From Deltaproteobacteria bacterium (lineage in GTDB: Bacteria; Desulfobacterota; Desulfobaccia; Desulfobaccales; 0-14-0-80-60-11): a DNA stretch of 36,971 bases. Below are positions 1-36,971 of this stretch, piece by piece. How positions within the stretch are numbered: position 1 is the first letter of the stretch; each line of letters begins with the position of its first letter. Both the position numbers and the translations under genes were made by a program. Location of the stretch: contig VGSJ01000025.1 in the NCBI GenBank assembly GCA_016875015.1, positions 1 through 36,971 on the forward strand. Reading direction: 5' to 3'. The notes below the pieces were generated by a model that worked only from the letters and a program-made list of their open reading frames with translations, searched no databases and was not told the DNA's origin.

Positions 1-106
1 ATACCGACTTCACGGTGGCTACCGGGAAGGTCTTGGCCACAACCCCCAGGCTGATGTAATCCGTGATCCGGCTGCCTTTGGGGAGTTCTGCAAGTGTCCG
101 TGCCAT
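1..106 (-). CDS. IS4-family transposase, N-terminal fragment cut by the window edge
   Basis: Reading leftwards from an ATG at 106, 35 codons are visible before the edge. The peptide starts MARTLAELPKGSRI and continues with DYISLGVVAKTFP. This matches my memory of the N-terminal domain of IS4-type DDE transposases, where a 'd-ISLGVLARTFP' segment is typical. An AGGAGG ribosome site sits just before the ATG. The catalytic domain lies outside the window, so I cannot say whether the copy is intact. No terminal inverted repeat could be fixed between 107 and 263. The family call rests on one short motif. Confidence 0.65.
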   Translation of the reverse strand, partial: MARTLAELPKGSRITDYISLGVVAKTFPVATVKSV

Positions 107-176
107 CTGCGGTCCTCCTGTCATAGCCTGACACAGGATACCACAGAATTAATATTAAGTGAACAGTATTGCCACT

Positions 177-205
177 AAATCCCCCTTTAGAAAAGGGGGA
201 CTTTA
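177..205. repeat. Small palindrome with C5/G5 arms
   Basis: TCCCCCTTT (180-188) pairs perfectly with AAAGGGGGA (192-200) around a 3-base loop, and A/T bases extend the pairing outwards. It lies between the transposase start and the 3' end of the next gene. It may be an interspersed repeat or a weak terminator for the gene ending at 264. There is no clear T tract. Confidence 0.5.
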
Positions 206-263
206 AATGCCCGGTATTCAAGATATAGCTCGTTTTATACAATACACATTATGAATAGCGACA

Positions 264-2795
264 CTATCCCCCTCCCCCAAGAAAATGCTTTGTCAACCGC
301 CAGCGCCGCCACCAGCGCAGCAGGGAGTGGGGCGGCGGCTGAGTTTTGCTTTGCTGCCAGGCCGGGTTGAACGCCAGATCCAGCACGTGCAGGGTGGGGT
401 GCCCCGCCTTGGCCAGGCGGGCCCGGCAGGAGGCGCAGTAGGCGACCAGGTCCCGGGTGGCCTCGGACAGCCGGAAGTCCGTCATTTTCTGGGCCAGCTC
501 CGGGGCCACGGCGGGCACCATCCCGCCGGAGCCGCAGCAGATGCTGCGCTCCCGGTTGTGGGCCATCTCCTCGACGTTGTGTCCCAGGTCAGCGACCAGG
601 CGGCGCACCGCCGCATGGATGGGGGGGGCCTGGCGGGCGCCGCAGGCGTCTTGAATGTTGAAGGTCCAGGGCGGCCCGGCGGGGGCCGCGTCCGGTAAAC
701 CCACCTCGCTCAGCACTTCGTAGATGGAGCGGGTGTTGACCTCCGGGAGAAATTCCTGAAAAGTCTGGTAGCAGTGCGGGCAGGCCACGATGACTTCTCG
801 GGCTCCCAGCTTGGCGATTTCCCCGGCCACCTTCCGGATGACCCGGAGCATGACGTCGGTCTCCCCCATGAAATAGCTGGGGGCGCCGCAGCAGTTGAGC
901 ATGATGCCCGTATCCGGCAGCCGGCGGCGCAGGTGGGCGTAGGCCGCCTTCACCACTTGGGTGGCGTGGCCCGCCAGGGAGCAGCCCGGGAAAAAGACCC
1001 GGGCCGCCTTGCCGGTGGCGGGGTCCGGGCGGCCCAGAGCAAAGGTCGGGGAAGCCCCCCACTTGACGTAGTTCCGAATGCCCTGATGCGGGGGCAACGG
1101 CCCCTTGCCACGGGCCACCAGGGCTTCCCGGGCCGAAAGGCAGGGGCGGCCGGCGTGGAGGCCCTGGGGACAGACTGCCTGGCAAAGGCCGCAGTAATGA
1201 CAGGAGTAGGGAATCAGGGGGTCAGCCAGGCCCCGTTCCCGGAGGAGATGGACCAGCTCTTTTTCAGTGTAGGGAAACTGCTGCACATAATGCTGGAGAA
1301 AGGTGCAGTTTTTGACACACTGAGAGCAGGCGCAGGCGAGGCAGCGGGCGGCTTCGGCCTCGGCCGCGGCTGCGGTGAAACCCAGTTCCACTTCGGCGTC
1401 CGGTTGAGCCGTCCGGGCCGTCAGGCTGAGGCCGGGCATCGGCTGGCGGTAGGTGACCTCGGCGCCGAGGGTATCCACGATGAGGTTGGTGGTGCGGCTG
1501 GTTAGGGGCGGCAACTCCTGGGGCCGCGGCTCCCCTTTGAGGGAGCAGTGGATGGCCAGGGCGGCCCGGCGGCCGGCGGCAAAGGCCTCCACGGCATTCC
1601 GGGGTCCGGTGACCAGATCGCCCCCGGCAAAGACCCCCGGAATCCGGGTCGATAGCGTCACCGGCTCCGCCTCCAGCCGGAAGATGGTGGCGGTGTCAAA
1701 AGCCAGGCCGGGCCCGAAAAAATTGAAATCCGCGGTCTGGCCCAGCGCCGGGATCACCAGGTCCACCTCCAGGGTGAACTCGGAGCCGGGCGCCGGCATC
1801 GGGCAAGAGCGGCCGCCGGCGTCAGGCTCTCCCAACTCGGTCTTTTGGGCCACCAATCCCCGCACCCGGCCGTCCCCCAGCAGGCGCACCGGCAGAGTGA
1901 GGAAATGGAACTGAACCCCTTCCCGGCGAGCCTCCTCCACCTCCGAGGCCAGGGCCGGCATGAGGTCCTGGGTGCGGCGATAGAGGAGGCGCACCTCCTC
2001 AGCCCCGGCCCGCCAGGCGGAGCGGGCCGCGTCCACCGCGGCGTTGCCGCCGCCGATGACGGCCACCCGGCGGCCTACTTTAGGCGGAGTCCCCTCGTTG
2101 AAGGCTTTTAAGAAACTGAGGCCGTCCCTCACCCCGGACAAGTTTCCCCCGGGAATCTGGAGGCTGAGGCCCTTGTGGGCGCCCAGGGCCAGGAAGACCG
2201 CGGCGAAATCCCGGCGCAGGTCTTCCAAGTGGACGTCCCGGCCCAGGCGGGTGCGGAGCTGAACGTGCGTCCCCAGCTTCGCAACCACGCTCACCTCCCG
2301 CTCCAGGACTTCCCGGGGCAGGCGGTAGGGGGGGATGTAGAGCCGCAGGGCCCCGCCCAGAAAAGGTTCGGCTTCGAAGAGGGTGACCGGGTAGCCGAAG
2401 CGGCGCAATTCGTACGCCGCCATGAGCCCGGCGGGGCCGCCCCCCACCACGGCGACGCGCTGGGGCCGGTCCGGGCCCGGGGCGACGTTCAGAACCGCGT
2501 CGGGGGCCAAGTCCGCCAGGTAGCGTTTAAGCCCGGCAATGGCAATTGGCTGGTCCAGGGAGTTGCGGGCGCAGGCGCCCTCGCAGGGACGGGTGCAGAT
2601 GCGGCCCAGGATGCCGGGGAAGGGGCAGCGCTCCAGGACTACGGCCAGGGCCTCGGCCAGGTCGCCTTGCCGCATGAGGCGGAGCTTCTCCCGCACCCGG
2701 ATGTTCAGAGGGCAGGCGGCCTGGCAAGGGGGGGGCTCCTCGCCGATGCACTCTAGAAGGATTTTGTCGGACCAGTTGATGTCTTTGATGGTCAT
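264..2795 (-). CDS. GltD-HdrD fusion: NAD(P)H/FAD oxidoreductase with two CCG (heterodisulfide reductase-type) domains
   Basis: An 843-residue soluble flavo-iron-sulfur protein. Order: N-terminal GltD-type [4Fe-4S] domain (C24, C28, C67, C71, C75); FAD Rossmann motif GGGPAG (118-123); a second nucleotide motif GGGNAAVDAA near 245; ferredoxin-like cysteines near 485-540; then two CCG domains with complete cysteine sets. These are C605, C635-C636, C672, C675 and C718, C753-C754, C787, C790. In HdrB/HdrD proteins such domains bind noncubane [4Fe-4S] clusters that work on disulfides. No signal peptide or membrane helix is present. The fusion could pass electrons between NAD(P)H and a thiol/disulfide or an iron-sulfur partner; the substrate is unknown. 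The tail after residue 810 is basic and ends in four glycines. A sigma-54-type promoter lies about 60 bp upstream. The ribosome site before the ATG is weak. Confidence 0.85.
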   Translation of the reverse strand: MTIKDINWSDKILLECIGEEPPPCQAACPLNIRVREKLRLMRQGDLAEALAVVLERCPFPGILGRICTRPCEGACARNSLDQPIAIAGLKRYLADLAPDAVLNVAPGPDRPQRVAVVGGGPAGLMAAYELRRFGYPVTLFEAEPFLGGALRLYIPPYRLPREVLEREVSVVAKLGTHVQLRTRLGRDVHLEDLRRDFAAVFLALGAHKGLSLQIPGGNLSGVRDGLSFLKAFNEGTPPKVGRRVAVIGGGNAAVDAARSAWRAGAEEVRLLYRRTQDLMPALASEVEEARREGVQFHFLTLPVRLLGDGRVRGLVAQKTELGEPDAGGRSCPMPAPGSEFTLEVDLVIPALGQTADFNFFGPGLAFDTATIFRLEAEPVTLSTRIPGVFAGGDLVTGPRNAVEAFAAGRRAALAIHCSLKGEPRPQELPPLTSRTTNLIVDTLGAEVTYRQPMPGLSLTARTAQPDAEVELGFTAAAAEAEAARCLACACSQCVKNCTFLQHYVQQFPYTEKELVHLLRERGLADPLIPYSCHYCGLCQAVCPQGLHAGRPCLSAREALVARGKGPLPPHQGIRNYVKWGASPTFALGRPDPATGKAARVFFPGCSLAGHATQVVKAAYAHLRRRLPDTGIMLNCCGAPSYFMGETDVMLRVIRKVAGEIAKLGAREVIVACPHCYQTFQEFLPEVNTRSIYEVLSEVGLPDAAPAGPPWTFNIQDACGARQAPPIHAAVRRLVADLGHNVEEMAHNRERSICCGSGGMVPAVAPELAQKMTDFRLSEATRDLVAYCASCRARLAKAGHPTLHVLDLAFNPAWQQSKTQPPPHSLLRWWRRWRLTKHFLGGGG

Positions 2796-2858
2796 TTGTT
2801 TGGGTCTTAGTGGCGGGGCGATTTAATGAAAGCAATTCGCCCCACTCAGCCAGGCTTA

Positions 2859-2874
2859 GGCAAGGCGAATGCCA
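2859..2874 (-). promoter_or_regulatory. Sigma-54 (-24/-12) promoter for the GltD-HdrD gene
   Basis: On the minus strand the sequence is TGGCATTCGCCTTGCC: TGGCA at -24 and TTGC at -12, with exactly ten bases between GG and GC, as sigma-54 requires. The predicted start near 2848 gives a leader of about 50 nt to the ATG at 2795. It lies in the gap after the CAP gene. Two better matches lie before metV and the TauE gene. Confidence 0.6.
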
Positions 2875-2907
2875 CCAAGATGGGGGGAGAAAGGCTCACC
2901 CAGGGCG

Positions 2908-3462
2908 CTATTTTACCTGGGCGAAAATCTGGGTGGCGTAACACATTTTGTCTTTGGCCGCCACCCCCACGCCCATGCGGTTATATCTGGGGTCAAGGAT
3001 ATTCTTCCGGTGCCCCGGAGAAGTCATCCAGCCATCGACGATGAGCCGGGCCTGAGTCTTAATGTCGGTGGAATAATCCAGCTTGGCCCCCATGTAAATA
3101 TTTTCGCCGATCCGGGATATGTTCCTGATGGACGCCGGTTTTTCCTCCTGGAAGCGGTCCTTCAGGGTTTTTCCTTCAGGACTGGTGTGACTGAAGTAAT
3201 TATTCGTGAGCATATCGTCACTTTTTGCCCGAGCCTTTACCGCCAGATCATTATCCGAATCAAGCGAGGGCAGGCCGTTTTTGCGTCGGGCCTCGTTGGT
3301 GAGCTGAAAGATCCGCCGTTCCAATTCCTTAGGATGCCGGATGCCGCCTGATCTGGACAAGGCCCCCGAGGTGGTTCTTACCTGTCCCCAAGCCGAGGGG
3401 AGAAAGAGCAAGGCTGCCAACATAACCGCCATGGCCGCGGTCCATTTCAGGTTGGATTTCAT
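2908..3462 (-). CDS. Secreted CAP/SCP-domain protein
   Basis: 184 residues. A signal peptide (basic start, hydrophobic 8-22, cleavage near AWG-Q at 26-27) is followed by one CAP domain (about 45-184). Family residues are present: H92 in FSHTSPEG, E120 in GEN and H151 in GHRKNIL. Bacterial CAP proteins are extracytoplasmic and their functions are mostly unknown; a few bind ligands or act on the cell wall. The start is supported by GGGAGG a few bases before the ATG. It lies between two redox genes on the same strand, but a 380-bp gap upstream and a separate promoter downstream make co-transcription doubtful. Confidence 0.85.
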   Translation of the reverse strand: MKSNLKWTAAMAVMLAALLFLPSAWGQVRTTSGALSRSGGIRHPKELERRIFQLTNEARRKNGLPSLDSDNDLAVKARAKSDDMLTNNYFSHTSPEGKTLKDRFQEEKPASIRNISRIGENIYMGAKLDYSTDIKTQARLIVDGWMTSPGHRKNILDPRYNRMGVGVAAKDKMCYATQIFAQVK

Positions 3463-3842
3463 CCGGGTCCTCCCACCAAATGGTTAAGCTGCTCATTTGG
3501 ATTATACTGCTATTCGGGTTTTCCTTAAAGAGTTTTGGCTGCGGTCCGCGCCCGAGTTGCAATTATCGAGATGAATTCTTGCTTAAATGGGCGGGTGCCA
3601 GGCAGGTGGGGTTTGATCTGAGGACATCCAAAGCTTTGACGTGGGAGCGGTCAGCAACCCGCCCCGACAATTTCATCTACCTGGCTCACCCTGACCCTTG
3701 TATCCCCCCCGCTTCGGGGGAAGGGTTGGGGTGAGCGGCAGGACACCAGCAGGCAATTTTCTAACCGGACAGTGCTGGGAAAAAGGGCGCTCCCCTAAAT
3801 CCAGGCCGACTCCGGGTCAGTGTGAGCCACAGAGAGGATATG
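3463..3842. other. 380-bp intergenic gap with one long palindrome
   Basis: No convincing gene on either strand. It holds an imperfect hairpin at 3685-3735 and otherwise low-information sequence. It separates the 3' end of the 1131-residue fusion gene from the start of the CAP gene, so it should contain a terminator for the former and a promoter for the latter. I could not fix a promoter. Confidence 0.6.
3685..3735. repeat. Long imperfect hairpin (CTCACCCTGACCCTT family)
   Basis: The left arm CTCACCCTGACCCTT pairs with AAGGGTTGGGGTGAG apart from two positions, and CCCCC/GGGGG closes the tip around GCTTC. The same 'CACCCTGACCCT' core recurs inside the double hairpin at 27880-27969, so it is probably a dispersed repeat. 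It may also end transcription of the fusion gene that stops at 3843. Confidence 0.6.
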
Positions 3843-6800
3843 CTAAAACTTGACAAACTCCTGGGCGCGTTTTTCCCGGGCGCAGACGGAACAGAGGCGG
3901 CGCAGCACCTGCTTGCCCATCACCGTGTCGCTGTGAGAACTGACGTAGCCCAGGTAGCGGGCCGGCGGCAGCGGGCCGCCGCAACCCTGACAGGTGTGGA
4001 CTTCCAGTTCGTTCAAGATCGTGCCGCAGAGACGCACCTCCCGGCGGTCCGGGGCCTCGATATATTCGATGGCGCCGGTGGGGCAGGTCAGGGCGCAGGC
4101 GCCGCAGGCGATGCAGCGTTCCTGGGCTCGCCCATAATCGCTGAGCATCCGTTCGGTGGTGCTGATCTGGGTGAATTTCAAGGCGTAGACCTGCATCGTG
4201 TCCCGGCAGACCCGCTCGCAGGCGCCGCAGCGGATGCAGATGTCACAGCGCAGACAGCGCTGGGCTTCTTTTTGCGCCTGCTCCGGGGTGTAATCCAGTT
4301 CCACCCGGTCGAAGTTGGTGCGGCGCTGCTCCATGTCCAGGAAGGGCGTGGGCACCCGGTGATTGGTGATCTTGGTCTCCGCCGGGATGCCCAAAAACGG
4401 GACTCGCCGGCGCTTTTGGGTATTGACGGTGGGGGCCGGCCCCGCGGCCCCGGTCAGGTAATAGTCAATATCCAGGGCGCCCTGTTTGCCCGCGGCAATG
4501 GCCTCCACCGCGGTGGCGGGGCCGGTCACCGAGTCGCCGCCCGCGAAAATGTCGGTGACGTTGGTGCGGGTGTTCCCCCGGTGGGTGATAATCGTGCACC
4601 AGGGGCTGGTGTTGACCGGGGGCGTCGGGAAGGGACAGAGGTCGGGCTGCTGGCCGATGGCGGTAATCACCGCCCCCACTTCCAGACTGAAGTTGCTGTC
4701 CGGGATGCTGATGGGCCGGCGCCGGCTGCTGGCGTCGGGCCGGCCCAACTCGGCCAGGAGACATTCCAGATACCGGACCTGCCCGGGTACGCCTCCGATC
4801 TTGATGGGGACCGTGAGAAAATGGATCTTGACTCCTTCCTCCAGGGATTGTTCCACTTCTTCGGGATGGGCCGGCATCTCTCTCCGGGTGCGGCGGTAGG
4901 ACACGTGGACTTCCTGGCAACCCAGGCGCACGCAGGTGCGGGCCGCATCCATGGCGGCGTTGCCGCCCCCGATGATCACCACCTTATCGGCTGGCCGCCG
5001 CTTATCCCCGAGGTTGACCTTCTTGAGGAAAGTGATGACATCGTAGACCTGGGGAAAATCGTCTTCCCCTTCGATCTTCAGCTTGTATCCCAGATGGGCC
5101 CCAATCCCCAGGAAGAAGGCTTCAAAGCCCTGGGTCCGCAGCTCCTCCAGGGTGACGTCGAGGCCCACGGTAACCCCGGTTTTGATCTCCACCCCCAGGG
5201 AGCCGATGATCTCGATTTCTTTGCGCACCACCTCCCGGGGCAGGCGGTATTCGGGGATGCCAGCCACAAAGAGGCCGCCGGCCTCGGGCATGGCTTCAAA
5301 AATGGTCACCTGGTAGCCCTTCAGGGCCAGGTAATGGGCGCAAGACAGCCCCGCGGGGCCCGAGCCCACGATGGCGACCTTCCGGCCGTTGGGCGGCGCC
5401 GGGTTGAGGGGCAGATACTCGCCGTGGCGGGTGGCCCAGTCGGCCACAAAGGCCTTGAGGTATTTGATATTCAGGGGTTCATCCAGATGGCCCCGGACGC
5501 AGGCCCGCTCGCAGGGGTGGGGGCAGATGAGGCCGCAGATCCAGGGGAAGGGGTTGTCCTGGCGAATCACCTCCAGGGCCTCCAGAAAGCGCCCTTGTCC
5601 CACCAGGGCCATATAACTGGGGATGTCGATGCCCGCGGGGCAGGCCGTGTGGCAGGGGGCGGGCAGGAGCTTGGGGCAGACCCGGGCCGGACAGGTCTTG
5701 TTGTCCGTGTGCATCCGGTATTCATCCGGAAAGTACTGGAGGGAGGTGAGAATGGGATTGACCGCCTGGCGCCCCAGGTGGCAGGACCCCTTGAGCCTTA
5801 AGTGCTCGCAGATCGCCTGCAACTCCGCCAGGGTGTCCCCGGTGGCTTCGCCGCCGGCAAGCTCCGCTAGCATGTCCTTGATCCGGATGAGGGACTGGTG
5901 GCAGGAGGGGCATTGGGCTCCAGGTTGATCCAGGAGAAAGTCGATCTGCCGGCGGACCAGGGAGATGATGCAATCTTTTTCATCCAGGACCTGAATGGTC
6001 CCCAGGGCCAGGGAGCCCCCCAGTTCCCGGAGGGTGTCGTGGTTCAGGCTGATTTGCAGGAAGTGGGCGGGAAAGATTCCGCCCAGGGTGCCGCCCACCA
6101 GGATGGCCTTGGGGGTCCGGCCGTGGCGGAAGCCCCCGCCCACGCCGTTGATCACTTCTCCCAGGGTGGCCGACAGAGGGATCTCCACAAAACCGGGCTG
6201 CTCCACGGCCCCCATGAGGCGAAAGATCATGGTGCCGGGGGCGCAGGCAATGCCCAGTCTCCGGAACCAGGAGACCGGGGTCTGGGCGATGAAGGGCAAC
6301 GCGGCGATGGTGGCCAGGCCGTGGAACAGGAAGGTGGGGTTGGGGTACTTCTGCCAGAAAGACTTCGGCAGGGTGGTGTGGAGATGCTGGGTGAACAGGT
6401 CCTCGTCTTCCACCAAAAACCTGGACTCACCAGCGAGAATTTCCAAATCGATGGGCTTCTGGGAAGCGGGCAGAATATTGCCCTGTAACAACTTTTCCCA
6501 ACAATAGCGCAAGCGTTCCCGGGCCAGGGTGGCCGCGGCGGGCAGGTAGACGATCACCGCTTCGGCCTTGAGGGTGTTGACCGCCAGCAGGATGCCCTCT
6601 AAAACTTGGTGGGGCACGCCTTCCAGCAGCAGCATCTCGGCGGTGGCCTGGGGATAAGGCGGCGCCGCGTTCACCACCAGGACGGGGCGTTGTTTCTCCA
6701 CCCGCAGTTCACACCAGGCGGCGCCGAAAGCCGTGCTGGTGGTCCGGGAAAATTCACAGAACCCTGCGGCCACCACCTTCTGCAGAAACGAGTCGAACCC

Positions 6801-7238
6801 CTGGCTGTAAAAGGACCGAATGGCCTTGTAGCCGTCGTAGTCCTGATATTCTTCCAGGCACTGGGGGTCGATCTTGCCCAGAAGTTCGGAGATGTACATC
6901 TTCTGGGGTTCGTAGTAGGCCTCATAATCCTTGCCCACCACCCAGCGGCGCACGGGCCGGTGTTCGTCCAGATGGCTCTGGATGATCCGGGGGACCATAT
7001 CCGGGGTGACCAGTTCGTAAAGGCTGGAGACCCCCTCATAGCGCACTTCCACCATGACGTCCCGGCCCTCGATGCCCCGCCAGCCCACCAGCTGGACATC
7101 CAAGGGGCCCAGCTCGTCGAAGGCCCGCTGTTTCAAGGTGTCGATAAAGGCTTGGCGCACGGCTTCGGCCTCTTCGATGGCTTTGCCGGGGAAGGTGAAG
7201 ATATTGACCTGTAGCAGGGGGGATTGGCTGGCGATCAT
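3843..7238 (-). CDS. NuoF-like / GltD-like / ferredoxin fusion, electron-transfer subunit of the molybdoenzyme complex
   Basis: 1131 residues. Residues 1-510 follow the order of NuoF/HndC (51-kDa NADH dehydrogenase) with a recognisable SLBB segment (335-390), but the usual flavin and NADH motifs are not recognisable. The N3 cluster site reads C443-x2-C446-x2-S449 ... C486, with serine at the third ligand. Residues 515-980 form a complete GltD-type unit: cysteines 516-580, FAD motif GSGPAG (625-630) and NAD(P) motif GGGNAAMDAA (757-766). Two [4Fe-4S] ferredoxin motifs follow (about 995-1052), then a zinc-ribbon-like pair C1083/C1086 and C1116/C1119. No export signal. It starts 12 bp after the ferredoxin gene with AGGAG before the ATG, so it is the third gene of a molybdoenzyme operon. 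I infer that NAD(P)H electrons enter through the GltD part. Confidence 0.85.
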   Translation of the reverse strand: MIASQSPLLQVNIFTFPGKAIEEAEAVRQAFIDTLKQRAFDELGPLDVQLVGWRGIEGRDVMVEVRYEGVSSLYELVTPDMVPRIIQSHLDEHRPVRRWVVGKDYEAYYEPQKMYISELLGKIDPQCLEEYQDYDGYKAIRSFYSQGFDSFLQKVVAAGFCEFSRTTSTAFGAAWCELRVEKQRPVLVVNAAPPYPQATAEMLLLEGVPHQVLEGILLAVNTLKAEAVIVYLPAAATLARERLRYCWEKLLQGNILPASQKPIDLEILAGESRFLVEDEDLFTQHLHTTLPKSFWQKYPNPTFLFHGLATIAALPFIAQTPVSWFRRLGIACAPGTMIFRLMGAVEQPGFVEIPLSATLGEVINGVGGGFRHGRTPKAILVGGTLGGIFPAHFLQISLNHDTLRELGGSLALGTIQVLDEKDCIISLVRRQIDFLLDQPGAQCPSCHQSLIRIKDMLAELAGGEATGDTLAELQAICEHLRLKGSCHLGRQAVNPILTSLQYFPDEYRMHTDNKTCPARVCPKLLPAPCHTACPAGIDIPSYMALVGQGRFLEALEVIRQDNPFPWICGLICPHPCERACVRGHLDEPLNIKYLKAFVADWATRHGEYLPLNPAPPNGRKVAIVGSGPAGLSCAHYLALKGYQVTIFEAMPEAGGLFVAGIPEYRLPREVVRKEIEIIGSLGVEIKTGVTVGLDVTLEELRTQGFEAFFLGIGAHLGYKLKIEGEDDFPQVYDVITFLKKVNLGDKRRPADKVVIIGGGNAAMDAARTCVRLGCQEVHVSYRRTRREMPAHPEEVEQSLEEGVKIHFLTVPIKIGGVPGQVRYLECLLAELGRPDASSRRRPISIPDSNFSLEVGAVITAIGQQPDLCPFPTPPVNTSPWCTIITHRGNTRTNVTDIFAGGDSVTGPATAVEAIAAGKQGALDIDYYLTGAAGPAPTVNTQKRRRVPFLGIPAETKITNHRVPTPFLDMEQRRTNFDRVELDYTPEQAQKEAQRCLRCDICIRCGACERVCRDTMQVYALKFTQISTTERMLSDYGRAQERCIACGACALTCPTGAIEYIEAPDRREVRLCGTILNELEVHTCQGCGGPLPPARYLGYVSSHSDTVMGKQVLRRLCSVCAREKRAQEFVKF

Positions 7239-7250
7239 CGGCTGAATCTC

Positions 7251-7775
7251 CTAGCGGGCGCTGACCACGGTGTCCAGGGTAAAGGCCACGGCCTTGGCCA
7301 GGCGTTCCCGGCGGCTGGTGTCCATCTGGTCGGCCAGGCCGAAGTGGAGGCAGTGGGTGACGCACTTGCTCACGCAGGCCGGCTTCAGCCCCTGGTCGAT
7401 GCGGTCCATGCAGTAGTCGCACTTGACGACCCTGCCGATCTGGGGCTGCCATTGGGGCGCGCCCCAGGGACAGGCGGAAATGCAGCTCTTGCACCCCACG
7501 CACAGGGACTGCTCCACATAGACAATGCCGTCTTTGGGGCGCGTGCGCATGGCCCCCGTGGGGCAGACGGGCACGCACCAGGGATCGGAGCAATGGAAAC
7601 ACGGCATGAACACAAAGCCCATGCGGGGAGCTGCGCCCACCAGCTTGGGGCCGACGGCGATGATCTGGCCCAGCCGGGGGCCCGGCGGGAGGCCCTTGTT
7701 GCTCTTGCAATGCACTTCACAGCTCAGACAGCCGATGCATCTCTTCTGGTCCTGCAACAGGTAGTATTGACTCAT
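7251..7775 (-). CDS. Four-cluster [4Fe-4S] ferredoxin subunit (DmsB/HycB type)
   Basis: 174 residues. Four cysteine groups are typical of electron-transfer subunits of molybdopterin enzymes: C13/C16/C19/C23; a CFHCSDPWCVPVC group; CVGCKSCISAC; and a C-terminal group beginning KCDYC. It should carry electrons between the molybdopterin subunit upstream and the flavoprotein downstream. There is no Tat or Sec signal, so it is cytoplasmic. A GTG 12 bp further upstream is in frame but overlaps the ribosome site GGAGGAGGAG; the ATG at 7775 is therefore the start. It lies 71 bp after the catalytic subunit gene and 12 bp before the fusion gene. Confidence 0.9.
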   Translation of the reverse strand: MSQYYLLQDQKRCIGCLSCEVHCKSNKGLPPGPRLGQIIAVGPKLVGAAPRMGFVFMPCFHCSDPWCVPVCPTGAMRTRPKDGIVYVEQSLCVGCKSCISACPWGAPQWQPQIGRVVKCDYCMDRIDQGLKPACVSKCVTHCLHFGLADQMDTSRRERLAKAVAFTLDTVVSAR

Positions 7776-7846
7776 CTCCTCCTCCACAAAGCTCTATCAA
7801 GCCAGGGGCAGGTCCGGGATAAACCGGGGGCCTGGCCGCTCTGAGA

Positions 7847-9934
7847 CTATTTCGGACGCCGCACCCGCACCATGGTCGCGTCCAGGCACGGGCTGCCGCC
7901 CACCCGGTCCGAGATGTTTTCCTGGAGCAAGGCGTCGGAGGCCCCCTTCAGGTAGCAGCGGGTTTGGGCCGGCACGGTTTTTCCGAACCCGTGCAGCATG
8001 AAGACCGCCTCGGGATGAATGAAGTCCGTTACCTTGGCCTTGATCCGGGCAGTGGCGATGGGGGAGACCACCTCCACCACCTCGCCGTCTTTGATGCCCA
8101 AATGATTGGCGGCCCCGGTGTTGATCCACAAGAAGTTTTCCGGCGCCAGCTCATTCAGGTAGAGGTTATTCTGGGTGGACATGTGGGTGTGCGCCGCGCC
8201 GCGGCCCACCATGAGCTTGAAGGCGCCGTTGTCTGACTTAGGCGTCGGGGTGTAGGGCGGGAAGGACGGAAAGCCGGCGCTCTCCATGAGCGCACTGACC
8301 AGTTCGAACTTCCCTGACGGGGTCTTGAACTTGATGCCTTTCTCCCGGTCCCACAGGAGGGTCTGATCCGTCAGCGCCACAAATCCCTTGGCGGCGAAGT
8401 CCTCGATAGTCACCCCCAGGTCCTGGAGCTGGAAGTTCCAGATATCCTCGATGGTCTCATAGGGGAAGTACTTGCCCAAGTCCAGACGCTGGGCGATCTG
8501 CTTGAGGATGAGCCAGGCGGGCCGGGTATCGTAGCGGGGCGAGACCGCCTGCCGCCGCATGTAGATCTGGGGTTTCAACCCCGTCACCAACTGGAGGGAA
8601 TCAGCCCGTTCCAGGTACATGGATTCCGGCAGGATGACGTCGGCGTACCAGGCGATTTCGCTGAAATTGACGTCGATGGCGACGATGAGATCCAGCTTGT
8701 CCAGGGCCTTCCGGGTCGCCGCCGCGTCGGGAATGGATTGGAGGGGCTCAAAGCGGTTGGCGAACAGGGCCTTGATGGGGTACGGGTCTTCGTTCAGGAT
8801 GGCGTGGGCCAGCATCTGGGGATTGCCGTGGGACGCGTCGGCGATGGGAAACTTGTCATGGCCGGACCCGTCAAAACGCGGCGCCTTGACCTTGGGCAAT
8901 TCCTGTTCCGTGTATTTCCTAATGTCGCCCAAGCCAAAAGCCTTGGGGCCTTTCTTGAAGAATATCCCCCCCTTAGCTTCGATGCTGCCCATCAGGGCGT
9001 TGAGGATGATGAGGGAGCGGCGGAAGTAGATCTCATTGGGATGGTGCGCCCCCCGGTAGCCGTAGTGGAAGACCACCGCGGGTTTGGCCGCCGCGGCTTC
9101 CCGGGCCAGGGTGACGATCTCGTGAGCCGGGATGCCGCATTCCGCCTCGGCCCATTCCGGGGTGTAGGGCGAAACAAAGGCCTGCAATTCCTTGAGGTCC
9201 TTGACCCAGCGGCGGACATACGGGGCGTCGTACAGCTTCTCCTTCAGGATGGTGTGGATCAGGGCGTAGTTGAGGGCCAGGTCGGCGCCGGGCCGGATCA
9301 TCAGGTAGCGGTCGGCCTTGGTGGCGGTGATGCTCACCCGGGGGTCGATATAAATGAGCTTGGCCCCCTTTTCCATGGCGTTCAACAGGTTGTTGATGGG
9401 CTTGATCTCCAGGGCTTCGAAGATATTACGCCCATACATGACGATATAGCGGGTGTTGGCGTAATCCACCCCCACCTGGGCGTCGGTAAAGCCCGTGAGG
9501 CTCCTAAAGGCGGTGTTTACCGAGCCTTTGCACAGGGCGTCGTGGGTGAAATGGTTGGGGGAGCCGATGGCCTTCACGAAGGTCTTGCTGATGTGGGTGT
9601 TGAGATTGGTGCGCTCCCCGAAAACCACGCTCTGCCCGCCGTGCTGCTTGATGATCTCCTTGAGCCGGTCGCCTACGTAATCCAGGGCCTCGTTCCAGGT
9701 GGCCTTTTGCCATTCCCCGGCGCCCCGGGGGCCGGTGCGGATCATGGGGTGCTGGGGCCGTTCGTGGTCGTGGAGCAGGGCCAGGCCCGCGGAGCCTTTG
9801 GCGCACAGGGCCCCTTCAATGCCCGGCACGTGAGGGTTGCCTTCAATCCACTTCACGTCGTCATTTTCCACCAGGACCCGGATGGGACAGCGAATCGTGC
9901 ACATGAAACAGATACTGAAGACTTCTTGTGCCAT
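7847..9934 (-). CDS. Cytoplasmic molybdopterin oxidoreductase, thiosulfate/polysulfide reductase-like catalytic subunit
   Basis: 695 residues of the DMSO-reductase superfamily. An N-terminal [4Fe-4S] site is formed by C9, C12, C16 and C44. The likely molybdenum ligand is C135 in ALCKGSVNTAF. The middle and the C-terminal MGD-binding domain (about 580-695) look complete. Overall sequence resembles PhsA/PsrA-type sulfur-compound reductases more than formate dehydrogenases, since the (U/C)HGP motif is absent. The protein starts directly at the cluster domain, with no twin-arginine signal, and no NrfD-like membrane anchor gene is nearby. A soluble cytoplasmic enzyme using NAD(P)H or ferredoxin via the next two genes is therefore likely. 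Substrate unproven; thiosulfate, polysulfide or another sulfur compound is inferred from family and the nearby rhodanese and TauE genes. AAGGA precedes the ATG. Confidence 0.8.
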   Translation of the reverse strand: MAQEVFSICFMCTIRCPIRVLVENDDVKWIEGNPHVPGIEGALCAKGSAGLALLHDHERPQHPMIRTGPRGAGEWQKATWNEALDYVGDRLKEIIKQHGGQSVVFGERTNLNTHISKTFVKAIGSPNHFTHDALCKGSVNTAFRSLTGFTDAQVGVDYANTRYIVMYGRNIFEALEIKPINNLLNAMEKGAKLIYIDPRVSITATKADRYLMIRPGADLALNYALIHTILKEKLYDAPYVRRWVKDLKELQAFVSPYTPEWAEAECGIPAHEIVTLAREAAAAKPAVVFHYGYRGAHHPNEIYFRRSLIILNALMGSIEAKGGIFFKKGPKAFGLGDIRKYTEQELPKVKAPRFDGSGHDKFPIADASHGNPQMLAHAILNEDPYPIKALFANRFEPLQSIPDAAATRKALDKLDLIVAIDVNFSEIAWYADVILPESMYLERADSLQLVTGLKPQIYMRRQAVSPRYDTRPAWLILKQIAQRLDLGKYFPYETIEDIWNFQLQDLGVTIEDFAAKGFVALTDQTLLWDREKGIKFKTPSGKFELVSALMESAGFPSFPPYTPTPKSDNGAFKLMVGRGAAHTHMSTQNNLYLNELAPENFLWINTGAANHLGIKDGEVVEVVSPIATARIKAKVTDFIHPEAVFMLHGFGKTVPAQTRCYLKGASDALLQENISDRVGGSPCLDATMVRVRRPK

Positions 9935-9966
9935 AATTACGTCCTTTTCAAGGTTCTTTATAAATT

Positions 9967-9996
9967 ATTTTATCATAATAAATGCATAGATATCAA
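9967..9996 (-). promoter_or_regulatory. Likely sigma-70 promoter for the molybdoenzyme operon
   Basis: On the minus strand TTGATA (9996-9991), an 18-bp spacer and TAAAAT (9972-9967) form a fair -35/-10 pair in an AT-rich patch about 35 bp before the molybdoenzyme ATG. The 157-bp gap after the rhodanese gene would let the three-gene operon be transcribed alone as well as by read-through from the TauE promoter. Confidence 0.45.
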
Positions 9997-10091
9997 TTGG
10001 TATAGAGGTGGCAGAACAGGACCACCAACCAGATGAAGTCCGGGCGAATCTCTAGAGTTCTCGTCCGGGCTGCGCTTCTTGGCTAATGCCT

Positions 10092-10751
10092 TCATTTCCG
10101 AAAATACATAAGCTTTTGGTCTAGGTCATAGGTCCAGGGCACCCCGGCATTGCGCCAGCCGTTTTTCGTGCGCTTGCCGAAGTTGGGATCGTTTTTGTCT
10201 TTGACCTTGTCGCCTTCAAAGCCGTCGAAGATGTTATACACGTTTTTAAAACCGGCTTTGGCCAAATTGTCCACCGACTTGGCGCTGCGGTGGCCCGAAC
10301 GGCACATCACCAGGATGGAGTCCGTGGGCTTAAAGGTCTTTTTGGCCTGTTGGACAAATTTTTCATTGTCCTTCATGGCGTATTCCTTTTTTTCCGGATT
10401 CCAGCTATATGCCATGAATTGGCTGGGAATATTCACCGCCATGGGCGCGTGCCCCACAAAGGCGTACTCCTCCGGGGTGCGGCAATCCAGAATCTTTACC
10501 TTGTCCTGATCCTTCTGCCACATGTCATAGGCTTCTTTGGGGGTGACATAGAGGCCTAACGCGGTATGTTTTTTCGGGTCTTCGGGAACTCCCGATTTTT
10601 TCTCAGGGGCCGTGGCTTCAGCCGGTTTCTTTTCGGGGACGGCGGCTGCCGGCGCTTGCTTTTCCGGCGCCTGAGCCTGGGCCAAGAGCGAGGTGGTGAA
10701 GCTTATAGCAAGAAGACCACAGAGGAAGGCAATGGCGATTTTCCGGGGCAT
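10092..10751 (-). CDS. Secreted single-domain rhodanese (sulfurtransferase)
   Basis: 219 residues. A signal peptide (1-25, LLAQAQA) is followed by a low-complexity Ala/Pro/Glu/Lys linker with repeated PEKK units (28-60) and one rhodanese domain (about 65-215). The active-site loop is C150-RSGHRS, so the catalytic cysteine is present. Rhodaneses move sulfane sulfur through a cysteine persulfide; this one should act in the periplasm, perhaps tethered through the flexible linker. It starts 13 bp after the upstream membrane-protein gene, with AAGGAG before the ATG, so the two are co-transcribed. Its substrate is not known. Neighbours (TauE permease, cytoplasmic sulfur-reductase-like enzyme) suggest handling of sulfite, thiosulfate or polysulfide. 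Confidence 0.85.
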   Translation of the reverse strand: MPRKIAIAFLCGLLAISFTTSLLAQAQAPEKQAPAAAVPEKKPAEATAPEKKSGVPEDPKKHTALGLYVTPKEAYDMWQKDQDKVKILDCRTPEEYAFVGHAPMAVNIPSQFMAYSWNPEKKEYAMKDNEKFVQQAKKTFKPTDSILVMCRSGHRSAKSVDNLAKAGFKNVYNIFDGFEGDKVKDKNDPNFGKRTKNGWRNAGVPWTYDLDQKLMYFRK

Positions 10752-10764
10752 GTCCAGGTTCTCC

Positions 10765-11364
10765 TTATCTTTGTTTATCAGATGTATGAATCGGGGGTGG
10801 CAGCGCAGACGGGCCCTGCCGCTCCTGGATCTGAGTCTGGGCAGTTTCCAGGATGGCTTTCACCCTGCGAAAATACGGCAGCCTGTATTTGACCCGCTTG
10901 CAGAGGAAGTAGGCCGCCACATATATGATGATGAAAACCCCGATGAAACCCAGGGACCAGTCGGTACCGGGGATGGGGAACTCCATCTCCAGAAAGCGGT
11001 GCTGCATCCAGGCCAGCACAAAAAAGATGGGCCACAAAAAGGCGGCAGATAGAGCGAACTGCATAAAAAACGATTTGCCGAAGGCGTCATTGGCCAGTTT
11101 GTTGATCGCGTTATAGGCTTGCTTATCCCCCGCCTTCAAGGCTTCCAGCGACAGGTTCTGGTACCGGTGCGACTCCTCAGTGACCCGGTCGATGCGCTGC
11201 TTCACGGCCAGGAAAGCCAGGGAAATGGTGAACTCGCCAATGACCACGGCCATAAGCGCCAGCACCAGGGTGCCGATGAGAAAATCGGCCCAGGGGTATC
11301 CCGTGATCCGGAAAAACCAGATCAGGTGGGGATCCAGAAACAGAAAAACCGGATGCATTTCCAT
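10765..11364 (-). CDS. Three-helix membrane protein of unknown function (Oxa1/DUF106-like layout)
   Basis: 199 residues. Membrane helices are predicted near 26-54, 98-120 and 137-155, with a polar, probably coiled helix (55-97) between the first and second, and a basic C-terminal tail from about 156. The pattern 'helix, cytoplasmic coiled hairpin, helix, helix' recalls the Oxa1/YidC/EMC3 (DUF106) superfamily, but I recognise no diagnostic residues, so this is only a topology argument. It lies between the TauE-type permease (60 bp upstream) and the secreted rhodanese (13 bp downstream) and is probably one transcription unit with them. It may help insert or partner the permease. The ribosome site at the chosen ATG is poor; a second ATG lies two codons in. 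Confidence 0.6.
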   Translation of the reverse strand: MEMHPVFLFLDPHLIWFFRITGYPWADFLIGTLVLALMAVVIGEFTISLAFLAVKQRIDRVTEESHRYQNLSLEALKAGDKQAYNAINKLANDAFGKSFFMQFALSAAFLWPIFFVLAWMQHRFLEMEFPIPGTDWSLGFIGVFIIIYVAAYFLCKRVKYRLPYFRRVKAILETAQTQIQERQGPSALPPPIHTSDKQR

Positions 11365-11424
11365 GGTTGAAAGACGAACCTCGTTAGGGGGCCAGTCTGA
11401 CTGGCCCCATGAACCATTTGCCGA

Positions 11425-12591
11425 TTACATACCCGGCATGATCGAAGAACCCAGGAAGCCTTTGGTGAGGTAGCCGAGGCCCACGTACACCGCCAGGACC
11501 ACGAACAGGCGTTTCAGCCAGATGTCCGGGATGTACTTGGAAGTCATGGGCCCCAGGACGGAACCGATGGCAATCCCCACCAGCTCGGTGCCGATCAGCA
11601 AGAAGTCTACGGGCACGCTCTTGATGAACATGAAAGTGAAAATGGAGGTGATCATGCTCACCAGGACGGCCAGGGCGGAAGTGCCGGCCACGATGAACAT
11701 GGGCAGTCCCACCACCGAGGTGAGGAACGGCACGTACAGGAAGCCGCCGCCCACGCCGATAAAGGCGGAGATGGCGGCGATGACGAAACCGCCGAGAATG
11801 GGCCAGACAGGGTTAAAGGAAAATTCCGAGCCATAAAAGGTAAAGACGATTTTGGTCAGACCCCAATGTTTGACATGGACGCCGCAGGCATGGGCCCCGC
11901 CCTCATCCACGGCGCACTTCCGGATGTGGATGTCCTCAAAGGCCTTGGCCGCGGCCTTGGCCGCCTTCTTGCTGGCCTGGCCTTTGGGCGTGGTTTCATA
12001 GAAGAGCACGAAGGCCACGGCAAAGACCACGATGCCGAAGTAGCCGATATACATGCTCAGATCAATCTTCCCGGCGGTGAGCACCGGGACCAGGTAGGCC
12101 CCCAGGATGCCGCCGCCGGCCAGACAGATTCCCAGCGGCAGCACCAGCCGCCCCATCCGATAATAAGTTATGGAAGAAATTGTGGCCGAGAGGGCTACCA
12201 GATACTGGTTAGAGGTCCGGATGGAGTCGGTGAGCAGCTTGTTCAGTTCAGGGCTGGTTTTTTTAAAAGCTCTCCCGTAATCCGCCAGTCCAAAAACCGT
12301 GATGTGTCCCACCCCGGCCATGATGCCCCCGAAGGCTCCCACCGAGGAGAAGATCCAGCCCACCCAGATGCCCCACAAAATGTAGAACAGCCAGAAAGTC
12401 GTGGGCGCGCCGGGAATCCCCATGAACCCGGGTTTGGCGCTGGGATCGATCATGCCCTTGCCGGTGCCCTGGGGGGTCTTGGCAATGGCCTCCTCCAGCT
12501 TGCCGGCCCAAGACGGCTCCGCCAGGGCCAGGGTGGCCACCGCGGCCAGGGCGGCCAGGAAAAAGATGATGAGTATGGTTCTGTTCCGCAT
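11425..12591 (-). CDS. TauE/SafE-family anion permease (sulfite/sulfonate export type)
   Basis: 388 residues. A signal-like first hydrophobic stretch (1-24) and a polar segment (25-55) are followed by about eight membrane helices in two related halves. The second half has the family motif AFIGVGGGFLYVPFL. A loop of about 45 residues between the halves is rich in Lys/Ala and has two cysteines (CAVDEGGAHAC). Family members export sulfite, sulfoacetate or related anions; the substrate here is unknown. I chose the ATG at 12591 because AGGAGGATTTC lies immediately upstream, rather than an earlier in-frame ATG. First gene of an operon with the three-helix protein and the rhodanese. A strong sigma-54 promoter lies about 190 bp upstream. 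Confidence 0.85.
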   Translation of the reverse strand: MRNRTILIIFFLAALAAVATLALAEPSWAGKLEEAIAKTPQGTGKGMIDPSAKPGFMGIPGAPTTFWLFYILWGIWVGWIFSSVGAFGGIMAGVGHITVFGLADYGRAFKKTSPELNKLLTDSIRTSNQYLVALSATISSITYYRMGRLVLPLGICLAGGGILGAYLVPVLTAGKIDLSMYIGYFGIVVFAVAFVLFYETTPKGQASKKAAKAAAKAFEDIHIRKCAVDEGGAHACGVHVKHWGLTKIVFTFYGSEFSFNPVWPILGGFVIAAISAFIGVGGGFLYVPFLTSVVGLPMFIVAGTSALAVLVSMITSIFTFMFIKSVPVDFLLIGTELVGIAIGSVLGPMTSKYIPDIWLKRLFVVLAVYVGLGYLTKGFLGSSIMPGM

Positions 12592-12778
12592 GAAATCCTC
12601 CTGGATAAATAATATGGTCAAATGCGCCGGCGCCTGACCGGATGATCGGTGATCTTATCGGTCCGCTGACCTCAGGTTGCTCAGGGCGCGGCCCTCAAGG
12701 GGGGGGTCGCGTCGAACCTTTCCAGGCCATCCGGCTTGGCCTGGGGGAGACTTCGCCCCCGTTCACCTGCCCTTAAAT

Positions 12779-12794
12779 AGCAAGTATGATGCCA
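12779..12794 (-). promoter_or_regulatory. Sigma-54 (-24/-12) promoter for the TauE-rhodanese operon
   Basis: The minus strand reads TGGCATCATACTTGCT: TGGCA and TTGCT with ten bases between GG and GC, a near-consensus sigma-54 promoter. The predicted start is near 12768, leaving about 175 nt of leader. Upstream lie a perfect inverted repeat ACAAAT-A-ATTTGT (12801-12813) and TTAAC-N7-GTTAA (12840-12856), possible activator sites. TTAAC/GTTAA elements also occur upstream of the metV promoter. Confidence 0.7.
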
Positions 12795-12887
12795 AATGCG
12801 ACAAATAATTTGTTTACAACATATGGCGTACACATTGCTTTAACATATTTGGTTAATTAGACTTTTTCCGACAACAGCACCGGAGCA

Positions 12888-12908
12888 GGGCAGGCCCTGA
12901 GCCTGCCC
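12888..12908. repeat. GC-rich hairpin after metF
   Basis: GGGCAGGC and GCCTGCCC pair perfectly around CCTGA, about 65 bp past the metF stop. It may terminate metVF transcription, though no T tract follows on the minus strand. The rest of the 12592-12972 gap holds the sigma-54 promoter region and AT-rich sequence (12775-12860), but no gene. Confidence 0.45.
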
Positions 12909-12972
12909 CATCCCTAACCCCACCGGTTTAATCCCTTACCGGGTGGCGCCGGTTTGCCTTGAAGCTTTCGCC

Positions 12973-13866
12973 TTAGCGGGCCGCGTCCCTGGCCGTGCTC
13001 GCCAATTGGGGGACGAGGTCGGACCAGCCCAGGGGCATGAAGTGAATCCCCTGAACCATGGGGGAGATTTCCTTAAGGAGCCGGGTGGCGATTTCCAAGG
13101 ATTTGTCCTTGTAGCCCTCCGGCGGCACGCTGGCCATTTCGTCGATGAGGGCCTGGGGCACCTTGATCCCCGAGATGCGCTCGTTCATAAACGTGCCCAT
13201 CTTGGGGCTCTTGAGCAGCACCAGGCCGAACTGGATGGGCACCCCGACGCCCTCGACTTTGCGGACAAAGGCCTCGAAAAGCTTGGGGTCGTAAACCGCC
13301 TGGGTCTGGAAGAATTCCGCCCCCGCGGCTATCTTTTTCTCCATCTTGAGCAGCTGGAGGTCCAGGGGCTGGAAGTTGGGGTTGACCACCGCGCCCAGGG
13401 CCAGATCGGTGGCGGCAGTGAGCTCGTGCCCCATCATGTCGTGGCCCTGGTTCAAACCCCGGGCGATGTCCAGGAGCTGCACCGAGTCGATGTCGAAGAC
13501 CCCTTTGCCCGTGGGGTGATCGCCCATCTTCAGATGGTCGCCGGTGAGGCAGAGCACGTTGTCGATCCCCAGGGTGCAGGCGCTCAAGAGGTCCGACTGC
13601 AGGGCGATGCGGTTGCGGTCCCGGCAGGTGATCTGGTAGATGGGCTCGAGGCCGGCCTGTTTGAGGAGCACGCTGGCCGCCAGCGACCCCAGACGCATGA
13701 CCGCACTCTGATTGTCGGTGACATTGAAGGCGTGGACGTATGGCTGAATGGTCGCCGCTTCGGCAATGAAGGCGGCATTGTGGCCGTTCCGGGCGCAGCC
13801 TTTGACCGGCCCCACTTCGCTGGTGATGACAAACTCTTTTTTCTTGAAGGCTTGCGTTAGCTTCAT
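12973..13866 (-). CDS. metF: Methylenetetrahydrofolate reductase, FAD subunit MetF
   Basis: 297 residues of the MTHFR TIM-barrel family, the usual length for the stand-alone flavin subunit. Recognisable parts include the N-terminal TSEVGPVKG strand, DNQSA, VLCLTGDH and AEFFQTQAVYD. It reduces 5,10-methylene-THF to 5-methyl-THF, the last folate step of the methyl branch of the Wood-Ljungdahl pathway, which may run in either direction in anaerobes. Its ATG overlaps the stop of metV (ATGA) and GGGAGGG lies within the end of metV, so the two are translationally coupled. In anaerobes MetF commonly works as a complex with MetV. Confidence 0.92.
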   Translation of the reverse strand: MKLTQAFKKKEFVITSEVGPVKGCARNGHNAAFIAEAATIQPYVHAFNVTDNQSAVMRLGSLAASVLLKQAGLEPIYQITCRDRNRIALQSDLLSACTLGIDNVLCLTGDHLKMGDHPTGKGVFDIDSVQLLDIARGLNQGHDMMGHELTAATDLALGAVVNPNFQPLDLQLLKMEKKIAAGAEFFQTQAVYDPKLFEAFVRKVEGVGVPIQFGLVLLKSPKMGTFMNERISGIKVPQALIDEMASVPPEGYKDKSLEIATRLLKEISPMVQGIHFMPLGWSDLVPQLASTARDAAR

Positions 13867-14540
13867 GCTACCCTCCCTTCCTTGATGTAAAGGGTCCGGG
13901 GTTTGGCCGCCTTGCTGTAATCCTTGGCGCCGACGAATTTCTTCAGATTGTCCACCTCCCCCAGGGCCACCATGCGGTTATAGATCAGGACCCAGGCGCA
14001 GTCCCGGGCGGGGTCGACCTCGCACTTGCCGTCTTCGGAGCCGCCACAGGGGCCGTTGAGCAGGCCCTTGGCGCACTTGGTGACGGGGCAAATGCCCCCG
14101 GTGTCGTTCAAGATGCAGTCGCCGCACTCCTGGCATTGCTCTATGGCTATCTGGCCGGGCACCGTGGTGTCCATGTGGCCCACCGAGTTGAGGCCGGTTT
14201 TGACCGGGAGGGTAAGGCCCAGGGTCTCGGTAACATAGCGGGCGATCTGGACGGCGCCACCGCAGCCCAACACCAGGAGGGCATCGCTTGCCTGGATTTT
14301 GTCCTTCAGGGGATCCAGTACCGGCTTAGCCTTGGCCATGTTGCAGGTGCGCTCCGGACTGGCTTCAAAGACGATCTCTTTACCCTGGGTTTTGAGTTCT
14401 TGAGCCAGCGCGGCCACTTCGTCACTGCCGCCGGTGAGGCAGACCTTGGCGCAGCCGTCGCAGCCCACCATGCCGATTTTCTGGAAACCTTTCAAGGCGG
14501 CCAGAATTTCGTCAAATGGCTTTTTCGCAGTTCCGATCAT
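13863..14540 (-). CDS. metV: MetV, zinc/iron-sulfur partner subunit of methylenetetrahydrofolate reductase
   Basis: 225 residues, matching the MTHFR C-terminal (MetV) family. It has many cysteines: C27/C30/C34 in GCDGCAKVC, and a dense C-terminal group with CQECGDC, CPVTKCAKG, NGPCGG and KCEVDPARDC. In acetogens MetV binds metal clusters and passes electrons to MetF. It is the first gene of a two-gene operon; AAGGAGGATT precedes the ATG. A sigma-54 promoter lies about 50 bp upstream and a sigma-54 activator gene is divergent, so expression is likely conditional. No HdrA- or RnfC2-type partner is adjacent; the GltD-HdrD fusion at 264-2795 could be one, but that is speculation. Confidence 0.9.
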   Translation of the reverse strand: MIGTAKKPFDEILAALKGFQKIGMVGCDGCAKVCLTGGSDEVAALAQELKTQGKEIVFEASPERTCNMAKAKPVLDPLKDKIQASDALLVLGCGGAVQIARYVTETLGLTLPVKTGLNSVGHMDTTVPGQIAIEQCQECGDCILNDTGGICPVTKCAKGLLNGPCGGSEDGKCEVDPARDCAWVLIYNRMVALGEVDNLKKFVGAKDYSKAAKPRTLYIKEGRVA

Positions 14541-14587
14541 TGATAATCCTCCTTTATGATTGCTCCGATCTTTACGGAGTCACTTTG

Positions 14588-14603
14588 AGCAAGAAGCTTG
14601 CCA
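14588..14603 (-). promoter_or_regulatory. Sigma-54 (-24/-12) promoter for metVF
   Basis: The minus strand reads TGGCAAGCTTCTTGCT, matching the sigma-54 consensus TGGCAYG-N4-TTGCW at every fixed position except the sixth (A instead of C/T), with GG-N10-GC spacing. The predicted start near 14577 gives a leader of about 37 nt that ends in a good ribosome site before metV. This is the best sigma-54 promoter in the window. Confidence 0.75.
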
Positions 14604-14701
14604 AGCCAAGCTAATATAGCCAATGTTCATATATACAGCAATTTAAGACCCTCTGGGGGATTTCCAGATTTTTCTTGAGGGAACATGTTAATGGTTTATA
14701 C

Positions 14702-14731
14702 TTAACGAGTGTAAGCGCGTTAACTGTTAAC
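14702..14731. promoter_or_regulatory. Candidate enhancer (activator-binding) repeats between metV and the sigma-54 activator gene
   Basis: A 22-bp inverted repeat TTAACG-N10-CGTTAA (14702-14723) runs into a second pair GTTAAC-T-GTTAAC (14719-14731). It lies about 100 bp upstream of the -24 box, the usual distance for a sigma-54 enhancer. The divergent gene encodes an activator with a Fis-type helix-turn-helix, so this could serve both metV activation and autoregulation. Confidence 0.5.
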
Positions 14732-14797
14732 CTGAACCGAATCGACTCCTCCGGGGGAGGCGACGGCTGAGAAATGTTGCCGAACCTTGGGGACAAA

Positions 14798-14833
14798 CCA
14801 CGGGCAACAGCCGCCCTGGGCTGTTGCCCGTGG
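14798..14833. repeat. Perfect 15-bp-stem palindrome
   Basis: CCACGGGCAACAGCC (14798-14812) and GGCTGTTGCCCGTGG (14819-14833) pair perfectly around a 6-base loop. It is followed by 'GGGGCGCTCACCGCCCCTAC', which resembles the GTAGGGGCGGG palindromes near 31.1, 32.1 and 35.3 kb. It lies in the leader of the activator gene. Probably a dispersed intergenic repeat. Confidence 0.6.
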
Positions 14834-14939
14834 AGGGCCGGGGCGCTCACCGCCCCTACGGTTAGCGGCTTTATCCGGTTGATTTTAATCAGTTATGATC
14901 ACGCCCTTGTCGGGCCCATCCTACCGCTTGGAGGTCGCC

Positions 14940-16457
14940 ATGGCCGGAAAACCTTTGGCAGACAAGCTGTCGAAAGCGCCGGAGGCCCTGTTTGAAGAAG
15001 GCCAGGAGCACTTTTGGAAGACCGTTATTGACACCATGATGGACGGCCTGCTGGTGGTGGATGTGGAGGGCGTGATTCTGTCCGTCAACCAGGCCATGGA
15101 GCACATCACCGGCTACACCCGGGAGGAGCTCGTCGGACAGCCCTGCACCATCCTCAAGTGCCATACCTGCCTGGATTCGGTGATGCTGGGCCAGAAAAAA
15201 GAGTGCGAGCTCTTCCGGCGGGGGTTTGTCCGGCGGCGCAAGTGCGTTATGGAGAAGAAGGACGGCACGCCCCTGCCGATCCTCAAGAACGCCGCCATCC
15301 TGAAGGACAGCCGAGGCAAGGTGGTGGCCGGGGTGGAAAATTTCACCGATCTCAGTGAGGTGGAGGCCAAAGAACGGGTCATCTCGCATCTGCGTCTGGA
15401 ACTCAGCCGGGAGGAGCCGGTTTACGACCCGCCGGTCAAGTCGCCGGACATGATGCAGCTGTTCATCTCCCGCCTGCGCCAGGAAGTTAACAAAGAAGAT
15501 GGCTTTCAAGGCATCATCGGAAAGTCGCCCGTCATGGTGCAGCTGTTCATTCTGATTTCCAGCGCCGCCCAATCCGAGGCGCCGGTGGTAATCTACGGCG
15601 AGTCAGGCACCGGCAAAGAGCTGGTGGCCGCGGCCATCCACCGCTTGAGCCCCAGGGGCCAGGGGCCCTTCATCAAGGTGAACAGCGCCGCCCTCAACGA
15701 ATCCTTACTGGAGAGCGAGCTCTTCGGCCACGTCAAAGGCGCCTTCACCGGGGCCGACCGCACCCGGGTGGGGCGCTTCGAGGCCGCCAACGGCGGGGAC
15801 ATCTTCCTGGACGAGATCGGGGATCTGCCCATGTCCACCCAGGCCAAGCTGCTCCGGGTGCTCCAGGAAAAGGTCATCGAAAAGGTGGGAGACCACGCCC
15901 CGATCCAGGTGAATGTCCGGGTCATCACCGCCACCAACAAGGACCTCCACCGGCTCATGGCCTTGGGGAGGTTCCGGGAAGACCTCTACTACCGCATCGG
16001 CGTCATTCCCATTCATTTGCCCCCCTTACGAGAGCGCCGGGAGGATATCCCCCTGCTGGTCAAGGCCTTCATCGACCGGGCTCGCCGTCAGACCCGCAAA
16101 CCCCTCACCGGCATCAGCGACGCGGCCCTGGACCTGCTCACCGGCCACGATTGGCCCGGCAATGTCCGGGAGCTCATCAATGTCATCGAGTACGCCTTTG
16201 TCATATGTCACGAAGGCGTTATTCAGGCGGAGCACCTCCCGGCCACGTTCGCCCCGAGGTCGGCGCCCCCGCGCCGGGAGCGCCGGGTGGGGCGGTTCGG
16301 ACGGGCGCTGGACGAGCGCCAGCGCCTCATCGACGCCATTAACCAGGCGGGGGGCAAAAAAAGCCAGGCGGCCCGCCTCCTGGGCATCAGCCGGGTGACC
16401 ATGTGGAAGCTCCTCAAGGTCCACGACATCCAGGTGGATAAGATTATCCGGGGCTGA
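14940..16457 (+). CDS. Sigma-54-dependent transcriptional activator with a cysteine-rich PAS sensor
   Basis: 505 residues. Order: PAS domain (about 22-150), AAA+ domain (about 195-425) with Walker A GESGTGKE, the sigma-54 contact loop GAFTGA and Walker B IFLDEIGD, then a C-terminal Fis-type helix-turn-helix ending SQAARLLGISRVTMWKLLK. There is no receiver domain, so the signal is sensed directly. The PAS domain has five cysteines (C69, C74, C77, C89, C102) that could bind a metal or iron-sulfur cluster or act as a thiol switch. The ATG at 14940 has GGAGGTCGCC before it; an ATG 45 bp earlier lacks such a site. It is divergent from metVF, with enhancer-like repeats between. The likely targets are the three minus-strand sigma-54 promoters. 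Confidence 0.88.
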   Translation: MAGKPLADKLSKAPEALFEEGQEHFWKTVIDTMMDGLLVVDVEGVILSVNQAMEHITGYTREELVGQPCTILKCHTCLDSVMLGQKKECELFRRGFVRRRKCVMEKKDGTPLPILKNAAILKDSRGKVVAGVENFTDLSEVEAKERVISHLRLELSREEPVYDPPVKSPDMMQLFISRLRQEVNKEDGFQGIIGKSPVMVQLFILISSAAQSEAPVVIYGESGTGKELVAAAIHRLSPRGQGPFIKVNSAALNESLLESELFGHVKGAFTGADRTRVGRFEAANGGDIFLDEIGDLPMSTQAKLLRVLQEKVIEKVGDHAPIQVNVRVITATNKDLHRLMALGRFREDLYYRIGVIPIHLPPLRERREDIPLLVKAFIDRARRQTRKPLTGISDAALDLLTGHDWPGNVRELINVIEYAFVICHEGVIQAEHLPATFAPRSAPPRRERRVGRFGRALDERQRLIDAINQAGGKKSQAARLLGISRVTMWKLLKVHDIQVDKIIRG

Positions 16458-16973
16458 CCCTAACCCGAGGGGATGCCGCCGGGCCTCCTGCCGCCCTTAA
16501 AGACACCGAGGGGTTATCCAGCGCGCGCTCCCAAGGAGTTGAATCATTGCTTCGGATTATGCCGCGGATGAGTTTCCCCGGCCCGACTGAGGGCGGAAAT
16601 GAGGCTTAGCGGCCCGTAACGTCAACCGCACCATGAATTTGGTGTTATTTAAGGTGGTTAAGTGGTTGGGCGGCGGAGTCTCGGCATGGTAGCGCCCTCA
16701 CTTCTCATGCCGGCCCGGGATAGTTTTGGAAAATATCTCGATAGACCAAGAATTTTTTAATATTTTTATTGTCATCCTCTGAGATTTTGTGCTATCAAGG
16801 GGAAACTGCAACCTCAGGTGGACTCGGGCTTTGAGAATAAATCTCGCCCCGGCATCCGGAGGACAAAAACAACTTAAGGGGGGGATGGGCGTCAGGGTAC
16901 CCATTTTCCAAATTCCGGGCGTAGGTTTAATGGTTCAGTAGTCAACCGCTAACCAGGAGGAAGGGAGAGAGTT
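16458..16973 (+). other. 516-bp gap before the HU gene
   Basis: No gene seen. An AT-rich stretch (16730-16800) contains TTGTCA followed 18 bp later by TATCAA, a weak sigma-70 candidate for the HU gene. That would give a leader of about 170 nt, ending in AGGAGGAAGGG before the HU ATG. No convincing riboswitch or terminator. Confidence 0.4.
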
Positions 16974-17246
16974 ATGACCAAAGCAGAATTGATTGCACAA
17001 GTGGCGGGAGAGGCTCAGGTGAGGAAGGTGGACGCGGAAAAGGCCATTAACAGCTTGATCAGGATTGTTTCAGCGGCGCTCAAGTCCCAGGGCCGGTTGG
17101 CGCTGGCGGGCTTTGGCACCTTCATGGTGACAGAGCGCAAGGCCCGGGAAGGCCGGAATCCTCAAACCGGCAGCCCCATCAAGATTCCCGCCACCAAGGT
17201 GGTGAAGTTTAAGCCTGGGAAGCAGCTGAAAGATTCCGTTAAATAG
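16974..17246 (+). CDS. HU-family DNA-binding protein
   Basis: 90 residues, the standard HU length. Conserved HU parts are present: MTKAELIAQVA at the start, GRLALAGFGTF, and the DNA-binding arm with GRNPQTGSPIKIPA followed by VVKFKPGKQLKD. HU dimers bend DNA and compact the nucleoid. HU/IHF-type bending also helps sigma-54 activators reach promoters, and the gene lies just after one, but a general role is enough to explain it. Strong ribosome site AGGAGGAAGGGAGAG. Long untranslated sequence on both sides suggests a single-gene unit. Confidence 0.93.
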   Translation: MTKAELIAQVAGEAQVRKVDAEKAINSLIRIVSAALKSQGRLALAGFGTFMVTERKAREGRNPQTGSPIKIPATKVVKFKPGKQLKDSVK

Positions 17247-17665
17247 GGACCCAGGACCAGGGCCGTCCCGTCTGCGCAACCGGGAGTAAGCTCCTGGGGA
17301 CAGTGGCAGATGACGGCCGGGATTTCAGCCGGCTCCCCCCGGTAGAGCCCGGAAAGGTGAAAACGGCTTCCTGGTGAAATCTACTCCGGGGTGCAAGACA
17401 TTCGCAGCATATCCGGCGGGATAAGCGCCTCGCCGGGTTAGGGCCGCGCCGGTTCTTGAATGTTCCCCGGCAGCCCCAACGAGTTTACGGAAGGGTGGGG
17501 GCTGCTCAATGGGTGGCGTGGCCCCTCAGACAATGCGGCTATAAATGGGGATTATTCGACGGGGCATCTGTTCGTGGTGAACCACGAACCGGCCTGGGGC
17601 GCCCGTTGACCAGACCAGAACCCCCCAAAGCCCCACCACCGATTGGTTTGATTTAGAGAATGATG
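17247..17665. other. Gene-free GC-rich gap, possibly with a structured RNA
   Basis: No plausible protein. The sequence contains several potential stems (for example CAGCCCC/GGGGCTG near 17470-17510) and ends at a strong hairpin (17666-17697). Short stretches such as AAAGGTGAAAACGGC and GGGGTGCAAGAC recall bacterial RNase P RNA, but the universally conserved P4 sequences are absent, so I make no RNA call. I also looked for tRNA-Sec because of selA and found no T-arm. Confidence 0.3.
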
Positions 17666-17697
17666 TGAGGGCGGGAATGCACCGGTTCCCGCCCTCA
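17666..17697. terminator. Strong hairpin terminator between HU and selA (convergent genes)
   Basis: TGAGGGCGGGAA and TTCCCGCCCTCA form a perfect 12-bp stem around an 8-base loop. It begins two bases after the selA stop on the minus strand. On the plus strand a modest T-rich run (GGTTATTTT) follows, so it could also end transcription coming from the HU side. Confidence 0.6.
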
Positions 17698-17699
17698 GG

Positions 17700-19118
17700 T
17701 TATTTTACGCCCGCCAGCACCTCCTCCAGGGCGGCCATGAGGGCCTCCTGATCCTCCGGCAGCATGGTGCGCAGGTCTAACCACATCACCCCATGTTCCA
17801 CCCGGCCGATGACCGGCGTACCGGCCTGGCGCAGCCGGGCTTCCAATTCCTGGGGAGGCAGGGGGGGCGCGGTGATGGCCAGGGCCCGGCTGGGAAGGGA
17901 GGCCTGGGGCAAAGCCCCGCCCCCGGCCCGGCCTTCGCTCTCCACCACTTCCACCCGGAGACGGGCCCCGAAGCGGCGCCGCACCCGCCGGGCCAGGGCG
18001 CGGGCCTGGCGGTCCAACTCCGCCACTGGCCGGGTCAGCATCCTGAGGGTGGGGATTTCCGCCAGGGCCCGGGGCTCGTCCAGGTAGAGGCGCAGCGTGG
18101 CTTCCAGGGCCGTCAGGGTCATCTTGTCGGGACGCAGGGCCCGGGTCATGGGATTTTTTCGTAAGGCCTCCACCACTTCTCTGTGTCCCAGGATGAGGCC
18201 GGCCTGGGGCCCGCCCAGGAGTTTGTCGCCGGAAAACAGCACCAGGTCGGCCCCGGCCTTGAGGGTCTCCTGCACCGTGGGTTCGCGCTCCAGACCGTAG
18301 CGGCTCAGGTCCACCAGGCAGCCGCTGCCCAGGTCTTCCACGACTTTAAGGCCGTAACGCCGCCCCAGGTCCACCATCTCCGTCAGGGTCACTTCGTGGG
18401 TAAAGCCCATGATGCGGAAGTTGCTGGGGTGAACCTTGAGGAGAACCGCGGTCTCGGAGGTGATGGCCTTCTCAAAGTCCCTGAGGTAAGTCTTGTTGGT
18501 AGTGCCCACTTCCCGGAGAATGGCGCCGCTGGCCGCCATGATCTCGGGCATGCGGAAGGAGCCGCCGATCTCTACCAGCTGGCCCCGGGAAATGACCACT
18601 TCTCTCCCGGCGGCCAGGGTGTTGAGGGCCAGGAGCACCGCGGCGGCGTTGTTGTTGACCACCAGGACCCCGTCGGCCCCCGTCAACTCCTGCAGCAACC
18701 CCTCCAGGTGGTCCTGGCGGGAGCCCCGGGCCCCTCGGGCCAGGTCGTACTCCAGGGTGTTGTAGCGGCTGGCCACCTCCTGCAACGACGCCAGGCAGGC
18801 CTCTCCCAGGGGCGAGCGCCCCAGGTTGGTATGAATGACCACCCCGGTGGCGTTGACCACCCGGCGGAGCCTTGGCTTGGCCGCGGCCAGGAGGGCCTCC
18901 CGAAGATTGTGGAGCAGGGCCGCCGCATCCAGTTGGGGGGGCAGCGCCGCCAGGGGCTCGGCGTTGATGGTTTGGCGCGCCGCCGCCAGGACCCGCCGCA
19001 CCACCGCCGCAGCCAGCAACCGGGGCAGGGGCCCGACGGCCGGGGCCAGTTCAGGGTGGCGCAGCAGGTCGTCCACCTGGGGCAGCTGCCGCAAGAGCTG
19101 GGCGCGGGCCGGGTCCAT
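17700..19118 (-). CDS. selA: L-seryl-tRNA(Sec) selenium transferase
   Basis: 472 residues, normal for SelA. It converts Ser-tRNA(Sec) to Sec-tRNA(Sec) with selenophosphate, using PLP. Features: N-terminal helical domain (1-85), then RRVVNATGVVIHTNLGRSPL, NNNAAAVLLAL, EDLGSG, and the PLP-lysine motif FSGDKLLGGPQAG (lysine near 295). I chose the ATG at 19118, which has AAGGAGAGG just upstream; an in-frame GTG 18 bp earlier overlaps that site. selB, selD and tRNA-Sec are not in the window, and I found no selenoprotein here. The organism evidently makes selenoproteins elsewhere. A sigma-70 promoter is visible upstream. Confidence 0.95.
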   Translation of the reverse strand: MDPARAQLLRQLPQVDDLLRHPELAPAVGPLPRLLAAAVVRRVLAAARQTINAEPLAALPPQLDAAALLHNLREALLAAAKPRLRRVVNATGVVIHTNLGRSPLGEACLASLQEVASRYNTLEYDLARGARGSRQDHLEGLLQELTGADGVLVVNNNAAAVLLALNTLAAGREVVISRGQLVEIGGSFRMPEIMAASGAILREVGTTNKTYLRDFEKAITSETAVLLKVHPSNFRIMGFTHEVTLTEMVDLGRRYGLKVVEDLGSGCLVDLSRYGLEREPTVQETLKAGADLVLFSGDKLLGGPQAGLILGHREVVEALRKNPMTRALRPDKMTLTALEATLRLYLDEPRALAEIPTLRMLTRPVAELDRQARALARRVRRRFGARLRVEVVESEGRAGGGALPQASLPSRALAITAPPLPPQELEARLRQAGTPVIGRVEHGVMWLDLRTMLPEDQEALMAALEEVLAGVK

Positions 19119-19218
19119 GCACCTCTCCTTTTCCACGGGATAAAATTGTTAGCGGGGAGCACGGCGAGGGGCCGCAGGGCGTCCCCCCCACCTGTCCCAA
19201 CTCCCTGTTTCTCGTGGG

Positions 19219-19247
19219 AATATGCCATGTCGGCGTCGACCTGTCAA
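19219..19247 (-). promoter_or_regulatory. Sigma-70 promoter for selA
   Basis: The minus strand shows TTGACA (19247-19242), a 17-bp spacer and CATATT (19224-19219), a consensus -35 with a fair -10. The predicted start near 19212 gives a leader of about 95 nt. The rest of the 19119-19452 gap holds nothing else I can name. Confidence 0.55.
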
Positions 19248-19452
19248 ATGAAAGGACGCCAGCGAGGCGGCCGGGGCAGGAATTGTGTCGTCTGAACGCC
19301 GTTTGAAACCGGGGGCGTTTGAGGGGCAACACACTGTAATTACATCTAAAGTCTGCAAATGGCCTCTCCGGTGCCGGCCCAATCTGACCGCGCTTCTTCA
19401 ACGCCGGGTTCGCGTACCGCAGGATACCTGAGACCCCAGTCTCCCGTAAAGT

Positions 19453-19980
19453 TCAATAGAGTAATTTTACCAGGATGATGACGATGACGACGCCCGTCAT
19501 ATCCGCGGCCAGGCACACGGGGACCAGGTATTTGGTTTTCTTGATGCCCACGGCCCCGAGATAAACCGCCAGGACGTAAAAAGTCGTTTCCGCGCTTCCC
19601 ATGATAACCGCCGCCATCATGCTGGCCAGGGAGTCGGGGCCGGAGGATTTAAGAATCTCCGTGAAAATGCCGAGGGAAGCCGCGTTGGAGAAAGGTTTTA
19701 CTATCGCTACCGAAAAAACTTCCGCCGGTATGTGAAGCGGAGCAGCCACGATTGAAAACATATTTTTGATAAAGTCGTGAGCTCCAGACGCTTCGAAGGT
19801 TTTGACCGCAATGAATATTGCCAGGACATAGGGAAAAATCCCGATTATGATGCCGATGCCATCCTTAGCGCCCGAGACAAACGAATCATATACGGGCACC
19901 CCTTTGGCAAATCCGTAAATAACCGTAAAAAAAATGAAAGCCGGTATTAAACCCTGAAACGCAAAACTGATAGTATCCAT
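19453..19980 (-). CDS. spmB: SpmB-like membrane protein (nucleoside-recognition/gate domain)
   Basis: 175 residues, five or so membrane helices. The family motif is seen in KPFSNAASLGIFTEIL and in the GSAETTFYVLAVYLGAVGIKK segment near 130-150. In Bacillus, SpmA and SpmB are needed for spore core dehydration, but homologues are common in non-sporulating bacteria, where their function is unknown; small-molecule or ion transport is likely. The ATG at 19980 begins one base after the spmA stop, with AGGTGA as its ribosome site, so the two genes are translationally coupled. An ATG 48 bp upstream lies inside spmA and is unlikely. Confidence 0.85.
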   Translation of the reverse strand: MDTISFAFQGLIPAFIFFTVIYGFAKGVPVYDSFVSGAKDGIGIIIGIFPYVLAIFIAVKTFEASGAHDFIKNMFSIVAAPLHIPAEVFSVAIVKPFSNAASLGIFTEILKSSGPDSLASMMAAVIMGSAETTFYVLAVYLGAVGIKKTKYLVPVCLAADMTGVVIVIILVKLLY

Positions 19981-19981
19981 G

Positions 19982-20566
19982 TCACCTGTCTTTCCTGCTG
20001 AATTTTTTAAATAGATAAAGTATTCCAACTGCGGTTGCCGAAGATATTACAGTTGCAATGATGGTTGGCAAAATAATGACATTCGGGTTCTGCGAGCCGT
20101 AACTTGCCAGCAACCCAATGGTTGTAAAAGGAATCAGCTGAATGCTTGAGGTATTGATGACAATGAAAAGCATCATCTCGAAAGTTATCGTGTCATTCTC
20201 GGTATTGAGGGTTTGAAGGTCTTCCATGGCCTTGATGCCCAGGGGCGTGGCCGCATTACCCAGGCCGAAAAGATTGGCCAGGAGGTTGAGCGTCATCGAA
20301 GTTATTGACGGGTGCCCTTCGGGTATGTTTTTGAAAAGAAACGAGATTGCCGGTCTAAAGAAATTTGACAGTTTGTAGATCAGACCGGAATCTTCAAGTA
20401 TCTTGGTAAGCCCCAGCCACAGAGAAACAATGCCCACCAGGTAGAGGCACACTTCCACGGCGGCTTTGCCGGCTTCAAACATGGCTTTGGTGAACCCGTC
20501 AATCCTGCCGTTTATGGCCGCAAACACGATGCTTATACAAACGACCACGAGCCATACGGTGTTCAT
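19982..20566 (-). CDS. spmA: SpmA-like membrane protein (nucleoside-recognition/gate domain)
   Basis: 194 residues, about four or five membrane helices. The hallmark NLFGLGNAATPLGIKAME is present near 95-112, as in SpmA. It is the first gene of a two-gene unit with spmB. The ATG at 20566 has AAGGACGG upstream; an ATG-less extension of 12 codons upstream is possible but has no ribosome site. Base composition is lower in GC than the flanking selA and oxidoreductase genes, which could mean a different ancestry or just constraint from hydrophobic residues. Role in a Gram-negative anaerobe is unknown. Confidence 0.85.
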   Translation of the reverse strand: MNTVWLVVVCISIVFAAINGRIDGFTKAMFEAGKAAVEVCLYLVGIVSLWLGLTKILEDSGLIYKLSNFFRPAISFLFKNIPEGHPSITSMTLNLLANLFGLGNAATPLGIKAMEDLQTLNTENDTITFEMMLFIVINTSSIQLIPFTTIGLLASYGSQNPNVIILPTIIATVISSATAVGILYLFKKFSRKDR

Positions 20567-21175
20567 CCAGCCGTCCTTATGTTGTCCCTGAGATAGTTGC
20601 AAGCTGATAGCGGGATGGGGTCAGCCACCGGTTCCCGGGAATCGGCTTGGGACCCTCTGAACCCCTCCCATTTTCCTTTTTTACCCAAGCGGCTGCAAGA
20701 AAATATTGAGATCTTGGCCAATTGGCGCGCGCGGCGACTTCCCCCGGGATAATTGGGGGTTCCGACCCATCGGGGCCGCCGTATCCCGGAGTCGGCGAGG
20801 AGCGCTTGGACAGGCGGCGGGGGATCCTCTTTCGGCCTGGGGATCCAGACGGGCGCCGGCCCCTGCTTCGCGGCCAGGTTTTTTTAGAGTTGTAGTTAAT
20901 TGAAATTTTCAAACCGTTGTCTTTGGGTGCCGATTATAGTATCTTTCAACCAACCTCGGGGGAGACGGTTTTATCTTTAAAACGGCCTGACTCGAAAAAT
21001 CCGATCAAGGACTGGAGGCGGTCAGACTGCCGCATAATTTGGGGTGGTTGGGGCTGGACGGAGGGTTGCGTCCTGCGCCCCCGCCGGCTGGCTTGACCCG
21101 GGTGAGGCCGCCCCCGGGGTGAAGCGAGACGCGTTGATCGCAGTAACTAATTCAATAGCTTAAGGGAAAGAGAAG
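20567..21175. other. Divergent 609-bp gap between spmA and the deacetylase gene
   Basis: I see no gene. The left part is GC-rich with short inverted repeats, for example CCCGGGATAATTGGGGG near 20740. An AT-rich patch (20880-20990) includes a perfect short palindrome-like TTGAAATTTTCAA and is where promoters for both flanking genes would be expected. I could not fix a -35/-10 pair. Confidence 0.4.
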
Positions 21176-21976
21176 ATGATTCGGACGCTTCGTTTGTTAG
21201 TCGGCATTGCTGTACTTGCCATGTTTTTTTGCGGCCCTGCGGCATCGGCGGATGATCAGGTTACCGTGCCGGTTCTGTGCTACCACCGTTTCGGCCCCAC
21301 GGTGGCCGACGGCATGACTGTGACCACCAAGGTGTTCGAGTCGCAACTCCAGTGGCTCAAGGACCACCAGTACACGGTCATCCCGCTCCGGACGCTGGTG
21401 AACTACCTGCGCGGCCAGGGTCCGCCGCCGCCGCCGAAATCGGTGGTGATCACCGCGGATGACGCTCACAAGACGGTCTTCTCCGACATGGCCCCGCTGG
21501 TGCGCAAGTACAATATTCCCGTAACCTTGTTCATCTATCCGTCGTGCGTTTCCAACGCTTCCTATGCCATGACCTGGGACCAGTTGACGCAACTGCAGCA
21601 AACCGGCCGGTTCGACATGCAGTCGCACACCTTCTGGCATCCCAATTTCAAGAAGGAAAAGAAGAAACTTAAGCCCGAAGAGTACAAGAAGCTGGTGGAC
21701 GCCCAGCTTTCCAAGGCCAAGGCGTCCCTGGAAAAAAGGTTCGGCACTACGGTGGACGTGTTGGCCTGGCCATTCGGCATCTATGACGACGACTTGGAAA
21801 AGGACGCCGCCAAGGCGGGGTACGTGGCGGCCTTCAGCATCGACCGCCGGAATGCGAGCCCCTCCGAGAAGATGATGGCCCAGCCCCGCTACCTGATGGT
21901 CAACGGCGACGGCATCAAAAATTTTGAAGCCATCGTTACCGGCCGGGCGCAGGAAAAGGGGCATAGAACCTATTAG
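21176..21976 (+). CDS. Secreted polysaccharide deacetylase (NodB/CE4 family)
   Basis: 266 residues. A signal peptide (1-25, ending AASA-D) precedes one NodB-type domain. Recognised motifs: VPVLCYHRF at the start, ITADDAHKTV (equivalent to the TFDDG metal/catalytic motif, with the second Asp kept), the zinc-binding SHTFWHP, and LAWPFGIYDD. CE4 enzymes remove acetyl groups from N-acetylglucosamine polymers or peptidoglycan; the VLCYHRF start is like PgaB-type exopolysaccharide deacetylases. A Lys-rich insertion (KKEKKKLKPEEYKK) follows the HxxxH motif. It is followed by a broken small gene and an alpha-glucan phosphorylase on the same strand; a shared function is not evident. Confidence 0.88.
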   Translation: MIRTLRLLVGIAVLAMFFCGPAASADDQVTVPVLCYHRFGPTVADGMTVTTKVFESQLQWLKDHQYTVIPLRTLVNYLRGQGPPPPPKSVVITADDAHKTVFSDMAPLVRKYNIPVTLFIYPSCVSNASYAMTWDQLTQLQQTGRFDMQSHTFWHPNFKKEKKKLKPEEYKKLVDAQLSKAKASLEKRFGTTVDVLAWPFGIYDDDLEKDAAKAGYVAAFSIDRRNASPSEKMMAQPRYLMVNGDGIKNFEAIVTGRAQEKGHRTY

Positions 21977-22088
21977 GTTGGCTGAGGCGCGCTCTTTGGC
22001 CCCTGGAGCCGGCGGCTGGTCTCAGGGCAAGTGAGCTGAATAAAAACACTCTGGGTGGGCCGGTAGGGCGCGGTTAAAAGAGGGGGGC

Positions 22089-22394
22089 ATGAAGAAGAAA
22101 CTCTGTATGTCCGCGATCATTCTGGCCGGGGTCCTGGTTCTGGCCGGCGCGGCGCTGGCCGCGGCCCCCAAGGCCGTTGAGGGCCAAACCAAGGAACCCG
22201 TCACCGGCGCGTCCCCAGCCCAAGAGGGCAAGGGCGCGGAAAGTCAGACCACGGCGCCCGCGGCCGGATGTTCTGGAATCCCCGTAACATCTATCCCACG
22301 GGGAAATTCGCCGACTGAGGCGGCCTCTTCGGGCTGGGCGGCGATTTTGGGGACAGGCTCAAGGCCGTTTTTATCTACGGGGCTAACATTTTAG
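22089..22394 (+). pseudogene. Broken gene for a small secreted protein
   Basis: An intact signal peptide (MKKKLCMSAIILAGVLVLAG) and an Ala/Glu/Gln-rich segment are read from 22089. After about 22265 this frame becomes uninformative (PVTSIPRGNSP). The +2 frame from 22268 instead reads like folded protein: MFWNPRNIYPTGKFAD, a TGA at 22316, then [23 protein letters not shown]. This suggests a frameshift plus an in-frame stop. The downstream frame is open into the glgP gene. I do not recognise the family. Alternatively the 101-residue reading is a real lipoprotein-like small protein with a disordered tail. Confidence 0.45.
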
Positions 22395-22417
22395 GCCAGC
22401 GCGTCAGGAGGAAAACC

Positions 22418-24178
22418 ATGCCCAATGACAGCTTTATCGCCTACTTCTCCATGGAGATTGCCTTGGACCCCGGCATGCCCACTTACAGCGGCGGGCTGGG
22501 AGTCTTGGCGGGGGACACCATCCGTTCGGCCGCGGACCTCCAGGTGCCCGTGGTGGCCGTCTGCCTGCTCCACCGCAAAGGCTATTTTTACCAGCGGCTG
22601 GACGCCCAGGGCCAGCAGACCGAAGAGCCGGTGGAGTGGGCCATCAACGATTTCCTGACGGAGATGCCGGAGCGGGCCACGGTGGCCATTGAGGGCCGGG
22701 AATTGCAACTCAGGGTCTGGAAATATGAAGTCAAGGGCATCAGCGGTTTTGTGGTGCCGGTTTACTTCCTGGACACCGATCTTCCGGAAAACAGTCCCTG
22801 GGACCAGAGGCTTACCGACCACCTCTACGGCGGCGACGACTGGTACCGCCTGTGCCAGGAAGTTATCCTGGGAATCGGCGGCGTCCGCATGCTCCGGGCC
22901 CTGGGATACCGGGACCTGAGACGCTTCCACATGAACGAAGGGCATTCGGCCTTCCTGACCATCGAACTCCTGAACGAAGAGGCGGAGAAGGCCGGGAAGA
23001 GCGCCATCGGCGAGCCGGAGATTGAAGCGGTAAGGGCAAAGTGCATCTTTACCACCCACACGCCGGTGCCCGCGGGACACGACCAGTTTCCTCTGGAGCT
23101 GGTGGCGAAAATGGGAAGCAACCTCAAATATGTGATGGATATGCAGGACACGCTGGCCGTGGATGTCCAGAAACATATCTTTCAGTATAGCGGGGAGTTC
23201 GCTCGCGTGCCGGAACTGGCCCAGCGCGGCCTCAGGCTGAATATGACCTACCTGGCCCTCAACCTGAGCCACTACGTCAACGGGGTAGCCAAGAAGCACG
23301 GCGAGGTGTCCCGGCTCATGTTCGCGGACTACCCGGTGGACGCCATCACCAACGGCGTGCACGCCGCCACCTGGACCACGGAGCCCTTCCAGGCGCTCTT
23401 CGACCGCCACATCCCGGGTTGGCGGGAGGACAATTTCAGCCTGCGCTATGTCCTCAAAATCCCCGGCGAAGAGCTGTGGGAAGCGCACCAGAAGGCCAAA
23501 CAAGAGCTTCTGGCCTACGTCAACCGAAAGACCAACGCCGGCATGGACCAGGACGTGCTGACCGTGGGATTTGCCCGGCGGGTTGCGACTTACAAGCGGG
23601 CGGACTTGCTGTTCAACGATATCGAGCGCTTGCGGCAGATTGCCCGGGAGGTGGGCCCTATACAGGTGATTTTTGCCGGCAAGGCCCATCCCCGGGACGT
23701 TCAGGGAAAGGACCTCATCCGGCGGATTTTTCAGGCCGGGGAGGCCTTAAAACCGGACATCAAGATGGCTTTCCTGGCGAATTACGATACCTGGCTGGCG
23801 CGCCGGCTCGCCGGCGGCGTGGATATCTGGCTGAACACGCCCCAGCCGCCCAACGAGGCCTCGGGCACCAGCGGCATGAAGGCCGCCCTGAATGGGGTCC
23901 CCAGCTTCAGTATCCTGGATGGCTGGTGGCTGGAGGGCCACATCGAGAACTTTACCGGCTGGGCTATCATCTCCCCGGCGATCCGGGGTCCCGAGGGCTA
24001 CGATTGCTCCGGCGATGCCAATTGCCTCTACGAAAAACTGGAGAGCGTTATCGTCCCCATGTATTACCATAACCGGCAGGCCTTTATGCGGGCCATGTAC
24101 GGGGCCATCGCCATCAACGGCGCCTTTTTCAACACCCAGCGCATGGTCCAGCAGTATGTGGTGAAAGCCTACCTGTAA
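22418..24178 (+). CDS. glgP: Alpha-glucan (glycogen/maltodextrin) phosphorylase, short form
   Basis: 586 residues of the GT35 family. It cleaves alpha-1,4-glucans with phosphate to give glucose-1-phosphate, using PLP. Motifs: [66 protein letters not shown], and the PLP site [14 protein letters not shown] with K488. It lacks the N-terminal ~100 residues ('LAYNLWWSW') of longer bacterial GlgP proteins and begins at the active-site domain, as in the short archaeal/bacterial type. CAGGAGGAAAACC before the ATG supports the start, although the frame is open for 34 more codons upstream. Confidence 0.92.
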
Positions 24179-24364
24179 AAACTTGGCGGGGCGCCCCTGA
24201 GGTTAAATGCCTCGCGCCGGCGGATGGCTCCATCAGGCAGGCTGGTTGCAGTGGAGTTGCCCGGCCCCAAGAAATTTTTTGGCAAGTTTATCTCCGGGGT
24301 CTTGGTTTGCTGCAACCCCGGGGTTCTGCAATGCCCCCCCAAAAAAACCACCCTTTTCGTTATG

Positions 24365-24550
24365 CTACTGCATATCGCAGCCGCCAATATAACCATGAAG
24401 CGCTTGCATAAGTTTTGAGATATTGCCGCCTGATTCCACAATTTTTTTGTATGTAGCTACTGCCGCTTCATCCCACCTCCAGGTATCTTCAAAGGCTTTA
24501 ATTTGAGCCTTTGATCTCGAACCATCCTGCTCGGCAAATAAAACATTATA
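24365..24550 (-). pseudogene. Fragment of a DNA methyltransferase (N4/N6-adenine type, restriction-modification)
   Basis: From 24550 leftwards the reading YNVLFAEQDGSRSKAQIKAF, then EDTWRWDEAA and HGYIGGCDMQ matches what I remember of the segment just after the DPPF motif of site-specific DNA methyltransferases. There it continues into a MAPRL-x-ELHRVLKPTGS block. Here a TAG follows CDMQ directly, and sequence before YNVLF does not continue the family, so both ends are lost. Only 61 codons remain. It is non-functional and marks a deleted restriction-modification locus. Confidence 0.6.
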
Positions 24551-24749
24551 CTTTAGGATATATCTCGCAACTCCGATAGAAATTGCCGATTGGCTCAAGA
24601 AAGCCTCAGCCGGGCGAGGAAATGGGATTTTGCATGAAAAGCAGGTATGGACTCGCAGAGCACACGCAGCAGGCACTACCGATGAGATTCCTATGTCTTG
24701 GAAGTTCACGGAGAAGAGGCTTCAGGAAATAGCAGAGAAGAACGGATGA
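24549..24749 (+). pseudogene. Unidentified C-terminal gene remnant, abutting the methyltransferase fragment
   Basis: The plus strand stays open and protein-like from about 24549 to a TGA at 24747: it includes YLATPIEIADWLKKASAGRG, QVWTRRAHAAGTTDEIP and SWKFTEKRLQEIAEKNG. There is no start codon or ribosome site. The junction with the methyltransferase fragment on the other strand falls at 24549-24550, which looks like a recombination or deletion point. It may be the end of a restriction-related protein, but I do not recognise it. Confidence 0.4.
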
Positions 24750-25104
24750 GTGGTGTCAGCACAAGAGGAACTCCTATGCCCCGAAGCTGTCCCCAGTACC
24801 AGCCTTAAAATGGCTAACGGCCAAGTGGGACGATAGATTCATGCCAACGCTTACTGCCCTTTTACTGACCTAAATTTAGCCTATTCTAAAAGATTAACTT
24901 ATTGATTTTTCAACTACAAAGATGGCGGATGGAGTAGGATTCGAACCCACGCACCATAGTTCACCTCCAAATGACATGATTGACGGTTATCTGGAGGAAG
25001 AAAGATGCGAACCCAGGACTCATTATTTCGAGAAGATCGATCCATTTGATGGTGAGGGTGCCTAGTTTTAAGAGAACTTTACCTCGATGGGTACAATGAT
25101 TTTT
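24750..25104. other. Gene-free remainder of the scar downstream of tmRNA
   Basis: No intact gene. Apart from the tRNA-Ser 3' fragment at 24923-24954, the sequence is lower in GC than the surroundings and contains stray stops in all frames. Together with the fragments at 24365-24749 it forms a degraded insert next to the 3' end of tmRNA, a common integration site. Confidence 0.5.
24923..24954 (-). other. Orphan 3' end of a tRNA-Ser gene (attachment-site-like)
   Basis: The minus strand gives a T-stem GTGGG/CCTAC around TTCGAAT, a 7-nt acceptor strand TCCATCC, discriminator G and CCA. A G73 discriminator fits tRNA-Ser. No D-arm, anticodon arm or 5' acceptor strand (GGATGGA) is found within 120 bp, so only the 3' third is present. 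Such fragments are left by integrases that recombine at tRNA 3' ends. Confidence 0.6.
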
Positions 25105-25143
25105 GAGAAAAAAAAGGCCCTTTTCAGGGCCTTCTTTTTTCCC
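25105..25143 (-). terminator. Rho-independent terminator of tmRNA (bidirectional)
   Basis: AAGGCCC (25114-25120) and GGGCCTT (25127-25133) form a stem around TTTTCA. On the minus strand it is followed by a run of eight T (complement of 25106-25113 region), about 85 nt after the tmRNA 3' end. A T tract on the other side (25135-25143) means it works in both directions. Confidence 0.85.
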
Positions 25144-25217
25144 GCCTCGGGAAGTCCTGGAGCGGGTTTTTTGGGTGTCTTAAAATTTATAACACTCTGG
25201 TTTTATTACATTAAAAT

Positions 25218-25565
25218 TGGTGGAGGCGGCGGGAGTCGAACCCGCGTCCGCCAATAGTCCCTGGAAGCTTCTACATGCTTAGCCGGCGTTTTAGTTTCGC
25301 CCCTGAAGACTTCCACTGGCAGAATTCTTAGAGGCTAGCCCGCTTTAGTTTTCGTCCGCCAACCCGCAGGCTTTATTGGCGGCTTTGCCAGGATACCGTC
25401 ATCTTAGGGTCCTCTCCCGGCGTCGAACCCCAGATGCTAGCCTTAAGCGGCTAGAGCGTAGCCGTAGTTGTCGGCACTTATGGTTTTCCTACCCGTTTAA
25501 CGAGCGGACAGGACCTCGGCATGCAACTTACAGTTCTCCATTCACGTCGAAGCCGTTACGCCCCC
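25218..25565 (-). ncRNA. ssrA: tmRNA (transfer-messenger RNA), tag ADNYGYALAA
   Basis: One-piece tmRNA of about 348 nt. The 5' end GGGGGCG pairs with CGCCTCC before the encoded CCA; the T-arm is GTTCGACTCCCGC. The 5' domain has the conserved GGCTTCGACG and AAGTTGCATGCCGAGG. The tag frame runs from GCC at 25475 to TAA at 25443 and encodes ADNYGYALAA, with the usual ALAA ending recognised by ClpXP. It rescues stalled ribosomes with SmpB. A TATAAT box lies 10 bp upstream and a terminator about 85 nt downstream. Confidence 0.95.
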
Positions 25566-25574
25566 GTGAATATA

Positions 25575-25602
25575 ATTATAATCATTATTCAGGTTTCCGC
25601 AA
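25575..25602 (-). promoter_or_regulatory. Sigma-70 promoter of ssrA
   Basis: The minus strand has a perfect TATAAT (25580-25575) ending ten bases before the tmRNA 5' end. TTGCGG (25602-25597) lies 16 bp upstream as a partial -35. Confidence 0.6.
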
Positions 25603-25658
25603 GCCCTCCCGGCAGCGCCAGGCGGTTACAAGGACTCCGGCTTATTCCGGGGCGGCCG

Positions 25659-26297
25659 TCAGCGGTTCTCCCGGAATTTGTGGGCGGCCCCCATCAAGCG
25701 GTAGACCGAGGCGCCGGAGAGGGCGGCAATGTCCTCGGTGGGGAAATATTGGGGGATGGTCTCATCGAACAAGATGGTGGCCTCGGGAGCAAATTCTTCG
25801 TCTCCCCCCCACAGGACATGGGTGATGGACACCCGGGGAAAGGCCATAAACCGGGCTGCGGCATCGCCCAGGGGCAGGGATTCTCCACCCAGGCTGGCCG
25901 CCACCTTGCCGTAGAGGGTGAGGTCATGGCCGAAGGTCTCCAGTAACGGCTTTTTGGCCCGGGAGACGAAGGCGGACCAGTAGAAACCGCCTTCCGGGAC
26001 CTGGCGGAAATCGATGGTCCGGCCGGTGAGGGGTTCTCCCGAGGCCTTGAGCAGGTAGTGGAGGATGAGGATCTGCTCCGGGAGGGAAATCTCGCCGGCG
26101 CCGTTGCCCGGGGTCACGCGGACCTCCGGCCAGGTGATGCGCCGCGCCTGGCCGAAATAGGAGACGATGAGGCCCTCTTGGGCATCCTCGACAAAGTGTT
26201 GGGCGCCGGTTCGGTTTTCCAGGCGCTTGGGATTGAGGTTTTTCAATTCCGCTACGGCCAGGGCGATGGCCGCCTTATAATCATCGCTGCGGGGCAT
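25659..26297 (-). CDS. DUF3786-domain protein
   Basis: 212 residues. The pattern matches DUF3786 from memory: ILILHYLLKASGEPLTG, TIDFRQVPEGGFYW, then LGGESLPLGDAAARF, HVLWGGDEEF, ILFDETIPQYFPTEDIAAL. The family occurs in anaerobic Desulfobacterota and methanogens and has no proven function; it is often seen near corrinoid or C1 genes. It is a soluble protein with no signal peptide. I chose the ATG at 26297 because GGAGGCGGC lies directly upstream; the frame is open for 52 further codons without support. It is divergent from the aromatic operon and its 3' end is about 95 bp before the tmRNA gene. Confidence 0.8.
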   Translation of the reverse strand: MPRSDDYKAAIALAVAELKNLNPKRLENRTGAQHFVEDAQEGLIVSYFGQARRITWPEVRVTPGNGAGEISLPEQILILHYLLKASGEPLTGRTIDFRQVPEGGFYWSAFVSRAKKPLLETFGHDLTLYGKVAASLGGESLPLGDAAARFMAFPRVSITHVLWGGDEEFAPEATILFDETIPQYFPTEDIAALSGASVYRLMGAAHKFRENR

Positions 26298-26548
26298 GCC
26301 GCCTCCTTCATGGTCTCCGGATCGAGCGGGCCAGGCAGCCGGGCAAAGTCCGGCGTTTCTTACGGCCGCCGGCATTCGGGCGGTGCGGTTGCGTTTAATA
26401 AGAGGGAAAGTTGCATTTCCATTAAACGCCGGCAATCGGGAGAGGGCTGCCAAACCAATGAACCATTCTGTGGCCCGTTAACCCCAGCCAATCCGCGTCT
26501 CCGTATATTTCAGCATATCACAATTACCGTAAAGCCAAAAAATTTATG

Positions 26549-26577
26549 TTGACACCGGGGCGCGGATATTTTAGGGT
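26549..26577 (+). promoter_or_regulatory. Sigma-70 promoter of the aromatic operon leader
   Basis: Consensus TTGACA (26549-26554), 17-bp spacer, TAGGGT (26572-26577). Predicted start near 26584, about 20 nt before the leader-peptide ATG and 228 nt before the first enzyme gene. The 26298-26548 gap towards DUF3786 shows nothing else. Confidence 0.65.
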
Positions 26578-26602
26578 TATAAAAGTCGAGGAAATCAAGA
26601 CA

Positions 26603-26686
26603 ATGCAGTCCAGTTGGCCCCGGACCCCGAACTTTTATTTTAGCTATTATTATTTTACCGGGCCAGGAGTGCGCCTCGACTTTTAA
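26603..26686 (+). CDS. Leader peptide of a Phe/Tyr transcription attenuator
   Basis: A 27-codon frame starting at ATG 26603, preceded by GAGGA 11 nt upstream. It encodes MQSSWPRTP, then NFYFSYYYF, then TGPGVRLDF and TAA. Nine of 27 residues are aromatic, and seven of the eight residues at positions 11-18 are Phe or Tyr. This is the signature of leader peptides such as PheL, where ribosome stalling at the aromatic codons senses charged tRNA. It is followed 31 nt later by a terminator hairpin and then the aromatic-pathway operon. The last codons lie in an RNA stem with the ribosome site region. A chance ORF with this composition directly before this operon is very unlikely. Confidence 0.85.
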
Positions 26687-26712
26687 AAGAATGTAGGCAC
26701 CAAGAAAAAAAT

Positions 26713-26757
26713 CTTTTAAAAGCCGTGGCGCAGGCGAGGCGACCACGGCTTTTTTTA
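26713..26757 (+). terminator. Attenuator terminator with overlapping antiterminator segment
   Basis: AAAAGCCGTGG (26718-26728) and CCACGGCTTTT (26743-26753) form an 11-bp stem ending in a run of seven T. The left shoulder is CTTTTAAAAG (26713-26722), identical to CTTTTAAAAG at 26680-26689 around the leader stop codon. The two self-complementary decamers can pair and would break the terminator. TAAAAGTCGAGG (26580-26591) can pair with CCTCGACTTTTA (26674-26685) and block that antiterminator. This gives the standard logic: stalling at Phe/Tyr codons allows antitermination, and completing the leader allows termination. Confidence 0.8.
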
Positions 26758-26811
26758 TCGGCGGCCGTGGGGGCTCAGGGCCTCTCGGGCACTGCGGCGA
26801 GGGAGGAAAAA

Positions 26812-27609
26812 GTGGTAGGCAAACAGATTCGCATGGAACGCATCTTGAACCGGGACACGGGGCGCACGGTGATCGTCCCCATGGATCACGGGGTCACGGT
26901 TGGCCCCATTGAAGGCCTCATCGACATGAAGACCACCGTCAATGCGGTGGCCAGCGGCGGGGCCAATGCCATCCTCATCCACAAGGGGCTGGTGTCCAGC
27001 GGCCATCGCCGCCGGGGCAAGGACGTGGGGTTGATCATTCACCTGTCGGCCTCCACCGCCCTGTCACCTTATCCCAATGCCAAGACCCTGGTGTGCACCG
27101 TGGAGGAAGCCATCAAGCTGGGGGCGGACGCCATCTCCATTCACGTCAACGTGGGAAACGGCTCCGATCAGGAGATGCTGTCCGATCTGGGCCGGGTGTC
27201 CCGGGAAGCCCGGGAATGGGGGATGCCGCTGTTGGTCATGATGTACCCCCGGGGCGAAAAGATCAAAGATGAATACGACCCCCAGGTGATCATGCACGTG
27301 TCCCGGTTGGGGGCGGAACTGGGGGCGGACCTCGTCAAGATCTCGTACACCGGTTCGGTGGAGTCTTTCCGCAAGGTGGTGGCCGGCTGCCCGGTGCCGG
27401 TGGTTATTGCCGGCGGCCCCAAAATGAGTTCGGACCGGGATATTCTGGAGATGGTGCAGGGGTCCATCGAGGCCGGGGGCGCCGGGGTGTCCATCGGGCG
27501 CAATGTCTTCCAGCACCGTGACCCCAGCCGCATGGTGGGGGCGATCAGCATGCTGGTGCACGAAGACTCCGGCGTCGAAGAAGCATTATCGTTCCTCCAG
27601 GCAGTTTAA
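26812..27609 (+). CDS. 2-amino-3,7-dideoxy-D-threo-hept-6-ulosonate (ADH) synthase, AroA'
   Basis: 265 residues, class I (Schiff-base) aldolase of the DhnA/AroA' family. It joins aspartate semialdehyde with 6-deoxy-5-ketofructose 1-phosphate, the first step of the archaeal-type route to 3-dehydroquinate, replacing DAHP synthase. Catalytic parts: D25 in PMDHG, the tyrosine in MMYPRG and the Schiff-base lysine in DLVKISYTG; a phosphate-binding IAGGPK and GVSIGRNVF close the barrel. I chose the GTG at 26812 because GGGAGG lies five bases upstream; the frame is open to 26725 but that part overlaps the terminator. First enzyme gene after the attenuator and followed by AroB', which supports ADH synthase over fructose-bisphosphate aldolase. 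Confidence 0.88.
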
Positions 27610-27625
27610 ACGTTAGGATCTCTAA

Positions 27626-27835
27626 ATGAGCGTTCAGCAAGGTATTGCAGATTATCTCAGGACCAATCGTCCAAAGCCTTTTTGCGATGATTGCATTAAA
27701 GATAATCTTGGACTTGCGAGAAGACCACAAGCCCAGGCCACCACTTCGTCGCTCGCACAATCTAACGATTTCACTAGAGGGTCTGGCATATGCTCAGATT
27801 GTGGAGAGGATAAGCTGGTTACGAACGCCGGGTAG
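27626..27835 (+). CDS. Small zinc-ribbon-like protein within the aromatic operon
   Basis: 69 residues: MSVQQGIADYLRTNRPKPFC with the first pair CDDC (20-23) and a second pair CSDC near 56-59, spaced as in a zinc-binding fold, with KLVTNAG at the end. The N-terminal 'IADYLR' and the cysteine pairs look like a real, conserved small protein, but I do not know its family or function. AGGA lies seven bases before the ATG, and the gene starts 16 bp after AroA', so it is co-transcribed. Codon use is less GC-biased than in the flanking enzymes. It might be a regulator or a metallochaperone-like protein; neither is shown. Confidence 0.6.
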   Translation: MSVQQGIADYLRTNRPKPFCDDCIKDNLGLARRPQAQATTSSLAQSNDFTRGSGICSDCGEDKLVTNAG

Positions 27836-27879
27836 AGTTATGTCTCATAATAGCAGCATATAATGGAAGCCTATTTTTT

Positions 27880-27969
27880 CCCCCTCCCATGGTGGGAGGG
27901 GGTTAGGGGGAGGGGGATTGACGATGCTGAGCCACCCCCACCCTGACCCTCCCCCATCAAGGGGGAGGG
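27880..27969. repeat. Double C/G-rich hairpin repeat between AroA' and AroB' regions
   Basis: First hairpin CCCCCTCCCA/TGGGAGGGGG (27880-27902), second CCCTCCCCC/GGGGGAGGG (27947-27969), with CACCCTGACCCT between. It resembles the hairpin at 3685-3735. This looks like a dispersed intergenic repeat inserted in the operon. It leaves 68 bp before AroB'. Confidence 0.65.
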
Positions 27970-28037
27970 AATTTTAGGTCTTCCCGATCATGAGGCGATC
28001 TATTACTTGGTCCTCTCGCCTATGGAAGGAAGAACTA

Positions 28038-29030
28038 ATGAAACAGCTATGGGTCAGAGTTGACCCCTGGGACAAAAAGCTCGTGACCACTGCCCTGGAG
28101 AGCGGCGCGGACGCGGTGTGGGTCCCCCAGGGCCGGACCGAAGAGGTTAAGGCCCTGGGACTCATCACCGTGGTGGCGCCGGACGGCGACCTGGTGCCGG
28201 GCCGGGACGTCCAGGAAGTCGCGATTTCAAGTACCGCCGACGAACCCGAGGTCATCCGCCTGGCCCGCCAGGGACCGGTGGTGGTGCACACCCCCGACTG
28301 GACCATCATCCCTTTGGAAAACCTGGTGGCCCAGAGTCACAACATCTTTGTCGAGGTGAAAGATGAGGACGCGGCCCGCACCGCCCTGGGGGTGCTGGAA
28401 AAGGGCGTGGACGGCCTGGTGGTCGCGGATGCGACGCCGGCCATGATCAAAAAAATCGCCCGCCTGGTGAAAGACGCCTCGCCGCCGGTTAAGCTGACCA
28501 CCGCCAGGATCACCCTTCTTAAACCCTTGGGGATGGGCGACCGGGTCTGCGTGGATACCTGCAGCAACCTGGCCCCGGGAGAGGGGATGCTGGTGGGCAA
28601 CTCCTCGGGGGGCCTGTTCCTGGTGCATGCCGAATCCCTGAAGAATCCGTACGTCGCCCCCCGGCCCTTCCGGGTCAACGCCGGGCCCGTGCACGCCTAT
28701 ATCCGGGTCACCGGGGATAAGACCAGGTACCTGGGGGAACTCGCGGCCGGGGACGAAGTCCTGGTCGTCAACCACCAGGGGCGCACCACCCCGGCGGTGG
28801 TGGGCCGGGTCAAGGTGGAGCGCCGCCCCTTGATGCTGGTGGCCGCCGACGCGGGCGGCCGGGAAATAGCCACTATCTTGCAGAACGCCGAGACCATCCG
28901 CCTCACCCGCGCCAGCGGCGAGGCCGTGTCCATTGTCACTTTACAACCTGGGGATGAAGTGCTGGTGGCCCTGGAAGATACGGGCCGCCACTTCGGCCAC
29001 AAAATCCAGGAAACCATCCTGGAGAAATGA
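28038..29030 (+). CDS. 3-dehydroquinate synthase II (AroB', archaeal type)
   Basis: 330 residues, typical for DHQS-II. It converts ADH to 3-dehydroquinate by NAD+-dependent oxidative deamination and cyclisation, unrelated to normal AroB. Family motifs: GDRVCVDTC, GEGMLVGNSSGGLFLVHAES, RPFRVNAGPVHAYI and GRHFGHKIQE near the C-terminus. The ATG at 28038 has GGAAGGAAGAA before it; earlier in-frame ATGs lack a site. It overlaps pheA by four bases (ATGA), so they are translationally coupled. With AroA' it forms the alternative shikimate entry known from methanogens and several Desulfobacterota. Confidence 0.9.
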   Translation: MKQLWVRVDPWDKKLVTTALESGADAVWVPQGRTEEVKALGLITVVAPDGDLVPGRDVQEVAISSTADEPEVIRLARQGPVVVHTPDWTIIPLENLVAQSHNIFVEVKDEDAARTALGVLEKGVDGLVVADATPAMIKKIARLVKDASPPVKLTTARITLLKPLGMGDRVCVDTCSNLAPGEGMLVGNSSGGLFLVHAESLKNPYVAPRPFRVNAGPVHAYIRVTGDKTRYLGELAAGDEVLVVNHQGRTTPAVVGRVKVERRPLMLVAADAGGREIATILQNAETIRLTRASGEAVSIVTLQPGDEVLVALEDTGRHFGHKIQETILEK

Positions 29031-30127
29031 CGATTATGGAAAAAACGGAAAAAGAAGCCATCAGAAGTCGGATTGACACCCTGGACCAGGAACTCCTGAA
29101 CCTGCTGAACCAGCGCCAGACCCTGGCCCAGGCCATCGGGCGCATCAAGAACCAGGAAGGCCGGGGTACCCTGGATTTTCAGCGGGAAGAGGAAGTCCTG
29201 GCCCACCTCATGCATCTGAACCCCGGCCCTCTGAGCCCCTCGGCCCTGCGCAACATCTTCCGGGAGATCATCTCCGCGGCCCGGGAGGTCCAGATTCCTT
29301 TCGGGGTCGCGTTCCTGGGGCCAGAGGCCACCTTTTCCCACCTGGCGGCCCTGAAAAAGTTCGGCCGGGCCACCCGCTTCGGTCCAATGGCCACCATCCA
29401 GGAGGTTTTTGCCGAAGTGGAGAAGGGCAAGTTCCAATACGGGGTGGTGCCCATCGAGAATTCCACCGAAGGCATCGTGAACATCTCCATGGACCTGTTT
29501 GCCGAGACCTCGGTGAATATTTGCGGGGAGATCTTCCTGGAGGTCTCCCACGACCTGGTGTCCAAGTCCGGGCAGCGGGCCGATATCGAGGTCATTTACA
29601 CCCACCCCCAGGCCCACGCCCAGTGCCGCCGTTGGCTGGGGACGCATTTAGGCGAGATCCCCATCCTGGAGGTGGCCTCCACCGGGGTGGCGGCCCAGAA
29701 GGCGGCCAAAAACCCCAACGCCGCGGCCATTGCCAGCGCCTTCGCGGCGCCCTTGTATGACCTGCGGGTGGTGGAATCCCGCATCGAAGATAATCCAGGC
29801 AACGTCACCCACTTCTTTGTCATCGGGTCCGATGCCCCCGGGCCCACCGGCAAGGACAAGACCTCCATCATTTTTGCGGTGGACAACATCCCCGGGGCCC
29901 TCTACAAGACCCTGCGCCCCCTGGCGGAGCGGAACCTCAACATGACCCGCATCGTCTCGCGCCCGGCCAGAAACGAGGCCTGGCGCTACCTCTTCTTCGT
30001 GGACGTGGACGGCCACACCACCGAACCACCGTTGGGTCAGGCCCTGGAGGAAGTGGAGGCCATCAGCGCCCACTTTAAACTCCTGGGCTCCTTTCCCCGG
30101 TCCGCAGGCGTGGAGAATCTCAGTTGA
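29027..30127 (+). CDS. pheA: Bifunctional chorismate mutase / prephenate dehydratase
   Basis: 366 residues. AroQ-type chorismate mutase (about 5-90; R-x2-ID-x-LD-x2-LL-x-LLNQR), prephenate dehydratase (about 95-275; FLGPEATFS, VVPIENSTEG, NVTHFFVIG where most homologues have TRF), and an ACT domain (about 285-360; PGALYKTLRPL, IVSRPA where ESRP is usual). It makes phenylpyruvate from chorismate and is normally inhibited by phenylalanine through the ACT domain. The altered ESRP could weaken that control, leaving the attenuator as the main control; this is speculative. It overlaps aroB' by four bases; an ATG nine bases later is also possible. Confidence 0.93.
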   Translation: MTIMEKTEKEAIRSRIDTLDQELLNLLNQRQTLAQAIGRIKNQEGRGTLDFQREEEVLAHLMHLNPGPLSPSALRNIFREIISAAREVQIPFGVAFLGPEATFSHLAALKKFGRATRFGPMATIQEVFAEVEKGKFQYGVVPIENSTEGIVNISMDLFAETSVNICGEIFLEVSHDLVSKSGQRADIEVIYTHPQAHAQCRRWLGTHLGEIPILEVASTGVAAQKAAKNPNAAAIASAFAAPLYDLRVVESRIEDNPGNVTHFFVIGSDAPGPTGKDKTSIIFAVDNIPGALYKTLRPLAERNLNMTRIVSRPARNEAWRYLFFVDVDGHTTEPPLGQALEEVEAISAHFKLLGSFPRSAGVENLS

Positions 30128-30420
30128 GGGTTTTTGGTTTTTAGTTTTTGGTTAAAAGTCCAGGTGCGGAGGTTCACAAATTAATACCTGCACTTTAATT
30201 TTCTCGCTTGTCATCCTGAGGGAGCGGAGCGACCGAAGAATCTTATAAAATAACCCGGTGGGGCGGGCCTCCGTGCCCGCCAGCAACAGGCGGCCAGAGA
30301 CGGCTGCCCCACCAACGCGATTGGGGGCGGCTTTGAATACCAGAATCTCTAAACCTTTAATGGCGGTTGCAGCTTCGAATGATTGAAAACCAAAAACCAA
30401 AAACTAAAAACCGAAAACCG
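30128..30420. repeat. MITE-like element with 25-bp terminal inverted repeats
   Basis: The left end GGTTTTTGGTTTTTAGTTTT (30129-30153 in full) is the inverted complement of 30395-30419 at 24 of 25 positions. Inside are a 'TCATCCTGAGG...GAAGAATCTT' segment, a known kind of dispersed bacterial repeat, and a GGGCGGGC/GCCCGCC palindrome. There is no transposase. The right arm is translated as the N-terminus of AroD. It sits between pheA and aroD in the operon. Confidence 0.6.
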
Positions 30421-31098
30421 TCTCTTAGGATTTGCGTGCCGGTGGTGGAGGCCACGGTCAACCGGGCCCGGGGCAAGTATCAGCGAGCCGCCCGCAAAGG
30501 CTTGTGGACCGAGGTCCGGCTGGACTATCTCGAGGAGCCGGCCCCGAATCTATCGCGCCTGTTCCGGACGTTGCCGGGGCCGGTGATCGCCACCAACCGC
30601 CTGGCCGCGGAAGGGGGGCGTTGGCAGTCAGACGAGGCCCACCGCCTTGGCCTCCTTGCCGAGGCCCTGAATCTGGGCGTGACCTGCCTGGACCTGGAGT
30701 TGGCCGCGGACGCGATCTTCCGCCGGGAGATTCGGACGCGCCGGGGGCCAACCAAATTGATCCTCTCCTGGCACGATTTTGCCGGCACGCCGGAGACGGC
30801 CCGGCTGGAAGCAATCCTGGATGAGATGCTGGCCTCTGAGGCGGACGTCGTGAAAATGGTCGCCCTGGCCCGGGAGCCGGCCGACAACCTGCGGCTGCTC
30901 TCCCTCATCCCCCGGGCTCGGGCTCAGGGCAAGGAAATCATCGCGTTTTGCATGGGGCCGGTGGGCAAATGGTCCCGGATCGCCGCGCCTCTGTTAGGGA
31001 GTTGGCTCACCTTCGCGCCTTTCAGCAAGCAAGGGGCCTCGGCCCCGGGCCAGCTCACGGTGAACGACCTCAAGCGGGTGTGGAACACCTTGAAATAG
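30379..31098 (+). CDS. aroD: Type I 3-dehydroquinate dehydratase
   Basis: About 239 residues from the ATG at 30379. It dehydrates 3-dehydroquinate to 3-dehydroshikimate through a Schiff-base lysine. Type I motifs: EVRLDYLEE, the catalytic histidine in LSWHDF, the lysine in DVVKMVALA, and FCMGPVGKWSR. The conserved domain begins at LRICVPVVEA; the preceding 15 residues (MIENQKPKTKNRKPS) come from the right arm of the repeat just upstream. No ribosome site is seen, so the true start is uncertain; a TTG at 30367 is in frame. The enzyme domain itself is intact. Confidence 0.88.
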   Translation: MIENQKPKTKNRKPSLRICVPVVEATVNRARGKYQRAARKGLWTEVRLDYLEEPAPNLSRLFRTLPGPVIATNRLAAEGGRWQSDEAHRLGLLAEALNLGVTCLDLELAADAIFRREIRTRRGPTKLILSWHDFAGTPETARLEAILDEMLASEADVVKMVALAREPADNLRLLSLIPRARAQGKEIIAFCMGPVGKWSRIAAPLLGSWLTFAPFSKQGASAPGQLTVNDLKRVWNTLK

Positions 31099-31103
31099 TG
31101 TAG

Positions 31104-31120
31104 GGCGGGCACTGCCCGCC
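31104..31120. repeat. GGCGGGC-ACT-GCCCGCC palindrome after aroD
   Basis: Perfect 7-bp arms, preceded by GTA as in the related copies at 32061 and 35286. It lies just past the aroD stop, in a 90-bp gap before aroE. Either an mRNA stem or a dispersed repeat. Confidence 0.6.
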
Positions 31121-31188
31121 ATCTTTTTAATCGTCGGGTGCGCGCACCATCAAAGGGAAGGCTGACCGTTGCAAACTGAGCACGCAAA

Positions 31189-32007
31189 ATGATCGACGGC
31201 CATACCAAAATTTTTGGCATCCTGGGGCGACCCGTAACCCACTCCCTAAGCCCCGCCATGCACAATGCCGCGTTCCGCCACCTGGACGCGAACGCGGTCT
31301 ATGTGGCCTTCCCGGTGACGGATTTGCGTAAGGCCGTGTCCGGCCTCCGGGGTTTAGGGATCGGCGGGGTGAGTGTCACCATCCCCTTCAAGGAAGAGAT
31401 TATCCCGCTGTTGGATGAACTGGACCCCCGGGCCGCTACAATCGGGGCGGTGAACACCGTGGTCAACCGCAAGGGGCGGCTGACCGGCTACAACACCGAC
31501 TGGCTGGGGGCGGTGACGGCTTTACAGGCGAAGATCAGCCTCAAAGACCAACACGTCCTCATCCTCGGGGCCGGAGGCGCCTCCCGGGCCATCGCCTTCG
31601 GGGTTTTTCACGAGGGGGGCAAAGTTACCCTGACGGACATCGACGCCGCCCGGGCCGCAACCCTGGCCCGGGGCCTGGGGGCCGAGGCCATTGCCCCGGA
31701 GGCCCTGGACCACTGCCCCGCCACCATTTTGGTGAACGCCACCCCCGTAGGCATGACCCCCGATGTGGACGGGATTCCCATAAACCCGGACCTGCTGAGC
31801 CGCTTCGAGGTCGTCATGGACATCGTCTACCAGCCCCTGGCCACGCGGCTGCTCCGGGAAGCTGAGGCGCATGGCTGCGCCACCATCGACGGCCTCCAGA
31901 TGCTCATCCACCAGGCTACCGCGCAGTTTGAGATCTTCACCGGGCGGCAAGCGCCCGCCGACATCATGGTCCGGGCGGCTTATCAGGCTTTGGAAATGAA
32001 ACGGTAG
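31189..32007 (+). CDS. aroE: Shikimate dehydrogenase
   Basis: 272 residues. Motifs: SLSPAMHN (substrate binding), the catalytic lysine in SVTIPFKE, NTD in YNTDWLGA, the nucleotide loop GAGGASRA, and the C-terminal IDGLQMLIHQA. It reduces 3-dehydroshikimate to shikimate. After the glycine-rich loop the second strand ends LTDID rather than the NRT/S-x2-R basic patch that binds the NADP phosphate, so NAD may be used; this is inferred from sequence only. Part of the aromatic operon, following aroD by 90 bp. The ribosome site is weak (no clear GGAGG). Confidence 0.92.
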   Translation: MIDGHTKIFGILGRPVTHSLSPAMHNAAFRHLDANAVYVAFPVTDLRKAVSGLRGLGIGGVSVTIPFKEEIIPLLDELDPRAATIGAVNTVVNRKGRLTGYNTDWLGAVTALQAKISLKDQHVLILGAGGASRAIAFGVFHEGGKVTLTDIDAARAATLARGLGAEAIAPEALDHCPATILVNATPVGMTPDVDGIPINPDLLSRFEVVMDIVYQPLATRLLREAEAHGCATIDGLQMLIHQATAQFEIFTGRQAPADIMVRAAYQALEMKR

Positions 32008-32060
32008 GGGTGGGTTTAAAACCCGCCACACCACTAGTCGGAACAAGCGTAGAACTGTAG

Positions 32061-32106
32061 GGCGGGCACTGCCCGCCGATTACGATGATGGTGGGCAGTG
32101 CCCACC
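32061..32106. repeat. Two adjacent palindromes between aroE and aroA
   Basis: GGCGGGC-ACT-GCCCGCC (32061-32077) and GGTGGGC-AGT-GCCCACC (32090-32106). The first is identical to the one after aroD. They occupy most of the gap and may make stems in the mRNA. Confidence 0.65.
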
Positions 32107-32127
32107 CGCATTATGACTTCGGGAACC

Positions 32128-33387
32128 ATGACCCAGGAAATCAAACCCTGCAAGCCCGTCCAAGCCACTCTCACCCTGCCCGGCTCCAAGAGCTACACCC
32201 ACCGCGCCTTGATGGCCGCGGCCTTGGCCGCGGGGGAGAGCGTCCTCACCAACGCCCTGGCCGCGGAAGACACCGAACTCACGGCCCAGGCCCTAACGCA
32301 GTTGGGGGCCGGGATCGACTGGCAGGGCACGACCATCCGCGTGACGGGCCGGGCTGGCCGCTGGCGGCCGGCGCGGTTGCCGATTTACCTGGGCAACTCC
32401 GGCACCTCCATGCGCTTCCTCACGGCCCTGGTCGCCCTGGGAGAGGGGGAGTATCTCTTGACCGGCACGGACCGCCTCTGCCAGCGGCCCCTGGGAGAGT
32501 TGCTGGACGCTCTCCGCCGGGTGGGGGTTCAGGCCGTCTCCGCCAAGGGCGACGGCTGCCCCCCGGTGCGGGTTACCGGCGGCCTCACCGGCGGCCGGAC
32601 GCAGCTCTCCGGCGGCACGAGCAGCCAGTACCTCTCGGCCCTGCTGTTCATCGGGCCCCTGGCGCCCAAGGGCCTGGAGATCGAAATCACCGGCGAGTTG
32701 GTGTCCCGGCCTTACGTGGACCTGACCCTGGAGGTCCTCAGCGACTTCGGCGTCTCCTATTACCGGGAAGGCTACCGCTATTTCCTGGTTCCCGGCGGCC
32801 AGAGCTACCTGCCCCAGGACTATAAGATCGAAGCCGACGCCTCCAGCGCCTCCTATTTCTGGGCCGCGGCGGCCCTAACCGGCGGGCGGGTCACCATCAC
32901 CAACCTGAGCCTTGAGTCCAGCCAGGGGGATGCGGCCTTCCCCGGGGTGCTGGGGCGGATGGGCTGCGCCATCGAATCCACCCCGGCGGGGCTGACGGTT
33001 CAGGGCGGACCCTTGCGGGGCGTGGAAGTGGACATGGCCACCATGCCGGACCTGGTCCCCACCCTGGCGGTGCTGGCCGCCTTCGCCGCCGGCGACACCG
33101 TCATCACCGGGGTGGCCCACCTGCGCCACAAGGAGTCGGACCGCCTGGCCGCGGTGGCCGCGGAACTTGCCAGGCTGGGCATCGAGGCCCGGGAAACCGC
33201 AGACGGCCTGGTCATCCGGGGCGGGGCGCCTAAAGGCGCGGTCATCCAAACCTATAACGACCACCGTATCGCCATGAGCTTCGCGGTGGCCGGCCTCAAG
33301 ACTCCCGGCATGGTCATCACCGACCCGGACTGCGTGGCCAAGTCTTTCCCAAACTTCTGGGAGTTTTTCGACCGCCTTTACGCCTGA
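32128..33387 (+). CDS. aroA: 3-phosphoshikimate 1-carboxyvinyltransferase (EPSP synthase)
   Basis: 419 residues from the ATG at 32128. It joins shikimate-3-phosphate and PEP. Motifs: LPGSKSYTHRAL, LGNSGTSMRFL (PEP-binding loop), DRLCQRPLGELLDAL, GTSSQYLSALL, HLRHKESDRLAA and NDHRIAMSFAVAGL. The ATG at 32128 or the one at 32113 could be the start; the frame is open to a GTG at 32098 but that lies in the palindromic repeat. This gene symbol is for EPSP synthase and should not be confused with archaeal AroA' at the operon start. aroK and aroC are not in the window. Confidence 0.92.
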   Translation: MTQEIKPCKPVQATLTLPGSKSYTHRALMAAALAAGESVLTNALAAEDTELTAQALTQLGAGIDWQGTTIRVTGRAGRWRPARLPIYLGNSGTSMRFLTALVALGEGEYLLTGTDRLCQRPLGELLDALRRVGVQAVSAKGDGCPPVRVTGGLTGGRTQLSGGTSSQYLSALLFIGPLAPKGLEIEITGELVSRPYVDLTLEVLSDFGVSYYREGYRYFLVPGGQSYLPQDYKIEADASSASYFWAAAALTGGRVTITNLSLESSQGDAAFPGVLGRMGCAIESTPAGLTVQGGPLRGVEVDMATMPDLVPTLAVLAAFAAGDTVITGVAHLRHKESDRLAAVAAELARLGIEARETADGLVIRGGAPKGAVIQTYNDHRIAMSFAVAGLKTPGMVITDPDCVAKSFPNFWEFFDRLYA

Positions 33388-33479
33388 ATCAGTTACCCGG
33401 AAAGGGCGTGATACCGGTTGTCAGAGATGAGTAGTTGTTGCATACTGGCTACTGAATACTAACTGCTGGCGACGCGATC

Positions 33480-34733
33480 ATGCCCCTGTCCCTGACCACC
33501 CGATCCCTGCTCATCCTGACCTCCCTCAATCTCCTGGACTATCTGGACCGCTACCTGGTGGCCTCCCTGGGCAGTTTGATCAAAGCCGACCTGAACTTGA
33601 GCGACAAGGCCTTTGGGTTTTTGGGGACCGCCTTTTTCCTGGTATATTTAGTGACTTCGCCCCTGTTCGGCTACCTGGGGGACCGCGGCGGCCGCCTCCG
33701 CCTCATGGCCGGCGGCGCGGTGTTATGGAGCCTGGCCACCAGCCTGACCTACTGGGTGCCGTCCTATCTCTTCCTGGTGGTAACCCGGGGCCTGGTAGGA
33801 GTGGGAGAGGCCTCTTTCGGCACCCTGGCCCCGGCTTACCTGGCGGACATCCTGCCCCTGGGGCGCCGGGCCCGGGCTCTGGGCCTGTTCTACCTGGCGC
33901 TGCCGGCGGGCGCCGCCCTGGCCTATCTGGTGGGCGCCCTGGTGGGCAGCCATTGGGGTTGGCGGCCGGCATTCCTGTTGGCGGGGCTGCCCGGCCTGGC
34001 CATGGCCGGGCTGATTTACCGCCTGGGCGAGGTACGGCCGGAGCCTGCGACCGGCGAGAAGCCCCCGCCCATCCAGGCGCTCCTGACGGCGTCCTGGCAT
34101 CTCTTCAAGGTGCCCACCCTGCGGCGGGTAACCCTGGGCTATGGCATGGTGACCTTTGCCCTGGGGGGACTGGCGTTCTGGATGCCCTGCTATCTGGAAG
34201 TGGCCAAGGGGATCAGCCTGTCCCAGGCCAACCTGCTCCTGTTCGGCTCCGTGGCCCTGGCCGGGGGATTGGGGACCCTGACCGGCGGGTTGCTGGGGTC
34301 TCGCCTGCTCACCTACACCCTGGGAGCGCCCCTGTGGGTGAGTGGCCTGGGAATTGTGCTGGCCATCCCCCTGGCGGCCGTGGCCATCTTTGTCGCCGCC
34401 CCGGCGCTCTATATTCCGGCCCTGGCGGGGGCGATTTTTCTCCTGTTCCTGAATCCCGGGGTGCTCACCGCAGTGGTGGTGAGCGTGGCGGGCCCCTGGC
34501 GCCGGGCCCAGGCCGTGGCCCTGAACATCGTGGTCATTCACCTGGTGGGGGATGTGCCTTCCCCCCTTCTCATCGGCTGGATTTCGGACCTGGGCAGCCT
34601 CAAATGGGGTGTCTCCCTCACCCTGGTGGCCCTGGCCGCCGGGGCGGTGTTGATCTTATCGGCGCTGCCCCACCTTAAAGGCGATCTGGCCGCGGCCGGG
34701 GAGATTGATCTTAAGGCTGAGCCCCCCGGATAA
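33480..34733 (+). CDS. MFS transporter, Spinster-like
   Basis: 417 residues, about 12 membrane helices in two halves with a central loop near 185-205. The start (NLLDYLDRYLVASLGSLIK, then GYLGDRGGR between helices 2 and 3) is like Spinster/Spns-type MFS proteins with the D-x-LDRY motif in helix 1. GLVGVGEASFGTLAPAYLAD in helix 4-5 is also typical. Substrate unknown; Spinster homologues move lipids or organic anions. It follows aroA by 92 bp and ends the operon. An aromatic metabolite exporter is possible, but position is the only evidence. The start has no clear ribosome site. Confidence 0.8.
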   Translation: MPLSLTTRSLLILTSLNLLDYLDRYLVASLGSLIKADLNLSDKAFGFLGTAFFLVYLVTSPLFGYLGDRGGRLRLMAGGAVLWSLATSLTYWVPSYLFLVVTRGLVGVGEASFGTLAPAYLADILPLGRRARALGLFYLALPAGAALAYLVGALVGSHWGWRPAFLLAGLPGLAMAGLIYRLGEVRPEPATGEKPPPIQALLTASWHLFKVPTLRRVTLGYGMVTFALGGLAFWMPCYLEVAKGISLSQANLLLFGSVALAGGLGTLTGGLLGSRLLTYTLGAPLWVSGLGIVLAIPLAAVAIFVAAPALYIPALAGAIFLLFLNPGVLTAVVVSVAGPWRRAQAVALNIVVIHLVGDVPSPLLIGWISDLGSLKWGVSLTLVALAAGAVLILSALPHLKGDLAAAGEIDLKAEPPG

Positions 34734-34989
34734 GGTTCAATGCTCCAGGCGGCGGTGGCGGGCGGGACCCGCCCTCCCGGTGAGGTTAGCCTTGCGGCCG
34801 CCATGGCGACCTGCCCATCTCCCGGGCTGGATCCCCTTAAAGTTTTTTTCGTTTTTTTCGTAAGAAGTTAATGAACCCGATGCGGTAAGGCAGCGCGGCG
34901 TAAGCCGGCCATCCGGCCCCGGCCCGGGGGAGGGTATTTTCTTGTTGACTCGGCCGTATCCACTTGTTACATTTAAGACACGTCAACGA

Positions 34990-35066
34990 CGCGGGGTGGA
35001 GCAGCCTGGAAGCTCGTCGGGCTCATAACCCGAAGGTCGCAGGTTCAAATCCTGCCCCCGCTACCA
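34990..35066 (+). tRNA. Initiator tRNA-Met (CAT)
   Basis: 77 nt. It begins CGCGGGG and ends CCCCGCTACCA, with CCA encoded. The anticodon loop is CTCATAA, flanked by GGG/CCC, and position 1:72 is unpaired (C-T). Both are marks of the initiator. The T-arm is CAGGTTCAAATCCTG. Transcription ends at two terminators downstream. Confidence 0.95.
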
Positions 35067-35075
35067 AATTAAATC

Positions 35076-35108
35076 AAGGGGTTAGCTCAAAAAGCTGGCC
35101 CCTTTTTC
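35076..35108 (+). terminator. Terminator of the initiator tRNA gene
   Basis: AAGGGG and CCCCTT plus inner AGCT/AGCT pair around CAAAA, followed by TTTTTCTTT, ten bases past the tRNA. Confidence 0.8.
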
Positions 35109-35137
35109 TTTGCCAGGGTGCGTATAGGGTGCAAGCT

Positions 35138-35173
35138 GGCCTCGGATGAAAGAAGATCCGGGGCCTTTTTTGT
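35138..35173 (+). terminator. Second downstream terminator
   Basis: GGCCTCGGAT and ATCCGGGGCC pair with one mismatch region around GAAAGAAG, followed by six T. It backs up the first terminator 30 bp upstream. Confidence 0.7.
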
Positions 35174-35670
35174 TTTCAAGACCGGCCATAGTCCAAGACA
35201 AAGATTTTACGGGGGGACCCGATAATTAATACCGTGTTCCCTTTGAAATGAAACAAACCATCCAGATAACCTATTGATATCTCTCGTAGGGGCGGGTTTC
35301 AAACCCGCCCCTACAAAACGAACACGGCATAACTAGGTGAAATCACGATAATTGAATGGAAAAAAGTGAAATAAATAGGGGGGAGTTGAAACTGAGGGGA
35401 AAGTGATACAAGGGGTGCAAGGGGAAAGGCAGGAGAAAAGACCATTAAGCGGTCAACGTTAAAAAGCGGTCGGGAGGATAGGGGAGGGGGGTGCTAAAGC
35501 TGCATCAGTCTCTCGCCAATCCTTCTAGGGGTTTCCCTGAGGACAATCCCATGCTTCCCTCCCCTCAAAATCCTATTTCTCCCGATTTTTTTTAACCAAG
35601 ACCTCAAGCATACTTCACCCAATATCGGGAGAAGCCTAAGAAACTTATCAGGAAAACCCTAACCGTTAAA
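35174..35670. other. 497-bp gap before the secreted pair, with one palindrome insert
   Basis: No gene. A palindromic insert lies near 35230-35345: ACCGTGTTC and GAACACGG form outer arms around GTAGGGGCGGGTTT/AAACCCGCCCCTAC. After it is purine-rich sequence and then a CT-rich stretch before the pilin-like gene. A promoter for that gene must lie here but I could not fix it. Confidence 0.45.
35286..35314. repeat. Perfect GTAGGGGCGGGTTT palindrome
   Basis: GTAGGGGCGGGTTT (35286-35299), one base, AAACCCGCCCCTAC (35301-35314): 14-bp perfect arms. It belongs with the palindromes near 14.8, 31.1 and 32.1 kb. Confidence 0.75.
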
Positions 35671-36222
35671 ATGAAAGTTGAAATAACCTTAAGCATCATC
35701 CTGTTACTTGTCGGGATTTTCTTGCCCGGGAAATCCGGCTGGGCGGAAAGCGCCATGCAGTTGGGGGGCGCCGGTTCCCAGGCCCGTCTGCAATTTTCGG
35801 TCACCATCCCCACAATTCTTTATCTCCAGGTGGGCGCCGAGGGGGCCACGGTGGACACCATTTCTTTCGACGCCGTGGGCCTGCCCGGGACCGGCGCCGT
35901 GGAAGGATACTCCAGCGGCGCCTACCCGGTGCCGGTGCGCGCGGTGGCGGTGGTGGCCGGGAACCAGCGGGTCCAACTGACCGCCGATTCCAGCCGCCCG
36001 CTGACCAACGGCACGGAAAACATCAATTTCGACAATATTCGCCTGAGGGCCTCGGGTGATTTGCAAAACCGGAATTTTAACAACCGTACGGACCAGAATA
36101 TGCGGCAGTGGATCCGCTCCGGCGACCGCCGCGGCACCTATCGGTTTTTCTACGACAACAAAGAGACCCACGGCCCGGGCATCTACCAGGGCCAGGTGGC
36201 CTTTACGCTGTCGCTTCCTTAA
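35671..36222 (+). CDS. Secreted beta-rich protein, pilin-like paralogue 1
   Basis: 183 residues. Signal peptide (1-25, ending SGWAE). The mature part is Gly/Ala/Val-rich with short beta-type segments: ARLQFSVTIPTILYLQVG near the start and GIYQGQVAFTLSLP at the end. The next gene has the same two landmarks (ARLNFEIRIPTILYLQVG and GTYTGTVTYTLVP), so they are paralogues. The C-terminal strand ending TLSLP resembles the donor/last strand of chaperone-usher or spore-coat-U-like subunits, but no chaperone or usher is visible in the window. Function unknown. The ribosome site is poor. Confidence 0.7.
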   Translation: MKVEITLSIILLLVGIFLPGKSGWAESAMQLGGAGSQARLQFSVTIPTILYLQVGAEGATVDTISFDAVGLPGTGAVEGYSSGAYPVPVRAVAVVAGNQRVQLTADSSRPLTNGTENINFDNIRLRASGDLQNRNFNNRTDQNMRQWIRSGDRRGTYRFFYDNKETHGPGIYQGQVAFTLSLP

Positions 36223-36285
36223 GGGTATTTTGGCTCCTGGGGCCAACAACCATATAAAAAAATCTTTATTGGAGGAAACGAACGA

Positions 36286-36873
36286 ATGAGCAAGAGAAAC
36301 TCTCACGGCATCATGGTATTGCTGGCCCTGTCCCTGGTCCTGGGACTGCTCAGCGCGCCGGTTTACGGCGAGTCGAATTTAGGGGTTGGCGCCGGGGCCA
36401 GCCCGACGGCACGCCTGAATTTTGAAATCAGAATCCCCACCATTCTGTACTTGCAGGTGGGCTCCGCCGGCGCCGGCGCCATCGACACGGTGTCCTGCGA
36501 TCTCTCGAATATTCCGGGCAGTGGGGCCGTGGCCATGACTTCCACCGGGCCAAACACGGTGCGGGTTGCGGCGGTGGTGCCCGGCACGCAAAATGTTAGA
36601 TTGCTGGCCAATTCCCAGACCCCTTTGAGTGCCGGGGGAGGGAACAATATTTTGTTTAGCCGGATCAGCTGCACCGCCAACGGTAATTTTACCAGTTATA
36701 CCTTTAACGATACCGATAACCAGGTGCTCGAGACCTTTCAGGGCTCCGGCAATCGCACCGGCACTTATGCTTTCACCTATGCCAATGCTGCGACAGACTA
36801 TTACCCCGCCGGTACTTATACCGGCACCGTGACGTACACCCTAGTGCCATGTATCATTTATAGTTTCGGATAA
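36286..36873 (+). CDS. Secreted beta-rich protein, pilin-like paralogue 2
   Basis: 195 residues. Signal peptide (1-29, ending VYGES). Matches paralogue 1 across its length, but with two cysteines in the mid part (SCDLS, SCTAN) and a short tail PCIIYSFG after the last strand. GGAGG lies 10 bases before the ATG, and the 63-bp gap suggests co-transcription. Middle region is rich in Asn/Thr/Ser. Likely a surface or fibre-type protein; no assembly genes are in view. Sequence after 36873 to the edge shows no clear gene. Confidence 0.7.
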   Translation: MSKRNSHGIMVLLALSLVLGLLSAPVYGESNLGVGAGASPTARLNFEIRIPTILYLQVGSAGAGAIDTVSCDLSNIPGSGAVAMTSTGPNTVRVAAVVPGTQNVRLLANSQTPLSAGGGNNILFSRISCTANGNFTSYTFNDTDNQVLETFQGSGNRTGTYAFTYANAATDYYPAGTYTGTVTYTLVPCIIYSFG

Positions 36874-36971
36874 AGGTGCTTAAGCCTTATCCTGGCATCG
36901 GCTGTAGAGAAACGCCAATTTATTTTTGATTGCCGGTTGTTACGGTCATTCTCCCAGGCGGCGATGTAGTT

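Follow-up and report, generated by a model that had tools for sequence, protein, structure and literature searches.

How do bacteria control the archaeal-type entry to aromatic amino acid biosynthesis? In the literature that we searched, no regulator of this entry in bacteria was found. The question is raised by contig VGSJ01000025.1 of a Deltaproteobacteria bacterium (assembly GCA_016875015.1), whose 36,971 nucleotides were analyzed as a whole and are called the window here. A 210-bp leader lies directly before the archaeal-type aromatic operon of the window, which begins with ADH synthase (2-amino-3,7-dideoxy-D-threo-hept-6-ulosonate synthase). An earlier reading, made from the sequence only, had proposed that a Phe/Tyr leader-peptide attenuator is located at this position. 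The promoter, ribosome site, 27-codon leader, aromatic run, stems, and T-tailed terminator that it named were all found in the sequence. We regard it as very likely that the leader constitutes a ribosome-mediated transcription attenuator with a Phe/Tyr (possibly also Trp) leader peptide.

Anatomy of the leader and the proposed switch

The features of the leader and its operon, all on the forward (+) strand, are as follows.

26549-26577, +: predicted promoter; −35 TTGACA at 26549-26554, 17-bp spacer, weak −10 TAGGGT at 26572-26577
26580-26591 and 26604-26623, +: region 1 (protector), pairs with 26658-26685 and contains the ribosome site
26588-26591, +: putative ribosome site GAGG, inside TAAAAGTCGAGG at 26580-26591
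26603-26686, +: leader peptide ORF of 27 codons, ATG at 26603, TAA ending at 26686
26633-26656, +: sensor run TTT TAT TTT AGC TAT TAT TAT TTT, encoding FYFSYYYF
26670-26690, +: region 2, partner of region 1 (protector) or of region 3 (antiterminator)
26712-26732, +: region 3, terminator 5′ arm and alternative partner of region 2 (19-bp helix)
26718-26756, +: intrinsic terminator T1, GC-rich stem 26718-26753 and U tract to 26756
26812-27609, +: ADH synthase (TIGR01949, above cut-off), the first gene predicted to be controlled
28038-29030, +: DHQ synthase II
28038-33387, +: rest of the operon, namely DHQ synthase II, chorismate mutase/prephenate dehydratase, aroD, aroE, and aroA (EPSP synthase), assigned by NCBIfam

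The genes downstream make the amino acids that are encoded in the leader. Their order is the same in relatives (e.g., L006 and L012), and DHQ synthase II comes next in 93 of 99 leader-bearing loci. About 1 kb upstream of the leader, the window carries a tmRNA gene on the reverse strand (25218-25565; Rfam RF00023, 188.5 bits).

The promoter proposed earlier was borne out in part: TTGACA is present in all 22 members of the window clade, but the −10 element is weak, and a simple consensus promoter scan did not list TTGACA-N17-TAGGGT. Transcription is predicted to start near A26584, as expected from this arrangement, and strong conservation within the clade begins at 26584. The conserved predicted promoter lies upstream of the leader, which speaks against a transcription start downstream of 26757.

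In the switch that we infer, RNA polymerase would make the leader while a ribosome translates the leader ORF. When charged tRNA-Phe or tRNA-Tyr (possibly also tRNA-Trp, at codon 5) is scarce, the ribosome would stall in FYFSYYYF and disrupt region 1, and region 2 would be free to pair with region 3 over 19 bp (helix 2:3). The terminator (3:4) would thereby be blocked, allowing read-through into the ADH synthase/DHQ synthase II/pheA/aroD/aroE/aroA operon. With plentiful aromatic amino acids, the ribosome would reach the stop codon at 26684 and cover region 2, and 3:4 would terminate transcription. If no ribosome is present, 1:2 would hide both the ribosome site and region 2, and the terminator would form again.

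Competing helices, aromatic codons, and rival explanations

The sequence-only reading had based the antiterminator on the decamer CTTTTAAAAG. Both copies exist, at 26680 and 26713, but the actual helix goes beyond the decamer: 26670-26690 pairs with 26712-26732 over 19 bp. Because this helix includes UGCGCC/GGCGCA and CG/CG besides the two decamer copies, it occupies the terminator 5′ arm in full. The pairing of TAAAAGTCGAGG at 26580 with the leader-stop region, also foreseen, is part of the protector 1:2 (26580-26623 with 26658-26685), which hides the ribosome site.

Both helices are conserved in relatives. Among the 22 sequences of the window clade, 2:3 was paired in 93.3% of cells (slid controls, 58% at most) and 1:2 in 82.2%, with 11 pairs of the latter changed on both sides. 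An independent set of 39 Desulfobacterales leaders gave 78.3% for 1:2, 88.9% for 2:3, and 95.1% for 3:4, compared to at most 38, 46, and 57%, respectively, in slid controls; changes on both sides were seen in each of these helices. Across 62 dereplicated loci, own-partner pairing beat 5,000 of 5,000 between-locus swaps for each of the three helices; kinship inflates both the pairing and the swap tests, yet the slid controls retain this kinship and collapse. Protector, antiterminator, and terminator, which exclude each other, are kept with compensatory changes. The alignment suggested earlier as a check therefore uncovered aromatic-rich leaders and covarying stems in the window clade and in Desulfobacterales, with such leaders present in homologous operons. 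The conserved, covarying, competing stems support the idea that pheL-type logic is applied to the ADH/DHQS-II pathway.

Folding, the other check that had been suggested, also agreed with a structured leader: of 200 dinucleotide shuffles, 198 folded less well than the 201-nt sequence (z-score, −2.8). In constrained folding with the terminator 3′ arm not yet made, the antiterminator formed at three of four ribosome stall positions. For a ribosome placed on the stop codon, the fold obtained was the terminator. At one stall position, 1:2 still formed around the ribosome because part of region 1 is located upstream of the start codon. In the fully transcribed leader, the terminator had the greater stability, even when a ribosome was stalled. 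The switch would therefore have to be kinetic, as is usual for attenuators.

To quantify the association with ADH synthase, an aromatic-rich short ORF was defined by at least 7 F/Y/W in 10 residues. Such an ORF lies upstream of 90 of 138 ADH synthase genes (65%) and before 6 of 1,272 other genes of the same loci, which served as controls (0.5%). The leader was absent by this test at 39 of the 138 loci, mostly those of more distant genes or at contig edges. The source genome (3.1 Mb) was scanned with sequence patterns and with the covariance model R1 described below, and the F/Y run pattern occurred once. Phe and Tyr in the sensor run are encoded only by TTT and TAT, unlike in eight window genes, which favor TTC (62:33) and TAC (44:27). 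Trp is found within the run in 39 of 62 dereplicated relatives, and the window leader has a Trp codon at 26615 (codon 5); this suggests that all three aromatic amino acids are sensed. The F/Y run was thus recognized correctly at the outset, but the range of amino acids sensed was underestimated, since Trp is likely to belong to it as well.

An alternative is that the aromatic-rich peptide itself arrests the ribosome when a free metabolite is present, instead of a shortage of charged tRNA doing so. TnaC is a leader peptide whose arrest responds to tryptophan, and several residues after the run do look conserved within clades (TGLPGVR in Desulfobacterales). The codons of these residues, however, are those of region 2. 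Nearly the same region-2 bases (GTGCGCCTCGACTTTTAAAAGA) are read in different frames within the clade, the window giving VRLDF* and L007 giving CASTFKR, which argues that RNA pairing is what is kept there. Across relatives, F, Y, and W swap freely within the run. From the difference in frame and this exchange, selection appears to act on aromatic-tRNA codons and RNA pairing and not on the peptide, and arrest by the nascent peptide is accordingly very improbable.

The same low probability is assigned to a role of the leader and hairpin in governing access to the ADH synthase ribosome site instead of termination. Such translational control would fit a further GC-rich hairpin, situated in the window between the terminator and this ribosome site, but not the U-tailed GC stem that follows the leader at nearly all leader-bearing loci, many of them with two in tandem, nor the restriction of this stem to its own locus in the tested genomes. 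Any genome has many short ORFs and hairpins, and the ORF might lie by chance beside an ordinary terminator of the upstream region. This explanation has hardly any probability left, given the control frequencies (6/1,272 versus 90/138), the single occurrence per genome, and the covariation of the helices; the conservation seen in many Desulfobacterota families already contradicts it. A reading of T1 as a generic terminator was rejected as well: its stem pattern was found only at this site in the source genome and at one site in the genome of Desulfonema magnum.

The two-terminator form and known attenuators

The proposed attenuator has a more elaborate form in many relatives. A second U-tailed terminator precedes ADH synthase in 34 of 62 dereplicated leader loci. 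Between its 5′ arm and the first terminator's 3′ arm a helix can form (4:5), and in 36 Desulfobacterales sequences this helix was paired in 98.1% of cells (slid controls, 52.5% at most). The second terminator's own stem (5:6) was paired in 98.6% of cells in 36 Desulfobacterales loci, and in 51 of 51 two-terminator loci 4:5 is able to form ahead of the synthesis of the last arm. We infer a cascade in many Desulfobacterales, in which a stalled ribosome would lead to 2:3 plus 4:5 and an unstalled one to 1:2, 3:4, and 5:6. In neither of the two genomes that contain it is the stem pattern that of a general terminator, which gives weight to the resemblance between the two stems, although simple duplication would likewise account for it. 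The window carries the first terminator only, and the second U-tailed terminator is absent. At 26763-26770, a segment 5-like GGCCGTGG can pair with the terminator 3′ arm at 26743-26750 and may be a relic of the relatives' second terminator.

With pheL of the enteric pheA operon (Rfam RF01859, Phe_leader), the window leader has in common a Phe-rich leader peptide, a protector, an antiterminator, and a terminator, and the window operon likewise contains pheA (chorismate mutase/prephenate dehydratase). It differs in that its codons specify Phe and Tyr, to which many relatives add Trp; in that the first gene is ADH synthase; and in that part of region 1 holds the leader's own ribosome site. The window scored 14.7 bits against RF01859, below the gathering threshold of 55. 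The stall/antiterminator/terminator logic is shared with trpL of the enteric trp operon; unlike trpL, the window sensor is mainly F/Y, and the source genome has its own Trp-rich leader before trpE. Between that separate leader, MVCFKNNWCWWRVMAGS* (L244, contig C35), and trpE lie two T-tailed hairpins that resemble terminators. The his operon leader of Salmonella is a six-segment attenuator. Desulfobacterales leaders also have six segments in the same domino order (1:2, 3:4, 5:6 versus 2:3, 4:5), but their middle stem 3:4 has a U tail and is a terminator in its own right, so that stalling would disarm both terminators at once; the window has one. Compared to known attenuators, the variant features are therefore the mixed aromatic sensor, the target, the ribosome-site protector, and the relatives' two-terminator form.

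A known Rfam family was ruled out. The Rfam scan of the window matched only tmRNA and tRNA, with no T-box or known riboswitch, and the scan of 20 related loci matched no family. Attenuators in proteobacteria were reportedly surveyed by Vitreschak and colleagues in 2004. A search within PMC545781, PMC3766115, PMC2965389, PMC11109978, and PMC4833913 brought up no leader of the present kind. Neither Rfam nor these papers contradict the earlier hunch that the system is undescribed; as the literature search covered open-access papers, the novelty of the aromatic leader is provisional.

Extent of the element in Desulfobacterota

The covariance model R1 was built from Desulfobacterales leaders only. 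It recovered the window leader (26600-26757) and, in a search with no anchor to ADH synthase, matched in 119 of 297 Desulfobacterota genomes at an E value of 0.001 or less. What had been taken for an element of a single operon thus belongs to a phylum-wide family. The R1 search of one planctomycete genome gave no match. Among 90 matches examined, the gene that follows is DAHP synthase I-beta in 25, ADH synthase in 14, shikimate kinase in 9, DAHP synthase I-alpha in 8, a Liv-type ABC binding protein in 8, an aminotransferase in 4, trpE in 3, indolepyruvate oxidoreductase alpha in 2, a metallo-hydrolase in 2, and an acyl-CoA synthetase-like gene in 2, the remainder being single or unclear cases. 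Most of the matches examined have an aromatic-rich leader, which is Trp-rich before trpE and Phe-only in several cases before the Liv-type gene. A few matches, before ilvB, citramalate synthase, Rex, and ilvD, have no aromatic leader; R1 therefore also catches other attenuators or chance matches.

Several of these loci deserve separate mention. Two ADH synthase genes per genome are found in Desulfoluna (L254/L255 and L258/L259), with the leaders FFWFFWFF, which lacks Tyr, and FYYFYYWY, a hint that sensing may differ between the isozymes. Phe-only short leaders (e.g., SFFAFFSFFGFF) precede a Liv-type ABC substrate-binding protein at L192, L217, L232, and L240, which suggests a phenylalanine-related transporter. 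Aromatic-rich leaders are also located before a PLP-dependent aminotransferase (L196, L213, L234, and L236) and before an MBL-fold metallo-hydrolase (L195 and L209). The source genome itself encodes a class I-beta DAHP synthase followed by an apparent ordinary aroB (L242, contig C20), so that both routes to dehydroquinate seem to be present. An aromatic leader was sought before this DAHP synthase and before the aroC adjoining aroK in the same genome, and none was seen at either site.

Taken together, an uncatalogued aromatic attenuator regulon in much of Desulfobacterota is somewhat favored by these matches. One RNA design would stand before ADH synthase, DAHP synthase I-alpha, DAHP synthase I-beta, shikimate kinase, aminotransferases, and putative transporters, with a six-segment cascade in many Desulfobacterales, where 2:3 plus 4:5 would disarm two terminators, and with isozyme-specific sensing in Desulfoluna. 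The leader provides a concrete proposal for how the archaeal-type entry to bacterial aromatic biosynthesis is controlled. Leader-peptide attenuation would then represent a substantial layer of amino acid control in Desulfobacterota that is so far uncatalogued. Which amino acids a leader encodes may also help to predict the substrates of genes that have none assigned, such as those of the Liv-type binding proteins; the substrates of the aminotransferase and of the MBL-fold metallo-hydrolase could be guessed from their leaders in the same manner.
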